DNA of 57,454 bases from Nitrososphaerota archaeon (GTDB lineage: Archaea > Thermoproteota > Nitrososphaeria > Nitrososphaerales > Nitrosopumilaceae), in contig VHBK01000004.1 of the NCBI GenBank assembly GCA_016872015.1, forward strand, positions 1-57,454, given 5' to 3'. The notes beneath the pieces were generated by a model that worked only from the letters and a program-made list of their open reading frames with translations, searched no databases and was not told the origin of the DNA. The translations under genes were made by a program, and so were the position numbers. This document shows positions 1 to 57,454 of the stretch, piece after piece (the first letter of the stretch is position 1; the number at the start of each line of letters is the position of its first letter).

Positions 1-27
1 TGGGGAACCAGACAATAATTCTCTTTT

Positions 28-366
28 TTACTTTTTAAGAGGTGCGCCTTTGCACAAAACTTTGCCCATTACTCTTGACTGGAAATTGGGGCACACAAAG
101 CATTGGATAAATCCAACGTCTGATTTTAGAACTGGACAGTTAACGTATTCTTGCTTCATTCGCTTGAGCATCTTTGGGGATACTCCCTTTAGCTTGAGTT
201 TGCCCTTGTCATCCATCATTCCGGATGCCTTGAGCTCTGACTTGATTTCATCACCCAACTTTTGAGATTTTTCTGCTTCTTTTACTTCGACTTCAAACTT
301 GTGTTCAAGCTCGTCCATGGAGTCAAATTTTGAGTACCATGATTTAACACTAACGATTGCGATCAT
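28..366 (-). CDS. Conserved small cysteine-containing protein, function unknown
   Basis: A 112-residue protein starting at an ATG on the minus strand. The first 60 residues are charged and probably helical. The C-terminal third carries four cysteines (NCP, then QCFVCPNF, then LCKG), a spacing that suggests a bound zinc or iron-sulfur cluster. There is no signal peptide or membrane segment. It is divergent from the HAD phosphatase, with an AT-rich 54-base gap that holds a TATA-like TTTTATATT for one or both genes. I do not recognise a named family; lineage-specific archaeal protein is the best description. Confidence 0.75.
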   Translation of the reverse strand: MIAIVSVKSWYSKFDSMDELEHKFEVEVKEAEKSQKLGDEIKSELKASGMMDDKGKLKLKGVSPKMLKRMKQEYVNCPVLKSDVGFIQCFVCPNFQSRVMGKVLCKGAPLKK

Positions 367-420
367 AAAACAGACTTCAACTTTTATATTGATAGGTTTG
401 AGCCAAAAAATTAGAAAAAA

Positions 421-1068
421 TTGCTTGCCATTTTTGATGTGGAGGGAGTTCTCTTTGACGCTGAATATTTGCCGATTCTTGCAGAAAAAATAAACAAGCA
501 GGACGAAATCTGGGCAATCACAAAAAAAGGAATTCAGGGCCTCATAAACTGGGAGGAAGGCCTGCGAACCAGAGTGGAGGCACTGCGCGGTCTAAGCTAT
601 GACACATGCAAGGAAGTGGCAGACGAATTGCCAATAATGACTGGTGCAATAGAGACATGCCGCGCACTCAAGGCAGCTGGCTGGAAAATAATGGCAGTCT
701 CTGGTGGATTTACAATAATGACTGACCGACTAAAGGCACAGCTCGGTCTTGACTATGTTTACTCAAACGAACTAATATTCAAAGATGGAAAATTGGACGG
801 CGTCAAAATTAACGTAACGTCTGACAAGGCAAAGTCAGCTAGAATCAAAATTGCTGAATGGAAGGAAGAAAAAGATGACATCGTAGTTACTGTGGATGGA
901 GCAAATGATCTTACGTTATTTGATATCTGCGGTTTAGGTGTTGCATTCCGTGCACAGGATATAGTCAAGGACAAGGCAGACAAAATTATTGAAGAGAAAA
1001 ATCTGACAAACCTAATCCCAATTATCAATGCAAAGTATAATCTGGCCTTGGAACTGCAAATAGCGTAA
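421..1068 (+). CDS. HAD-family phosphatase, phosphoserine phosphatase (SerB)-like
   Basis: A 215-residue HAD-IB hydrolase, probably releasing serine from phosphoserine in the cytoplasm. Motif I is FDVEGVLFD at residues 5-13, with D6 the expected nucleophile and Glu instead of Asp at the +2 acid/base position, as in ThrH-type members. Motif II is SGGFT, the motif III lysine is in SDKAKSA, and motif IV is DGANDLTLFD. Length matches single-domain archaeal SerB proteins. The start is a TTG directly before the motif I strand; no better upstream start is seen. The Glu variant leaves room for a phosphohomoserine or related substrate. Confidence 0.85.
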   Translation: MLAIFDVEGVLFDAEYLPILAEKINKQDEIWAITKKGIQGLINWEEGLRTRVEALRGLSYDTCKEVADELPIMTGAIETCRALKAAGWKIMAVSGGFTIMTDRLKAQLGLDYVYSNELIFKDGKLDGVKINVTSDKAKSARIKIAEWKEEKDDIVVTVDGANDLTLFDICGLGVAFRAQDIVKDKADKIIEEKNLTNLIPIINAKYNLALELQIA

Positions 1069-1083
1069 ATCCAAGTTTATTTT

Positions 1084-1254
1084 CTATGCATAGTCAAATG
1101 TGTCAAATGTGTCTGGCTTGAATCCTTTGTTTTGAGATAGGTATCTGTCTAGCTTTTCAAGCTGAATGCAGATTGCCGCATCTGTTTTTGCATGTCCATA
1201 GATTTGCTCGTGAACTGCTCTTAGGGATTCTTCGCTTAGATTTGCTGGCATCAT
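1084..1254 (-). CDS. Small hypothetical protein
   Basis: A 56-residue, mostly helical acidic peptide (starts MMPANLSEES, ends DTFDTFDYA). An in-frame ATG eight codons upstream is also possible. It lies convergent to the HAD phosphatase and 15 bases from its stop. No motif, cysteine cluster or membrane segment is visible and I do not recognise the family. Its regular amphipathic composition makes it plausible as a real gene, but support is modest. Confidence 0.5.
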   Translation of the reverse strand: MMPANLSEESLRAVHEQIYGHAKTDAAICIQLEKLDRYLSQNKGFKPDTFDTFDYA

Positions 1255-1301
1255 GGGTATAGTATGATGCCGGATCATCTAAAGATCTTGCAAAATCATT
1301 C

Positions 1302-1314
1302 GTTCAAAACAAAC
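1302..1314 (+). promoter_or_regulatory. GTTCAAAACAAAC motif upstream of cofE
   Basis: A 13-mer about 57 bases upstream of the cofE start. The same 13-mer, read from the other strand, forms part of the 17-bp inverted repeat at 19686-19702, and a close relative lies at 47235. Position upstream of a start codon in each case suggests a regulator or basal-factor contact site; function is inferred only. Confidence 0.35.
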
Positions 1315-1370
1315 GCACTGGGGTTTGTGCAGACAAATCAAGTTAAATTACAAATACAATACCGAATTTT

Positions 1371-2102
1371 GTGCTGCAAATCATTCCTGTACCAGTAAAG
1401 TCTGACATCAAAAAGGGCGACGACTTGGCGCAGATTTTCATATCAAATTTCAAGGATTTGCAGGACGGCGATATCATAGTTATTGCGCAAAAAATAGTAT
1501 CAAAGCAGGAGGGCAAAGTAATCGAGCTTGCGCAGGTAATTCCATCTGTTTTGTCTGTGAGCCTCGGTGCTGAATACAACAAAGATCCCAAACTAGTCGA
1601 AGTGATATTATCCGAGGCAAAAAGAATAGTCCGGCTGGAATCTGGAATCATAATAACGGAGACAAGGCATGGATTTGTCTGCGCCAATTCCGGAGTAGAT
1701 GAGAGCAATCTGCCACAAGGCTTTGCATCAATGCTTCCGGAAAATCCTGACAGATCAGCATTCGAGTTTGCCCAAAAAATATCTGCAAAATCGCACAAAA
1801 AAATAGCAGTCATAATCTCTGATACCTTTGGCAGGCCGTTCCGGGAAGGCCAGACAAATGTGGCAATAGGTGTGGCAGGAATAAAAACACTGGATGATTA
1901 TGAGGGAAAACCGGATGCGTACGGCAGGCCCCTGCGCGTAACGAAGATAGCGCAAATAGATGAGCTGTGCGGTGCGGCAGAACTGGTAATGAAAAAGACA
2001 AAAAACTGCCCGTTTGCGATAGTTAGGAATTTTGAATACGAGCCATCAAATGACACAATCCAAACACTGATTCGATCCAAAAACACTGACTTGTTTCGAT
2101 AA
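1371..2102 (+). CDS. cofE: Coenzyme F420-0:L-glutamate ligase
   Basis: A 243-residue protein of the F420 gamma-glutamyl ligase family, which adds glutamates to F420-0 using GTP. Family hallmarks visible are the N-terminal PVKSDIKKGDDL segment, the DGDIIVIAQKIVSKQEG stretch, ESGIIITETRHGFVCANSGVDESN in the middle, and VIISDTFGRPFREGQTNVAIG. Length agrees with archaeal CofE. The start is a GTG at 1371. F420 is known in ammonia-oxidising archaea. It stands alone between a small hypothetical gene and a PHP gene; a TATA-like TTAAATTAC lies about 25 bases upstream. Confidence 0.93.
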   Translation: MLQIIPVPVKSDIKKGDDLAQIFISNFKDLQDGDIIVIAQKIVSKQEGKVIELAQVIPSVLSVSLGAEYNKDPKLVEVILSEAKRIVRLESGIIITETRHGFVCANSGVDESNLPQGFASMLPENPDRSAFEFAQKISAKSHKKIAVIISDTFGRPFREGQTNVAIGVAGIKTLDDYEGKPDAYGRPLRVTKIAQIDELCGAAELVMKKTKNCPFAIVRNFEYEPSNDTIQTLIRSKNTDLFR

Positions 2103-2145
2103 TTCTACAAAAGATTATAATCATTGCACTAAAAATTTAGTTGGT

Positions 2146-3062
2146 TTGGGGTACATCAAAGCAGAACTGCACTGCCACAATTCATTTTCAAACTTTCATG
2201 TGGGTGAAGATGACGCGCCATTTGATTGCGATATTACCATACCACAACAGCTAGAGCGAGCACATGCACTAGGCCTTGACGCATTGTTTGTGACAAACCA
2301 CAACACACTTGATGGCTATTCTCAACTACTCCAATACAAAAACGATCATTCCAAATACAAGCACATTCAGATTTTTCAGGCAGAAGAAATCACCACAAAC
2401 ACCGGAGCACACGTAATCGCATATGGGATTCACAAAGAAATCAAAGCAGGATTGCCACTCGAAGAAATTGTGGACCAAATAAGAAATCAGGATGGAATTT
2501 CGTGCGCACCACACCCATTTAGCCTGCTTGACGCACTGAGGAATGAGTCTGCAAAATGCGATATGATTGAAGTCTTTAACAGCAATAACGTCGATATCAT
2601 ATCAAATGCAAGGGCTGCACAATTCTCACTAGAGCACAACAAAATAGGCGTTGCCGGAAGCGACTCGCATGTTTTGTCTACTCTTGGCAGGTGCGTTAAT
2701 GTCATTGAATCGGAAAACACACTAGATGACGCACTATACTCAATGCGACACAACAAGATTGCAATTCATCAGACCGATATGCAAAAGAGCAAGAGACCCT
2801 TGAGCACATCAAGTACAAGATTAACAACTCCAAGGATTATTTGGCGGAATACATCCGCGAGCACTATCCAAACTCGCAGTGGATGATGTCATTATTATTA
2901 AAAATGTATGACCTCAACCAGAACAGCTACATGTGGTCACTTGTGTACAAGCTGGCAGTATACCTGATGAAGCGAGTATCGAACAAAATAAACATCCAGG
3001 GATATGATGCATCAAAGCTGCACGACAGAAATCTTGCAGCAATGCTTCGAATGGCACTATAG
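2146..3062 (+). pseudogene. PHP-domain phosphoesterase, interrupted by a frameshift
   Basis: The first part (TTG at 2146 to about 2775) encodes a PHP metal-dependent phosphoesterase with ELHCHNSFSN, NHNTLDG, APHPFS and GSDSH metal-ligand motifs. Around 2772-2776 the homologous reading shifts by -1: continuing in the original frame gives a low-complexity tail ending at 2886, whereas the other frame reads smoothly from DRYAKEQETLEHIKYK through to a stop at 3062. One extra C at the ACCG run near 2773-2775 would restore a single protein of about 305 residues. It may be a true mutation or a sequencing or assembly error. If intact it would be a PHP hydrolase of unknown substrate. Confidence 0.8.
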
Positions 3063-3100
3063 CCCAGAATCTTTATCAATTAGATTGAGTTGTTTCTTCC

Positions 3101-3448
3101 ATGGAAGTTCAACAAGCAGCTGATAAGCTACTAAAGCTTAGTCCGTCAGTTCGAGTTGTAACTATCTGTGACATGAATGGCAAGGTCCTCTTCTCAGAGC
3201 GTTCTAGTCGTGTCAAGATGCTTTTATCAAAACAGGAAAGCAAAATGTCACTGCAAAACGCTGCACGCGGATGGAAGGTGCGCAAAAAGCTGGAAAAGAA
3301 GCTTGGTGCATGCAAGTATGTGCTTGCTGAATACGGCAACGTAAAGAGAATTACAATGCCTGCAGGTGCAAACCACTTGTTATTCATCACAACGACTTCT
3401 TCATTTGACCACAAAAAAGTGGTGAATCGAGTAAGGACTTTTCGTTAG
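3101..3448 (+). CDS. Roadblock/LC7-like small protein
   Basis: A 115-residue cytoplasmic protein. The pattern helix, then VRVVTICDMNGKVLFSERSS, helix, then a KRITMPAGANHLLFITTTSS strand resembles the roadblock/LC7-like fold seen in thaumarchaeal sensory and GTPase-linked proteins. The 130-residue protein at 34158-34550 has the same architecture and similar key phrases (SGEILCSEHRN; VARISIPFKEKYVILVS), so the two look like distant paralogues. ATG start at 3101. No adjacent GTPase gene gives a partner. The fold assignment is by eye. Confidence 0.65.
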   Translation: MEVQQAADKLLKLSPSVRVVTICDMNGKVLFSERSSRVKMLLSKQESKMSLQNAARGWKVRKKLEKKLGACKYVLAEYGNVKRITMPAGANHLLFITTTSSFDHKKVVNRVRTFR

Positions 3449-3485
3449 AGTCCGTCTCTTTTTCTTATTTTTGATTATTGGTAGG

Positions 3486-3743
3486 CTAGTCTAGTTTTCT
3501 TCTTCCAGTACCACGACCACTGCTGACCCACATTCCTTTTGAGGATGTGGTGCTTGATGAACTGGAAACGTCGCCGAACTTTATTTTTGCAGTACCTCGA
3601 CCCATTGAGATGTACTGATCTTTTGCTGCTTCCTTTTTCTCTTCGCTGTATTTCTTGAATGCTGGGCCTGTCCAATTACTTTGTTCTTCTTTTTCGACTA
3701 TTCTTCTTGATGTTCCTCTACCGCCAATTCGTATGATTCCCAT
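3486..3743 (-). CDS. Small basic protein with repeated GRGT motifs
   Basis: An 85-residue protein with three GRGT blocks (GGRGTSRR near the N-terminus, MGRGTAKIK in the middle, SGRGTGRRK at the C-terminus), a lysine/glutamate-rich helix, and a serine-threonine run. The Gly-Arg blocks recall nucleic-acid-binding RGG or AT-hook-like elements, but this is only a resemblance. The overlapping frame on the same strand is less regular. An upstream TATA-like sequence is present in the AT-rich gap before tusA. Family not recognised. Confidence 0.55.
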   Translation of the reverse strand: MGIIRIGGRGTSRRIVEKEEQSNWTGPAFKKYSEEKKEAAKDQYISMGRGTAKIKFGDVSSSSSTTSSKGMWVSSGRGTGRRKLD

Positions 3744-3872
3744 CTTCAGATCATAAAGGTCAATGCATACTAATAAGATTATAGGAGATTATGCCCAAGT
3801 TCTGCAAAAATATTTACAACAACTGGGATTAGCTGGCACTAAACACTCGGAAAATTCTAAATAGATTTTAAT

Positions 3873-4130
3873 ATGCAAATTCGCCCCTCAGAAACGTTGA
3901 GCACTACAACTAAACTATTAGATGCACGAGGCTTGTTCTGCCCAGAACCGGTGTTTAGAACAAAAATCGAAGTAGAACGAATGCAAGTAGGAGAAACACT
4001 AACAGTTCTAGCTGATGATCCAAACGCAGAAGAAGACGTCTCAAGATGGGTCAAGCGAAACGGACACGAGCTCTTATCTTTGCAGAAAAAAGACAGCGCA
4101 CTGGAATTTCAAATCAAAAAGGTGAAGTAG
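3873..4130 (+). CDS. TusA-family sulfur carrier protein
   Basis: An 85-residue protein of the TusA/SirA family, which carries sulfur as a persulfide on a conserved cysteine. The signature LDARGLFCPEPVF places Cys23 in the CPxP motif at the expected position. The rest (VGETLTVLADDPNAEEDVSRW) fits the two-layer alpha/beta fold. Length is normal. It is followed after only three bases by the cysteine synthase reading frame, and the ribosome-binding sequence of that gene lies in its last codons, so the two are co-transcribed. The neighbourhood also holds TrxB, Thi4, sulfite reductase and rhodanese. Confidence 0.92.
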   Translation: MQIRPSETLSTTTKLLDARGLFCPEPVFRTKIEVERMQVGETLTVLADDPNAEEDVSRWVKRNGHELLSLQKKDSALEFQIKKVK

Positions 4131-4136
4131 TTTCTG
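4121..4136 (+). promoter_or_regulatory. GGTGA ribosome-binding sequence deciding a CTG start
   Basis: GGTGA at 4121-4125 lies inside the last tusA codons and eight bases before the CTG at 4134. It complements the archaeal 16S rRNA tail, and it is the only ribosome-binding sequence that fits the homologous N-terminus of cysteine synthase. Confidence 0.6.
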
Positions 4137-5132
4137 GCCAAAGTCGTACTTGACGCAGACATTCTAGACAGAGTTGGCAATACTCCACTAGTAAAACTAG
4201 AGTCATTATCAAACAATAAAGTACAGTATTTTGCTAAATTAGAAAGCCACAACCCGTTTGGCTCTGTCAAGGACCGGGCTGCCTACTGGATGATAAAAGA
4301 CGCAGAAGAAAAGGGCAAACTAAAGAAAAACCACACCATAATAATCGAGCCGACCTCTGGCAACACTGGAATTGCGTTAACTGGAATAGCAAGCCTTCTT
4401 GGATATGAAGTAGAAATTGTAATCCCAGAAAAGGCATCAGAAGAAACAAAGAAAATCATTGCAAAACTTGGCGCCAAGCTATATGAGACAAGTGACGATC
4501 TCTGCCCCAAAGTAGGTGCGGGAACTGATCAAAGCATTGCACTTGCTACATCTATTGCGTCATCACGCCCTGACAAGTATTATTCTCCAAATCAATATGC
4601 AAATGAGGCAAATTACTTGGGTCACTATCGCGGAACGGGTCCTGAAATCTGGAAACAAACAGAGGGCAAAGTAACCCACTTTTTCACAGGTGTTGGAACT
4701 GGAGGAACAGTGACTGGCATCTCTACATATCTCAAAGAGCAAAACTCTGAAATCAAGACAATTGGCGTGCAGCCACAGCAAAACCACCTGATTCAGGGCT
4801 TGAGAAACTTTGAGGAATCTGCAAAGCCAGACTTGTTCCTAAGACGAGAAAAATCTGTAGATGATTGGATTACAATTAACAACGAGACGGCATTTGCGGC
4901 AGTAAAGGAAATCTTTGCCAAAGAAAAACTGCTAGTGTCACCATCTTCTGCAACTGTTTATGCTGCAATGAAAAAATATCCAATAGATGAAGGAATAGTG
5001 GTTGGAATATTTGCAGATGATGGCAGAAAATTCAAGTCATTATACGCACAGCAAAAGATCTTTACCGAAGAAGAATTCGATGCAAACCTAAAACAGGCAA
5101 AGCATCTATCCAAAATAGTATACTTGGACTAG
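4134..5132 (+). CDS. Cysteine synthase (PLP-dependent), apparent CTG start
   Basis: A fold-type II PLP enzyme of about 332 residues making cysteine from sulfide and an activated serine (CysK/CysM family). The N-terminus reads AKVVLDADILDRVGNTPL, the PLP lysine lies in NPFGSVKDRAA, and the phosphate-binding loop is PTSGNTGIAL. The frame has no ATG, GTG or TTG between the tusA stop and 4290, and starting at 4290 would remove the PLP lysine. A CTG at 4134, eight bases after a good GGTGA ribosome-binding sequence (4121-4125), fits homology exactly. Either CTG is used or an ATG has mutated. The gene overlaps the convergent receiver gene by four bases. Confidence 0.9.
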   Translation: MAKVVLDADILDRVGNTPLVKLESLSNNKVQYFAKLESHNPFGSVKDRAAYWMIKDAEEKGKLKKNHTIIIEPTSGNTGIALTGIASLLGYEVEIVIPEKASEETKKIIAKLGAKLYETSDDLCPKVGAGTDQSIALATSIASSRPDKYYSPNQYANEANYLGHYRGTGPEIWKQTEGKVTHFFTGVGTGGTVTGISTYLKEQNSEIKTIGVQPQQNHLIQGLRNFEESAKPDLFLRREKSVDDWITINNETAFAAVKEIFAKEKLLVSPSSATVYAAMKKYPIDEGIVVGIFADDGRKFKSLYAQQKIFTEEEFDANLKQAKHLSKIVYLD

Positions 5133-5512
5133 CTCTGTAATTTACTGATCATTGTGTTAAGTGAGAACGGCTTTTCTAGGATTTCTACTGACTTTGGTAC
5201 GTTTCCTGGTGCCTTTATCAAAGAATTGATGTCGTATGCAGAAGCAAAGATGATTCTCTGGTTTGGCCGCTTGTCCAGTATTTCCTTTGCCACCTCGACT
5301 CCACTTTTTCTGGGCATATTATTATCTAATAGTACTACGTCGAATGGATTTTGATCTAGTGAATCAAACTCGGATAATGCTTTTTCATATGTCTTAATGC
5401 ATTCTACTCCATCCTTTGCGACCTGTACTTTGTGGCCGTTTTTTTCCAGTATCTTGGTGTACTGGCTTGCGGTAAACGCATTGTCCTCTGCGACCAATAT
5501 GTTTAGGCTCAT
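5129..5512 (-). CDS. Single-domain response regulator (receiver)
   Basis: A 127-residue CheY-like receiver without an output domain. Acidic pocket E9-D10, phosphoacceptor D63 in VVLLDNNMP, and lysine K114 in EKPFS are all present, so it should be phosphorylatable. It lies 57 bases downstream of the histidine kinase gene on the same strand, and the pair probably forms a two-component system. It is a clear paralogue of the receiver at 20288-20785 (shared phrases PFDVV/PFDAVV, RIIFASAY, EKPFS/QKPFS). The signal and target are unknown. Confidence 0.9.
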   Translation of the reverse strand: MSLNILVAEDNAFTASQYTKILEKNGHKVQVAKDGVECIKTYEKALSEFDSLDQNPFDVVLLDNNMPRKSGVEVAKEILDKRPNQRIIFASAYDINSLIKAPGNVPKSVEILEKPFSLNTMISKLQS

Positions 5513-5569
5513 TTGATAAAACTCTCATCGATGTATACTTTAGTCGGTGTCTGTTCGATTAGTGCAAAC

Positions 5570-6961
5570 CTAGTTTGTTATGGTGATTGTTTTTGGTATG
5601 ATGGGTATTGTGAACTCGAATGTTGCTCCACAATCCTTGTTGTTTTTGGCAGTGATTTTTCCGCCATGAGCTTCGACTATTCCCTTGCACAAGAACAATC
5701 CTAGGCCGTTTCCTGCCTGGTTATCACTACCATGTCCCTTTGTGGCAAACTTGCCAAATATCTTGGGCAGGATTTCCTCAGGAATACCATTGCCGGTATC
5801 CAAAACAGATACTGTCACCTCGTTTTGCCCTAATGTGGTCTTGACTTTGATTTGACCCTTGTCTGTGAACTTGATTGAATTGTTAATGAGATTTCGTAGT
5901 ACTTGGTCTAGCCTAGTTCTGTCTGCATGTATTGTGACGTCTTGGCCAGTCTCCTCCAGTATTTTGATGTCTTTTGATAGGCCTGTCTTTGCCATCATTA
6001 CTGCTTCCTTGATCGTGTTGTTAAGCGAGATATTTTCTTGGTATATGGTCAGTCGGTTGCTCTCTATTCTGGTTACATCTAGGACATCATTTGCCAAGTC
6101 CTGGAGTTTTTTTGCAAGCGTGGTAACTCCATCCCATGCCTCCTTTTGGTCAATGTCGCCAGACTGTGCCAGCTCTGCAAAGCCAAAGATTGGCTGAATT
6201 GGGCTTTTTAGCTCGTGCGACGCGATGCTGATGAACTCGTCTTTCATTTTATCTATGTCTTTGAGTTTTTTGTTTGCCTCGGATAATTCACGAGTCTTAT
6301 CATCAATTTCGCGCTTGAGATCCGAGTTTATCTGGGAGAAAAAGTGTCGCAATGCAAGTGCTATTCCTCCAACTGTAACTATTATTGCAATTTGAACAAT
6401 TAACCATCCTCGCTCATGTTCCTCAATTGCAGACACTGCCTGATCATCAAACCTTTCAATTTCAGATGATGTGGAATCGATTTCGTTTTGGATCTGCCTG
6501 TGTTTAGAGTTCAACTGATCCAGCAAAACTGGACTGGGCGATGTTAAAACCACCTTTGCAATCTCTTCGTATTCTAGATGTGTCTGTTCTATTTCCAAAA
6601 ACATTTGGTGAACTAGTCTAAAGTTTGCCTGGGTTGGGTCTGGCGCAACAGAAAATCCAGTCTCGGTAATTTTCTTTGCATGATCAATGTCTGATTTTAT
6701 TAGAACAGTGCTTGACCAAAATTCTTCTTTTGCACTGTCTTCTTGATTTGCAATGATTTTATCAAAACTTGATGCCTGCTTCTGATGGTGTAGTTGTATT
6801 TTGCTCAGGTTTTCCTGCAGGGGCTTGTATGCTTCTGATATCATGATTATCTCAGAGCTTACCTTTGACATTTGGTATGTGCCAAACAAGATGGTAACGC
6901 CTAGCAGTAATATGATGATTCCAACCATTCCGCTAATCTTCAGACTCGTCTTTTCAAACAT
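5570..6961 (-). CDS. Membrane sensor histidine kinase
   Basis: A 463-residue kinase. Transmembrane segments at about 11-28 and 186-205 bracket an extracytoplasmic helical sensor of roughly 155 residues (four-helix-bundle type). A coiled linker leads to a HisKA domain with the phosphoryl-accepting H249 in SIASHELKSP, then the HATPase domain with N-box LRNLINNSIKF, DTGNGIP and GNGLGLFL. All catalytic boxes are intact. It is transcribed ahead of the single-domain receiver. Its upstream region contains the GTTTGTT-type motif at 7001-7021. Ligand unknown. Confidence 0.93.
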   Translation of the reverse strand: MFEKTSLKISGMVGIIILLLGVTILFGTYQMSKVSSEIIMISEAYKPLQENLSKIQLHHQKQASSFDKIIANQEDSAKEEFWSSTVLIKSDIDHAKKITETGFSVAPDPTQANFRLVHQMFLEIEQTHLEYEEIAKVVLTSPSPVLLDQLNSKHRQIQNEIDSTSSEIERFDDQAVSAIEEHERGWLIVQIAIIVTVGGIALALRHFFSQINSDLKREIDDKTRELSEANKKLKDIDKMKDEFISIASHELKSPIQPIFGFAELAQSGDIDQKEAWDGVTTLAKKLQDLANDVLDVTRIESNRLTIYQENISLNNTIKEAVMMAKTGLSKDIKILEETGQDVTIHADRTRLDQVLRNLINNSIKFTDKGQIKVKTTLGQNEVTVSVLDTGNGIPEEILPKIFGKFATKGHGSDNQAGNGLGLFLCKGIVEAHGGKITAKNNKDCGATFEFTIPIIPKTITITN

Positions 6962-7000
6962 TCACAACTTGAAAATAAGACAAGATTGGTTTTTGTGGTT

Positions 7001-7021
7001 GTTTGTTTGATTCGAACGAAC
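7001..7021 (-). promoter_or_regulatory. GTTTGTT-n7-AACGAAC inverted repeat upstream of the histidine kinase
   Basis: An imperfect inverted repeat (one mismatch between arms) about 40-60 bases upstream of the kinase start, ending at the trxB stop codon. Its first 15 bases match 36689-36703 exactly. It is related to the motif at 19686-19702. Candidate operator or promoter element. Confidence 0.35.
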
Positions 7022-8010
7022 TAGGACTTGGTTTCAGTTAGGTACCTGTCGACATCGATTGCTGCCATACAACCAAAGCCGGCTGCTGTGATTGCCTGCC
7101 TGTATCTGTGATCGTGGACATCGCCTGCGGCAAAGACTCCCGTAATGCTAGTTTTTGTGTGGTCTTGGAGCTTGATGTATCCTTGCTCATCTAGTTCGAC
7201 TCTGTCGACAAAGATCTTTGTGTTTGGCTCATGGCCGATTGCCACAAAGAGTGCGCCTGCTGGTAGAGTTGTCTTTTGGCCAGACTTGATATCAGACAAA
7301 ATAACATTTTGCACTTTTTGGTCGCCCTGAATGTCGGATACGACACTGTTCCAGTGCATTTGGATTTTTGGATTGGAAAGTGCGCGCTCTTGCATTACTT
7401 TACTTGCACGTAATGTGTCCTTTCTGTGGATGATGTGTACTTTACTTCCAAATTTTGTCAAAAATGTTGCCTCTTCTATTGCAGAATCTCCGCCTCCGAT
7501 AACAACAATTTCCTGATTTCTAAAGAATGGACCATCACATGTTGCGCAATATGAGACTCCGCGACCGCCAAATGTCTGCTCACCTACAATTCCTAGCTTT
7601 CTTGGAGATGCTCCTGTAGCAATGATTACTGCCTTGCACTCGTATTCTTCGGATGCTGTTAGAATCTTGAACGGCTTGTGTCTAAAATCAACATCAATTA
7701 CCTCATCATCTATTATTGTGGTTCCCATTCGCTCTGCCTGCTTTCTCATAGTGATCATCAAATCTGGACCCATGATTCCGTTCTCAAATCCGGGATAATT
7801 CTCAACTTCTGTCGTGTTGACTAGCTGTCCGCCAGGCAAAACTCCAGACAAAATCAAGGTGTCATATCTTGCGCGAGAGCAGTAGATTCCCGCCGTATAA
7901 CCTGCAGGACCTGCACCGATTATGATTACATCGTATTTTGTTTTTCTTTTCTCTGTCTTTGGGAATTCTTTTTCAATCATTACGGTGGAACCACCGTCCG
8001 CAGCCATCAT
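7021..8010 (-). CDS. trxB: Thioredoxin reductase
   Basis: A 329-residue FAD/NADPH enzyme that reduces thioredoxin. The FAD-binding IIGAGPAGYTAGIYCSRA, the redox-active SYCATCDGPFF disulfide, the NADPH-binding GGGDSAIEEA and the C-terminal FAAGDVHDHRYRQA are all intact. There is an N-terminal extension of about 25 residues before the first strand; an internal start is possible. It is the last gene of a tight three-gene unit thi4 - unknown - trxB (gaps of 3 and 8 bases), which ties it to sulfur or thiol redox chemistry. Confidence 0.95.
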   Translation of the reverse strand: MMAADGGSTVMIEKEFPKTEKRKTKYDVIIIGAGPAGYTAGIYCSRARYDTLILSGVLPGGQLVNTTEVENYPGFENGIMGPDLMITMRKQAERMGTTIIDDEVIDVDFRHKPFKILTASEEYECKAVIIATGASPRKLGIVGEQTFGGRGVSYCATCDGPFFRNQEIVVIGGGDSAIEEATFLTKFGSKVHIIHRKDTLRASKVMQERALSNPKIQMHWNSVVSDIQGDQKVQNVILSDIKSGQKTTLPAGALFVAIGHEPNTKIFVDRVELDEQGYIKLQDHTKTSITGVFAAGDVHDHRYRQAITAAGFGCMAAIDVDRYLTETKS

Positions 8011-8018
8011 GACTGTGC

Positions 8019-8810
8019 CTAATTATTTGAATAATTTAAAGCCAACCAATCGTCGATTGCTTTTTGGTGTTTTGGGCAAAGCTTGCCAAACTCTAGTTGT
8101 GAATACAAAAGATCGCGCTGCCAGTGAGCATTGTTTAGTCTACAGTCTAAAAATTCGCAAAACGGCTCTCCGGTGATGTAATACAGTATTGCTTGTAATG
8201 CATAGCCCTGTATTATTTTCTCAAGCCTTGGATCGTGATACTCTAGGTACTGGCCCTTGTATTTTTCCTTGATAGAATCAATGTTTAGGCCCATCCCATA
8301 GTTTACCATCATATCCATGTAATATTCACGGGGTTTTGCGGGTGCCTCGATTATTCCAGTTGTGGATATGATTGCGGGATTTGCACCAATCAGAGCTCTG
8401 CCGTGATATCTAAAATCAGAATTATCAAAGGTGCAGGTAAGCTTGTTTGTAAATATCAGATGAAAATTATCCAGAGTTGATTCTTTGTCTGAAATAATAC
8501 CTAATACAGTTTTGTGAAATTCAAATCCGTCATAGAGAATAATGTTTTCTGTCTTGGAAGAATCTGCAAACGAATCCATCTCAAATTGTACCTCTTCTGG
8601 TGCCGGCTCGTGCCTTTGAAATTCCTGTCTATAGTTGAAAATTCTAGTAGCAGCCAGATCATGCGCTGCTTCTTGTCCGCAATTTGCAAAGATGTTGGGT
8701 CTTTTTTCTACAGGTACATGGAATGTTTTTTGTAAAAATTCCGATAACGAGTCCAGCTTTAGTTCTGGTATGGATGGTTCATCGTAGATGTAAATTTTGG
8801 AGAACCGCAC
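8019..8810 (-). CDS. Conserved archaeal protein, possible DUF6775-type metallopeptidase relative
   Basis: A 263-residue cytoplasmic protein. The middle part (IILYDGFEFHKTVLGI, LIFTNKLTCTFD, YHGRALIGANPAIISTTGI) and a C-terminal Cys/His region (EPFCEFLDCRLNNAHWQRD, then LCPKHQ) are its recognisable blocks. From memory, similar proteins are filed as a putative archaeal metallopeptidase family (DUF6775), but the usual HExxH motif is not seen here, so no activity is claimed. The four Cys/His positions could bind zinc. It sits between thi4 and trxB with near-zero spacing, suggesting a role with one of them. Confidence 0.75.
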   Translation of the reverse strand: MRFSKIYIYDEPSIPELKLDSLSEFLQKTFHVPVEKRPNIFANCGQEAAHDLAATRIFNYRQEFQRHEPAPEEVQFEMDSFADSSKTENIILYDGFEFHKTVLGIISDKESTLDNFHLIFTNKLTCTFDNSDFRYHGRALIGANPAIISTTGIIEAPAKPREYYMDMMVNYGMGLNIDSIKEKYKGQYLEYHDPRLEKIIQGYALQAILYYITGEPFCEFLDCRLNNAHWQRDLLYSQLEFGKLCPKHQKAIDDWLALNYSNN

Positions 8811-8813
8811 GAT

Positions 8814-9626
8814 TTAGGTTCGGTTTAGTTCTTTTAACTTTTGAGCGGTGATTTCTGCTGCACGCTTGCCTGAAAATAGCATGGAGCCAAAGGTCGGACC
8901 CATCCTTGGCAAGCCGTGTGTTTCTGTAACCGACATGCCCGCAATTACCAATCCTGGATAGACCTCACCAGTGGATTCGACTACTTTGTCTTCGCCGTCT
9001 TCTACCCACATTGGATTCATCCCCTTCCAGTCTACTAGCTTTCTGTCAACTAGGCGCTTTACTGCAACGGAATCATGACCAGATGCGTCAATTACCATCT
9101 TGGATTCTAGTGCTACTGGGTCTACACACGTGATGTTTCTTGGAAGTGCAGATACTGGCATCCAGTTTACTACAAGACCTGACACCCTACCATACTTCAA
9201 AATAAGATCATCGAATTTAGTCAGATTCAAAAATTTCACACCTGCATCGCATGTAGCCGCAATTAGTTTTGATACTGCATGTGGTCCTGCAGTAATGTAT
9301 AGTCCGTCAGTTGCTTGCTTGTATGGGATTCCAAGCTCGTCCCAGATTTTCTGTGCCGGTGCTCGAACTGTTACTGGGTTCATCATGTAGCCGCCAAGCC
9401 AGTAGCCTCCTCCGAGATAGTTGTTCTGTTCTATAATCAAAACCTTGTAGCCCATAAGAGATAGTTCTCTTCCAGCTGTTAGACCAGCAGGCCCAGCACC
9501 AATAATAATGACATCTGATGTGATTCGCTCCTTGAATACTGCAAAGAATTCATCAGCAATTGCTGCTGTGATCTTTGCCTCATTTACGTCTGCAAAAATT
9601 TTTGTTTTTGTTTGAGCGCTCTGCAC
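8814..9626 (-). CDS. thi4: Thiazole synthase, Thi4 family, with cysteine at the sulfur-donor position
   Basis: A 270-residue Thi4 protein making the ADP-thiazole precursor of thiamine from NAD and glycine. The dinucleotide fold starts at IIGAGPAGLTAGREL, followed by the NNYLGGGYWLGGYMMN loop and the C-terminal GLPRMGPTFGSMLFSGKRA. Cys167 directly precedes VDP; in yeast Thi4 the sacrificial Cys205 occupies this place, while sulfide-using methanogen enzymes have His. The start is a GTG at 9626. It is the first gene of the thi4 - unknown - trxB unit, divergent from the sulfite reductase. Confidence 0.93.
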   Translation of the reverse strand: MQSAQTKTKIFADVNEAKITAAIADEFFAVFKERITSDVIIIGAGPAGLTAGRELSLMGYKVLIIEQNNYLGGGYWLGGYMMNPVTVRAPAQKIWDELGIPYKQATDGLYITAGPHAVSKLIAATCDAGVKFLNLTKFDDLILKYGRVSGLVVNWMPVSALPRNITCVDPVALESKMVIDASGHDSVAVKRLVDRKLVDWKGMNPMWVEDGEDKVVESTGEVYPGLVIAGMSVTETHGLPRMGPTFGSMLFSGKRAAEITAQKLKELNRT

Positions 9627-9645
9627 GAATTTAGCCCAAATTAAA

Positions 9646-9667
9646 TGACATTAATAGTTTATTGTCA
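9646..9667. promoter_or_regulatory. Imperfect palindrome in the thi4/sulfite reductase divergent region
   Basis: A 22-base element with outer arms TGACA and TGTCA and partly matching inner arms (TTAA and TTAT around the centre). It lies 20-41 bases upstream of the thi4 GTG, in the shared divergent region. It could be an operator for thi4; there is no direct support beyond symmetry and place. I see no TPP-riboswitch-like conserved core here. Confidence 0.3.
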
Positions 9668-9764
9668 TCTACGCACAAATTATCCCATTAGGTAAAACTA
9701 ATGTAAGGCGGAAAAATTTGTCGGCATTTCTGCTTTGATGGCAAATTCCAATTTTTATCAAAAA

Positions 9765-9773
9765 TTTATATCC
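9765..9773 (+). promoter_or_regulatory. TATA box for the sulfite reductase gene
   Basis: TTTATATCC centred about 25 bases before the TTG start codon at 9792, in a T/A-rich stretch. This spacing predicts a leaderless transcript, as is common in thaumarchaea. Confidence 0.5.
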
Positions 9774-9791
9774 AATTTTAAGGGAAGTTAG

Positions 9792-11600
9792 TTGAGTTTG
9801 AGTACAATAACAAAACAGTCGCGTGAGACTCGCAAGCCCAAAGTAAACTGGGCAAGAATTGAAGAGGCCGGCCACTTTGCAGACACTGTAAAGCAGTTCC
9901 GCCAAGGCAAGCTCGAACCTGACTTGTTTAGGAGATTCAGGCTACAAAATGGAGCGTACGGAACCAGAATGGCAGATGATTATGCAATGGTGCGCATCAA
10001 GCTTCCAGCAGGCGAAGTCTATCCACACCAATTAGAACGATTAGCGACATTATCTGAGCAATATTCGATTGGATCTGCACATGTCTCCACCAGACAAAAC
10101 ATGCAGCTCCACTGGGTCATACTAGAAGACGTATCTGAAATAATGCGAAGCTTGGCCGAAGTAGGCCTAACATCTAGGGAGGCATGTGGAAATGCAGTAC
10201 GAAACGTAATGTGTAGTCCGCTTGCAGGAGTGTGTGCAGCAGAGGAATTCGATGTTACTCCATACGCAATTGCCACTGCCAAGTTTTTCCTTCGAAACCC
10301 ACTAAACCAATCTTTGCCAAGAAAGTTCAAGTTCAATTTCACCTGCTGTGAAAAGCACGGAATGGCTAGAATGGTGGATGTTGGACTAATCCCGCAAATT
10401 AAAACCATAAACGGACAAGCCAGACGAGGATTCAAAATATTTCTAGGAGGAGGTCTTGGCAACAAGTCATTTGTTGGCCACCAGCTAGAAGACTGGACTC
10501 CAGAAGAAGACTTACTATACACATCTATTGCGACAATTAGAATTTTCGACAGACTAGGTGATAGAAAACACATGGAGCGCAACAGAATGCGATACCTAGT
10601 TGATTCAATGGGATGGGAGCAATTCCAGAGCCTGGTTCTCAAAGAGCGGGCTCTAGTTAGAATAGCGCAATCTGTGATTGTAAAATTATCAGTTGATCAA
10701 ACTCCACAAAAACTGGAATCACACATTAGGATTTCTGGATTTGATGGCAAATCAATCCCTGATGGATTTTCAAGATGGCGCAAAGGCAACACGTTTGCAC
10801 AAAAACAGCCTGGATATCATTCAGTATCTATAACACTAGAAGCAGGAGACATTACTGCAAGCCAGCTTCGTACAATGGCAGAAGTCTCTAGGGAATTTTC
10901 TGCAGAAGGATATGCGCGAACCGGCTTTGTGCAAGACATCTATTTACGATATGTATCGGAATCTGACTTGCCAAGACTGTATTCTAAATTACTAGAAGTT
11001 GGCCTTGCAAATCCGGGCTCACTTACGATGGTGCACCCAATTGGATGCTCTGGCACAACTTCGTGTAACTTGGCGCTAACAAACTCGCACAGACTAGCAA
11101 AGGAAATCCAAAGAAAATTCATCGAGCTCAAGCTCGACGAAGACGATGATCTGAGGGAATCTTCTATCAAAATAAGCGGTTGCCCAAATTCTTGCGGACA
11201 GCACGAGATTGCAACGCTAGGATTCTTTGGAGGCGGAGGGCGCGTTGGAAAAGACATGTACCCAGTGTACCAAATATCTCTTGGCGGGCGTTCCGATGGC
11301 GAGACAATGCTTGGAGCTAATCTAATGAGAATTCCAGCAAAGCGAGTGATTCCAGCAACGCTTAAGCTAATCGAGATATTCAAGGCAAACAAAAAACCTG
11401 GCGAGGACTTCAAGTCTTGGATCCACAAAGTTGTAACTGGACATGCAGACTCGCAAGTCAAAACTCTGGATGACATTAAAAAAATTCTCTTGCCGTTCAC
11501 AGAGGCACCGTCAATCGAACAAGACAAGGATTTCTATGCAGACTATGGAAGCGATTCAAGCTACCACACAAGGACAGGCAAGGGAGAATGTGCAGCTTGA
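9792..11600 (+). CDS. Siroheme sulfite (or nitrite) reductase, ferredoxin type
   Basis: A 602-residue assimilatory reductase that takes six electrons, probably from ferredoxin, to turn sulfite to sulfide (or nitrite to ammonia). The siroheme-[4Fe-4S] ligands are C419 and C425 in GCSGTTSC and C464 and C468 in GCPNSCGQH. Both ferrodoxin-like half-domains are present (residues about 50-130 with STRQNMQLHW, and about 340-410). Start TTG at 9792. The overlapping rhodanese and the nearby TusA, cysteine synthase and Thi4 genes favour sulfite. The family cannot be split by eye with certainty. Confidence 0.9.
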   Translation: MSLSTITKQSRETRKPKVNWARIEEAGHFADTVKQFRQGKLEPDLFRRFRLQNGAYGTRMADDYAMVRIKLPAGEVYPHQLERLATLSEQYSIGSAHVSTRQNMQLHWVILEDVSEIMRSLAEVGLTSREACGNAVRNVMCSPLAGVCAAEEFDVTPYAIATAKFFLRNPLNQSLPRKFKFNFTCCEKHGMARMVDVGLIPQIKTINGQARRGFKIFLGGGLGNKSFVGHQLEDWTPEEDLLYTSIATIRIFDRLGDRKHMERNRMRYLVDSMGWEQFQSLVLKERALVRIAQSVIVKLSVDQTPQKLESHIRISGFDGKSIPDGFSRWRKGNTFAQKQPGYHSVSITLEAGDITASQLRTMAEVSREFSAEGYARTGFVQDIYLRYVSESDLPRLYSKLLEVGLANPGSLTMVHPIGCSGTTSCNLALTNSHRLAKEIQRKFIELKLDEDDDLRESSIKISGCPNSCGQHEIATLGFFGGGGRVGKDMYPVYQISLGGRSDGETMLGANLMRIPAKRVIPATLKLIEIFKANKKPGEDFKSWIHKVVTGHADSQVKTLDDIKKILLPFTEAPSIEQDKDFYADYGSDSSYHTRTGKGECAA

Positions 11601-12385
11601 GCAAGCCGACAATTGATGCTGATCATCTCCGCGGTCAGCTTCGAGACAACAGCGTTCGAGTAATTGATGTGAGGCGCGCAGAAGACTACAAAAAAGATCA
11701 CATTCCAAAATCCGTCAATTTGCCGCTAGCAGAGCTGTTGGCTGACGACTCGCCAGACAAAGTACTTGCAATAGCGCAACGACTAGGCATAGATGATCAA
11801 ACTCCAGTAGTGGTATATGATGACACATTTGGAGCCTTGGCATCACGCGTTGCGTGGACTCTGCAATATCTAGGACACAACGATGTTTCGTTATTGGACA
11901 TGACATATTCACAATGGAAGGGCCTAGGCCTTGAAACCGATAGTGCAGAAAATGCTCCTTCTTCTAAGAATCACGCAGTAAAACTCCAGCCGGAAATCAT
12001 GGCGACTGCGGATTATTTGGAAAAAGCAAAAGAGGGCAAAAACGTAGTCGTGCTTGATAATCGCGAGCGTCTAAACTATTTGGAGCAACACATTCCAGGC
12101 GCAATCAACATTCCGTACAGAACACTTGCATCAGAAGACAAGATCCTCAAATCAAAAGATGATCTGAGAAGACTGTTCAAAAACAGAAACATTCCAGAAA
12201 ACGCAGAAATCATTACGTATTGCGGTAGCGTAGGAACACTGTCAGGCCTTGCATACTATGCCCTCAAGTCAGCTGACTATCCAAATGTCAAACTCTATGT
12301 GCGCTCTTTCAAAGAATGGAAGGGCCTCAACAAACCAATAGTAAAGCAGGAAAATGCAAACTATTGGGACTTGTCTGCAGAATAA
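11588..12385 (+). CDS. Two-domain rhodanese (thiosulfate/mercaptopyruvate sulfurtransferase)
   Basis: A 265-residue tandem rhodanese that moves sulfane sulfur through a cysteine persulfide. The N-terminal domain is catalytically dead: the active-loop cysteine position reads YDDTFGALASR with Asp. The C-terminal domain carries Cys212 in the loop TYCGSVGTLS, a six-residue loop of the sulfur-specific type. CH2A-like DVRRAEDYKKDHIP and DNRERLNYLEQHIPGAINIP motifs are clear. The ATG at 11588 overlaps the end of the reductase gene by 13 bases, so they are one transcription unit; TTG at 11597 is an alternative start. Confidence 0.93.
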   Translation: MCSLSKPTIDADHLRGQLRDNSVRVIDVRRAEDYKKDHIPKSVNLPLAELLADDSPDKVLAIAQRLGIDDQTPVVVYDDTFGALASRVAWTLQYLGHNDVSLLDMTYSQWKGLGLETDSAENAPSSKNHAVKLQPEIMATADYLEKAKEGKNVVVLDNRERLNYLEQHIPGAINIPYRTLASEDKILKSKDDLRRLFKNRNIPENAEIITYCGSVGTLSGLAYYALKSADYPNVKLYVRSFKEWKGLNKPIVKQENANYWDLSAE

Positions 12386-13492
12386 TTATACTTGGCCGCG
12401 CAGCTTTTTTGTGATTACTGCCTCTACACTATCAAATAATCCTAGAATCTTTTCCTTGTTTTCTTTGAGATAGTCTAATCCCTTGTCTTCCAGTCTTACT
12501 TTGTATAGTCTGATTTCTCGATGCTCTTCTAGGAACTGCTCAATCATTGTAGAACCAAGCTTTTCCGCATCAATGAATGCGCTGAAATTTTTGATAATCT
12601 TTTCAATGTCTTCTTCTTCAATTGCAAGCTTTGTGGACTGGATTGCCTCGCTGACATCTTTGAGTGACTTGATTGTTCCGGGGAGTTTCTTTGTTGTGCC
12701 AATGAGGCTCTTCTTTTCTACGCCGATCTTTGATGCCATCTCTGGTTCAATGTCATAAGTGTCAATCTTGTTTAGGCCCTGCCTCTTTTCGTTTTTGACT
12801 ACTAGGCCTTTTTCCATTAGTTTTCTGAGCGAGTCTTCGACTTCGACTTTGCTGATAAATGTCGTCCAAACTATGGCACCAATTGTGTGATATCCCTGCC
12901 TTATGGATTCAAAGACAACTAGTTCTACAATTCTTCTAAAACTTTCCTCGATTTTGATATTCACAAAGTCCTTGTCTCGGACTGCGCGCTTTGCATTTTT
13001 GACATCGATCTCAATTGATCTTTTTAGAGATTCGATGGAGTCAGGAACTTCGTTTAGCAATGACAAGTAACATGCCTTGTTGTACCAAGCCATTCCAAAT
13101 GTTGGGTCGGACTCGATTGATTTTTCTGCACAATCCAGTGCTTTTGGATATTGTTTTTGCTGATAATGAACAAGTGACTTGAGGTTCCAAGCTTCCGAGT
13201 TTGCAACATCAATGTCCAAAACTTTGTCATATGCTTGGAGGGCACCTGCATAATCGTCTAGGTGGAATTTGGAATAGCCCATTTTGAGTAGTGCTTCCGT
13301 ATTGGTAGGATCAATTCGTACAATCTGATCAAAGACCTTTACTGCATCTTCGAGACGCTCATCTGCCATTAGGTGAATACCTTTTTTGAGAAGCTTTGTT
13401 TGTTGATAATCTGCCTTGACTAGGCTTGTCTTGGTTTCATCTACTGGCTTTGGAAGGTCTTTGTCTTCTTTTTCCTCCAAACTCTTTTTCAT
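12386..13492 (-). CDS. TPR-repeat protein with C-terminal winged-helix-like region
   Basis: A 368-residue cytoplasmic protein. Residues about 30-170 form four tetratricopeptide repeats (for example EALLKMGYSKFHLDDYAGAL and AWYNKACYLSLL), normally protein-binding scaffolds. Residues about 185-250 (YHTIGAIVWTTFISKVEVED onward) look like a winged helix, and the C-terminal 100 residues are charged helices. The stop directly abuts the convergent rhodanese stop. It shares the intergenic region with the collagen-like gene, in divergent orientation. The partner is unknown. Confidence 0.85.
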   Translation of the reverse strand: MKKSLEEKEDKDLPKPVDETKTSLVKADYQQTKLLKKGIHLMADERLEDAVKVFDQIVRIDPTNTEALLKMGYSKFHLDDYAGALQAYDKVLDIDVANSEAWNLKSLVHYQQKQYPKALDCAEKSIESDPTFGMAWYNKACYLSLLNEVPDSIESLKRSIEIDVKNAKRAVRDKDFVNIKIEESFRRIVELVVFESIRQGYHTIGAIVWTTFISKVEVEDSLRKLMEKGLVVKNEKRQGLNKIDTYDIEPEMASKIGVEKKSLIGTTKKLPGTIKSLKDVSEAIQSTKLAIEEEDIEKIIKNFSAFIDAEKLGSTMIEQFLEEHREIRLYKVRLEDKGLDYLKENKEKILGLFDSVEAVITKKLRGQV

Positions 13493-13602
13493 TTGTCATT
13501 TTTGGAGATACATCGAATAAATACCAAGCTGATCATATACAAGCAAGGAAACTAGATCATACATAGAAAATCCAAATATACTTGCAGATTACAACCTGTT
13601 TG

Positions 13603-15180
13603 ATGTCTACTGAGGCTAAGAGGCTTGAGGTTTCTGGCACAGCACCATTTAAGCAATCAGGCGTCTACGAGGTCCAAGTTTCTATCTGTGATTCAGCACC
13701 GTCTACAGAAGAAATTGTCTCAAAGCGTTTTCCATCCCTGTGGCAAGAGCATTACCACTTGCATGTCAAGGACACAAAATTCACACAAACCCTTGGCTCT
13801 GATACTAATCCTATTCCAGATTCTGTTTTTGGTTTATCTACAATTTGGATTATCGTAAGCGATCAATTCTCATCATTACATTCTATTTTTGAGGTCAGAG
13901 TTTCAGCGCCGGAAAGTTTTGCACCTGCGGAAACACCAGAAATACCTGCACCAAGACGCAAACGCGAAGTAGAAACTCCAGAGGAGCGAGCTCCTAGAGG
14001 TGAGCGCGGATTGCGTGGCTCACCTGGATTACAAGGCGACAAGGGTCCGACAGGACCGATGGGTCAGCAAGGCGAACGCGGGCCATTGGGTCCACCAGGT
14101 CCAGTTGGAGTTCAGGGCGACAAAGGCCCGATGGGTCCAATGGGTCCGACAGGCCAACAAGGCGAGAAAGGACCGGTAGGCCCTCAAGGAGACAAAGGCG
14201 ATAGGGGCTCAACAGGCCCGTCCGGCGACAAAGGTGAAAAAGGTGACAAGGGACTTACTGGCGATAAAGGAGACAAGGGAGACAAAGGCCCACCAGGTGA
14301 TAAGGGAGACAAAGGTGACAAGGGACTTACTGGCGATAAAGGAGACAAGGGAGACAAAGGCCCACCAGGCCCCCCGGGAGATAAGGGAGAAAAAGGACCA
14401 CTAGGTCCATCTGGCGATAAAGGAGTAACGGGACCGATTGGTCCGCAAGGAGAAAAAGGCCCAACTGGAATTCAAGGCCAGCCGGGTGACAAGGGTGTCA
14501 TGGGTCCACCTGGTCCACAAGGCGAGAAAGGCCCTACAGGCCCTGCAGGCCCACCAGGCGACAAAGGAATTCAAGGTCCAATTGGTGAGCGAGGCACAAG
14601 AGGCCCACAAGGCCCCGCAGGCGACAAAGGACCACTAGGCCCACCAGGCCCACCAGGCGACAAAGGTCCAAAAGGCATTCAAGGTGAAGTTGGCGATAAA
14701 GGCCCGCAAGGCCCACAAGGTCCTGCGGGAGAAAAAGGATTAACTGGAGTTCCGGGTCCACAAGGCGAGCGAGGCCCGCGAGGCCCGCAAGGCCCACCGG
14801 GAGAAAAAGGACTCACGGGTCCAACAGGCCCACCAGGCGACAAAGGAACATCTGGACCACAAGGCCCACAAGGTGAGCCAGGCCCACAAGGACTGGCAGG
14901 CGAGCGAGGCCCGCAAGGCCCACAAGGAATTCAGGGTCAGCAAGGCGAGCGAGGCCCAGCAGGACAACGCGGTCCTTCAGGCGACAAGGGTCCTATGGGT
15001 CCACAGGGTCCTTCAGGTGACAAGGGTCCAAGAGGCCCACCAGGCCCACCAGGTCCACTAGGAGCAACTGGAATGTCGGATGAGCAAAAAGCATTATTCA
15101 AGGAGCTACTCGAGGTTCTAACTGCCAAAAACATCATTTCCACTGAAGAGCAGATAAAACTGATGAGCTATCTGTACTAG
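13603..15180 (+). CDS. Collagen-like protein with 119 uninterrupted Gly-X-Y triplets
   Basis: A 525-residue protein starting at ATG 13603 (an upstream TTG at 13582 is less likely). Residues 1 to about 110 form a beta-rich domain ([18 protein letters not shown], then [13 protein letters not shown]), followed by a Pro/Glu/Arg-rich linker. Residues about 133-489 are an unbroken collagen triple-helix repeat rich in GDKG, GEKG, GPQ and GPP triplets. The last 36 residues ([19 protein letters not shown]) form a helix that may trimerise. There is no signal peptide, so export is not evident. A 94-residue partner gene starts two bases after the stop. Lys/Asp charge pairs may replace hydroxyproline in stabilising the helix. 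Confidence 0.9.
14239..14369 (+). repeat. 59-base direct repeat inside the collagen-like gene
   Basis: Bases 14239-14297 recur at 14311-14369 without change as far as I can read, with a period of 72 bases, that is 24 residues or eight Gly-X-Y triplets (containing [16 protein letters not shown]). It is a recent in-frame duplication and shows how the triplet array can lengthen. Confidence 0.85.
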
Positions 15181-15181
15181 T

Positions 15182-15466
15182 ATGAGCGAATCAAAAAACA
15201 AAATTGATTTTAAAATGCTTGACTATGAGCGAGTCGGCGGGGATTTTGTTGCATTCAAGCTAGAAGATGGCGCCCTAGTCAAAGTCAAAGTTGATCTGGA
15301 TCGAGTAGGAATTGCACTGAATCATAAAAATCCTGATGGCACACCACACTATGCAATTAATACGTCTGTCAAAATCTCAATCATCCCAAATGATAGAAAA
15401 TTCTCAGTAGAAAAGAATCTCAAGGACAAACAAGCACCACCACCGCCAAGTCAAATGTTTAGTTGA
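15182..15466 (+). CDS. Small partner protein of the collagen-like protein, unknown function
   Basis: A 94-residue cytoplasmic protein. It starts two bases after the collagen-like gene's stop, so it is almost certainly co-transcribed. The centre (VGGDFVAFKLEDGALVKVKVDLDRVGIA) suggests a small beta-barrel; the C-terminus is a proline run (QAPPPPSQMF). No signal peptide or cysteine is present. The family is not recognised. Tight coupling suggests that it binds, caps or stoichiometrically accompanies the collagen-like protein. Confidence 0.8.
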   Translation: MSESKNKIDFKMLDYERVGGDFVAFKLEDGALVKVKVDLDRVGIALNHKNPDGTPHYAINTSVKISIIPNDRKFSVEKNLKDKQAPPPPSQMFS

Positions 15467-15482
15467 TAGAAAAAGAGTATTT

Positions 15483-15506
15483 TGCGTCAATCTATTGACT
15501 GACGCA
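15483..15506. terminator. Stem-loop between convergent genes
   Basis: TGCGTCA at 15483-15489 pairs with TGACGCA at 15500-15506, a 7-bp stem with a 10-base loop. It lies between the 94-residue gene and the convergent 33-residue basic gene. It could end or protect either transcript; there is no long T-run directly after it. Confidence 0.4.
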
Positions 15507-15515
15507 TTACGACAA

Positions 15516-15617
15516 TTATCGTCGTTTCTTTGCTGCCTTCTTCTTTGGAGCTTTTCGCTTTGCTGCTTTTCTTTTTGGAGCTGCCTTTCGCTTAGCTGCT
15601 TTACGTTTAGTAGCCAT
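15516..15617 (-). CDS. 33-residue Lys/Arg/Ala protein, histone-H1-tail-like
   Basis: A short gene reading MATKRKAAKRKAAPKRK at its start and ending KAAKKRR. Of 33 residues about half are Lys or Arg; the rest are mostly Ala with two Pro. The composition matches H1 C-terminal tails and bacterial AlgP/Hc1-like tails, so DNA or RNA binding is likely by charge alone. Codon choice varies between copies of the repeat, as in a protein under selection rather than a simple DNA repeat. A TATA-like TATTACTATAG lies upstream on its strand. It faces the collagen operon across the stem-loop at 15483-15506. Confidence 0.75.
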   Translation of the reverse strand: MATKRKAAKRKAAPKRKAAKRKAPKKKAAKKRR

Positions 15618-15732
15618 TACGAAAAGTGATGTTCGCTTGTTTTTCTATAGTAATACTAAACAAAATTACACCAACTGATTACATAATGTACACGATTTTT
15701 TTGCAACAAAAAAATTTCTGATCGCAAAAATC

Positions 15733-15909
15733 TTAGTAAACACTTTCAGCTGATGGTCTTTTTCCTTGCAACCAACTTATGTGATTGCAAATTGTGCATT
15801 TGTATTGTCTTCTACGCTTGTATGTTGCGTTCTTTGCAATGAAAATGATTTGTTGTTTTGTCTTGATCATACAATAGTTGCACCAACGATTCTCTGTTTC
15901 TTGATCCAT
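15733..15909 (-). CDS. Small zinc-ribbon protein
   Basis: A 58-residue protein starting at the ATG at 15909. Two CxxC knuckles (RWCNYC near residue 10 and KCTICNH near residue 40), with a basic YKRRRQYKC stretch between, make a typical zinc ribbon. It begins eight bases after the stop of the DRG GTPase and is probably co-transcribed with it. A longer frame reaches 16011, but that part only shadows the GTPase. A nucleic-acid-binding role is plausible from charge. Confidence 0.75.
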   Translation of the reverse strand: MDQETENRWCNYCMIKTKQQIIFIAKNATYKRRRQYKCTICNHISWLQGKRPSAESVY

Positions 15910-15917
15910 TTTTGTAC

Positions 15918-17021
15918 TCAACGTATCTTGACGATTGTCAAAACATCTTCGTCTTGCAGAACATGCTGCAATCCAACTCGCTGTCCACCAAACTTGACGC
16001 TTTTGCCCCAAACCAATCCGTAACGGAATTCTTTTTTCATGCTGCGATGCAGTTTGTTACAAACATCTTCTACTGTGGAATCTCTTCTAATGATTAATGG
16101 TTCTTTGAAATCAGTTTCTCCTCCCTTTGGCCTCATGTATAATCGAATAAAGTCCAGGTTTTCATAGATTTTTTCTTTGAGCATTTCAATGTTTAATCCA
16201 GAATCTGCAGAAATTGGAATTACCTTGGATTTTACCTTGGCAGTTACCTCCTTGACGAACTTGGGGTCTACTAGGTCCACTTTGTTTAATACTGTGATGG
16301 ATTCTGCGTAGCTTTTATCGCCTGTTAAATAGTCAACTAGCTGCTCTGAGGTAATATCTTCGCGTATTACTACTCGAGCGCTGGTATAGCCATACACATT
16401 TAGTATTTCACGCGCGAGTTTTTCGGACATGGATGTCAGCTTTACCTGCTGTGCAATTGCTATTCCTCCAGTAGATGCCTTTTCTATGACTATGTTTGGT
16501 GGCTTTTGGTCTAGTCGTATGCCGATGTTGCCAAGCTCGGTTCGCAAAACATCTTCGTGATATGGCTGAAAGACATCAAGTATTAGAATGACCAAATCCG
16601 CACTGCGTGCAACTGCGAGAATTCTTTTTCCAAGTCCTTTTCCCTTTGATGCACCTTCGATGATTCCAGGCAAATCCAATACTTGGATTTGAGCTCCTCT
16701 ATACTCCATCATGCCTGGTACTACGGTTAGTGTGGTGAACTGATAAGCTCCGACTGCAGAGCGTGAACCTGTTAATTTGTTAAGTAGAGTTGATTTTCCA
16801 ACACTGGGCAATCCGATAAACACAACTGTTGCATCACCAGTTCGCTTTACATCAAACCCATCGGAGCTGATTCCAGTTTTTTTTGTCTGAATTGTTTCCT
16901 GCTCTCGTTTCAGCTTGGCAATCTTTGCTTTTAGCAAACCAATGTGATGCTCTGTTGCTTTGTTTAGCTGAGTTTGGTGTATCTGGTCTTGGATTGCCTT
17001 TATTTTTTCTGGAATTCCCAA
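15918..17021 (-). CDS. DRG-family GTPase with TGS domain
   Basis: A 367-residue translation-associated GTPase of the DRG/Obg superfamily. Order: N-terminal helical hairpin (residues 1-45), G domain with GLPSVGKST (G1), DLPG (G3) and NKVD (G4), an inserted helical domain, and a C-terminal TGS domain ending EDEDVLTIVKIR-like. Length equals that of eukaryotic and archaeal DRG. It binds GTP and acts on ribosomes in eukaryotes (established for the family). The zinc-ribbon gene follows directly; whether that protein plays the part of the DRG partner Dfrp is a guess. Confidence 0.93.
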   Translation of the reverse strand: MGIPEKIKAIQDQIHQTQLNKATEHHIGLLKAKIAKLKREQETIQTKKTGISSDGFDVKRTGDATVVFIGLPSVGKSTLLNKLTGSRSAVGAYQFTTLTVVPGMMEYRGAQIQVLDLPGIIEGASKGKGLGKRILAVARSADLVILILDVFQPYHEDVLRTELGNIGIRLDQKPPNIVIEKASTGGIAIAQQVKLTSMSEKLAREILNVYGYTSARVVIREDITSEQLVDYLTGDKSYAESITVLNKVDLVDPKFVKEVTAKVKSKVIPISADSGLNIEMLKEKIYENLDFIRLYMRPKGGETDFKEPLIIRRDSTVEDVCNKLHRSMKKEFRYGLVWGKSVKFGGQRVGLQHVLQDEDVLTIVKIR

Positions 17022-17101
17022 TTGGTTTCAATTAAGACGTCTTGGTTTGTCAATAAAATCTTTTGATTGATTATTATCTGGGTCGTGGAGCAAAATCCCA
17101 C

Positions 17102-17797
17102 ATGAGGCGCAAGACCTTTGCAGTGGACATTGATGGTACCATAACAGAAAATGGTGGAGGAAGAATTCATTTGGGGGCACTAAACTCTTTGCGCCACATC
17201 AAAAAAATGGGACACAATGTAATTTTGGTTTCTGGAAGATCATCAGTTGAAGCATATCTACTTGGAGTCTTTGGTGGACTAGACACAATAGGCGTTGGCG
17301 AAAACGGTGGGTGTATCACATATGGCACGAATCAACATCATCTGATTGGAAACAAGGAAAAATGCATTGAAGCATTGTCTCTGATTCGCACAAAAATTGA
17401 AAATGTGCGAGAAAAACCCGTCTTTCCTAGACTGACCGAAGTTGTACTAGAGAGAACATTTGACATCGCAGATGCACAAAAAATAACGCAAGGCGCATCT
17501 ATGGATGTGGTATTGGCGGATAGTCAATATGCAATCCACATAAACTCGGCAGGTATAGACAAGACTGTGGGATTCAAAGAAGTAATGAAAAAACTGGACA
17601 TCCGATCAGAGGACGTAATTGCAATTGGAGACAGCGAAACGGACGTTCCATTATTCAAGATGGCGGGATACAGCATTGCGGTGGGAAATGCGTTTGATGA
17701 TGTCAAGTCTTGCGCAAAGATGGTAGTGTCCTCACATGCAGGAGATGGAGTAATTGAGGCGCTGGACAAGCTTGCGCCTAGTCTTTCGGAGTTGTAG
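17102..17797 (+). CDS. Phosphoglycolate phosphatase, archaeal HAD-IIB type
   Basis: A 231-residue HAD phosphatase. Motif I is FAVDIDGTITENGGG just after the start, motif II is LVSGRSS, and the C-terminal metal motif is GDSETDVPLF. The C2B cap lies between. The family (archaeal PGP/TA0175-like) hydrolyses 2-phosphoglycolate. I chose the ATG at 17102 because it directly precedes the first strand; the frame is open from 17063. The argS start follows after three bases, so the two are probably co-transcribed. Confidence 0.87.
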   Translation: MRRKTFAVDIDGTITENGGGRIHLGALNSLRHIKKMGHNVILVSGRSSVEAYLLGVFGGLDTIGVGENGGCITYGTNQHHLIGNKEKCIEALSLIRTKIENVREKPVFPRLTEVVLERTFDIADAQKITQGASMDVVLADSQYAIHINSAGIDKTVGFKEVMKKLDIRSEDVIAIGDSETDVPLFKMAGYSIAVGNAFDDVKSCAKMVVSSHAGDGVIEALDKLAPSLSEL

Positions 17798-17800
17798 TAA

Positions 17801-19678
17801 TTGAGCTTTCGAGTTTTGCTAGATGAAATAAGAAAAAACCTTTTGACTATACTGGAGCAGCAAAAAATTTCTGATCTTGCGTTTTCACTAGAGCCTGCAA
17901 AGGAAGGCTTTGGGGATGTAAGCTGCAATATTGCATTTTTGGCCGCAAAGGCACTCAAGCAAAGACCAAACGAAATTGCGCAATCAATATCGAAGCAATA
18001 TGAAAAATTCCTAGGTGGCCTAGTCTCAAAGGTGGAGGCGCACCCATCTGGATATGTGAATTTTTACGCAGATGTGGGCAAGCTAGGCAAAATCATCATT
18101 GTACAATCCCAAGAGGATGATTATGGTTTTGCAAATGTAGGCGCAGGCACAAAAATCACAGTAGAGCACACAAGTGTCAACCCAAACAAGGCACTGCACA
18201 TTGGACATGTGAGAAATGTCGTAGTTGGTGATTCAATAATTAGAATATTGCAAAAGGCTGGCTATCAAATCAACACGCTAAACTATGTGGATGATTCTGG
18301 ACTCCAAGTGGCTGACATTTTGCTTGGTTTTACACACCTTGGATTCTCACAAGAACCTCCTGCAGGGCAGAAATTTGATCATTACTGCGGAGACGAAGTC
18401 TATGTAAAGACAACAGAAAAATATCAAACAAATCCGGAACTACAAGATATCCGGAATCAAATCCTAAAGGAAATTGAAGATGGAAATTCCGAGACTGCCA
18501 AATTTGCATCAAAGATAACCAGCCGAGTTCTCTCTGAACAACTAAAGACGTGCTGGAGACTAGGAGTATCATATGATTGTCTGAATTTCGAGTCTGAAAT
18601 CGTTCGCTCTCATCTTTGGAAAAAAATATTTGAAAAACTAAAGCAAATGAATCTAGTAAAATTCGAGTCCGAAGGAAAAAATAAGGGATGCTGGGTAATA
18701 CTTGCAGAAGGCGAAGAAGACAAGGTCCTAGTTAGAAGCAATGACACCGCCACATACATTGCAAAAGACATTCCGTATGCCGCATGGAAGCTAGGACTAG
18801 TTGAAGATCCGTTCTATTACACAAAGTACCGTGATCAGCCAAACGGAAAAACACTGTACCAAACTACACTGATTCCAAATGATCTTCCAAAACACAACTA
18901 TGCTTCAAACAAAGTCATCACTGTTATAGACTCTAGGCAAGCCAGACTCCAAAACATAATCACAACACTGATGGCAAAGTTTGGCCAAAACAAAAAGGAA
19001 TACGTACATTTGTCATACGAATCAGTAACGTTATCATCAGACACTGCAAACTCGCTGGGGCTCGATACTGGAGGAAAAAGCACACAAATGTCTGGCAGAA
19101 AGGGTCTCTATGTCAATGCAGACAAAATCCTGGACACATTGGAACAAAAAACACTAGAGGAAACCAAAAAACGCAACCCAGAACTAGCCGATGACACTCT
19201 GCATCAAATTGCAAAAAATGTAGCCGTTGCCACACTCCGATACGAAATGATAAAGCAAGACTTGGACAAAATCATAACATTTGACACTACAAAATCGCTA
19301 AGCCTAGAAGGAGACACTGCGCCGTACATCCAGTATGCATATGCAAGGGCAAGTAGAATCATAGAGAAATCAAACACAAGGCCAAACTTTGATGCAAAGT
19401 TCGAGATGCTCCAAGACCAGTACGAGTCAGCACTGGTAAAAACAATTGGCAAGCTGGACCTAGCAGTCCAAGATGCCGCAAATAATCTGTCTCCAAAGGT
19501 AATTGCAAAATATTGCTATTCACTTGCAGTGTCGTTTAATGGATTTTATGAACATGTACGGGTATTGGATGCAGAGCCAGACCTGCTTAATGCAAGAATC
19601 TGCCTAGTGTATGCATTTCAGAGCTGCCTACAAAAAGCCCTGAACCTAATTGGAATAGACACGCCTCAAAGAATGTAA
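17801..19678 (+). CDS. argS: Arginyl-tRNA synthetase
   Basis: A 625-residue class I synthetase charging tRNA-Arg. The N-terminal Add1 domain is followed by the catalytic fold with NPNKALHIGHVRN (HIGH at 133-136) and YVDDSGLQ, the KMSKS-equivalent TQMSGRKG, and the C-terminal anticodon-binding helices including the DALR region (YEHVRVLDAEPDLLNARI). Length is typical. The start is a TTG at 17801, three bases after the phosphatase stop. Confidence 0.97.
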   Translation: MSFRVLLDEIRKNLLTILEQQKISDLAFSLEPAKEGFGDVSCNIAFLAAKALKQRPNEIAQSISKQYEKFLGGLVSKVEAHPSGYVNFYADVGKLGKIIIVQSQEDDYGFANVGAGTKITVEHTSVNPNKALHIGHVRNVVVGDSIIRILQKAGYQINTLNYVDDSGLQVADILLGFTHLGFSQEPPAGQKFDHYCGDEVYVKTTEKYQTNPELQDIRNQILKEIEDGNSETAKFASKITSRVLSEQLKTCWRLGVSYDCLNFESEIVRSHLWKKIFEKLKQMNLVKFESEGKNKGCWVILAEGEEDKVLVRSNDTATYIAKDIPYAAWKLGLVEDPFYYTKYRDQPNGKTLYQTTLIPNDLPKHNYASNKVITVIDSRQARLQNIITTLMAKFGQNKKEYVHLSYESVTLSSDTANSLGLDTGGKSTQMSGRKGLYVNADKILDTLEQKTLEETKKRNPELADDTLHQIAKNVAVATLRYEMIKQDLDKIITFDTTKSLSLEGDTAPYIQYAYARASRIIEKSNTRPNFDAKFEMLQDQYESALVKTIGKLDLAVQDAANNLSPKVIAKYCYSLAVSFNGFYEHVRVLDAEPDLLNARICLVYAFQSCLQKALNLIGIDTPQRM

Positions 19679-19685
19679 TTGTGGT

Positions 19686-19702
19686 GTTTGTTTTGAACAA
19701 AC
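19686..19702 (+). promoter_or_regulatory. Perfect 7-bp inverted repeat GTTTGTT-n3-AACAAAC
   Basis: The sequence GTTTGTTTTGAACAAAC lies 40-56 bases upstream of the zinc-protein/receiver genes. Related copies occur upstream of cofE (1302), the histidine kinase (7001), the coiled-coil gene at 36744 (36689) and the cupredoxin gene (47235). This is the most symmetrical copy; candidate regulator-binding site. Confidence 0.45.
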
Positions 19703-19741
19703 TAGGAAATAATATCGTTTTCTAGCAAAACTCGTTGTAAT

Positions 19742-19897
19742 ATGGCTCAAGTGTATGGTACCAATTTAGAAAGCAAATGTGCCATTTGTGGAAATTTAGT
19801 AGAGATAACAGAAGGCGCAGTGCTGTATGACACTAAATGGTACCACCAAAAATGCTGGGACAATGGTGGTAAAAATGGTCAAAGTAATAGTAATTGA
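19742..19897 (+). CDS. 51-residue zinc-finger protein overlapping a receiver gene
   Basis: A short gene starting MAQVYGTNLESKCAICGN. Zinc ligands are CAIC (residues 13-16) and HQKC (residues 35-38), a half-LIM or treble-clef-like arrangement with Tyr-Asp-Thr-Lys-Trp between. The tail is Asn/Gly-rich. It overlaps the following receiver gene in another frame by about 20-35 bases, which suggests translational coupling. It may bind nucleic acid or the receiver; neither is shown. Confidence 0.75.
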   Translation: MAQVYGTNLESKCAICGNLVEITEGAVLYDTKWYHQKCWDNGGKNGQSNSN

Positions 19898-20255
19898 TGA
19901 TGACGTAGACACAGTAGAAGTATTCTGCGAGTATTTGGAAATCAAAGATATCTCTGTAGTCGGCCGTGGCTATAATGGAAAAACTGCAGTGGAATTGTAC
20001 AAGAGATTTAAGCCAGACATTGCCTTACTTGATGTGATGATGCCTGAATATGATGGATTTTTCGGCCTGGCAAACATCAGAGCAATCAACCCAGATGCCA
20101 AGGTAATCATGGTTACTGCAGATCTGACAGCAGATACTGAAAAGAAGCTAAAGTCACTCAATGCCTCCGCTGTAATCTACAAGCCGTATGAAATCGACAG
20201 TGTAATTGACACCATAAATAATGTGTACAAGCAGGCAGTAACAATAACACAATAA
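19863..20255 (+). CDS. Single-domain response regulator
   Basis: A CheY-like receiver of about 130 residues. The acidic pocket is in VIDDDVD, the phosphoacceptor is D57 in IALLDVMMPEYDG, the conserved Thr is in VTADLT, and the lysine is in YKPYE. Start ATG at 19863, or 19875 four codons later. It overlaps the zinc-finger gene and is followed by a second receiver 32 bases on. No kinase gene is adjacent, so its phosphate donor lies elsewhere. Confidence 0.9.
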   Translation: MVVKMVKVIVIDDDVDTVEVFCEYLEIKDISVVGRGYNGKTAVELYKRFKPDIALLDVMMPEYDGFFGLANIRAINPDAKVIMVTADLTADTEKKLKSLNASAVIYKPYEIDSVIDTINNVYKQAVTITQ

Positions 20256-20287
20256 ATGCTATATTTGTCGGATTTTGATATTAAACA

Positions 20288-20785
20288 ATGAAAATATTAA
20301 TTGCGGATGACGAGCCGGACCTACTGTCGCAATACCGCACCATTTTAGAAGACAAGGGCCACCAGGTCACAACAACACTGGACGGCGAATCATGCGTCTT
20401 GGAATATTCAAAAAATCTAGCACAAAACCATGATAATCCATTTGATGCTGTGGTACTGGATTATTCCATGCCAAAATTAAACGGCCTGCAAACTGCAAAA
20501 GAAATCTTGGGCCTAAACCCATCACAGAGGATAATATTTGCGTCTGCATATGTGCAGGAAACACTAGTTGATTCCATAAAAAATCTCAAACAAATCGTAG
20601 AATTACTACAAAAACCGTTTTCACTACAAGCACTGGTTGACACAATAGAGGACAAGAACATCTACGAAGAGCTTGCCAAGCTTAACGTAAATGTGCAAAA
20701 CCTAATGGACCTGAATCCAACTCATGCGCAAATTCGTGACTATTTGGAAGCATTGCGCAAGATCCAAAAGGCAAAGACCTTCTAG
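20288..20785 (+). CDS. Response regulator with short helical tail
   Basis: A 165-residue receiver. IADDEPD supplies the acidic pocket, D58 in AVVLDYSMP is the phosphoacceptor, and K109 is in QKPFS. About 45 extra C-terminal residues (IYEELAKLNVNVQNLMDL onward) form a helical tail without a recognised output fold. It is the closest in-window relative of the receiver at 5129-5512. It is probably co-transcribed with the receiver just upstream, so a two-step phosphorelay is possible. Confidence 0.9.
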   Translation: MKILIADDEPDLLSQYRTILEDKGHQVTTTLDGESCVLEYSKNLAQNHDNPFDAVVLDYSMPKLNGLQTAKEILGLNPSQRIIFASAYVQETLVDSIKNLKQIVELLQKPFSLQALVDTIEDKNIYEELAKLNVNVQNLMDLNPTHAQIRDYLEALRKIQKAKTF

Positions 20786-20819
20786 ATAGCTTATTATTCG
20801 AACCGCCAAGTGCCAGATT

Positions 20820-21650
20820 ATGAAGATAAAAAACAATGCATACGTTTTGTTTTTCTATAATGATTCTAAAAAATGGCTGCAAAAAATAGACAGAAAGCAG
20901 TCGTTGCACACACATGTCGGAGTAATAAAACACAAGGATGCAATAGGAAAAGAGTTTGGCAGCAGACTGAGAACAAACAAGGACAAGTATGTGTATCTGA
21001 TAAAGCCGACAGTTCACGACTTTGTAATGAGAAGCCAACATGGCACGCAAATCGTTTATCCTAAAGACTTGGGATATATTGCAGCCCGTTCCGGCGTGCA
21101 ATCGGGGCAAAAAATACTAGAGATTGGAACTGGTAGTGGTGCGCTGACTACCTTTCTGGCAAGCATTGTCAAGCCCAGGGGACACGTCTACACATTTGAT
21201 GTAGCGCCTGACTTTATGGAGATTGCAAAAAAGAACATCACGCGTGCAGGCATGATAAAATACGTCACAATGCACGAGCAAGACCTCAAGACTGCCAAGA
21301 AAATGCCACTATCTGATATGGACATGGCAGTAGTGGACTTGGGGGACCCATGGACCGTAGTTCCGCAGGTACGAAAGATGCTCAAGGGCTCTGGGGCATT
21401 TGTTGCAATTTGTCCTACGATGAACCAGCTGGAAAAGCTTACAGCATCCCTAATTGAAAACGAGTTTACCGACATAGAATGCTCTGAGCACATTTTGCGA
21501 ACAATAGAGGCAAGGGAAGGAAAAACCCGACACTCATTTTATGGTATAGGACACACCACATACATTGCCTTTGCAAGAAAGGCGTTCTATGACCGAAAGG
21601 CCAAAAAGGAAGCAAAAGAGCAGGCAGAAGAAGCACCAGAACTAGCCTAG
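20820..21650 (+). CDS. trmI: tRNA (adenine-N1)-methyltransferase, TrmI family
   Basis: A 276-residue AdoMet-dependent enzyme methylating adenine 57/58 in the tRNA T-loop. The N-terminal beta domain (HTHVGVIKHKDAIGKEFGS) precedes the Rossmann fold with motif I KILEIGTGSGALT, then VYTFDVAPDF, and a DMAVVDLGDPW motif IV that fits the adenine site. The C-terminal tail is Lys/Glu/Ala-rich. Start ATG at 20820; a later start is possible, since residues 1-25 are not typical of the family. Confidence 0.9.
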   Translation: MKIKNNAYVLFFYNDSKKWLQKIDRKQSLHTHVGVIKHKDAIGKEFGSRLRTNKDKYVYLIKPTVHDFVMRSQHGTQIVYPKDLGYIAARSGVQSGQKILEIGTGSGALTTFLASIVKPRGHVYTFDVAPDFMEIAKKNITRAGMIKYVTMHEQDLKTAKKMPLSDMDMAVVDLGDPWTVVPQVRKMLKGSGAFVAICPTMNQLEKLTASLIENEFTDIECSEHILRTIEAREGKTRHSFYGIGHTTYIAFARKAFYDRKAKKEAKEQAEEAPELA

Positions 21651-21721
21651 TGCGCTGTTCGTTTGTATAAAACAGACACAATCTAATAGTCTTTTTTAGG
21701 TTCAGACAAACTGGATCCGAA

Positions 21722-22225
21722 TTGCTATCTGCACACAAAAAGTCTGAAAAGAAAATGCAGCTGGATGAGGCCAAAAAAAGTGTTGAGAATTTTGGCCTGA
21801 TTCATCCAGAAAACCACATCACAAAGCAAGACATTGCAAAACTCGGCTTTGCAGATGACATGCGCAAGCTAAAATCAATTCATCGAGAGAGAATGCTAGA
21901 AGACTTGTCAAGTTTACTCAATGACAAAATTCGGGAATTTGAGAAAATAGAGCAGGAAGACAAGTGGAAGGAGTCTGTTTTACAAAGACTAAACGCAGAA
22001 CTCAATTCCAAAATAGTGCAACTAGAAAACGCAAACCAAACCATAACAGAAGAAAAGGCAAGATCAGATGAGCTAAACAAAAAACTCCAGGAAACCATGC
22101 TAAAACTGCAAAGTTCAGAAGAGCAGCTACGACTAGAGCGCGACTGGCTTGCACAACAAGTAGAGCAAAAATCAAAAGAAGTGCTAGAAACCATCCGCGA
22201 AATGATAAAAAACGAAAAGCCGTAA
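21722..22225 (+). CDS. Coiled-coil protein, unknown function
   Basis: A 167-residue cytoplasmic protein with a TTG start. Residues 1-60 hold a conserved-looking segment (ENFGLIHPENHITKQDIAKLGF). Residues 65-160 form one long coiled coil (heptads such as LNAELNSKIVQLENANQTI). It is 40 bases upstream of the NAD(P)HX dehydratase gene and is possibly co-transcribed. No family recognised. Confidence 0.75.
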   Translation: MLSAHKKSEKKMQLDEAKKSVENFGLIHPENHITKQDIAKLGFADDMRKLKSIHRERMLEDLSSLLNDKIREFEKIEQEDKWKESVLQRLNAELNSKIVQLENANQTITEEKARSDELNKKLQETMLKLQSSEEQLRLERDWLAQQVEQKSKEVLETIREMIKNEKP

Positions 22226-22265
22226 TAATCGAAGAAAATTTATCCAAACCCTCTCTAGAAGACTG

Positions 22266-23126
22266 GTGGCCCAAAAACTCACGCCCATTCTAGTAAAGAA
22301 ATTCATTTCAGGGCGCAGGGTGGACTCTCGTAAGGGACAAAACGGCAAGGTACTAGTGGTCGGTGGCAGCTACATGTATCATGGCGCACCAATTCTGGCA
22401 TCGCTTGCCGCACTTCGAGCGGGAACTGATCTTGTGTATACTGCAGTTCCAAAGATTAACGCCTCTGCAACAAGGGCAATCTCTCCAAACCTAATAGTAA
22501 TTCCGATGGTTGACGCCAAGCTTACGCGCGGCTCTGCAAACAAGCTTCTAGGCCAAGTCCAGTCTGGACTGGACTCTGCAACAATTGGCATGGGCCTTGC
22601 AGTAGCAGACGAAGAAGGCCTCAAAGCATTAATACGAGAATTATCCGCGCAAGATGTTCGATTATCGCTTGATGCTAGCGCACTGATTAGCTCCATTTTG
22701 CCGATTTTGCCGCAAAACATTGTATTGACTCCACATGCGGGTGAATTCCAAAGACTCTTTGGGGTTCTACCGTCAAATAAAATCAAGGAAAGGGTAACGC
22801 TGGTAGAAAAATATGCCCGCGAGCATTCTGTTACAATACTTCTCAAAGGGCCAATTGATGTCATATCTGATGGCAAGAATACATACCTAAATCCAAAGAA
22901 TCTACCATCGATGACAGTAGGCGGAACAGGCGATGTATTGTCTGGTTTGGTTGCTGCCATGTTATCGAAGAATCGAAATTCTCTGGAATCTGCATCTGCA
23001 GCTTCATTTGTCAATGGTATTGCGGGCAAGCTGGCACAGAAAAATCATGGATTCCACATTGTTGCAACTGATCTGGTTGATAACATTCCAAGTGCAATGA
23101 AGCCATTTGACAAAGTGATTAGATGA
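22266..23126 (+). CDS. nnrD: ADP/ATP-dependent NAD(P)H-hydrate dehydratase
   Basis: A 286-residue ribokinase-like repair enzyme that restores damaged NAD(P)H hydrate. Visible motifs are GKVLVVGGSYMYHGAPILAS near the start, NIVLTPHAGEFQRLFG, and the anion-hole motif VGGTGDVLSGLVAAML. Only the C-terminal YjeF half is present; the N-terminal epimerase partner is not in this gene. Start GTG at 22266. The next gene begins on the ATGA overlap of its stop. Confidence 0.92.
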   Translation: MAQKLTPILVKKFISGRRVDSRKGQNGKVLVVGGSYMYHGAPILASLAALRAGTDLVYTAVPKINASATRAISPNLIVIPMVDAKLTRGSANKLLGQVQSGLDSATIGMGLAVADEEGLKALIRELSAQDVRLSLDASALISSILPILPQNIVLTPHAGEFQRLFGVLPSNKIKERVTLVEKYAREHSVTILLKGPIDVISDGKNTYLNPKNLPSMTVGGTGDVLSGLVAAMLSKNRNSLESASAASFVNGIAGKLAQKNHGFHIVATDLVDNIPSAMKPFDKVIR

Positions 23127-24466
23127 AAAAAATTCTTGCACATGTGGATAGGAACATGCCAGGCCTGGTATCTGATTTGCAGACTCTAATACGACAGCCA
23201 AGCGTTTCCGCAAAAAACGAGGGAATTGAGCAATGCGCAAAATTGGTTGCAAAAATGCTCAAAAAATCTGGAATAAAATCAGAAATTCTGAGGCTAAAGG
23301 GAGTAGCACCACTAGTCTATGGCGAGATAAAATCAAAGAAAAATCCAAACAAGACAATTCTGTTTTACAATCATTATGACGTCCAGCCTGCAGAGCCGTT
23401 TGAGCTGTGGGATGATCCTCCGTTTAGTGGTATTGTAAAAGGCAACAAGATTTTTGGACGTGGTTCTGCAGACGACAAGGGTGAACTGATCACCAGAATC
23501 AAGGCAGTGGAAGCATTCTTGCAAGAAACTGGCGACGTGCCCTGCACAATAAAATTCGTAATAGAGGGAGAAGAAGAAATTGGCAGCGCACATGTGGAAC
23601 AATATCTCAAAAAATATCGCAAAAAATTTGCATGCGATGGCGTAATCTGGGAGTTTGGTTATGTTGATGCAAAATCCAGGCCAATAATCGGCCTTGGCAT
23701 GAAAGGACTTCTGTACGTGGAGCTGACTGCTAAAGAATCCATTCGCGATGCCCACTCTAGTCTTGCGGTAATAATCAAAAATCCTGCATGGCGATTAATT
23801 GATGCACTAAAGACACTGCGCGATTCCTCTGGAAAAATTCTCATCAAAGACTGGTACCGTGAAGTCACACCATTTAACAAAGAAGACTTGAAACTGTTAT
23901 CCGGCGAGCCGTTTGACGAGTCTGGATTCAAGTCGGAATATGGAATTGTACAATTTGTAAATAACATGAAAGGCCTAGATGTCAAAAAGGCGTTAGCTGG
24001 AGATCCAACATGTAATATTGCCGGCATGATTTCCGGCTATACCTTACAAGGAGCAAAAACTGTACTGCCGTCTTCTGCTACTGTCAAAATTGATTTCAGG
24101 CTTGTACCAAAGATGGACCCAAAAAAGCAAATAGCCCGACTAAAGGCACATCTAAAAAAGCACGGATTCTCCGACATTTCCATCAAAATATTTCACGGCG
24201 AGGCAGCATCAAGGACGGATCCGTCCAGCCCGTTTGTTGGTATAGTAAAGCAGGCAGCAAAGGAATCCTTTGGCAGCTATATCATCAATGTATCCAATGC
24301 GGGAACAGGACCAATGCACTCTTTTGCCAGTGTTCTCAAAGCCCCATGCATTTCAATTGGATCGACATACATGTTTGCAAGGATTCACTCGCCAAACGAA
24401 TTTGCAAGAATCGATCTGCTCAAAAAGACAACAAAATGTATGTGCCATGTTCTGGATAAGTTCTGA
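23123..24466 (+). CDS. M20-family metallopeptidase/deacylase
   Basis: A 447-residue di-zinc hydrolase of the M20 (ArgE/DapE/CPG2, CNDP-like) family, acting on small peptides or acylated amino acids. Metal and catalytic motifs are NHYDVQPAEPFELW, GRGSADDKGE and EGEEEIGS, followed by the dimerisation domain and a C-terminal HSPNEF that supplies the last histidine. Length matches the dipeptidase subgroup. It overlaps the NAD(P)HX dehydratase gene by four bases, implying translational coupling. Confidence 0.92.
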   Translation: MKKILAHVDRNMPGLVSDLQTLIRQPSVSAKNEGIEQCAKLVAKMLKKSGIKSEILRLKGVAPLVYGEIKSKKNPNKTILFYNHYDVQPAEPFELWDDPPFSGIVKGNKIFGRGSADDKGELITRIKAVEAFLQETGDVPCTIKFVIEGEEEIGSAHVEQYLKKYRKKFACDGVIWEFGYVDAKSRPIIGLGMKGLLYVELTAKESIRDAHSSLAVIIKNPAWRLIDALKTLRDSSGKILIKDWYREVTPFNKEDLKLLSGEPFDESGFKSEYGIVQFVNNMKGLDVKKALAGDPTCNIAGMISGYTLQGAKTVLPSSATVKIDFRLVPKMDPKKQIARLKAHLKKHGFSDISIKIFHGEAASRTDPSSPFVGIVKQAAKESFGSYIINVSNAGTGPMHSFASVLKAPCISIGSTYMFARIHSPNEFARIDLLKKTTKCMCHVLDKF

Positions 24467-24517
24467 GCCTATACGGCCCAGAAAAGACTTTAAAGTGCAT
24501 CAGAATCAAGCTAAAAC

Positions 24518-25111
24518 ATGTCAATGTACATGCCAGGTGCGACCGCAGTCGGAATCACTTTTGATGGCGGCGTAGTTTTTGCAAGCGAAAAAAGAATCGC
24601 GTATGGCAATTTCCTGGTATCAAAGAACACCAAAAAGACATACACCCTAACTGACAAGGTGGGCACAAGCGTTGCAGGCCTAGTTGCAGACATGCAGATT
24701 TTGGTCTTGCAGATAAAGGCGCTAGCCAAGATACGCAAAATGGAGTTAAAGCGGGACGTTCCGCAGAATTCCATAGCAAAAATGATGTCTAACATGATGT
24801 ATGAGAGACGATTCTTCCCATTATTGACTCAGGTTATAGTGGGCGGAGTGGTTGGAAAACCATCAATATTCACACTAGATCCATTAGGCTCTGTCCTTCC
24901 AGATGATTATGCAGCAGTTGGAACAGGTGCAGAAATGGCACTGGGTGTTTTGGACCACCAATTCAAGCCGAACTTGACTGAAAAAGAGGCAACAGAGCTT
25001 GCAATCAAGTCTGTCAAGGCAGCAACAATGAGGGATTCATTTTCTGGCGACGGAATTGATGTCCTGGTAATGACCAAGCAGGGCACAAAAGAGTTTACAG
25101 AAAAACTGTAA
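24518..25111 (+). CDS. psmB: Proteasome beta-type subunit, Thr1 replaced by Ala
   Basis: A 197-residue 20S proteasome beta subunit with a seven-residue propeptide MSMYMPG. Against the Thermoplasma beta subunit (G|TTTVGIT), this reads G|ATAVGIT, so the catalytic Thr1 is Ala, while Glu17 and Lys33 are kept (ASEKR and NTKK). The GSVLPDDYAAVGTGAEMALGVL and RDSFSGDGIDV blocks are normal. It is therefore likely a structural or modulatory beta subunit that works with a second, active one encoded elsewhere. Use of Thr2 after cleavage is a less likely alternative. Confidence 0.93.
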   Translation: MSMYMPGATAVGITFDGGVVFASEKRIAYGNFLVSKNTKKTYTLTDKVGTSVAGLVADMQILVLQIKALAKIRKMELKRDVPQNSIAKMMSNMMYERRFFPLLTQVIVGGVVGKPSIFTLDPLGSVLPDDYAAVGTGAEMALGVLDHQFKPNLTEKEATELAIKSVKAATMRDSFSGDGIDVLVMTKQGTKEFTEKL

Positions 25112-25229
25112 AAAGGCAATGCCCCCCTCCTTCGTAATTTTAGGATAGTTTTCGTTAGTAACTAGATTATGATGTGGATTAGGATTTGTTGGAAAGAGTT
25201 TAAGGTTATGCCAACGATGTGAGTATTTG

Positions 25230-25729
25230 TTGAACAAAAAACAGAAGGGATATTTGATTGCAATAATTGCAACAATCATTAGCATACCATTGGTGATTCA
25301 TTATAATCCATTATACCACATGGCGCAATTTTATGGTAAATTTAAATCTGAATTAAAACACATTGCGATAACAGGAATTCTAGCAGTTTAAGGAGGTTTA
25401 TTGTTTGCATTTAGAAATAAATCAAAAGGAGAAGCCTTTGAATTATTTGAAGCGATAGAACTACTACTTTTGATAGTCATTCCATGTGTAGAAGGTTTCA
25501 CGTACATAATGAAAAATCCTTTAGATTATTCGCTTGCAATCACGGTGTATCTATAGTTGTATTCTGGTTTCTTATGATCATGTTTAAACATAGAATTAAT
25601 TCTGATGCTAAAAAAGAAAAAGCATTCACAGGTATTGTTGCTTACATATTTGCAATGTTAATTACATTTGGAGTATTTGCATATTGGCAACTTTCAACAT
25701 TTAGTCGATTTTTGCCACACATGTCGTGA
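25230..25729 (+). pseudogene. Decayed small membrane-protein gene
   Basis: Starting at a TTG at 25230, the frame reads a membrane segment (YLIAIIATIISIPLVIHY) and stops at TAA 25389-25391. The same frame then continues open with more membrane-like sequence (ELLLLIVIPCVEGFTYI) to a TAG near 25548. Near there the similarity moves to another frame, which gives IVVFWFLMIMFKH and FTGIVAYIFAMLITFGVFAYW, ending at 25729. Together it reads as one protein of about 165 residues with four membrane spans, broken by one stop and one frameshift. The DNA is more AT-rich than its surroundings. Family unknown. Confidence 0.65.
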
Positions 25730-25868
25730 TATTAAAAAAGATAACATCATTCCAGTGAAATCTTGGTATGGTTTATACCCATTTTCCTCCAAATATTTGA
25801 TTATCTAGTGATTTTCTTTTAATCTGAAATATGCAGTGTTATATACCTAAGTAAACTATAGTATACCA

Positions 25869-26090
25869 ATGAGTACTACAATAAAGATTGATGAAAAGAC
25901 AAAAACAAAACTCGAACATCTAAAACTCCACAAAAGAGAATCATACAATGATGTAATTGAAAGACTTGTTACCTCACAAGACGAAGAACTAGATCCTCAA
26001 ACCATAAAAAATATCAGAAAATCCCTAGATGATATTGAGAAAGGTAGAGTTTACTCGTTAGCAAAAGTAGCAAAAGAACTTGGTCTATAA
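25869..26090 (+). CDS. RelB/VapB-like antitoxin
   Basis: A 73-residue protein: an N-terminal ribbon-helix-helix-like segment (STTIKIDEKTKTKLEHLKLH, then ESYNDVIERL) that would bind DNA, and a helical C-terminus that would wrap the toxin. The toxin start overlaps its end by 11 bases, the usual antitoxin-first order. ACTATAGT, a perfect palindrome at 25855-25862 just before the start codon, with a TATATAC box before it, suits autoregulation. It sits in an AT-rich patch. Confidence 0.85.
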   Translation: MSTTIKIDEKTKTKLEHLKLHKRESYNDVIERLVTSQDEELDPQTIKNIRKSLDDIEKGRVYSLAKVAKELGL

Positions 26091-26331
26091 TCTACAAATT
26101 ACTGATGCCGCAAAACATCAACTAGCAAAAATAGACAAGCAAACTGCAAGGCGAATAAACAAAAAACTACAGGAAGTGGCACAAGATCCATTCCAATACG
26201 TAACAAAACTGGTAGGCCTTGAACTCTACAAACTACGTGTTGGCGATTATAGAATTCTACTTGACATACAAAAAAAGACACTGGTGATAATAATAATCGA
26301 AGTCTCTCACAGACGTAACGTTTACAAATAA
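26080..26331 (+). CDS. RelE/ParE-family toxin
   Basis: An 83-residue toxin of the RelE/ParE fold, with a TTG start overlapping the antitoxin. Typical phrases are ITDAAKHQLAKIDKQTARRI, then LVGLELYKLRVGDYRILLDI and the C-terminal VSHRRNVYK. RelE-like members cut mRNA at the ribosome. The retained YKLRVGDYR arginines and the RRNVYK tail suggest it may be active. With the adjacent decayed gene it marks a small acquired island. Confidence 0.9.
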   Translation: MVYNLQITDAAKHQLAKIDKQTARRINKKLQEVAQDPFQYVTKLVGLELYKLRVGDYRILLDIQKKTLVIIIIEVSHRRNVYK

Positions 26332-26332
26332 T

Positions 26333-26806
26333 CTAATCTTTGGTTGATTTTTTAGCTTCCCAATATTTATCAGAAATATAATGCAGATTTTCCACCACAA
26401 TTCCCTTGCTCATCTCTGCCACTTCCTTGCTTGAGACCAACGCACGACCCACTGCGAGTGATTTTTTCTGCGACTCTTCAATAATGCACACGATCTGGCC
26501 TTTCTCAAATTCTCCAAAACTTCGAATTCCAGGACGCATGACATTTGCGCCATTGCACATGAATTTCACAGCCCCAATATCCACCATTACACTTGGAAAC
26601 TTTGCAAGTGTTACAGCATCTGATAAAAACGGCAGGTAATTCTCACCTATTTTGATTGCAGTCAGGCCTTCACCAACTATGATTTGCCCTTCCTCAAATT
26701 CGTAAATTTTGAGATTTTTTATTTTTGGCAACTCCACTTTCCATTGACTAGATATTTGCGATAACACTTCGGCAGTCTCTGTCTTTGATATTAGATTTGA
26801 CTTCAA
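26333..26806 (-). CDS. PUA-domain RNA-binding protein (MCT-1/Tma20-like)
   Basis: A 157-residue archaeal protein with an N-terminal DUF1947-like domain (LPKIKNLKIYEFEEGQIIV region) and a C-terminal PUA domain (VDIGAVKFMCNGANVMRPGI, then FEKGQIVCIIEES). Relatives in eukaryotes act with the 40S subunit in initiation and recycling; in archaea the role is inferred from these. Its start overlaps the stop of the homoserine dehydrogenase gene by four bases, so the two are co-transcribed. Confidence 0.88.
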   Translation of the reverse strand: MKSNLISKTETAEVLSQISSQWKVELPKIKNLKIYEFEEGQIIVGEGLTAIKIGENYLPFLSDAVTLAKFPSVMVDIGAVKFMCNGANVMRPGIRSFGEFEKGQIVCIIEESQKKSLAVGRALVSSKEVAEMSKGIVVENLHYISDKYWEAKKSTKD

Positions 26807-27813
26807 GCCCGCAAAATTTCCCTTCTAATATCCAGCAAGTCTCGCAAAATGGCACTGGCAGTCTCCGTTCCGCCTGCACCCTTTCCTATAATGGTCTGAG
26901 TGCCAGAATGCTCTGATGTAAACGATATTGCGTTCAAAGTCCCATTGACACACAAAGGATCGTCAATTGGAATCTCTTTTGGTGATACTTCCAAGTCTTT
27001 ATTGCAAGATGCTATCAATTTGATTGCCATTTTCTTTTTTGCCGCCTTTTTGACGTCATCTAGTGTTACCTTGCGTATTCCAATTCGCTTAATGTCTGGC
27101 ATTGTAACCTTCATTCCCATAATCCAGTTTGCCAAAATGACTAGCTTGGCAGCTGCATCAAATCCATCTAGGTCTAGTGATTCGTCTGCTTCTACATATC
27201 CGCGAGATTTTGCATCTTTGAGTGCCTGCGCAAAGCTCATCCCATGAGCCATATTAGTTAGAATGTAATTTGTAGTACCATTTAGTATCCCGGCAAACGA
27301 TGTGATTTGCTCGCCCTGTAGGCTATTCTTGGCATAATTTAGAATAGGAGTTCCACCACCCACTGTTCCTGAAAACCTAAACTGGACCTGGTTATACAGG
27401 GCAAGCTCCATCAGTGAAGGAAACGCAATTGCAAGAGGCCCCTTGTTTACAGATATGACGTGCATTCCAAGCTTCATTGCAGTTGTAATATGCGACATGC
27501 CAGGCTCTGCGTCACGATAATTGCTTGCAGTAGTCTCTATGAGAACATCCGCATCAATGTTTTTTATTATATCTAGGCCAGTCCATTTCTTTTTTGATTT
27601 ATCGTAATTTTTAATAGAGCCATATTTCTTTTTGACCTCAACTAGTCTATTCAAGTCCAAGCCAGATTGGTCTACTGCGCCACCATGAGTGTCAAATGCA
27701 CCAACAATTCTTGGCATTATCCCGTATTTTGCGTACAAATCCTCGGAGCGTGATACCAATAATTTTGCCAGGCTTTGCGCAACCGTTCCAAATCCACAAA
27801 CTATGATTCTCAT
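26803..27813 (-). CDS. hom: Homoserine dehydrogenase
   Basis: A 336-residue NAD(P)-dependent enzyme reducing aspartate semialdehyde to homoserine on the threonine/methionine pathway. The Rossmann motif GFGTVAQSLAKLL begins the protein; TASNYRDAEPG, SVNKGPLA and GTVGGGTPILNYAKN follow, and the catalytic Lys lies in DGFDAAAKLVILANW. No ACT domain is attached, so feedback control by threonine is not evident. First gene of a two-gene unit with the PUA protein. Confidence 0.95.
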   Translation of the reverse strand: MRIIVCGFGTVAQSLAKLLVSRSEDLYAKYGIMPRIVGAFDTHGGAVDQSGLDLNRLVEVKKKYGSIKNYDKSKKKWTGLDIIKNIDADVLIETTASNYRDAEPGMSHITTAMKLGMHVISVNKGPLAIAFPSLMELALYNQVQFRFSGTVGGGTPILNYAKNSLQGEQITSFAGILNGTTNYILTNMAHGMSFAQALKDAKSRGYVEADESLDLDGFDAAAKLVILANWIMGMKVTMPDIKRIGIRKVTLDDVKKAAKKKMAIKLIASCNKDLEVSPKEIPIDDPLCVNGTLNAISFTSEHSGTQTIIGKGAGGTETASAILRDLLDIRREILRA

Positions 27814-27857
27814 TTTCTACTCCAGACTTGGCCCGACCCTGATTTATAATGGTTAGA

Positions 27858-28250
27858 CTAGGATTTTTCCAGCTTGAGCGACACAGAATTGATACAAAAT
27901 CTATTTCCTGTTGGTTTTGGACCGTCTTCGAAGACATGACCCAGATGCGCATCACACTTTGCACACATTACCTCTACTCGCGTCATTCCATAACTGGAAT
28001 CTCGCTCATACTTGACACTGCTCTCTTTGATAGGCTCCCAAAAGCTTGGCCAGCCAGAGCCAGAATCATATTTTGTCTTTGAGCTGAACAATTCATTTCC
28101 ACAACAGGTGCAGCGATAAATTCCGTCGTCCTTGCAGTATGTGTATTTTCCAGTAAATGGGGGCTCTGTTGCCTTCATTCTACAGACGTCAAATTCATCA
28201 TTGGATAGCTCACTTTTCCACTGGGAATCTGATTTTTCTATTTTTTCCAT
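27858..28250 (-). CDS. msrB: Peptide-methionine (R)-S-oxide reductase
   Basis: A 130-residue MsrB that reduces methionine-R-sulfoxide in proteins. The zinc site is built from CTCCGNELF and VMCAKCDAHLGH, the substrate motif is SGSGWPSFWEP, and the catalytic cysteine is in RFCINSVSL. All are intact and the length is standard. The thioredoxin system (TrxB at 7021-8010) is the expected reductant. Confidence 0.96.
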   Translation of the reverse strand: MEKIEKSDSQWKSELSNDEFDVCRMKATEPPFTGKYTYCKDDGIYRCTCCGNELFSSKTKYDSGSGWPSFWEPIKESSVKYERDSSYGMTRVEVMCAKCDAHLGHVFEDGPKPTGNRFCINSVSLKLEKS

Positions 28251-28288
28251 GGATACAAAATGATATTTGCAATATTATAGGATTGTTC

Positions 28289-29902
28289 CTAATTGGATTT
28301 TCGTTTTTCTTCTATTCTTTTTTCAGACTCGAATCGTTCCAGTTCGTACGATTTGAGATCTGCAAACTTGATTATCTTGGATATGTTTGGCTGCTTTTTC
28401 TGAATTTCCAAGAACATTTTCTGTGCTACTTGTCTATAGTCAATGTGGCCTTGTGGAATTGTTCGCAGCTCAATTAGATGCACTACCTCTCGCAGGTTCA
28501 TGTTCATAAAGAACGGATAGTTGTATGCAAAATTGACTACATACTGGGATTCTTGCGGCATTTTATTTCTCATGGAATCAAACACTTTTTTCGTATTCTT
28601 CATGCAGGAATCATATTCTGATTTTATTCCAAGCTCGACTATTTCTTTTGGAGTGCTGTATCCATGATCTGTTGTTAGTAATTGTCGCTCTAGTGTCAGT
28701 ATTCTATGTCGGTGCAAATCACGAAACATTCCAAAATTGCCAATAATATCAAAGGTATAGTTTGTCATCTCAAATGCGCGTGGCGGTCGCTGTCGCCTAT
28801 TTGTGCGCATCTTTGCAAAATCGGAAATGACTTTTGCTTTTGCACTTTTACTCATTTTTTTGACTATACCTAAAATCTCGCCATATGGTATTGTCTGTGA
28901 TTCGTACATTATTGCGGAAATTATCTTGTCTTGTGCTATTCCCTCTGATTCATAATCGACTAGTCTGACTAGTGGTCCTCGATGTTTTGGTTTTATTTTT
29001 TGTTGTTTTGATAATATCTGGGATTTTTTCTGCAGTGACTTGAGATAGTTCTGCATTGCAATCCCATATTTGTCGGTGGAACGCCTAACAAAGGACTTGA
29101 TGGTACTGTCTAGTTCGTGCTTGATTTTGTGCGCAATTTCTCGCTCTTCTTCTAGCTCAGAGCCTAATAGAATGGTCAGCAGATACTCAAAGGCGCGCCC
29201 GTTCCCAGACACGCCAACATTGGTCAGAGTAGATGCTGGAAGCAAGCCTCGCAAAATGTCCAGCGCCTTTGCCTTTGTACTAGCATTATAGATGAATGTG
29301 GCAGATTTGATGTCGGATTCTGATTTTATCTTGGAGAATTCTATTTCTCCTCCAGATTCAGAATCTTTGAATTTCAGCTTTTCAATTGGCTCTTTTTCTC
29401 GCACAAATTTCAGCATTGGATCTATGTTTTTGGAATAAACCTCAAAATCCAAGTTGCAGGCCTGAATGTACGAGTCCGCAAATTTTGATTCCATAATTTT
29501 TTTTTCTCGCAAAAACTTGAATTCTCCGTTTACTTTTTTGTCCCAAGAAACATATCGCGATGATTTTTCCAAATATGACAAGCCAATTCTGCGGTCTTCA
29601 ATTTTTTTGACAGCAATGTTGGATATTCCCTCAATTGCTACTTGCGCAATTCCAAGTTCTGCAACGGAATCATCACCATATTCGATTAAGACCTTGTTGT
29701 AAAATTCCTCCCCACGATTTTCGTTTGCCAAAAACTCGTCCAGAAAAATTCTTCGCATACTTTTATCGGTTCTCGAATATCGAGACATCAGGGCTCCGCG
29801 GTCTACCTGTCGCGGTGTTATTATGGCAAACACAGAGTCATCAGAATTTGAGAAATGATTTTTCAGCTGTTCTTTTTCTGGACCAGTAAACTCGCTCAAC
29901 AA
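28289..29902 (-). CDS. Double ThyX-like protein
   Basis: A 537-residue protein with two regions recalling flavin-dependent thymidylate synthase. The first has [17 protein letters not shown] near residues 104-120, matching the S-x-R-Y end of the ThyX motif. The second, near residue 400, has [15 protein letters not shown], matching the RHR start. Neither copy holds the complete RHRxxSxxxxSxRY signature, so the two halves may make one site or the enzyme may have a different task. Conserved archaeal proteins of this layout are usually named ThyX complementing proteins. FAD and dUMP binding remain inference. Confidence 0.75.
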
Positions 29903-29929
29903 ATTTCAGACTGGACAAATCTAATTAAA

Positions 29930-30259
29930 CTATTTTCGCTTTATCTGTATGAGATCTGTCTTTGGCGTAGATCCCTTTGACTGCCATCGTAGTAATACTT
30001 CTTTTAGTGCAGCTGCGTCGGCCTCATTTTCGGTATAAAGCAACATCGTCATCCAGTGGCCTCGTTCACCTGCTTTGCCACCAACCGAGTTCATCCAAAA
30101 GTCAGACGGCAAATTAGCAAAGACTCTGTTTTTTGGGTCCCGTGACAACTCTAGCCATCGCTGGGCCACGAAATTCAGAACCTGGTCCAAGCCACCTTTG
30201 TCTATCATGGAATGGTTCCAAAAGCGTTCAAATTTTAAAATTGCGACTGGGAGAATCAC
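29930..30259 (-). CDS. Conserved hypothetical protein
   Basis: A 109-residue cytoplasmic protein with a compact alpha/beta pattern (LNFVAQRWLELSRDPKNRVF; GGKAGERGHWMTMLLYTENE; EVLLRWQSKGSTPKTDLI). There are no cysteines and no membrane segment. It is divergent from cdvA. I do not recognise the family; its regular composition supports a real gene. Confidence 0.75.
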   Translation of the reverse strand: MILPVAILKFERFWNHSMIDKGGLDQVLNFVAQRWLELSRDPKNRVFANLPSDFWMNSVGGKAGERGHWMTMLLYTENEADAAALKEVLLRWQSKGSTPKTDLIQIKRK

Positions 30260-30310
30260 TTGGTTAATTTCTTCTTACCAAAAATAGAACACTTGTTTAC
30301 ATTTTGCCGG

Positions 30311-30318
30311 TTATATAG
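30311..30318 (+). promoter_or_regulatory. TATA box for cdvA
   Basis: TTATATAG centred about 24 bases before the cdvA ATG at 30338, which predicts a leaderless or nearly leaderless transcript. Confidence 0.5.
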
Positions 30319-30337
30319 AACACTCAAGTTTTAGCCA

Positions 30338-31216
30338 ATGAACAAGGACGAAGTGGAGATTATTGGCAAGCAAGTCAAAGACATGTATGGCACCCAAATG
30401 GGCAAAGTCATCGGTACTATAACCGATATTGATGGCTCCATACAGACTGTGGGAGTTGACTGTGGTCTGCAAGGACTAACACAGGTTCCATTTGAACAAC
30501 TAGTTGTTCAGGGCGATGTCGTAATCTACATACCGAAATGGAGACTCGACGCACAACGATTCCTCAGAGAAAAGGGACTGACAATTCGACGTCTAAAGGC
30601 GCTAATTGACATTGTCTCTGAAAACGACGAAATGAAGGAAGACGCAGAAATCATACACGAAAAGTACAAGTCCAAACTGATATCGCTGGAAGAAGCTGAA
30701 AAGCAGATTTCATCAGCGCTAGGCTCACGTCTCGAAGAGCTAGGTGCACAGCTAAAGACTGTAAAGACATTGTTGTTTGATGCCAAAGTCCAATTCAAGA
30801 GCAACGAAATCTCTGAAGCAAAATATGATCTAATCAAGACACACACAGGCGAAATAATGGAACACATCGACCATGAAAAGGCGGAAATCCTAAACATTCA
30901 GCGAAGAATGTCGGATCTATCCTTGGATGGTGTTCGCAGCGACGTGAACCAGCAAGCGCAAATCCAGACATCTGCAGTATCATATCTTGTGACAAACAAC
31001 GGACAGACAGTCGAGCAGACTCCGAGTGCACCTTCCTATTCACCTGAAAAATCTTCAGAACACGCAAATTCGGCTCAGCCAATATTTGCAAACACTGCAC
31101 CTTCTCCGGCCGAAAATAGAGAAGAGGTAGTCAGCGCAAATCTGCCTCAGCCACCGACGAATACTGTTAAACAAACTGAGAGATCAGATTGGTTTGCAGG
31201 CATGGAAGCACAGTAA
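30338..31216 (+). CDS. cdvA: Cell-division protein CdvA
   Basis: A 292-residue thaumarchaeal CdvA, which forms filaments at mid-cell and recruits the ESCRT-III-like CdvB. An N-terminal PRC-barrel (KQVKDMYGTQMGKVIGTITD and onward, residues about 8-75) is followed by a coiled-coil region (about 85-195). A disordered Ser/Pro/Gln-rich linker leads to a short conserved-looking tail (RSDWFAGMEAQ) in the position expected for a CdvB-binding peptide. No cdvB or cdvC gene lies beside it. Confidence 0.92.
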   Translation: MNKDEVEIIGKQVKDMYGTQMGKVIGTITDIDGSIQTVGVDCGLQGLTQVPFEQLVVQGDVVIYIPKWRLDAQRFLREKGLTIRRLKALIDIVSENDEMKEDAEIIHEKYKSKLISLEEAEKQISSALGSRLEELGAQLKTVKTLLFDAKVQFKSNEISEAKYDLIKTHTGEIMEHIDHEKAEILNIQRRMSDLSLDGVRSDVNQQAQIQTSAVSYLVTNNGQTVEQTPSAPSYSPEKSSEHANSAQPIFANTAPSPAENREEVVSANLPQPPTNTVKQTERSDWFAGMEAQ

Positions 31217-31322
31217 GGGGCACTAACATCCCTTTTTTCTACATTTATTCTCGATTTTCTTTTTGAGTTAATCTTGAATCATCTTTGCCTGATTCCTGGA
31301 TTAAATCCTTGAATTGCATTGC

Positions 31323-31388
31323 CTGACCAGTTATGGTGTGATTTTACGCATCGCTCCAAAAAACCGACCCAGTTCTGACCAGTTGTGG
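31323..31388 (+). repeat. Direct repeat upstream of the acetyl-CoA synthetase gene
   Basis: CTGACCAGTTATGG at 31323-31336 recurs as CTGACCAGTTGTGG at 31375-31388 (13 of 14 identical, start-to-start 52 bases). The second copy is 18 bases before the TATA-like element. The pair could be activator or repressor sites for this gene. Confidence 0.4.
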
Positions 31389-31406
31389 TTTTTGGAGATT
31401 TTTGGC

Positions 31407-31413
31407 TTTTAAA
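31407..31413 (+). promoter_or_regulatory. TATA-like element for the acetyl-CoA synthetase gene
   Basis: TTTTAAA about 43 bases before the GTG start at 31453, which would give a leader of some 15-20 bases. Confidence 0.4.
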
Positions 31414-31452
31414 CAATAAAAATTTAGAAATAACTAGGCTCGATTTTATTTC

Positions 31453-33342
31453 GTGGATTATCTTGTTGGTCTAGGACACAATGACACGCAGACCCGCCGG
31501 GAAGCATCTGCTGATTTTGTTAAATTCTGGGAGTCCCAGGCAAAAAAACTCCACTGGTTTGAGCCGTGGCATACGGCACTACGATGGAATCCACCATTTG
31601 CAAAATGGTTTGTCGGCGGAAAAATCAACGCATCATACAATGCTCTGGATATACAAAGACAGGACAAGACAGCAATATTCTGGGAGGGCGAAAACGAGGA
31701 ACGCCGGTCAGTAACATATGGCGAACTATTAGATTCTGTCCAAAGACTGGCAAACGGGCTAAAATCACTCGGAGTCCAAAAAGGAGACCGAGTCACAATC
31801 TATCTTCCGATGGTGCCGGAGCTAATCATATCAATATTGGCGTGTGCAAGAATTGGCGCAATACACACTGTGATATTTTCAGGATTTTCAGCTCAATCCA
31901 TCAAAGACAGGGTAGTTGATTCGCAATCAAAAATAGTCATTACTGCAGATGGCGGATACAGAAGAGGAAACGTCGTCAAGCTAAAAGAAGTAATTGATGC
32001 TGCAATCTCCGATCTGGATTTTGTCAAAAGCGTAATTGTTCTTACCAGAACAAAAAACCCAATTTCAATGGGCAAAAGAGACATTCCATGGAATAGTATA
32101 TTGCAAAAAAATTCCAATGTTTGCCCGCCAGAAAAACTGGACGGAACTCATCCCCTATACATCCTGTATACTTCGGGAACAACTGGAAAACCAAAAGGAG
32201 TGCTACACGATACCGGCGGATATCTGACACATGTTTCTTCCACATTTAGGTGGGCATTTGACATAAAAGACTCTGATGTGTATTTTTGCACTGCGGACAT
32301 TGGTTGGGTCACAGGCCACAGCTACGTTGCATACGGCCCGCTGATTTGCGGCGCAACCCAGGTAATGTATGAAGGAGCACCTGATTATCCAAGTCCTGCA
32401 AGAATGTGGGATATTATACAGCGATACAAGATTACCATATTCTACACAACGCCCACTGCACTGCGAATGTTCATGAAGTTTGGCGATTCCATTCCAAACT
32501 CGTATGATTTGTCCAGCCTTAGACTATTGGGAACGGTTGGCGAGCCAATAAACCCAGAGGTCTGGAAATGGTACTATAACACAATTGGAAAATCAAAGTG
32601 CCCAATTATTGATACCTGGTGGCAGACAGAAACTGGCGCCATGATGATATCGCCGCTTCCAGGCCTAGAGACAATTCCATTAAAGCCAGGCTCTGGGGCA
32701 TTTGCCATTCCAGGCACAGATTTGGCAATACTGGACGAGTCCGGAAAACCGCTCCCTCCAGACACCAAGGGCTATTTGGTGATTAGAAAGCCGTGGCCTG
32801 GAATGCTCACAACACTGTGGGGAGATGATGAAAAGTACAAGACAGTCTATTGGTCAAAATACCCAGACATTTACTATACAGGAGATTACGCAATATGTGA
32901 CAAGGACGGATACTTTTGGCTCTTGGGCAGAGCGGATGATGTCCTAAAGATAGCAGGACACAGGATAGGAACTGCTGAACTTGAATCAAGCCTGGTATCA
33001 CATAGTTCAATATCGGAAGCAGCAGTATGTGGAATTCCAGATGATCTCAAGGGCGAAGTAATAATTGCTTTCTTGGTTCCAAAGGAGGGCGTAATGGTAT
33101 CAGATTCCCTAAAAACACAGGTAATTGATGTTGTTCGAAAAGACATTGGAGCAATTGCAACACCGCAATCACTCTATTTTGTATCAAAACTACCAAAGAC
33201 TAGAAGCGGAAAAATAATGCGAAGGCTACTCAAGGCAATAGCATCAAATGAAAAAACAGGCGACATTAGCACACTTGAAGACGGTGCGGCAGTATCTGAA
33301 ATCCAGGCCGCCTTTGATGAGCTAAAAAAACAAATTCAATAA
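31453..33342 (+). CDS. acs: AMP-forming acetyl-CoA synthetase
   Basis: A 629-residue acyl-adenylate enzyme that activates acetate (or a related short acid) to its CoA ester. The N-terminal WFEPWHTALRWNPPFAKWF is typical of Acs. The adenylation P-loop is YTSGTTGKPKG, TWWQTETGAMM is the acetate-pocket motif with the usual Trp, the hinge is YYTGDYAICDKDGYFWLLGR, and the catalytic lysine lies in PKTRSGKIMRR. Start GTG at 31453. The thaumarchaeal carbon cycle uses ADP-forming CoA ligases, so this enzyme may serve acetate uptake or a 3-hydroxypropionate side role. Confidence 0.93.
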   Translation: MDYLVGLGHNDTQTRREASADFVKFWESQAKKLHWFEPWHTALRWNPPFAKWFVGGKINASYNALDIQRQDKTAIFWEGENEERRSVTYGELLDSVQRLANGLKSLGVQKGDRVTIYLPMVPELIISILACARIGAIHTVIFSGFSAQSIKDRVVDSQSKIVITADGGYRRGNVVKLKEVIDAAISDLDFVKSVIVLTRTKNPISMGKRDIPWNSILQKNSNVCPPEKLDGTHPLYILYTSGTTGKPKGVLHDTGGYLTHVSSTFRWAFDIKDSDVYFCTADIGWVTGHSYVAYGPLICGATQVMYEGAPDYPSPARMWDIIQRYKITIFYTTPTALRMFMKFGDSIPNSYDLSSLRLLGTVGEPINPEVWKWYYNTIGKSKCPIIDTWWQTETGAMMISPLPGLETIPLKPGSGAFAIPGTDLAILDESGKPLPPDTKGYLVIRKPWPGMLTTLWGDDEKYKTVYWSKYPDIYYTGDYAICDKDGYFWLLGRADDVLKIAGHRIGTAELESSLVSHSSISEAAVCGIPDDLKGEVIIAFLVPKEGVMVSDSLKTQVIDVVRKDIGAIATPQSLYFVSKLPKTRSGKIMRRLLKAIASNEKTGDISTLEDGAAVSEIQAAFDELKKQIQ

Positions 33343-33403
33343 AACCCGCTTGTCTTTTTCAAACAAACAAGTTGTTAAAATTTATGCGTACTACTATCTC
33401 ACC

Positions 33404-33694
33404 ATGAGGCTAAATCCTGCAAAATCTGCGATCGGTTTTGTGCTTGGTTTGGCTTTTTTTGTTCCAATGCATGCGCTTGCCGCCACAAGATCCCTCCATG
33501 ACGTACACTACAAAATAGGTGCATCTCCGGACTTGGTGCCCTTTTTGATAATGGGCAGTATTTTCATGGTGGTGCTATTTGCGTACTACAAGTCCAGCAA
33601 GGTCGGCAAATACGAAAAGTTCTCTTTACATTGCACAAGGTGCGGACGACTCACGCGGGGCTTAAAATGCGTAATCTGTGAAGCAAGAAAATAA
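33404..33694 (+). CDS. Membrane-anchored zinc-ribbon protein
   Basis: A 96-residue protein from the ATG at 33404. A signal-like segment (SAIGFVLGLAFFVPMHALAA) and a second membrane span (LVPFLIMGSIFMVVLFAYY) are followed by a cytoplasmic-type zinc ribbon (CTRCGRLTRGLKCVIC). The frame is open upstream to 33350, but this part lacks sense. Family unknown; similar membrane plus zinc-ribbon designs recur in this window (40810-41151). Confidence 0.75.
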   Translation: MRLNPAKSAIGFVLGLAFFVPMHALAATRSLHDVHYKIGASPDLVPFLIMGSIFMVVLFAYYKSSKVGKYEKFSLHCTRCGRLTRGLKCVICEARK

Positions 33695-33698
33695 TGAA

Positions 33699-34043
33699 CT
33701 AAGGCTTGATTGCTGCCTTTAGTTTTGATAGGTTTTCCTTTGTCTCTTTTTGGGCCGTGTCTTTTGCTGCCTTGAGGTCTGCTCGCGCCTTGGCTATTGT
33801 AGCCTTGGACTCTGCGTTTATCTGGTCAATTGGTATGCCTTTTGCTATTGCTGCACGTGCGTCTTCGTTTGCCTTTTTGACTGTTGTAGTAAAGTCAGCC
33901 TGGGCCTTGTGTATTGCCTTTTTGTATGCAGTCATTATATCCTGGACTTCTTGCTTGCCTGATTTTTGAGCAAAAGCGTCGCCTGCCAGTGTAATTGATG
34001 CTAATAGTACAGCAACCGTTGCCACTGCGATTAGTGCCTTCAT
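33699..34043 (-). CDS. Secreted Ala/Lys-rich helical protein
   Basis: A 114-residue protein with a signal peptide (MKALIAVATVAVLLASITLA, cleavage near DAFAQ). The mature part is one long amphipathic helix rich in Ala and Lys (TTVKKANEDARAAIAKG; ATIAKARADLKAAKDTAQ), likely to form bundles or coiled coils outside the membrane. Convergent to the preceding gene. No enzymatic motif; perhaps an envelope structural protein. Confidence 0.8.
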   Translation of the reverse strand: MKALIAVATVAVLLASITLAGDAFAQKSGKQEVQDIMTAYKKAIHKAQADFTTTVKKANEDARAAIAKGIPIDQINAESKATIAKARADLKAAKDTAQKETKENLSKLKAAIKP

Positions 34044-34157
34044 GTTTTGGATTTTTTTGATATCATTAAAAAATATTACTTATCAATTATACCAATACTG
34101 AGCTTGTCATTTCTGCACAACTAGAAGATTATCTAACTAATTTTGTAGTGTATAATC

Positions 34158-34550
34158 ATGTGGGGAAAAGAAGAAGTAATGCTTGAGTCAGAAGCAGAAC
34201 AACTCTGCAGAAAAGTCATAGGCTCTAATTCTGCCATACGATCCGCATCAATGTGCTCAGAGAGCGGAGAAATCCTGTGCTCAGAGCACAGAAATGACGA
34301 GACTAGCCTTACCACTCGCATGGGAGGCCAAGCTGCATTAATTCAGGCAACCGTGCGATTTTTCAATCGAAGAATACATGAGAAAAGCTTTGGCAAGACA
34401 ATCTTTAGCCTTACTTTGCATGAAAAAGTAGCAAGAATATCAATTCCGTTCAAGGAAAAATATGTAATACTGGTTTCTGCAGACAAGGAAGCAAATCACT
34501 CTGAGATGATAACAAAAGACATTTACAAAATCTTGGACAAATTCAAGTGA
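34158..34550 (+). CDS. Roadblock/LC7-like protein, paralogue of 3101-3448
   Basis: A 130-residue protein: helix (EEVMLESEAEQLCRKVIG), strand with SGEILCSEHRN, helix (RMGGQAALIQATVRFFNRRI), then strands VARISIPFKEKYVILVSADK and a final helix. The layout is the same as the protein at 3101-3448. Its stop abuts the convergent fen gene stop. The role is unknown; roadblock-like proteins often regulate small GTPases or motility complexes. Confidence 0.7.
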   Translation: MWGKEEVMLESEAEQLCRKVIGSNSAIRSASMCSESGEILCSEHRNDETSLTTRMGGQAALIQATVRFFNRRIHEKSFGKTIFSLTLHEKVARISIPFKEKYVILVSADKEANHSEMITKDIYKILDKFK

Positions 34551-35576
34551 CTAGCCGAACCACTGTTCCAGGGTGTGGCTGCGCTTAATGGTGCTTTTTT
34601 GCAGTCGATTCAGCGATGCCTCTACTCTGTCGCGAGAAAAACTCCTCTCGCCTGACAAATAACTAATGATGCCAGAATAGTTTGGCTCACCAAATTTTAT
34701 TTCAGACACATCGGACACTTTGGGTTCCAAAAAGATCTTGCGTATTTCATGATATGGAATTGTTTGGAGCTTTTCTTGTATTTGTTCTATTTCTTCCAGA
34801 CTGCCGTTTTCTTTGATCATCTTTAGTGCAGTCTTTGGGCCGATTCTCTCAAATCCGTCTGGATTAAAGTCCGTGCCAATCAAAATTCCAATATCAACTA
34901 ACTGTTCTGCGGTAACTCCAAGATCAGACAAGACTCGAGAGGTATCAATTATTTCGGGTTCTATTTCGATGTAGGTGTTTCTGTTTGGAAGTTTTCTTCT
35001 GCCAGAATTTGTGAAATTGCGGATCAGCTTTTTTGCCCCAAACAATATGGAATCATAGTCCTGGCTTGCAGAGGCATACGCCAAACCAGTTTTGGTCAGA
35101 TGAGCTGCCGTTGCCTCGCCTTCAGCCGGTGCTTGAATTGAGGGAATGCCAAATAATTCAAGCAAGTGCTTTGCATCTTCCACCATGCCGTCCTGCATGG
35201 ACGTGGTCTGCTGGGCATATTTTCGAACGTCTTCCATGTTTCCTTCGGCAAGGGCTTTTTCGTATTTTATTGTGGCCTCTTTTTTGATCTGCTTTCTTCG
35301 CTCTATTTCTGCTGCCTTCAAGGAAGGAGACTTGCCATCAAATACAAAGACTGGTTTTATTCCCAATGACAGAAAGTTGATGCTTCTATAGAATAATCCG
35401 CTCAGGTGGCTTGTTACTCGGCCCTGTGAATCAGAAAGCAACATTCCGTCTGGTCCGCGAATTATTGAGAGGAATTGATAGATAGTATTGTATGCATCAA
35501 CTGCAATTACTTTGGATGCAAATGACTCTAGTGTAGTTTTTTCTTTAGTGATTAATCCCTTTAGGTCCAAGCCCAT
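34551..35576 (-). CDS. fen: Flap endonuclease 1
   Basis: A 341-residue structure-specific nuclease that removes 5' flaps at Okazaki junctions. The N-domain begins MGLDLKGLI, with metal ligands in [12 protein letters not shown] and [11 protein letters not shown]; the I-domain has [10 protein letters not shown] and [13 protein letters not shown], and the H3TH region includes [19 protein letters not shown]. The last residues SHTLEQWFG form a PCNA-binding PIP box. Complete and of standard length. Confidence 0.97.
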
Positions 35577-35654
35577 TGGTATGGTTTTGTTTTTACCTGT
35601 TTTTGTATTGTGTGATTTGCTATATTAGGGACGATTTTGTTTGTGGAGTATAGT

Positions 35655-35752
35655 GCCGGGTTAGCCAAGCGGTACGGCGACCGCCTCGAGATCAATCTCA
35701 CAGGATAGCGGTTGTGCATTCGCACTCAGGGGTTCGAATCCCTTACCCGGCG
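35655..35752 (+). tRNA. tRNA-Ser(CGA) with an apparent 16-nt intron
   Basis: Acceptor arms GCCGGGT (35655-35661) and ACCCGGC (35745-35751) pair fully, with a G discriminator and no encoded CCA. The D-arm is GCC/GGC. The T-arm has AGGGG-TTCGAAT-CCCTT. A long variable arm (GTGC-ATTC-GCAC) shows a class II tRNA. The anticodon stem ACCGC can only pair with GCGGT if about 16 bases after CTCGAG are removed, which leaves the loop CTCGAGA with anticodon CGA. The G discriminator agrees with Ser. The intron can form GAGA/TCTC, but a textbook bulge-helix-bulge is not clear. Confidence 0.9.
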
Positions 35753-35753
35753 C

Positions 35754-35760
35754 TTTTTTT
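35754..35760 (+). terminator. T-run after the tRNA
   Basis: Seven T residues start two bases after the discriminator base, and a second T-run follows after one A. This is a usual archaeal U-tract terminator. Confidence 0.6.
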
Positions 35761-35854
35761 ATTTTCTCAAATTCAGAGGAAAAATTCACACACAAAGGCA
35801 AATTCAATTTAACCCACCTCTTTACTAGCTTCTTTTCCATCATAACACCGACTG

Positions 35855-36661
35855 ATGTCAGCAAGATACCGCCAAAAAATCCACTATAGAGTAAAAGTTA
35901 TTCCAATCAAAAAGATCCGCGTCTGGGACGAAGCGCAAGCAAGATCCCTTGACAGAGAAGGAATCACAGAATTGGCAAAATCAATCAAAAATGAAGGCCT
36001 GCAAAATCCACCAATGGTCCAAAAGGATGGACGTGGACAATTCTTACTAATGTCTGGCCAAAGAAGACTGGCAGCCCTTAAACGACTGCGTGCAAAAAAG
36101 ATCCCAGTTCTAGTTTTAACCAAGGGCTATGATCTAGAAAATGCAAAAGCCGCATCTGTCATTGAAAACCTGCACAGAAAAAGCATGAATCCTAAAGACA
36201 TGGCTCACTCTTGCAGCTTTTTGGCAGAAAAGATGGGTGTATCCAAGGGTGCAAGCTCACTAGGCATTTCACGAAAAACATTCAAAAAATATGTCGGCTT
36301 TGCAGCACTTCCAGGGCAGCTTAAGAGTCTGGTTCCAGGAACAATTACCAGTGGCACTGCAATACAATTACACCAGCTAGTCCCAAATGTCAAAAAATCA
36401 ATCAAAATAGCTCATAGAATCTCCAGGCTTGATGCTAGGATGCAAAAGTCTTACCTCCGGGCATTATCTAGGCACCCAAGAGCAAACCATACTACTTTAC
36501 TGCGACAGGCACGATTACTTGCAGTCCGACAGACGGTGCCTGTCACACTACCCAAGACATATGCAAAAAGACTGGAGAGAATCTCAATGTATAGAGAGGA
36601 AGACCCAGAAAAGCTAGCCCAGCAAATTGTGGTTTCTTGGCTAGCAAAGCGAAAGCGCTAG
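35855..36661 (+). CDS. ParB-like nuclease/CTPase-domain protein
   Basis: A 268-residue DNA-binding protein of the ParB/Spo0J/RepB superfamily. The N-terminal domain shows IPIKKIRVW, then LMSGQRRLAALKRL (the GxRR box) and SVIENLHRKSMNPKDMA. A helix-turn-helix region follows (SSLGISRKTFKKYVGFAALPG), and the C-terminus is Arg/Lys-rich. No parA gene is adjacent. In thaumarchaea such proteins may serve chromosome segregation or local regulation; neither can be decided here. Confidence 0.88.
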   Translation: MSARYRQKIHYRVKVIPIKKIRVWDEAQARSLDREGITELAKSIKNEGLQNPPMVQKDGRGQFLLMSGQRRLAALKRLRAKKIPVLVLTKGYDLENAKAASVIENLHRKSMNPKDMAHSCSFLAEKMGVSKGASSLGISRKTFKKYVGFAALPGQLKSLVPGTITSGTAIQLHQLVPNVKKSIKIAHRISRLDARMQKSYLRALSRHPRANHTTLLRQARLLAVRQTVPVTLPKTYAKRLERISMYREEDPEKLAQQIVVSWLAKRKR

Positions 36662-36688
36662 AACATAATATCATAAATTCAAAAAATT

Positions 36689-36703
36689 GTTTGTTTGATT
36701 CGA
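36689..36703 (+). promoter_or_regulatory. GTTTGTTTGATTCGA motif upstream of a coiled-coil gene
   Basis: Identical over 15 bases to 7001-7015 upstream of the histidine kinase. It lies 41-55 bases before the TTG start at 36744 and shares the GTTTGTT half-site of the repeat at 19686. Confidence 0.35.
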
Positions 36704-36743
36704 CCACCAAAGGTGTCATATTGGCAAAACCAAACTCATACTG

Positions 36744-37313
36744 TTGGTCAAGCACATCAATAGGATTTCAAAGGAAGAGGAAGAACTAAAGAAGCATTAT
36801 AATCAAAATGAGGATGCCGCAGACGAATGGTCGCACATTACCGGTGTTGGCTCTAAAATTGAAGTGCGCGATGCAATGGATGTAACTGATAGGTCAATCT
36901 TCTTCTCAAACAAATCTAAACCACAGACAAAGCAGGAAATAGTCCAAGAAAAAATTGAAGAAGTCAAGGACAATGTGAGTAATACTCACCAGTACCAAAA
37001 ATTTGTTAATGTTCTATTGCAGGAGCGAATCAAAGATTTTAAAAAAATGTTAGACAATGAAAAAAGATTTGCAGAAGAGATGAGTTTCTTCCAAGACATC
37101 AAAAAGGACAAAACCGAGCTAAACAAGGTAAATCCAAAATATGTATCACAAAACGATGCAAGGCTGATCGTCAACAATCTGGAATCCGAATACACTGCCA
37201 TGAAGGAAAGGCTGGACCATGAGCAGGAAAAAATTCAAAAAACAAGGGTTGATTTGGAGGCAAAAAAACAGCAAATCGAGCAGCTAAAAGAAGAACTACG
37301 ATACCTAGGATAA
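36744..37313 (+). CDS. Coiled-coil protein, unknown function
   Basis: A 189-residue highly charged protein from a TTG start. Two helical regions dominate: residues 60-130 (TKQEIVQEKIEEVKDNVSN, then QERIKDFKKMLDNEKRF) and 150-189, a clean heptad coil. A short conserved-looking motif WSHITGVGSKIEVRDAMD is near residue 35. No membrane segment. It ends where the truncated deacetylase relative begins, suggesting that a deletion joined them. Family not recognised. Confidence 0.75.
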   Translation: MVKHINRISKEEEELKKHYNQNEDAADEWSHITGVGSKIEVRDAMDVTDRSIFFSNKSKPQTKQEIVQEKIEEVKDNVSNTHQYQKFVNVLLQERIKDFKKMLDNEKRFAEEMSFFQDIKKDKTELNKVNPKYVSQNDARLIVNNLESEYTAMKERLDHEQEKIQKTRVDLEAKKQQIEQLKEELRYLG

Positions 37314-38208
37314 AAACAAAACACCGCTAACTATCTCAGTAATTGGCAAATTTACCGGGGATGATCCAAATAGTGTCAACTTTTTAAAAGAAAAGATAGA
37401 CAAAACATCCAACATCAAAATAGCAAACCGTGGTTGGGAATACATTGATCACACCACTTTTGACAAGCAAAGACAGGCAGCAAGCATCAAGCAAACAAAC
37501 GAAAAGATAATCAGAGTCTTTGGCAAGACTGCAACCGTCTTCAGCCCTCCACATGATGCATTCAACAAGGACACGGTGGATGCAGCAAGTGAAGCAAAAA
37601 TGGCCTACTTTAGTGCATCAATTAAAAGCGACAAACTATCGGATGGTCAGCTAAAACACATCCCAAGCACGCTGTCTTTTGTTAATCTGGTAAGTGATGA
37701 TCCGTTCGTTGCAGGCACAATTCCTCAAAAGGCACTCACAAAAACTCAGACTAGCATAAAGCAAAATGGATTTGCCGTGATCTCTTTACAATCGTCTGAC
37801 TTTGCAGTAAAGACAGACGCATTCAAAAACGAAGTCAACCAAGAAAAAATCCAACTGTTAGAATCGCTGATCTCAGATGTTCGCTCAAGCGGAATGAAAA
37901 TAGTACTCCTAGAACAAATTCCGGGATTGATATCTGATGATTCTATTGCTGTTCCGGATTGGGTAAAAAGCAACGCGCAATGGTGGTCAGAAGGCAAAAT
38001 CGGAGATTCTGATTTTACAAAAGGAATCCAGTATTTGATCAAAGAGAAAATCATCAAGGTCCCTCAAACAGAAAAAGGAACCCCATCCAAAAAAATCCCA
38101 GACTGGATTAAAAACAACGCAAAGTGGTGGTCAGAAGGAAAAATCAGCAACGGTGATTTTGTAAAAGGAATTCAATATCTAATCCAAAACGGAATAATTA
38201 CAGCCTAG
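37309..38208 (+). pseudogene. 5'-truncated polysaccharide-deacetylase-like gene with WW-type repeats
   Basis: The frame is open from 37309 but has no usable start before a GTG at 37576. The open part clearly matches thaumarchaeal secreted NodB-type proteins (PLTISVIGKFTGDDPNSVNF; NRGWEYIDHTTF; TVFSPPHDAFNKDTV; YFSASIKSD). Missing are the signal peptide and the metal-binding DD strand. The usual NHGW...H metal motif reads NRGW...Y, so the site is lost too. The C-terminus has two intact WW-type repeats (PDWVKSNAQWWSEGKIGDSD and PDWIKNNAKWWSEGKISNGD). A short GTG-initiated product of 210 residues remains possible. Confidence 0.7.
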
Positions 38209-38522
38209 CTTGGAAAGCTAGAGTCTGGCCCGACCTTGTCTTGCGGCTTTACGTCTTGGTCCCATTTTCCCCTGATTCCCATGATTAGGAAAAATATTCC
38301 GGCACCAATTATTGTAATGACTAGCCCAAAGAATGCTGTTCTATCCTGCATCTGTTCTGCACAACTTACCTCTACTTGCTTCCCATCTTCATACGTAAAA
38401 CAATCGCCAAATTCTTTTTCTTGGATTGCAAAATTGTAATGATCCTGGCCAAATATCCCAAGAACTAAAAACCCCGCAAAAACAAGTGCCACGCCAATCA
38501 AAGTAAGACGGATATCGCTCAT
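38205..38522 (-). CDS. Small two-span membrane protein
   Basis: A 105-residue protein with membrane spans at residues about 7-25 (LIGVALVFAGFLVLGIFG) and 64-83 (AFFGLVITIIGAGIFFLIMG). Between them is a loop with two cysteines (FGDCFTYEDGKQVEVSCAEQ) that could form a disulfide outside. It overlaps the convergent pseudogene by four bases. Family unknown. Confidence 0.8.
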   Translation of the reverse strand: MSDIRLTLIGVALVFAGFLVLGIFGQDHYNFAIQEKEFGDCFTYEDGKQVEVSCAEQMQDRTAFFGLVITIIGAGIFFLIMGIRGKWDQDVKPQDKVGPDSSFPS

Positions 38523-38544
38523 GATACTCCTGCATTGTGCCGGC

Positions 38545-39021
38545 TTAAGTTGTTTTTTCCAGCTTTGCCTTGAGTTGCTCTAGGGATTTGGCATAAAACG
38601 AGTCCATAAAGTCCAAAAATTCTGAAAACTGTTTTTTATCCGAGTTTTGGCTGATCAAAAACGATGTCCAGGTTATCTGGGTGGACTTGCCTTTTGGTGC
38701 AATGGATATTGTTGCATGATATCCATCCAGTGGTAAACCGCTTGTTGCAATATATGATAGATATTCCTTGTCCTTCCAGCCTACAGCGTATTCTATTACG
38801 TGGCTGCCGTCTGCAAAGGTTATGTCTCTTGCAGCACCAAAGTCATTTTTAATCTTGGATAGTGATTCCGTTTTCTTGACATCTAGCACCCATTCTGGCA
38901 GGCCAGTATAGTTCCCAACTGTTTTCCACAATGCTGGTGTTGATGTGTTAATGGTGGCACTTTGGCTTACTGTGCCACAAAATGTACCATTTTTGTTCTG
39001 GCTGAGAATCTTGGCTGCCAC
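38545..39021 (-). CDS. SRPBCC (START-like) fold protein
   Basis: A 158-residue protein of the polyketide-cyclase/Bet v1 type. The order SQSATINTSTPALWKTVGNY, LPEWVLDVKKTESL, ARDITFADGSHVIEYAVGW, then ATISIAPKGKSTQITWTS and a long C-terminal helix is typical of SRPBCC domains, which bind hydrophobic ligands in a cavity. There are no catalytic residues that I can name. Cytoplasmic. ATG start at 39021. Confidence 0.8.
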   Translation of the reverse strand: MAAKILSQNKNGTFCGTVSQSATINTSTPALWKTVGNYTGLPEWVLDVKKTESLSKIKNDFGAARDITFADGSHVIEYAVGWKDKEYLSYIATSGLPLDGYHATISIAPKGKSTQITWTSFLISQNSDKKQFSEFLDFMDSFYAKSLEQLKAKLEKTT

Positions 39022-39097
39022 ATTTTGACTAAAAATTAACCTGCTTTAAAATTTAAGATACGACAAATATACATTTGGAACCACATTCAAGGCAATC

Positions 39098-40363
39098 ATG
39101 GTTTTTGGCTGGGGCAAAAAAAAGCAGGAAACACAAGAACCAGCCACAGATAATCTGGCAATTGGCGAGCTTGACTCTATTTTATCTGCAAAAAAGGAGG
39201 AACTGCGCAAAAAAATCATCACACAGTCAAAGCCATTATTTTCCGAAATAGAGCGCGAACTCAACTTTATTTACAAAATAATTGGCCATCTAAAGAACGA
39301 CGACCTCAAAGTAGATGACATTGAAAAGATATTGCGTGTAATCGTGGTCCGAGCCAAAACCGAGGTAATTGACGTAATATCAAAGGAATCCACAAAATCG
39401 CTTCCACCGGTCTTAACATTTGACGATGTGCTAAAGACAGAAGCTGCATCGTCACACACTCTAAAAAAAATCGGCGATGTCTTGGGTAAACACAGCCGAG
39501 TTATCCATGTTTTTGCAAAAAAATATGCTCAAGACCTCAAGGATCATCTGGCATTTATCACAGAAAATCATGTCATAATAACAAAAATGCTTGGAGACCA
39601 TTCCTCATTGGAATCATCCTCTGGCATGATCAGGGACTTGGTGTCAAAAATCTACTCATCCAAACAAGAAATAAAAGACATTGAGAATCATATCGCAAAA
39701 TTGCGCGAATCTGATGACTCTTCACAAAAGCTATGCGAGTCAACACAAAAACAAATCGAAGATATGCGCACCTCATCAGAACACACAAAATTTCTAGAGC
39801 TGGAAAACCAAATCAAGCAAATAAAATTACAAGAAGAGCATCTAGACAAGCAAATTGACGACGAGTTCTCCAAGGTCTCGCGCCCACTTGGAAAATACGT
39901 CTATGTTACATCCCTTGACAAGTCCCTCAAGTTAATACTGGAAAAACTAGTGGAAAGGCCTTCTCAAGTTATTGCAACCGAAAGCAAAGAATCCATAGTG
40001 ACTATTTTGGAATCATGCATGAAGGGAATTGTCTCTGGTACGGTGTCTGTCAAGGAGACAGACAAGTCTGTGGATCACATCACACATTTAATGTCAGAAC
40101 TTGATGGTCTGATACGGCAAAAAAAGAACACCCAGTCCAAAATTCAGGAAATTGAAAAGCAGGCATTTACATATGATGGCAAAAAACTGGACTCACTTGA
40201 AAAGCAACTTTCAAAATCAAAGTCAGACTCGACTGACGCCCAGGCAAAAATAAAAAATCTTCAATCCGAGCTGGAGCAAAAATCCTCCCAAAAACAAAAA
40301 CTATTCCAAGACCTAAGATCCTCATTAGAAAGACTCGGAATAAGGGGCGAGCTGGTAGAATAA
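39098..40363 (+). CDS. Long coiled-coil protein, first gene of a JAMM-containing unit
   Basis: A 421-residue protein. The N-terminus MVFGWGKKKQ is basic, residues about 25-180 form a helical domain (SKPLFSEIERELNFIYKII; EKILRVIVVRAKTEVIDVI), and residues about 185-260 and 330-420 form SMC-like coiled coils. There is no Walker motif, so it is not an ATPase. Its stop overlaps the ATG of the JAMM protease gene (TAATG). The coupling suggests a protein complex. Family not recognised beyond conserved thaumarchaeal coiled-coil proteins. Confidence 0.8.
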   Translation: MVFGWGKKKQETQEPATDNLAIGELDSILSAKKEELRKKIITQSKPLFSEIERELNFIYKIIGHLKNDDLKVDDIEKILRVIVVRAKTEVIDVISKESTKSLPPVLTFDDVLKTEAASSHTLKKIGDVLGKHSRVIHVFAKKYAQDLKDHLAFITENHVIITKMLGDHSSLESSSGMIRDLVSKIYSSKQEIKDIENHIAKLRESDDSSQKLCESTQKQIEDMRTSSEHTKFLELENQIKQIKLQEEHLDKQIDDEFSKVSRPLGKYVYVTSLDKSLKLILEKLVERPSQVIATESKESIVTILESCMKGIVSGTVSVKETDKSVDHITHLMSELDGLIRQKKNTQSKIQEIEKQAFTYDGKKLDSLEKQLSKSKSDSTDAQAKIKNLQSELEQKSSQKQKLFQDLRSSLERLGIRGELVE

Positions 40364-40776
40364 TGGGTACCAAACTAGAGCGCAAAGTGTTTTTAAAAAA
40401 AGAGGCACACGACAGCATCTTATCATATTGTAAAATGAAACACCCCAATGAGGCGATTCTCATTCTAAAGGGCAAGTCCAAAAAGGGCCTAATCACAATA
40501 GACGGACTTTCAATTCCTCCATTTTCATACAGCGACCAAACATTTGCTGGCTTTCCACAATCATTTCTACCGCTAGATCTGTCGTATGTTGGAACCGCAC
40601 ATTCTCATCCAAGCGGCTCTGCGGAGCCATCGGTTACTGACTTGCATAATTTTTTTGGGTTGGTGTCAATAATAGTGCAATCTCCATATGAGAATGACAC
40701 TGACATTTTTGCGTGGGACAGCCAAGGAAATCAAATTCCGATAATTTTTGAGTCAGCTGATGAGCAAAAAAACTGA
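40363..40776 (+). CDS. JAMM/MPN-domain metalloprotease
   Basis: A 137-residue zinc isopeptidase-type protein. The JAMM motif is complete: E30 in HPNEAILILKG and H80, H82, S90 and D93 in HSHPSGSAEPSVTD. In archaea, JAMM proteins remove ubiquitin-like SAMP/Urm modifiers, and some serve in sulfur transfer to cysteine. Here it is translationally coupled to a long coiled-coil protein and followed by a membrane zinc-ribbon gene. No ubiquitin-like gene is beside it. The substrate is unknown. Confidence 0.9.
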   Translation: MGTKLERKVFLKKEAHDSILSYCKMKHPNEAILILKGKSKKGLITIDGLSIPPFSYSDQTFAGFPQSFLPLDLSYVGTAHSHPSGSAEPSVTDLHNFFGLVSIIVQSPYENDTDIFAWDSQGNQIPIIFESADEQKN

Positions 40777-40809
40777 CAAAACTTTAAATCCTTTTTAAAG
40801 GCAATTACT

Positions 40810-41151
40810 GTGTTGTACACTTACAAGAAATATCTCATTTACCTATTTGCTTCCCTTGCATTTAGCATAGGAATTCAGTTATTGTTCACGGCCATGGGCC
40901 TTCCGTCATATGTTGGCCTAGGAGTAGCATTGGCAGTCTTTATTCTCTTGCCACTCTGGATTAGACGAAGCCAGATGAGCAAGATGCGCGGATACGGAGG
41001 AGACTCGTCAGGTGGAGGCGGAGGATTCTTTGGATTCAACTCCGAAGGTGGTGGAGGCGGAGTAAAATATGTCTGCCTTACTTGCAACCACAAATTCAAG
41101 GGTGCCACATGTCCAAGATGCGGCTCCAAAATGAAGCGCGCCGATTTCTAA
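40810..41151 (+). CDS. Membrane protein with Gly-rich linker and zinc ribbon
   Basis: A 113-residue protein from a GTG start. Two spans (YLIYLFASLAFSIGIQLLFT and YVGLGVALAVFILLPLWI) are followed by a basic patch, two glycine runs (SSGGGGGFFGF and GGGGGVKYV) and a C-terminal zinc ribbon (CLTCNHKFKGATCPRCG). TATA-like CTTTAAAT lies before it. The next gene starts directly at its stop. It may anchor a complex to the membrane; family unknown. Confidence 0.8.
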   Translation: MLYTYKKYLIYLFASLAFSIGIQLLFTAMGLPSYVGLGVALAVFILLPLWIRRSQMSKMRGYGGDSSGGGGGFFGFNSEGGGGGVKYVCLTCNHKFKGATCPRCGSKMKRADF

Positions 41152-41475
41152 ATGTCTCTGGATGCTCTTAGGACAAAGGCAATCTATCAGAATTCAATAG
41201 ATACTTGGATTGCCGCATGCGAGGAAAAAAAGGTTGATTGGTACGAGCCGGAAAACTACAAAAAATTCATCGCACACTTGTTACAAAATGGACTATCGCT
41301 CAAAAAATTCCCACTTTGCATAAAAGAAACTGGAGGTATGTATGAGCGTGGAAAAGACAAGACCACATTTGCCGAATCCCTGGCACAACTAACCGATCCA
41401 AATGCGGCAGCTTATACCATTAAGCTAAACGATGGCGCCATCAAAATAATTCGTGACTTCAAGTTCTCAAACTAG
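41152..41475 (+). CDS. Conserved hypothetical protein
   Basis: A 107-residue cytoplasmic protein whose ATG follows the stop of the zinc-ribbon gene with no gap. A helical N-half (YQNSIDTWIAACEEKKVDWY; FIAHLLQNGLSLKKFP) and a C-half with ETGGMYERGKDKTTF. The last bases overlap the convergent permease stop by four. Not recognised; it belongs to the same transcription unit as the preceding gene. Confidence 0.8.
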   Translation: MSLDALRTKAIYQNSIDTWIAACEEKKVDWYEPENYKKFIAHLLQNGLSLKKFPLCIKETGGMYERGKDKTTFAESLAQLTDPNAAAYTIKLNDGAIKIIRDFKFSN

Positions 41476-42818
41476 CGCCTAAGCTTTGGGTTTACTGTAG
41501 ATTCTAGTGAATTTCCAATAAAGACAAAGGCAAGACCAGTTATTGCTACCATGACTCCTGGCGGAACTATCCACCACCACAATCCGCGAGCTGCGGCCCC
41601 ATGGGATTTGGCATCATGCAGAATTTGGCCCCATGTTGGATATGTCGGATCTCCTAGGCCCAAAAAGCTAAGGCCTGCCTCTGTTGTTATTGCGGCAGGA
41701 ACCGAAATTGCGATGCTTGCTAGTGCATACGGCATTATCTGCGGGATAATGTGCCTGAAAATAATCTTGGAATCCTTTTGACCCATTGTCTTTGCAGCGT
41801 CCACAAATTGCCGCGTCTTGATTTGTAGTGCCATACTTCGTGATACCTTGGCAACACCTACCCAGCCAAAGATCATCAAAAATCCAATCATCAAAAATAT
41901 GCTGTTTGATGTTGTGACTGAAAGAATTATCAAAAACGGCAAGGCGGGAAGTGCATAAATTACATCATTGAATCGCATCATGGACTCGTCCGTCTTTCCA
42001 CCCTTGTAGCCAGCATAAACCCCAAAAACGAGTCCAGAAACAACCGAGCCAAACGCCACAACGATTCCTATGAATAGTGCGACTGGAGTTCCCCAGAGCA
42101 ACCCTATTGCTAAATCCCGTCTTAGCTCATCCGTTCCCGCAAGCCCAAAGACTTTGCCGCCAAGCACAAGCTTGGAGTCAAACGTGTCGACATCAGACAC
42201 CTCAATTACAAACTCGTATTTTCCTTTTAGTGTTTCATGTTTGTTTGTTTTTGCAAAGATTATCTCTTTTGCACCGTGTTCTTGAATTGGATATGAGAAA
42301 TGCTCAGATTGTAGCCTGAGATTTTTTTTGATGGCATCGTTAGTTGAAAATATCTTGTCAAAGTAATCTGTTCTATGTTCAGAGTATGGCAACGACGATG
42401 ACATCAATTCCAGAGTAATTCCGTCCGGCCTAATGACACTCATTTGCAAAATTGGCGAGCCAGAATACTCCGATTTGAAATTGAGTAAAAATTCACCTGG
42501 AAAATAGTCTGATGTATAATCAACACCAAATCTCTGAACAATGATCGATTCTGTCTCTCCTTGCCGTAGTGTGGTATTTGGCGAATCTAGGATTTTGTGC
42601 TCTGGAATTTTTTTCTCAGCTAGCCAGTTTACCCAGCCAGGCTGGGCAGACTTTGGGAATTCAGTCCAGCTTGCAGGATTGTTCCATTGTTTGTAGGTAT
42701 CAGCAGGTATTGCTGTTATTGTCACAACAGATGCTATGATCAAACACGCAAGCATGCCTAGGCCGACTAGACCTATCTTGCTTTTTGCAAAACTTGACCT
42801 GATTTCGCTATAGTCCAT
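41472..42818 (-). CDS. Peptide-type ABC transporter permease (DppC/OppC-like) with large external insert
   Basis: A 448-residue permease. Span 1 (residues 15-37) is followed by an external domain of roughly 185 residues (about 40-225) before the usual FGLAGTDELRRDLAIG motif that precedes the five core spans. The ATPase-contact EAA loop is DAAKTMGQKDSKIIFRHIIP. Usual DppC proteins are about 300 residues, so the insert is the odd part; it reads as beta-rich (FLLNFKSEYSGSPILQMSVI). It follows the DppB-like gene with no gap. No binding protein or ATPase gene is present nearby. Confidence 0.9.
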   Translation of the reverse strand: MDYSEIRSSFAKSKIGLVGLGMLACLIIASVVTITAIPADTYKQWNNPASWTEFPKSAQPGWVNWLAEKKIPEHKILDSPNTTLRQGETESIIVQRFGVDYTSDYFPGEFLLNFKSEYSGSPILQMSVIRPDGITLELMSSSLPYSEHRTDYFDKIFSTNDAIKKNLRLQSEHFSYPIQEHGAKEIIFAKTNKHETLKGKYEFVIEVSDVDTFDSKLVLGGKVFGLAGTDELRRDLAIGLLWGTPVALFIGIVVAFGSVVSGLVFGVYAGYKGGKTDESMMRFNDVIYALPALPFLIILSVTTSNSIFLMIGFLMIFGWVGVAKVSRSMALQIKTRQFVDAAKTMGQKDSKIIFRHIIPQIMPYALASIAISVPAAITTEAGLSFLGLGDPTYPTWGQILHDAKSHGAAARGLWWWIVPPGVMVAITGLAFVFIGNSLESTVNPKLRR

Positions 42819-43874
42819 CTAACCAGTCCTAATTCTTGGGTCCAAATACCCATACAACAAATCCGAAACAAAGATGCTTACCAAAAAGAACACAGTCAGA
42901 ACATATGTTGCCCCAATTATTACGGGCAAGTCCATTAGCGTGATTGCCTCAAAGTAAAGTCGACCCATTCCAGGCCAATCAAAGACTGCCTCTGTGATTA
43001 TTGCGCCGCCAAGCGAGCCAGAAAGACTCAGGGCCAGAATAGTGACTATTGGAGGTGCGGCGTTCTTTAATGCGCTGCCAAAAATTATTTTGCGTTGCTT
43101 GATCCCAATTGTCTTTTTGACAAAGATAAAGTCTTCTTGCATTATTCCTGCCATAAAATTTCTAACCAAGTACGCCCATGTCCCAAACCCGATTAGAACA
43201 ATTGTGATTATCGGCAGAGTCATGTGATGCAATAATGATGCTACGTACCCAGGATCCGTTGGCGGAATGATAGGTGTTGCTCTTGCAGGAAATATTGCAT
43301 ACCAAAATGAAAATGTAAAGATCATAAGCAATCCAATCCACCAAACAGGAAAACTACTACTAATAATGGCAAACGATGATGTTATCTTGTCTGTTTTAGA
43401 GCCAACCTTGCTTCCAGCGGCAGCTCCTACCAAAATTCCAATTATTGAAATAATTACTGTGGCCGTAGTGAACAGCAGAATTGTCCTTGGCAGCTTTTCT
43501 AGTATAATGTCGCCAACACTAGTCGAGCCAGAATCGCTGGTCAGAAACGCAGAATGTCCAAAGTCCAAAATCAAAATTTTATACATTGCAAGGCCTATTC
43601 TGTTTGGCGAGTGCCACGGCTCATCTAATCCTAATGTCTTGGTGCGCTTTTCTATCTGGGAATCAATGTACTGGTTTAGCTCATCAGTTCCCGCAAAGCC
43701 TGCCGTCAACTCCTTGTTTTCTACTATTTCTGCGCGTACCTGTATTGCAATTCCTTTTTTTAGTATGGAGTCCATGTTGGAGCCAACAAGCAGAACCGTC
43801 AAGAGCAGAGTGGCCATTAATACTCCAAACAAAACCAGTGCGCGCTTGGCAAAATATCGCTTGAGACCCATCAC
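42819..43874 (-). CDS. Peptide-type ABC transporter permease (DppB/OppB-like)
   Basis: A 351-residue permease: an N-terminal span (residues 10-30), an external loop with TAGFAGTDELNQYI and GLDEPWHSPNRIGL, then five core spans with the EAA-type loop ITFVKKTIG-like (IFVKKTIGIKQRKIIFGSAL). It ends AVFDWPGMGRLYFEAI and DPRIRTG, hallmarks of DppB. It pairs with the DppC gene just downstream. Substrate (dipeptides, oligopeptides or nickel) cannot be told from permeases alone. Confidence 0.92.
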   Translation of the reverse strand: MMGLKRYFAKRALVLFGVLMATLLLTVLLVGSNMDSILKKGIAIQVRAEIVENKELTAGFAGTDELNQYIDSQIEKRTKTLGLDEPWHSPNRIGLAMYKILILDFGHSAFLTSDSGSTSVGDIILEKLPRTILLFTTATVIISIIGILVGAAAGSKVGSKTDKITSSFAIISSSFPVWWIGLLMIFTFSFWYAIFPARATPIIPPTDPGYVASLLHHMTLPIITIVLIGFGTWAYLVRNFMAGIMQEDFIFVKKTIGIKQRKIIFGSALKNAAPPIVTILALSLSGSLGGAIITEAVFDWPGMGRLYFEAITLMDLPVIIGATYVLTVFFLVSIFVSDLLYGYLDPRIRTG

Positions 43875-43902
43875 AGCAAGCTAGTAAATTTAGCTTAAAA
43901 TC

Positions 43903-44283
43903 TTATTTGCCCAATGTCGGCTTGATTTCCAGCTGAGTCAGCAGATTCACCATTGCAAATGGCTTGTCTATTAGGTCTAGTGTCTCCTTTACCGTTTCGA
44001 ATTCTTCATCACGTGGAGTCATGTATGGGGAGAGAAAAAAGACTCGCTGTTCTGGATTTGCCAATCTGATTTCGTCTTCTAGATTTGTGTCAATGTCTGT
44101 TCTAATTGGTCTTTCTAGAATTATCATATCGTACTGGTTTTTTGCAATTACCTTGTCTAGGCATTGGCCATGGTCGCAGACAAATTCAGCATCATATTTT
44201 TTTTGCTCAAAAATGGACCGATACAACTGGATTATTCTGTTGTTTTGCTCTAAGACCAACGCTCTCATTTTTTCTATCCCCAC
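43903..44283 (-). CDS. Pseudo-receiver domain protein
   Basis: A 126-residue CheY-like fold that has lost the phosphorylation site. The acidic pair reads LEQNN (E12-Q13) and the phosphoacceptor Asp is Glu57 in MIILERPI; the lysine in DKPFA is kept. The Glu may mimic phosphorylation, so the protein is probably always in one state. A start at M6 is also possible. Its start region overlaps the PIN gene by ten bases, so the two are coupled. Confidence 0.85.
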   Translation of the reverse strand: MGIEKMRALVLEQNNRIIQLYRSIFEQKKYDAEFVCDHGQCLDKVIAKNQYDMIILERPIRTDIDTNLEDEIRLANPEQRVFFLSPYMTPRDEEFETVKETLDLIDKPFAMVNLLTQLEIKPTLGK

Positions 44284-44693
44284 CTAATGTAATTTCTAGG
44301 CAAAAACGCCTGGACGCCTTCCATCTTTGCTGTCTGCAACAAATCTCTGTCAAAGCTGACCAAAGTGGATCCTGTTAGTTTTGCAGTGGCCAAAATAAGA
44401 CTGTCTGATCTATGGCATTCATAATATTTCTCGTTGATTCTCTGCGATTCTGTTAGAATTTCGTCTGTCTTGTCTATCATAATCGGCTGCTTGCAATGCT
44501 GGTAGACTCGCTCCATCGTCGATATTGGATCCGAGCCGGTAATCTTGCTTACCTCGCCTAGAATTATTTCTGGCAGGACAAGTTTTGATTTGTATTTTTT
44601 CATTCGCTTTGCGATTGGCCGAAGAATTCTTCCTTCTTGAATTTCTTTTATGATTACGTTAGCGTCAAGTACTATTGTTTGCGCTGATTCCAT
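44274..44693 (-). CDS. PIN-domain ribonuclease-like protein
   Basis: A 139-residue PIN domain from the ATG at 44693 (the frame is open to 44723). Acidic site residues are in TIVLDANVII, LPEIILGEVSK, HRSDSLILATAK and VSFDRDLL, so a metal-dependent RNase is expected. No VapB-like antitoxin lies upstream. It overlaps the pseudo-receiver gene instead, so it could be a stand-alone RNA-processing enzyme. Target unknown. Confidence 0.87.
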   Translation of the reverse strand: MESAQTIVLDANVIIKEIQEGRILRPIAKRMKKYKSKLVLPEIILGEVSKITGSDPISTMERVYQHCKQPIMIDKTDEILTESQRINEKYYECHRSDSLILATAKLTGSTLVSFDRDLLQTAKMEGVQAFLPRNYIRWG

Positions 44694-44787
44694 GTTGATA
44701 TTTAGCCTCAGATATAAAAGCAATTTTGCAAGAACTGTATCATGTTACAATTTGTAACAACTCATTAAATACGCACAAAATCGCTCA

Positions 44788-45633
44788 ATGGCGTTGTCTA
44801 AAGACGACAGGTCTCTGGCAGGAAAACTAGATGCAGCAATTGAGAATCTCTCAATTTGGTATAGAGTAACACTAGTCATGGTAATCATTGGTTTACTATC
44901 GTTATCTGTTGTGATATCGCTGTCACAATTTACATTCCAAGAAGAAATCCACAAGCACGGGGAAATCAAGGAAATCAAAGACGAAAAATCAGGACAAATA
45001 GGTTTGGCGTTTGTACCGAATACCGAACAAATCTTTTCGGCAGAAAGCATTCTGAAATTATACACAACACAGGTCTGGCTCATGGCAAGCAATGGCGTCG
45101 TAATTGGGTTGCTGTCATTTTTGTTTTTGTGGATTACCGCTCGAGGACAATCGTACAAAAAAGAACTCAAGTCCATTGAAAGCCAGCTTATCCGTCAATC
45201 ATATTTGGTTAATTTTGAGACCTCGTTGCCGGAAGGTGAGACCAAAATCGACAAAATCCTAAACCATTCTGGTCTTGTCTTTCCAGAATTACAGGCAATA
45301 ATGAGCAAGGCAAAGCCGGGAGAAAAAAAACTACCCTACAAGCAAAACCAGTCAATTGGCGGAGAGGCAATGGATGTTGTGGTTTCAACAAAAAAGGGAT
45401 ACTTTGCAGTCAAGTTCTTTGACTCTGTTTCAAAACAAGCACTGGAGCAATTTGCAAACAATCTATCTAAATCTGGCAAACCCTTCTTCCGAGTCTTGTG
45501 CGTTTCAAAAAACTTTGATGACGAGCTCCAATCTGTCCAGCTTGGCGCAATACTGCAAAATCTGGAATTAAAATTTGACATGGACTTGATCTTCGAGGAC
45601 GACCAGGGCTATTCCATGCTGTGGATTAACTAG
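44788..45633 (+). CDS. Two-span membrane protein with cytoplasmic alpha/beta domain
   Basis: A 281-residue protein: spans at about 26-47 (VTLVMVIIGLLSLSVVISLS) and 98-118 (ASNGVVIGLLSFLFLWIT), enclosing an external loop. The C-terminal domain from residue 150 has EAMDVVVSTKKGYFAVKFFD, which resembles the core of restriction-endonuclease-like folds (D...xVK) but with an incomplete site. The C-terminus faces the winged-helix gene with a four-base overlap. Function not known. Confidence 0.8.
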   Translation: MALSKDDRSLAGKLDAAIENLSIWYRVTLVMVIIGLLSLSVVISLSQFTFQEEIHKHGEIKEIKDEKSGQIGLAFVPNTEQIFSAESILKLYTTQVWLMASNGVVIGLLSFLFLWITARGQSYKKELKSIESQLIRQSYLVNFETSLPEGETKIDKILNHSGLVFPELQAIMSKAKPGEKKLPYKQNQSIGGEAMDVVVSTKKGYFAVKFFDSVSKQALEQFANNLSKSGKPFFRVLCVSKNFDDELQSVQLGAILQNLELKFDMDLIFEDDQGYSMLWIN

Positions 45634-45953
45634 ATTTCTTTGTGGTCACGCAGGCCAAGTAAATATTTTACATCGGGATCAAAACTGACGCATTTGAGAA
45701 AAGCAATCTTGCCCTTTTCTGTTATTTTGTATTCGTATTTTGCCTTTGGATTCTGACTTTCCCTAATTTCGATAAACTCTTTTTTTGCAAAGCTCTCCAA
45801 AATTAGTCTCAGCCTTTCCCGGTTTAGGTCAGAGCCTGGAGTGCCCGTCGTGATTTGCCGCAAGTTCATCCATGTTCCAACCCTTGCTAGATACCCTAGT
45901 ATGGCAATGTTGGTATCTCCCGGCGTTTGATTGAATTTTCGCTCCACTTTCAA
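45630..45953 (-). CDS. Winged-helix DNA-binding protein
   Basis: A 107-residue winged helix: DTNIAILGYLARVGTWMNLR, then NRERLRLILESFAKKEFIEI and a wing in AKYEYKITEKGKIAFLK. It resembles the small archaeal PadR/ArsR-like regulators with no ligand domain. It is convergent with the two-span membrane protein (overlap of four bases) and divergent from the SWIM protein, which it may control. Confidence 0.85.
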   Translation of the reverse strand: MKVERKFNQTPGDTNIAILGYLARVGTWMNLRQITTGTPGSDLNRERLRLILESFAKKEFIEIRESQNPKAKYEYKITEKGKIAFLKCVSFDPDVKYLLGLRDHKEI

Positions 45954-46017
45954 ATCAAAATCTGATTGGTATTGCTTATGTGTTCTATGAGTAAATTATT
46001 TGCACAAAAAACATACC

Positions 46018-46299
46018 ATGATCGCAATCTATTCTAATGCGACAGATCTACTATATCCAATGAGCGCAAGCACTATTCGCAAGGCAAAAAAGCTAGTCGA
46101 TGAGGGAAATGTGATCAAAGTAGATGACGACCTCTTCCAAGTACGATCATCTTCAGACCAAGAAAAATCCTATATGGTGACGCTAGACTCATGCGACTGT
46201 CTTGGATTCAAGAACTTTTACAAGTTTCACCACGGAAAAGGCCTCAAAGCAAACTGCTCACATCTAGAAGCCGTGCGAATATTCTTGGAAAAAAACTAG
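46018..46299 (+). CDS. SWIM zinc-finger protein
   Basis: A 93-residue protein from ATG 46018 (a TTG at 46000 is the alternative). The SWIM pattern CxC...CxH is complete: SCDCLGF, then KANCSHLEAV after about 20 residues. The N-half (STIRKAKKLVDEGNVIKVDD; LFQVRSS) is the usual SWIM lead-in. SWIM domains bind DNA or proteins, e.g. in recombination mediators. It overlaps the convergent cupredoxin gene by four bases. Confidence 0.85.
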   Translation: MIAIYSNATDLLYPMSASTIRKAKKLVDEGNVIKVDDDLFQVRSSSDQEKSYMVTLDSCDCLGFKNFYKFHHGKGLKANCSHLEAVRIFLEKN

Positions 46300-47198
46300 A
46301 TCTGAATTATCCCATTATCACTTAGGTATTGGAGGCTTTTTGCAAACTCGGTATCTGATATTTGGCCTGACGCCCACCATCCCGCGCTGTACTTGAGCCA
46401 TGCTGGAATGACTGTGTTTTGCGTTGTCTGGCCCTTGTGAATCTGGACTATGTTTTCTTTGGCCAGATATTCTATTGCCTTGACAAATTCCGAGTCTGTT
46501 ATGGAGCCGTCTGCCCACCACTTGGCGTCAGTTCTTACCCATTTTGGAATCTGCTCGCTTACCTCTATGCTTGTTGCCCCTACTTGGGTCGGCAAGCCGT
46601 ACACGATTTTGAGTGTGTATGTTCCAGGAGCCAGATGCCTTACTGTATCTGTGTATGATCCAGAGTCATCAAAGAGGCCATGTTTTACATCAACTAAGGA
46701 ATCACCTTGGTATGTCAAAATGTCATATGGGGTTTTTCGAAAGTCATAGTGTACTTGGCCTGACACTGCAACATCAGAGCCAATTTGCATATCTGGGACT
46801 ATTGGATTTGTTGTCTCTGGTTGGGATTCCGGTGCGGCCTCTACTACGAGTTTTCCTGCAAGCCATGGGTGAATCTCGCAGAAATAATAAAACGCAAAGT
46901 TTTGCTTGACGTCGATTTTAACACTGCCTGACTTGCCTGGCTCTATTACGCCAGTCTTGAAGAACTTACCTGAATATTCTGGGTGTGAGCCAATCCCACT
47001 TGTTAGGCTGTGTGCGGCCGAGTCTTGGTTTTTCCATGTTATGGTGTCAGTCCCACTAAATGGCAAAGTCTCTGGATAGAACTTTAGTCCACTGTCTTGC
47101 TGTGATGTGCCGTCTAGGATGGTAACTTGGTAATTTTCGGCATATGCTAGCGGGAACATCGCACCTAGCAATACTAGTCCAAAAATCAATACTTGCAA
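46296..47198 (-). CDS. Secreted plastocyanin-like blue-copper protein with two WW-type repeats
   Basis: A 300-residue exported protein. A signal peptide ends near PLAYAEN. A cupredoxin domain (about 22-125) has copper ligands His in DSAAHSLTSG and Cys/His in FCEIHPW; the axial Met expected two residues on is Leu. An Ig-like domain (about 145-215) follows, then two C-terminal repeats (PKWVRTDAKWWADGSITDSE and PAWLKYSAGWWASGQISDTE). Thaumarchaea use many such proteins in copper-based electron transport. The repeats match those in the pseudogene at 37309-38208. Confidence 0.9.
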   Translation of the reverse strand: MQVLIFGLVLLGAMFPLAYAENYQVTILDGTSQQDSGLKFYPETLPFSGTDTITWKNQDSAAHSLTSGIGSHPEYSGKFFKTGVIEPGKSGSVKIDVKQNFAFYYFCEIHPWLAGKLVVEAAPESQPETTNPIVPDMQIGSDVAVSGQVHYDFRKTPYDILTYQGDSLVDVKHGLFDDSGSYTDTVRHLAPGTYTLKIVYGLPTQVGATSIEVSEQIPKWVRTDAKWWADGSITDSEFVKAIEYLAKENIVQIHKGQTTQNTVIPAWLKYSAGWWASGQISDTEFAKSLQYLSDNGIIQI

Positions 47199-47234
47199 CG
47201 AACTAGATTTTGATGTCTGATATTTTCTGAATTT

Positions 47235-47255
47235 GTTTGTTCAAAACAGACAAAC
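47235..47255 (-). promoter_or_regulatory. GTTTGTTCAAAAC motif upstream of the blue-copper gene
   Basis: GTTTGTTCAAAAC at 47235-47247, extended by AGACAAAC, is 37-57 bases upstream of the cupredoxin start. It is a near-copy of the inverted repeat at 19686-19702 read on the other strand. Confidence 0.35.
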
Positions 47256-47260
47256 ATGAC

Positions 47261-47851
47261 TCAGGCTTGCACTATGGGTTTGAAGGCGCGCCTATAGAAC
47301 CAGAGCAACCCCAAAATCTCTATTTGCTCTACGAACATTATTAGGTGCAGGTTAACTAGCCAGCCATTTGTAGTGTCGTTTATGAGAGCATATGATATTG
47401 CAAGAAAATACTCCAAGTATTGCAGTTGCGTAACTCCGATGATGTCATTGGTTTGCGGCCCCTGGAGCCTTGAGATGTCGTCCCTGTCAAGTTTTGTTGC
47501 AAAGTTTTCTGCGATTACCTGCTTGTCCTCAAAATACTCGGTATTTCCTTTTTCTACTAGCAGAATAGTTGTGCCAAAATACACACAAAACACTACCAGA
47601 GTCAGAACTATCCACTTGGCGGATCTTCCCCAAAGTGTCTTTGTCATTTGGTTTTTGAACATGATGCCGATTTTGCCAAGTTTTTCCTTTTTTACTAGGA
47701 CCATCAAAACTATGGACACTGCAGACGCGACTCCAAGCATCCCAAGCCAGTGATCCAAAAGGAGCTGCCCTGCGAGCATTCGCACCGGCAAAAATATGGC
47801 ACTGGTAAACCCTAGGATTATTGCCTTTTCTTTGAGGTCTGTTACATCCAT
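47261..47851 (-). CDS. Multi-span membrane protein, unknown function
   Basis: A 196-residue protein with about four spans (residues 10-30, 35-52 with GVASAVSIVLMVLV, 79-100 with WIVLTLVVFCVYFGTTILLV, and 160-185). A loop of about 55 residues between spans three and four is polar and probably external. It is 21 bases downstream of the 82-residue gene and upstream of the cupredoxin gene. No family recognised. Confidence 0.8.
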   Translation of the reverse strand: MDVTDLKEKAIILGFTSAIFLPVRMLAGQLLLDHWLGMLGVASAVSIVLMVLVKKEKLGKIGIMFKNQMTKTLWGRSAKWIVLTLVVFCVYFGTTILLVEKGNTEYFEDKQVIAENFATKLDRDDISRLQGPQTNDIIGVTQLQYLEYFLAISYALINDTTNGWLVNLHLIMFVEQIEILGLLWFYRRAFKPIVQA

Positions 47852-47872
47852 GTTTTTTCCTGTGATGCCCGC

Positions 47873-48121
47873 CTAGAGCTTGGTTTTGAGGTCCTTGAGA
47901 TACTTGACGCTTATTCTGTAGGCACGAATTGCAGAGTAAATCTCAAAGAGCTCCTTGTATGTAGGGTCTATCTTTTTGAGGTCTTCTCTGTTTATGCCAA
48001 AGTCCGTAATCGTCTGCCAAATGTTCTCAAGCGAGACTCCTTCCTCGTCTACTAGTATTGAAGAAAGATACTTGCCTATTCCCTTGCCTAGACTGATGCA
48101 TGTTGACATCATGCCCGCCAT
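47873..48121 (-). CDS. Small helical hypothetical protein
   Basis: An 82-residue cytoplasmic protein (SLGKGIGKYLSSILVDEEGV; TDFGINREDLKKIDPTYKEL; a final basic helix). It may be co-transcribed with the membrane protein that follows. The blocks look conserved, but I do not recognise the family. Confidence 0.75.
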   Translation of the reverse strand: MAGMMSTCISLGKGIGKYLSSILVDEEGVSLENIWQTITDFGINREDLKKIDPTYKELFEIYSAIRAYRISVKYLKDLKTKL

Positions 48122-48191
48122 TCTTTAGGTCTGACTATATCTATGGCGGAATTTGATAGTGGTTTTTGGTTCCAGATTGGAACCTGGAAAT

Positions 48192-49103
48192 TTACTTGAA
48201 ATATTTGTTGTATGTGAGACCCTTGACTTTTTTGCTGCTTATCTTTTTCTCTTCTTGGGTCTTTTTCTTGGAGTGGTTTTCGGTATTGTTTGCGGCGCCG
48301 ACTTTTTGCGCCTCCTCCTGCGTCGTGGCTAGCTTTTCAAAGTAGTCCTTTTTTGCGTCTTCTAGTGAGCCGCCTGCATCTAGGACCTTTTTCATTTCGT
48401 ACTTTGCCTCCTCATGGATCTGGCGAGTGTGGTCCATCTGTACTCGTATCATCTCCTTGAGGCGTGGATCCTTTTTGGCAATGTATTGCTCTTGCTCATC
48501 ATATGCATAGACACCTGCGCCTGGCTTTGTGGAGTTAATTGCATCACTGCGCCTTTGTTCTGATACATCTCGTTTTTCCTGCAAGGCCAGTTTTTTTGCT
48601 TGAATTTCATTTTGTTTTAGCTTTTTCTTGTTTTGCTCTTCTACGAATTTTTGATATTGTTTTTGCTTTAGGGATTTGTATGGGTCATTTTTTGTCTCCC
48701 TATCAAAATCTCTGCTATAATACAAATCGTCAAAGGTGCTAACGCCTGCTCCGATCTTAATTGAGGCCTTGCCCATGCCCTTAAGATCAGCCAGTGTGGC
48801 AGTGATGCTTGCTGAAAATATTCCATCTGACTTTTGACCAAACTCGTATCTGAAATTGCCTTCCTCATCAGTCGTGGTACTAACGGAACTGTCTGCAAAG
48901 CGAATCTGGACTTTGGCTCCAAAAACAGGCTCGCCTTTTTGGTCCAGTATTGTTCCAACAAGCACAGGCTGTTCGCCCGCATCTATTTGGCCCTGCTCAA
49001 ATTTTGCATTAATTAGCAGGTCCCACGGTTTTGCGGCAAACGCCCCCGTGTGTGCAGTAATCAAAATTACCCCTAATATTATGGCGATAATTGCTAGCTT
49101 CAA
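48192..49103 (-). CDS. Secreted protein with Ig-like domain and charged helical tail
   Basis: A 303-residue exported protein. The signal peptide (LAIIAIILGVILITAHTGAF) is followed by a carboxypeptidase-regulatory-like beta-sandwich (residues about 30-115, with VGTILDQKGEPVFGAKVQIR and TTDEEGNFRYEF). From residue 135 on the protein is a Lys/Gln/Glu-rich coiled coil with a basic tail. Probably part of the cell envelope. It shares the GATC-rich region with the divergent PKD-repeat protein gene. Confidence 0.82.
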   Translation of the reverse strand: MKLAIIAIILGVILITAHTGAFAAKPWDLLINAKFEQGQIDAGEQPVLVGTILDQKGEPVFGAKVQIRFADSSVSTTTDEEGNFRYEFGQKSDGIFSASITATLADLKGMGKASIKIGAGVSTFDDLYYSRDFDRETKNDPYKSLKQKQYQKFVEEQNKKKLKQNEIQAKKLALQEKRDVSEQRRSDAINSTKPGAGVYAYDEQEQYIAKKDPRLKEMIRVQMDHTRQIHEEAKYEMKKVLDAGGSLEDAKKDYFEKLATTQEEAQKVGAANNTENHSKKKTQEEKKISSKKVKGLTYNKYFK

Positions 49104-49116
49104 CAGGTAAACTTCT

Positions 49117-49300
49117 GATCGATTTTTGTTAAAGCCCCAAAATCAAAATGTCACAAGTCATAGATCAGTTATTTTTGAGCAATTTTCTGATCCAAAATTG
49201 TCCGAAATTGATCGTAAAAAGAGATCTGGTGTAATGATCGACATTTGATCACATTTTGGACAAAACATAAAACAAATGATCCGTGATCAAAAAATTGATC
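49117..49300. promoter_or_regulatory. GATC-dense intergenic control region
   Basis: Ten GATC sites at 49117, 49163, 49189, 49210, 49223, 49236, 49247, 49278, 49285 and 49297, eight of them within 112 bases; most are TGATC. TCCAAAATTG and TCCGAAATTG are tandem at 49191-49210. The region separates two divergent genes for exported proteins. The density is far above chance (about one per 256 bases in uniform DNA). Either a cooperative regulator site or a methylation-sensitive control region is suggested. Confidence 0.45.
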
Positions 49301-49327
49301 CACAAAGTGTGCCGATTTGAACGAAAG

Positions 49328-49335
49328 CTTTTAAT
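49328..49335 (+). promoter_or_regulatory. TATA box for the PKD-repeat protein gene
   Basis: CTTTTAAT centred about 28 bases before the TTG start at 49360, preceded by a purine-rich GAAAG that suits a BRE. This predicts a leaderless transcript. Confidence 0.5.
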
Positions 49336-49359
49336 CGGCGTATTTTTACGATACAAACG

Positions 49360-51498
49360 TTGCAACTAAAATCACTCACAGTTTTGATGGCGTTACTAGT
49401 TGGTAGCATGGTTGTATCTCCAGCATTTGCTGCAGTTACACCATCGACCCAAAATGTCCAAAACATTGCAAAATCTGGCGACTTTGTAACCCTGATGGGC
49501 GAAGGAATCGATCCAGACGATGACTCACTTACAATCTCTTGGGCCCAAGTCGGCGGTGAGGAAGTCGAGCTTACCCCATCAAACACAGTTGCAGAGCCAA
49601 CCTTCAAAGCACCAGAAGTAGAAAATGGCAAAGTCAAAATCTTAACCTTTGAATTAACCGTAGAAGATCCTTATGGAGAAATTGATACTGATTTAGTTAA
49701 AGTCACTATTTTACCAAGAAACCAACCACCTACTGCTGACGCAGGATCTGACCAAACAGTGGAAAAAGGCGACGAAGTCACACTTGACGGCTCTGGTTCT
49801 GACCCAGACGGTGATGCACTCACATACCACTGGTCACAAATCGATGGCCCAGTAATAGAACTGGATGACCCTTCATCACAAACACCAAGCTTTGACACCT
49901 CAAGCGTAACTAGAAGCACCGGCATTTTCAGATTCCAATTAACTGTGTTTGACGGCTTTGGAGGAATTACCAAAGACACCATGATAGTAAAAATGACTGC
50001 AGGCAAACCAACACTAATTTCTGCAGCTGCAGGTCCTGACCAAATTGTAGATGAAGGTGATACTGTACAGCTAGAAGGAACATGCGATGACAAACTGGAC
50101 AGAGAACTAACATATTCTTGGGTACAAACACTAGGTCCATTTGTGGAATTGTCTGCCAATGGTGACCCAGACCCAACATTTGTAGCACCAGAAATTCCAA
50201 ACGGCCAAATCGTTCCAACAGCATTTAGATTTACATGTCAAGCAGACGGTGGAGGAACAGCAACCGACGTTGTAATTGTTAGAGTCCGACCAGTCAACGA
50301 TGATCCACTCGCAGATGCAGGACCAGACAAGAACACAATATCAAACAGATTTGTATACTTGACAGGTTCAGGTTCTGACCCAGACGGAGATATCATCAAA
50401 TATTCCTGGAAACAAGTCGACGGCGAAGATGTGGTAGTTGCATACCCGACAAAGGGTGAAGCAAGATTCAAGGCACCAGAAGTTTCAGGCGGTGCATCAA
50501 CTGAATTAACATTTGAATTAACAGTTACTGACCCATACGGCGGCGAAGACAGCGACACCGTAACAGTAACAGTAGTATCCGATAACGTAAGAGCATCTGC
50601 TGATGCAGGTGCAGACCAAGTAGTAGACGAGCAGACCGAAGTCACACTCGCAGGCTCTGGCACTGACCCAGATAGTGAAGAGATTTCGTTTGCTTGGAAA
50701 CAAGTAGGTGGCGAGGCAGTCGAGCTATCTGACACTGAAGGAGCAGAGCCAACATTTACTGCACCTATAGTTGCAAACGGCAAAGTCAAGATACTAGTCT
50801 TTGAGCTACGAGTAGCAGATGAAAATGGCTTCCCAACCAAAGACATCACAAAAGTCACAGTATTACCAGTAAACACCCCACCAGTAGTTGATGCAGGCGA
50901 AGACCAAGAAGTAGACATTGGTGCTACGGTCTCACTTGCAGGAACTGCATCTGATGAAGATGAAGAACCACTAACATACTTGTGGAACCAAATCTCGGGC
51001 CCAGCAGTCGAACTATCAACTAGCACAGAACTAGAGACAGCATTTGTCGCTCCAAAGACCGAAGTTGACACTGTCATCACATTCCAGTTGATTGCAAACG
51101 ACAGCTCTGAAGACAGCGAACCAGACACAGTAGATATTACAGTTAAAGGAACACTAGCAAAGGCAATGACTGCATATGCAGGCAAAGACCAGCGAGTACC
51201 AGAACACTCTGAGGTAACACTCTTTGGCTCTGGCAAAGACCCACTAAAGAACAAACTCTCCTACAACTGGAGACAAGTCTCTGGTGAGCAAGTAGAACTC
51301 TCTGCAAGTGATATTGCCAAGCCATCATTCACCGCACCAGAAGTTGCAAACGGTGAAACAAAGACACTAGTCTTTAAAATCACAGTCAGCGACGGAACTG
51401 GCAGAAGTGCAAAGGACACTGTATCGGTAATCGTAGAGCCAATCAACGGCGCACCAACTGCAATTGCCAAAGTAAAGACAGTGCGAGAAGCAGTATAA
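49360..51498 (+). CDS. Secreted protein with seven PKD-type repeats
   Basis: A 712-residue acidic exported protein. A signal peptide (LTVLMALLVGSMVVSPAFAA) is followed by seven PKD/REJ-like beta-sandwich repeats of about 95 residues. Each has a form of ADAGxDQxVxxGxxVTLxG, SxDPDxDxLTYxWxQ and FELTVxDxxG (clear examples at residues about 120 and 405). After repeat seven, NGAPTAIAKVK looks like the first residues of an eighth that ends at once. There is no membrane anchor. It is probably a cell-surface or S-layer-associated protein. Start TTG at 49360. Confidence 0.87.
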   Translation: MQLKSLTVLMALLVGSMVVSPAFAAVTPSTQNVQNIAKSGDFVTLMGEGIDPDDDSLTISWAQVGGEEVELTPSNTVAEPTFKAPEVENGKVKILTFELTVEDPYGEIDTDLVKVTILPRNQPPTADAGSDQTVEKGDEVTLDGSGSDPDGDALTYHWSQIDGPVIELDDPSSQTPSFDTSSVTRSTGIFRFQLTVFDGFGGITKDTMIVKMTAGKPTLISAAAGPDQIVDEGDTVQLEGTCDDKLDRELTYSWVQTLGPFVELSANGDPDPTFVAPEIPNGQIVPTAFRFTCQADGGGTATDVVIVRVRPVNDDPLADAGPDKNTISNRFVYLTGSGSDPDGDIIKYSWKQVDGEDVVVAYPTKGEARFKAPEVSGGASTELTFELTVTDPYGGEDSDTVTVTVVSDNVRASADAGADQVVDEQTEVTLAGSGTDPDSEEISFAWKQVGGEAVELSDTEGAEPTFTAPIVANGKVKILVFELRVADENGFPTKDITKVTVLPVNTPPVVDAGEDQEVDIGATVSLAGTASDEDEEPLTYLWNQISGPAVELSTSTELETAFVAPKTEVDTVITFQLIANDSSEDSEPDTVDITVKGTLAKAMTAYAGKDQRVPEHSEVTLFGSGKDPLKNKLSYNWRQVSGEQVELSASDIAKPSFTAPEVANGETKTLVFKITVSDGTGRSAKDTVSVIVEPINGAPTAIAKVKTVREAV

Positions 51499-51527
51499 TC
51501 TGCTAACATCTTTTCAATTTTGATTAC

Positions 51528-52187
51528 TTGGATTTAGAAAAATTTCAAGACGATGTCTATACGGTAACAAACCAACTTGGCAAACACCTGGCTCCGGATG
51601 ACATCCCAAAACTGAATTTTGTGCGACAGCGACTAATAGAATTATACCAACAAAATCTAGTCAAGATAAACCACTCTGTTTTGGAGCTGATCTGCGCGGC
51701 AAATCTTGTCGCAAAGGGATTTGCAGTAGATGTGGAAAAGCCACTGACTGGCTCATTAGTGTGTGATCTGTATGCAAAAAAAGACAACAAAACCGCAATA
51801 ATAGAAATAGAGACCGGCTTTACGCCGCCGGAACATGCGCTGGATACCATTGATTACTATGTTTCTAGAATAATTAGCAAGATTGCAAGATACAGCAAGT
51901 ACTGCGACGAGTTTTCGCTGGCAACACCGGTAATTGGAATGCTGCCAATCAACAAGCTGTTTCTTAGTCCAACATCACAGCGACCGCACTCTGAAATCAA
52001 GAAAATAAAATCACTCTGTGATATGTTTTACAAAAACCCGCCGATTGAATTTGATGACATTCTAAATGCCAAGCTTGACTCGATTTACCTAATCAACATA
52101 GACAAGGGCTTTGCAAAGCAGATGGACCCAAAATCATACTATTCTCTGACTGCCGCAATACTGGAGAAAAGTGAAATTGATCTATGA
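51528..52187 (+). CDS. Possible PD-(D/E)XK nuclease-fold protein
   Basis: A 219-residue cytoplasmic protein with a TTG start. An N-terminal helical part leads to LICAANLVAKGFAVDVEKPL, then LVCDLYAKKDNKTAIIEIETG. D followed some 14 residues later by ExE within beta strands resembles the active site of PD-(D/E)XK nucleases. The rest (YYVSRIISKIARYSKYCDEF) is helical. Fold and activity are suggestions by pattern only. Family name not recalled. Confidence 0.75.
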   Translation: MDLEKFQDDVYTVTNQLGKHLAPDDIPKLNFVRQRLIELYQQNLVKINHSVLELICAANLVAKGFAVDVEKPLTGSLVCDLYAKKDNKTAIIEIETGFTPPEHALDTIDYYVSRIISKIARYSKYCDEFSLATPVIGMLPINKLFLSPTSQRPHSEIKKIKSLCDMFYKNPPIEFDDILNAKLDSIYLINIDKGFAKQMDPKSYYSLTAAILEKSEIDL

Positions 52188-52226
52188 CGCAGTCCTAAAA
52201 TATGACCACATCGTACTAAACAAAAG

Positions 52227-52346
52227 ATGATTTGCGCCAGCTGTGAAAAACACAAGCATTATGAGTGCATTGACTGCCAAAACGACCACAAAACAGAACT
52301 ATGCACATGTGATTGTCACCTGGATTCTGAAATGCACAAGCACTAG
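52227..52346 (+). CDS. 39-residue cysteine/histidine-rich zinc protein
   Basis: A very short gene: MICASCEKHKHYECIDCQND, then HKTELCTCDCHLDS and a His-Lys-His end. Seven cysteines and six histidines in 39 residues (CxxC, CxxC, CxCxC) indicate a bound zinc pair or another metal cluster, B-box-like in spacing. Its stop overlaps the convergent PAC2 gene by four bases. Possibly co-transcribed with the nuclease-like gene 40 bases upstream. Function unknown. Confidence 0.72.
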   Translation: MICASCEKHKHYECIDCQNDHKTELCTCDCHLDSEMHKH

Positions 52347-53041
52347 TAATCTACTTTCCAATCCGAGCGCAACTTTTTGTCAATCTCGCTTGCCAGCACA
52401 TCTAGTTCTTGTGTGGAACCAAAATTCTGGTATGTGAGTTTTTCAAGTGTTTTGATGATGCTTTTTGCAGCCCTGTATTGTGGTATGGAGGGCTCGTCAA
52501 TTTCGCCATAGAGGCCAATTCCGTAAATATCGTTTAGCTTTGCATATCCTAGAATCAACCCATTAAATCCAGTTATGACTGACTTTGTCGGCGTCATAAA
52601 GATATCCAGCTTTTCTAATTGTTTTGATAATTCCTGTGATGTGGTGGTGATGTAGGCTTTTGGCTCTTCGCGTATTATTCTGGGCGTGTGAAAGCCGCCA
52701 ACAGTATAGATGAACTTGACCTGGTATTTTTTTGCCACGGAAATTACATCCTGGCATAATTCATGTAGTTCTTCAGTTGTTTTTGGCTGGCCTGCCCCTC
52801 CACCAAAGATTATCAGATTTTGGCTGTACTTGTAATCCCAGCCTTCCTTTGGTATTTCTATGTGGCCTCCTCTGTCTAGGACATATGATAGTTCGGTTGA
52901 TTCTGCCCTTCTAAAGGGGGTGGTCTTTTTTGACTTGTTTAGAAAATCAATTACAATGTTTCCGACGTTTCCCATGTCTTGGAGTGCAGCTATGATCAAT
53001 GGCTTTTCTACTGCAGGCTCGGCGGTTTGTGAGAACTTCAT
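52343..53041 (-). CDS. PAC2-family protein
   Basis: A 232-residue protein of the PAC2 (proteasome assembly chaperone 2-like) family. Typical are the start EKPLIIAALQDMGNVGNIV, then LSYVLDRGGHIEIPKEG, LIIFGGGAGQPKTTEEL and IYTVGGFHTPRIIREEPK with the late FNGLILGYAKLNDIYGIGL. Archaeal members may assist proteasome assembly; this is inferred from the eukaryotic and bacterial relatives. A second proteasome-linked gene (24518-25111) is distant. Confidence 0.9.
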   Translation of the reverse strand: MKFSQTAEPAVEKPLIIAALQDMGNVGNIVIDFLNKSKKTTPFRRAESTELSYVLDRGGHIEIPKEGWDYKYSQNLIIFGGGAGQPKTTEELHELCQDVISVAKKYQVKFIYTVGGFHTPRIIREEPKAYITTTSQELSKQLEKLDIFMTPTKSVITGFNGLILGYAKLNDIYGIGLYGEIDEPSIPQYRAAKSIIKTLEKLTYQNFGSTQELDVLASEIDKKLRSDWKVDY

Positions 53042-53171
53042 ATGCTTGGGTTTTATTGATAAGCGATTAAAACTTTGGCAAAGGGCAAGCTAATCTTGGA
53101 ATAATAGTAAAATCCATTTCATTTTATGAAAAATTATCTTTGTTGAATCTGGTTTTGCTAAAATTTTTTGC

Positions 53172-53208
53172 AATCTTGATATGATCGCCGATCAATAATC
53201 TCAAGATT
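53172..53208. promoter_or_regulatory. Nested palindromes upstream of the SNF2 gene
   Basis: Outer arms AATCTTGA (53172-53179) and TCAAGATT (53201-53208) enclose a perfect inner palindrome TGATCGCCGATCA (53182-53194), extendable through TTGAT and ATCAA. It lies 42-78 bases before the ATG at 53250. This is a convincing operator shape; the binding factor is unknown. Two GATC sites occur in it. Confidence 0.5.
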
Positions 53209-53249
53209 CATAAGGGAAAAAAACAACCCAACGAAGATCAACGAGGCTT

Positions 53250-56200
53250 ATGACTAATTTCGGCACTCTAGAATATGTACTGGACAAATTCTCTGGCACG
53301 TGGAGCTGGAAGGTAACAGGCGAGCGAGCAGTCGCCATGGTATCCAGAATAATTCCCCAGGCCTGGTATGGCGACGGTGAATACGAGGCAATTGTTCCAG
53401 ACGATCCAAAAAACGTCGCACAAATCAAATGGATTATGGACAGATACCCACTAGAAATATTATCAAAGAATGTATGGCAGAAAAAACTCCCCCCGTCTGC
53501 CAAAGTAATTCCAAAAAAACCAAAAAAGACGGAACGATTACAATTGGCAAACCCAGGCAAGCAATTCAAGGGGAACTTGCTTAATTTTCAGCGAGAGGGC
53601 CTTGACTTTTTACTAAAGTCAGCTGGAAACGCGCTACTTGCAGACGAAATGGGTTTGGGCAAGTGTGTTTTGGGTGATTCTGTAATAGAGACTGGCTCTG
53701 GACCGATTCAAATTCAACAATTATGGAATGATTCCGCAATCACTGAACAAGACGGCAACGAATCATGGGCAAAACTGAACAATCCAGTTAATATCCAGAC
53801 ATTTGATAGAAAGAAAATTATTTTAAAAAAAGTCGACAAAATATTCCGACAGAAAGTCGATGAAGAAATTGTAAAACTCACATTATGGGATGGCTCTGTT
53901 ATCGAGTGTACAAAACGCCACCGATTCTTGACTGTATATGGATGGAAAAAAGCAGGAGAACTGACCATACAGGATAAAGTTGCAGTCCCGTCACAAACAC
54001 TACATGTGCCAGAAAATGATTTGACTCCAGATCTGGCAGAACTCATTGCATGGCAGCTGGCAGAAGGACATGAAAGCTTTGAGGATGGCAAATATGTGCA
54101 TGGCAGGTTCTACAATTCAGATAAAGCCATTTTAAATCGCGTAACTGCGCTTGCTGCCAAACATGGGATTATTTTGCCCATGCCAAGAAAAGACAGAACC
54201 ACGTTTGTTCTGTCCACTACAAAATTACACAAATTATTCTCAAAATATGGCTATGTTTGGGGCAAAAAATCTGCTACCAAAATAATACCTCGATCTGTTT
54301 TAGAATCTTCTCTGGAATCCCAGAAAGCGTTCATCAGTGCAATCTTTGATGCAGAGGGACACGTAGGCAAAACCCACTGCGAATTTGTCACTGCAAGCAA
54401 ATCAATCGCATTTGGAATGCAAAACATGATGCGACACTTTGGCATATGGGTTCGAATACGAATTGCAATGAAAGGTGCAACAAACGGAACCAACATCAAA
54501 AGGCCATACTATGTTTGCACATTTGGAGGAAACTCTATTGAAAGATTTGTAACTAAATTCCGATTGCAGACAACAAGAAAGCAAAAAGCACTTGAGTTAC
54601 TTGCAAGAAAGACACACAACACAAACGTAGAAGGAATTCCATCTCAGCACATAGTTCGTAAAATAGCAGACAACGGAATTTCACTTCGCTCGCTGAACTT
54701 GTTTACTCCATACAAATACACGCAAGGAATGAGCAAGAACTTGGCGTACTTGGTAATTGACAGACTGGAAAAATCAAACCACCCAGAGTTGGCGTCAGAG
54801 CTGGAGCGAATTGCAGTAGAATCGATTAATTGGTGTTCAATCAAGGACATTGGCACAAGGCACTACGCTGGATTTGTCTATGATTTATCAGTTCCACAAA
54901 CCCACAACTATGTTGTAAATGGAATCATCTCACACAACACGGTCCAGTCGTTATCATATTTGGCATCCGAGCAAAATGCATTTCCGGCACTAATTGTAGC
55001 GCCTCTAGTCACACTGCAAAACTGGCAGAGGGAAATTGAAAAATTTCTGGTGCGAAAAAGCAGAAACGGCAGACTGGTGGAAAGCGAGGCCCCAACATCT
55101 ACAATAATCAGGGTTGGCAAATCCGAGGCGCTAGAAAAATATGATTTCTATATTATTAATTATGAATTATTATACAAACGATACAAAGACCTGGCAAATC
55201 TTGGCCTCAAAACCATAGTATGTGATGAGGTGCAGAACTTGCGCTCCAAGACCACGCAAAAATATCATGCAATCAAAAAACTCGCTGCACTGGAATCTGT
55301 CAAGTATAGAATTGGCCTGTCCGGCACGCCAATCTATAACAGGGGTTCAGAGATTTGGCCAATAGTGGATATTTTGCGCCCAGGACTGCTTGGCAGTTTT
55401 AAGGAATTTTGTGAGTATTTCTGTTATGTTAACGAAAAAGGAAAGGCCATCGTTTTGGAAAACAAGCGCGAGTCCCTCCGAAACATGCTCCAAAAACACG
55501 TTATGCTTAGGCGCAAAAAAACAGACGTACTATCTGAGCTCAAAGAGAAAATCCGCTACAAGGAGATAATCGACTCTGATATCAATTATTATAACAAGGA
55601 ACTAGAAAGAATCTGGAAAAAGCTGGAAGATGAGCGCAAAGAGGCGCAAACAGCGTTTGATGCGTCAACTGCATACCAGCGGGCAATCCAAAGTGAAAGA
55701 CAAGCGGCAGGGGCTGCAAAACTCCCACACGTGATAAATTTTGTCAAAAACATAATGGAAATAGAGGAAAGTGTTGTAGTATTTTGCCACCACAAATCAA
55801 TTCACACTTTGTTGCACCAGAGTCTCTCTGAGTTCAAGCCTGCATCAATCATTGGAGGCCAGACCGACAAGCAGAGGCAAGACAGTATTGACTCGTTCCA
55901 GGGCGGCCAGACAAAACTAATGATTGCGGGACTGCGTGCAGGAAACGTTGGAATCAATTTGACTCGGGCAAAATATGTGATCTTTGCGGAACTGGACTGG
56001 AGTCCTGCAATACACCTCCAGGCTGAAGACAGACTGCACAGAATAGGCCAAAAAAATACCGTGTTTGCGTATTATCTGATTGGAAACGGAACACTAGATG
56101 AGCACGTTGCACGTGTTCTAGTGGATAAAAGCTATGAAATCGATGCAATCATGGACAACAAGGTGGAATCATTTGAGAACAAGGGTAAAGCAGAACTAAT

Positions 56201-56258
56201 TTTGGCGCAAATCCAGGACAAGGTCAAGGCAATACTACAGGCTAGTCCAGCTCAGTAG
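53250..56258 (+). CDS. SNF2-family ATPase/helicase, intein-containing precursor
   Basis: A 1002-residue precursor of a SWI2/SNF2 DNA-dependent ATPase. The N-extein (1-138) has LLNFQREGLDFLLK and ends within the Walker A motif DEMGLGK. The intein (139-563) follows. The C-extein resumes TVQSLSYLASEQ, restoring GLGKT, and has VCDEVQNLRSK (motif II), GLSGTPIYNRGSEIW (III), a linker with a coiled insert, and the second RecA domain with RAGNVGINLTRA and AEDRLHRIGQ (V and VI). The mature protein is about 577 residues, a compact type without extra domains. It likely remodels protein-DNA complexes or assists repair. Confidence 0.95.
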   Translation: MTNFGTLEYVLDKFSGTWSWKVTGERAVAMVSRIIPQAWYGDGEYEAIVPDDPKNVAQIKWIMDRYPLEILSKNVWQKKLPPSAKVIPKKPKKTERLQLANPGKQFKGNLLNFQREGLDFLLKSAGNALLADEMGLGKCVLGDSVIETGSGPIQIQQLWNDSAITEQDGNESWAKLNNPVNIQTFDRKKIILKKVDKIFRQKVDEEIVKLTLWDGSVIECTKRHRFLTVYGWKKAGELTIQDKVAVPSQTLHVPENDLTPDLAELIAWQLAEGHESFEDGKYVHGRFYNSDKAILNRVTALAAKHGIILPMPRKDRTTFVLSTTKLHKLFSKYGYVWGKKSATKIIPRSVLESSLESQKAFISAIFDAEGHVGKTHCEFVTASKSIAFGMQNMMRHFGIWVRIRIAMKGATNGTNIKRPYYVCTFGGNSIERFVTKFRLQTTRKQKALELLARKTHNTNVEGIPSQHIVRKIADNGISLRSLNLFTPYKYTQGMSKNLAYLVIDRLEKSNHPELASELERIAVESINWCSIKDIGTRHYAGFVYDLSVPQTHNYVVNGIISHNTVQSLSYLASEQNAFPALIVAPLVTLQNWQREIEKFLVRKSRNGRLVESEAPTSTIIRVGKSEALEKYDFYIINYELLYKRYKDLANLGLKTIVCDEVQNLRSKTTQKYHAIKKLAALESVKYRIGLSGTPIYNRGSEIWPIVDILRPGLLGSFKEFCEYFCYVNEKGKAIVLENKRESLRNMLQKHVMLRRKKTDVLSELKEKIRYKEIIDSDINYYNKELERIWKKLEDERKEAQTAFDASTAYQRAIQSERQAAGAAKLPHVINFVKNIMEIEESVVVFCHHKSIHTLLHQSLSEFKPASIIGGQTDKQRQDSIDSFQGGQTKLMIAGLRAGNVGINLTRAKYVIFAELDWSPAIHLQAEDRLHRIGQKNTVFAYYLIGNGTLDEHVARVLVDKSYEIDAIMDNKVESFENKGKAELILAQIQDKVKAILQASPAQ
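53664..54938 (+). mobile_element. LAGLIDADG intein in the SNF2 Walker A motif
   Basis: A 425-residue in-frame element, residues 139-563 of the precursor. It begins with Cys in CVLGDSVIETGSG (block A), has block B SVIECTKRHRF, and ends YAGFVYDLSV...HNYVVNGIISHN with the penultimate His and last Asn; the next extein residue is Thr. Two homing-endonuclease motifs are present: LAELIAWQLAEGH (about 272) and AFISAIFDAEGHVG (about 362). Splicing residues are all present, so it should splice, and with acidic residues in both DOD motifs the endonuclease may be active. Confidence 0.95.
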
Positions 56259-56811
56259 AAATTCTCTGTATTTTATCTAGGATCTCTTTAATTTTAGCAT
56301 TGTCTAGCTTGGAAGTCTGAATTTTAATTGAAATATCTTGGAGTGATTTTTCTAGTTGTGATTTTGGGTCTAGTGACTGTACCTGTAGAAATTCGTTTCC
56401 TTCCTGTGTAATCTCGCAGACTTTGATTATCTTTTCATCCTTTTTTACTGTGGTAAAAATTAACAATCCTTGTTTTCTGGCATCATCGATTTTTTCTAGT
56501 AATTGCAGCTCTTCTAGCAAATATCTTGCAATATCAGATTCCTCAAATGACTTTACCTGGAGCAGTCTTAGAATCCTGGTTTGCAGTGGAGTGTCTTTAT
56601 CCCAAAAGATCTTTTTTGCTGCATCTGTTATTCTAAATGATTCTCCGTCCAGCTGGATCAAGTTGCTTTCTTTGAGATGTGCCAGCTTGTCAAGCGTTCT
56701 ACCTACACCAAGATAGGCAAGATCCGAGCCTGCGATGTCTTGCTCATTGAATCTGTCATTGTGCGAGGCTGCCAGGTGCAAAAACGCCAAATCTATTTGG
56801 TCAATCTTCAT
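56242..56811 (-). CDS. Winged-helix-type regulator-like protein
   Basis: A 189-residue protein from the ATG at 56811 (the frame is open upstream to 56889). An N-terminal winged helix (IDQIDLAFLHLAASHNDRF; GVGRTLDKLAHLKESNLIQL; ESFRITDAAKKIFW) is followed by a second helical winged-type region (TRILRLLQVKSFEESDIARY) and a C-terminal coiled coil. It overlaps the convergent SNF2 gene by 17 bases. A palindrome lies 35 bases upstream. Target unknown. Confidence 0.8.
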   Translation of the reverse strand: MKIDQIDLAFLHLAASHNDRFNEQDIAGSDLAYLGVGRTLDKLAHLKESNLIQLDGESFRITDAAKKIFWDKDTPLQTRILRLLQVKSFEESDIARYLLEELQLLEKIDDARKQGLLIFTTVKKDEKIIKVCEITQEGNEFLQVQSLDPKSQLEKSLQDISIKIQTSKLDNAKIKEILDKIQRISTELD

Positions 56812-56845
56812 TTTTTCTCCAAAGATACTGTATAACCAAATATCA

Positions 56846-56857
56846 TTTACCGGTAAA
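56846..56857. promoter_or_regulatory. Perfect 12-bp palindrome TTTACCGGTAAA
   Basis: It lies 35-46 bases upstream of the winged-helix gene start and about 58 bases upstream of the divergent last gene. Its place and symmetry suggest an autoregulatory operator of the winged-helix protein. Confidence 0.4.
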
Positions 56858-56914
56858 CTCATGGCATCTAATTTATGTGTCCCAATCAAATCTTAATTCA
56901 AGTTGTCTGAAGAT

Positions 56915-57454
56915 ATGATAAACAAGATACTGGAAATTATCAAGTCTGGAAGGGGAGATGCTGGAAGATTAGACCACATTGTTCAGACTCTGAGACGTGG
57001 TACGCCGCTGTATTCATCAGATCAAAAATACGTTGATTCATTGTTGGGTCTAAATACTAAACCTGAACTTGATGTTTCACCACGTACTGAATCTGCCAAA
57101 ACAGAGCAAGACGATCTGCGAGAAAAGCTAGCACGAAAAGAAATCACAATTGAAGAATATGACATACTAACAGAGCTGCGCAAAAAAAGATCCACACAAA
57201 GGCCATCGTGGAGAAAAAACAAAAAACTGCACCTGATTTTATCACTGGCTCCTGGACTTGTGGGGTTACAGGGACTAGGGTATTTTCAGCTAAGAAAATA
57301 TCGATGGGGAATCGAAGTGTTGGCAGTATCTATAATTGCGGTTGCCTTGTTTTTTGCAATTCCTGCAATTCAGAGAAGCGACGAATCACTATTGCCAAGT
57401 AACACAACACTTCGCTCAATAGTGGCTGCGATTTGGTTTTCGATTCTTGGCTGG
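56915..57454 (+). CDS. SHOCT-like small membrane protein, partial at the window end
   Basis: Open from the ATG at 56915 (or TTG at 56903) through the last base, 180 codons without a stop. A polar N-half includes LARKEITIEEYDILTEL, which resembles the SHOCT motif (a short helical oligomerisation motif). Then come a basic stretch (RRP-like WRKNKKLHLIL) and at least two membrane segments (LILSLAPGLVGLQGLGYF; IEVLAVSIIAVALFFAIPAI), with a third starting at the edge. Function unknown; divergent from the winged-helix gene. Confidence 0.7.
   Translation, partial: MINKILEIIKSGRGDAGRLDHIVQTLRRGTPLYSSDQKYVDSLLGLNTKPELDVSPRTESAKTEQDDLREKLARKEITIEEYDILTELRKKRSTQRPSWRKNKKLHLILSLAPGLVGLQGLGYFQLRKYRWGIEVLAVSIIAVALFFAIPAIQRSDESLLPSNTTLRSIVAAIWFSILGW

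Follow-up and report, generated by a model that had tools for sequence, protein, structure and literature searches.

Collagen is usually regarded as extracellular material, and the collagen-like proteins known from prokaryotes are mostly located at the surface. In the streptococcal adhesins Scl1/SclA (NF038330) and Scl2/SclB (NF038329), a long Gly-X-Y rod stands between two non-collagen parts. Repeats of the same kind are found in the Lcl collagen-like adhesin (NF046116) and in the collagen-like tail fibres of phages (PHROGs 6320, 5073 and 1806). In the archaea, a highly transcribed protein of marine group II Euryarchaeota is annotated as collagen-like and as a cell-surface protein, according to the accessible part of PMC5069720; it belongs to another phylum than the protein described here, and the two are likened by annotation alone.

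The gene considered here lies in a stretch of 57,454 nucleotides from an archaeon of the family Nitrosopumilaceae (GenBank assembly GCA_016872015.1, contig VHBK01000004.1), all of which is called the window. Its product has the architecture of the Scl adhesins and its rod matches their models, but it carries neither a leader nor an LPXTG motif, its head and tail are orphans, and its scores fall below the curated cut-offs. Its repeats match the Lcl model at 205.4 bits, against a cut-off of 500 bits. The Gly-X-Y shaft also scores high against the phage tail-fibre families, but the archaeal head and tail have no match there when searched alone, and the gene sits among conserved chromosomal genes. 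Assignment to the Pfam family Collagen (PF01391) is supported by a score of 202.4 bits for the window protein, against a gathering score of 27.2. No description of this collagen protein was found in the open-licence literature.

The collagen gene, its rod and its caps

A preliminary description made from the letters of the DNA had reported 119 consecutive Gly-X-Y triplets, an internal duplication of 59 bases and a beta-rich head. All three were recovered (Table 1). The rod has zero breaks, and our own count rises to 120 when the boundary triplet is included; the two copies of the duplication are exact; and the head agrees with an AlphaFold2 model. When the letters of the window protein were shuffled 2000 times, the longest Gly-X-Y run averaged 4.07 triplets and reached a maximum of 10.

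Table 1. Coordinates of the collagen-like gene, its parts and its small neighbour in the window
Feature	Position	Strand	Remarks
Collagen-like protein gene	13603..15180	+	525 aa, ATG to TAG; Pfam Collagen PF01391, E 6.7e-61
Promoter-like A+T-rich element	13566..13583	+	GAAAATCCAAATATACTT in the window; ends 19 bases above the start codon
N-terminal head, residues 1-132	13603..13998	+	beta domain (about residues 1-100), then a charged proline-rich linker
Gly-X-Y rod, residues 133-489	13999..15069	+	119 uninterrupted triplets; 120 with the boundary Gly-Met-Ser, to 15078
Exact 59-base duplication, copy 1	14239..14297	+	repeat array also seen by TRF
Exact 59-base duplication, copy 2	14311..14369	+	starts 72 bases after the start of copy 1
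C-terminal tail, 35 aa	15073..15177	+	ends in SYLY; strongly conserved (alignment of 32 tails)
Small neighbour ("partner"), 94 aa	15182..15466	+	also found without collagen outside the family; absent from part of the family

Relatives also have the A+T-rich element, roughly 20 bases before the start codon, and several of them share the form GAAAAT-N2-AAA[AT]ATACTT. In a per-position tally of 105 distinct sequences, the A+T fraction is 0.93-0.97 at positions -35 to -32 and 0.91-0.98 at -27 to -23. This is a putative BRE/TATA element.

The AlphaFold2 model of the head shows a beta domain with two short helices. Its mean pLDDT is 80.8 over residues 1-116, with block means of 86-92 over residues 11-100 and of about 41-42 beyond. 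Neither cap matches a known family. For the head, no Pfam, NCBIfam or PHROG family was found at a meaningful score; when 41 head members were searched, each family that appeared was matched by only one of the 41 (best E 0.0049). Comparison of the head with PDB structures gave no confident relative (best E 0.083), the highest probability among the best 50 of 921 rows being 0.80, for SgrA (5fce) at a TM-score of 0.47. The tail has a mean column identity of 75% and six invariant columns over 32 sequences, with best E values of 0.027 against Pfam and 1.4 against the PDB.

Constraint on the rod was examined in two overlapping sets of homologous loci (54 and 80, the latter including loci of Nitrosopumilus and Nitrosarchaeum), which gave 108 complete proteins, 93 of them distinct. 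A single unbroken run of 72-185 triplets is present in 88 of the 93, with lengths clustering at 119-126 triplets (40 proteins) and at 101-104 triplets (22 proteins). The five exceptions comprise a rod of 10+22 triplets, one of 18 triplets whose frame is broken later, one that contains a run of unknown bases, one with ambiguous bases at scattered sites and one with an early stop. Nearly all complete relatives keep the rod in frame, and a Gly-X-Y region out of frame is rare among close ones. The rod of 10+22 triplets comes from a 0.8 Mb genome (G020) in which the head match is kept and the tail is similar by eye. A rod that has shrunk while both caps remain suggests that the molecule works through its two capped ends.

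Codon differences point to a strongly held frame. Between the window gene and its nearest relative, synonymous and non-synonymous differences number 46 and 0 at the Gly codons, 35 and 9 at the X codons and 29 and 9 at the Y codons; over six relatives, the Gly column shows 391 synonymous and 4 non-synonymous differences. Purifying selection on the rod is supported by comparisons of this kind. Between genera, X and Y have diverged far more than Gly, with homology still recognisable. In several pairs from distant genera, X/Y identity at the 5' end is 0.19-0.29 when compared ungapped and in register. One reading was that X and Y had turned over to background, the rod being selected for its continuity and not for its sequence, and this was ruled out by gapped alignment against triplet-shuffled rods. 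Gapped X/Y identity lies above the mean of the shuffled controls in 15 of 15 pairs: the four most distant pairs have 0.38-0.41, where the shuffled rods have 0.31-0.33, and the other eleven have 0.47-0.84, although in one of the four (L095 and L062) the value only equals the largest shuffled identity. The codon differences and the X/Y comparison together indicate that the Gly frame is the strongest constraint and that a weaker, real sequence memory persists in X and Y. Since this homology rises above that of shuffled rods even between distant genera, the rod may make sequence-specific contacts and may not be a bare spacer.

The composition of the triplets is also nonrandom. In the window protein, triplets with an acid at X and a base at Y number 38, against 14.7 +- 2.5 in shuffled rods. 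The KGD/KGE motif shows no enrichment, with 10 occurrences in the window against 10.6 +- 2.3 shuffled, and in all nine relatives compared it stays under the mean of the shuffled rods, in one of them only slightly. The hydroxylase family PF13640 is absent or below its cut-off in nine of nine genomes, which makes hydroxyproline an unlikely stabiliser of the helix. A role for the rod as a strict length ruler was considered and rejected. The length clusters follow clades, and the spread of rod lengths from 72 to 185 triplets makes a strict ruler unlikely. Cell widths of 0.15 to 0.7 um are reported for family members in the available text of PMC12097351, a range that counts against a ruler of cell width.

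Distribution, chromosomal place and the 94-residue neighbour

The preliminary description called such an uninterrupted run rare in archaea, which is not borne out as stated: nearly every member of one archaeal family has the protein, and further collagens are present there and in some other families of the order. A profile built from 41 heads found the head in 205 of 250 Nitrosopumilaceae genomes, with a single match in 201 and two matches in four. The good genomes of the family have it in 122 of 131 cases, with no match to the profile in the other nine, and it is present in 22 of 22 genera. Among 300 genomes from across the phylum, 44 were matched, 43 of them in the family; the only match elsewhere is weak and partial (G471 C1:29420-29548, 43 positions, E 7e-4). 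The tail profile was matched in 35 of 250 phylum genomes, all in Nitrosopumilaceae, and found nothing in one genome that does have the head (G189). In the genome to which the window belongs (1,306,115 bases in 64 contigs), all eight matches to collagen models fall within this single gene.

The chromosomal place of the gene is shared as well. The flanking genes, read as sulfite-reductase-like, rhodanese, TPR (Pfam), GTPase and ArgRS, are conserved across the family. Within 6 kb of the gene, a divergent TPR gene was found in 52 of 54 head loci, a rhodanese-like gene in 48 and the downstream GTPase gene in 40, with contig ends scored as misses. A shared place across loci fits vertical inheritance at one locus.

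The small gene downstream does adjoin the collagen gene as an open frame of 94 residues, but the spacing is one base (the stop ends at 15180 and the ATG begins at 15182) and not two as first described. Pairing of the two genes is common without being general. Where a complete collagen gene is followed by at least 1.5 kb of sequence, the partner is adjacent in 31 of 43 loci, 28 of these with 1-46 bases between the genes, and it is missing from the other 12, so that it is absent beside the homologues in a large minority. With the window's partner as query, matches were found in 47 of 101 genomes, 36 in the family and 11 outside it. The 55 head-bearing genomes divide into 35 with the partner and 20 without a match, some of the latter having a collagen gene that runs off the end of a contig. 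A partner profile matched 45 of 300 phylum genomes, many of them outside Nitrosopumilaceae, and matched nothing in several complete head-bearing genomes (e.g., G060, G045 and G034). In two genomes from another family of the same order (family f3; loci L097 and L100), the partner comes after the TPR gene, and no collagen gene separates the two.

The functional coupling proposed for the two genes therefore proves weak, given the loci that lack the partner and the partners found without collagen outside the family, and the distribution suggests that the coupling is mostly positional. In the simplest history, the small gene is the older of the two; the collagen gene came into being next to it, and several lineages later lost the small gene. 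The neighbour is probably this older small protein, placed in the same transcript here and at most accessory. Searches with it gave DUF6978 in Pfam at 13.7 bits, under the cut-off of 29.6, and a best E of 0.36 against PDB sequences. Its model is of low confidence (pLDDT 74.1, pTM 0.45), and the fold search with it reached a best E of 0.6.

Convergent with the partner gene, a 33-residue basic protein rich in Lys, Ala and Arg is encoded at 15516-15617 on the minus strand of the window; it has no Pfam match. Longer repeat versions of up to 140 aa are found beside the collagen gene in other genera (L095 and L151). By composition only, this protein resembles histone-H1-type tails.

A collagen without a leader and its possible role

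The absence of a signal peptide, pointed out in the preliminary description, is upheld as judged by a short upstream open frame and low N-terminal hydropathy. Of 54 loci, 35 have an in-frame stop no more than 12 codons upstream of the start, too close for a signal peptide to fit. In the window, the open frame spans 537 aa against the 525 of the protein, and reaches about 12 codons above the ATG. Within the first 40 residues of the window protein, the most hydrophobic 11-residue stretch averages 0.85 on the Kyte-Doolittle scale, and in only 3 of 134 homologues does such a stretch exceed 1.8. Hydropathy shows no clear membrane segment in any of the 134, the largest 19-residue value being 1.65 and the only one above 1.6. 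The LPXTG sorting motif is absent from all 134 homologues and from the window protein. Against the SclB model (NF038329), the window protein lacks the signal peptide, as judged by hydropathy and upstream stops, and scores 264.6 against the curated cut-off of 325; four relatives score 186.6, 224.5, 209.2 and 223.2. Membership among the adhesins was rejected for want of a leader, an LPXTG motif and a sufficient score. A name such as "LPXTG-anchored collagen-like adhesin" is unsuitable for this archaeal protein family.

The best explanation, to which we give roughly even credence, is that the protein is a trimeric collagen specific to Nitrosopumilaceae, which resides in the cytosol and serves as a spacer or strut that binds at both ends. 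Three chains would most likely coil together as a stiff rod about 100 nm long, a predicted length that follows from 120 triplets of three residues at the collagen rise of 0.286 nm per residue. The C-terminal tail may set the register and start the folding, and the N-terminal beta head and the tail may each bind something. The molecule would then hold two fixed partners rigidly apart, as a spacer or strut, inside a thin, rod-shaped cell that keeps it in the cytosol. If this is true, a leaderless collagen in nearly every member of the family would represent a new kind of intracellular stiff element and a concrete candidate for how ammonia-oxidizing archaea hold their shape or space their inner structures. 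It would also offer an archaeal source of long collagen rods.

A more specific proposal is that this collagen is cytoskeletal, an internal strut that helps give the archaeal clade its slender rod shape; we regard it as distinctly unlikely. The distribution of the protein matches a clade called rod-shaped AOA in the accessible part of PMC7554672, and Nitrososphaera viennensis, which lies outside that clade, is described as irregular cocci in the available portion of PMC4129164. An actin-type shape protein was also considered and set aside. The MreB_Mbl model gave 10 matches in nine of nine genomes, all in frames of 610-681 aa; the match in G060 reads as DnaK, and the others are probably the same, judging from their length.

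Adhesion has been discussed for prokaryotic collagen-like proteins (PMC8968730, in the part accessible), and in Ca. Nitrosotenuis chungbukensis MY2, a strain that carries this gene, "LPXTG-anchored collagen-like adhesins" are reported to be highly expressed at low salinity, with one of them detected in the proteome (PMC13037477, from the available text). Both reports would favour a fibre or adhesin of the cell surface, lying on the S-layer or beneath it and exported without a cleavable leader in the manner of the bacterial collagen adhesins. This we find conceivable but rather unlikely, since leader, membrane segment and LPXTG motif are all missing and the MY2 homologue scores 186.6 bits against the 325-bit adhesin cut-off. 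Further collagen frames lie at two ends of contigs in MY2, and one of them has a hydrophobic leader; the adhesin of PMC13037477, as far as the available text describes it, is more likely to be that gene, and its identity with the present protein is unlikely. A domesticated virus tail fibre kept as a cell component, with the head as anchor, the collagen as shaft and the tail as trimeriser, draws on the PHROG search, where the best matches of the whole protein are tail-fibre families, and on a Foldseek search of the head against the viral models of BFVD, where the best matches are mostly phage proteins. Those viral models include no confident relative of the head (best E 4.6e-3), and TM-scores by query length are at most 0.50 among the best 50 of 555 viral rows. 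The PHROG matches, for the best 25 of 45, have their best stretches within residues 125-504, which is the collagen part and its edges, and the head and tail alone reach only E 0.18 and 0.089. The neighbours look like ordinary chromosomal genes and not virion genes. With unrelated terminal domains and a locus that is not among virion genes, the protein does not belong with the phage tail fibres, and we consider descent from one very unlikely.

Frequent adjacency and the high conservation of the partner (79% mean column identity over 32 rows) could be taken to mean that the collagen and its neighbour form one obligate complex. This is improbable given the 12 of 43 loci and the 20 of 55 head genomes without the partner (some of the latter from broken contigs), and the failure of the profile to find it in several complete head-bearing genomes. 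In addition, none of the 11 out-of-family genomes with the partner has a head match, and partner presence changes at least nine times on a quick tree with several long branches, whose 91 rows include 80 that were scored (48 with the partner and 32 without it). It could also be supposed that this is a low-constraint repeat protein of no structural role, retained by chance, as the internal duplications and the extensive X/Y divergence between genera might suggest; such a reading is already against the data and extremely improbable, given the invariance of Gly alongside many synonymous changes, the few interruptions, the conserved caps and the near-universal presence.

Other collagens of these archaea and other features of the window

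The leader-bearing collagens of the same archaea likewise contain Gly-X-Y runs and occur in the same family, but they differ from the strut candidate in having a hydrophobic leader and other terminal parts, and they are not present in every genome searched. Six other collagen frames of Nitrosopumilaceae were read, a subset of the collagen-model matches from which a DnaK tail, an antisense frame and a locus with no frame passing the filter (L195) were set aside. To the eye, the N-terminus is hydrophobic in five of these, and the remaining one is truncated by the end of its contig. Two of the six sit at two contig ends in MY2 and may be parts of a single gene. In two other families of the order, all five collagen loci retrieved likewise have a hydrophobic N-terminus. 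A giant example, L190 (G008 C1, minus strand), comes from a relative in the same genus; its single open frame of 2518 residues has a hydrophobic leader and 559 Gly-X-Y triplets in an unbroken run. Ends resembling those of L190 are found at the two contig ends in MY2 (L188 and L189).

Elsewhere in the window, a SNF2-type helicase at 53250-56258 (plus strand) is split by a LAGLIDADG-bearing intein directly after its ...DEMGLGK motif, with Pfam matches to SNF2-rel_dom, Intein_splicing, Helicase_C and LAGLIDADG_3. At 49360-51498 (plus strand), a protein of 712 residues carries seven PKD-type repeats and a start that is hydrophobic by eye; it is likely a surface protein.
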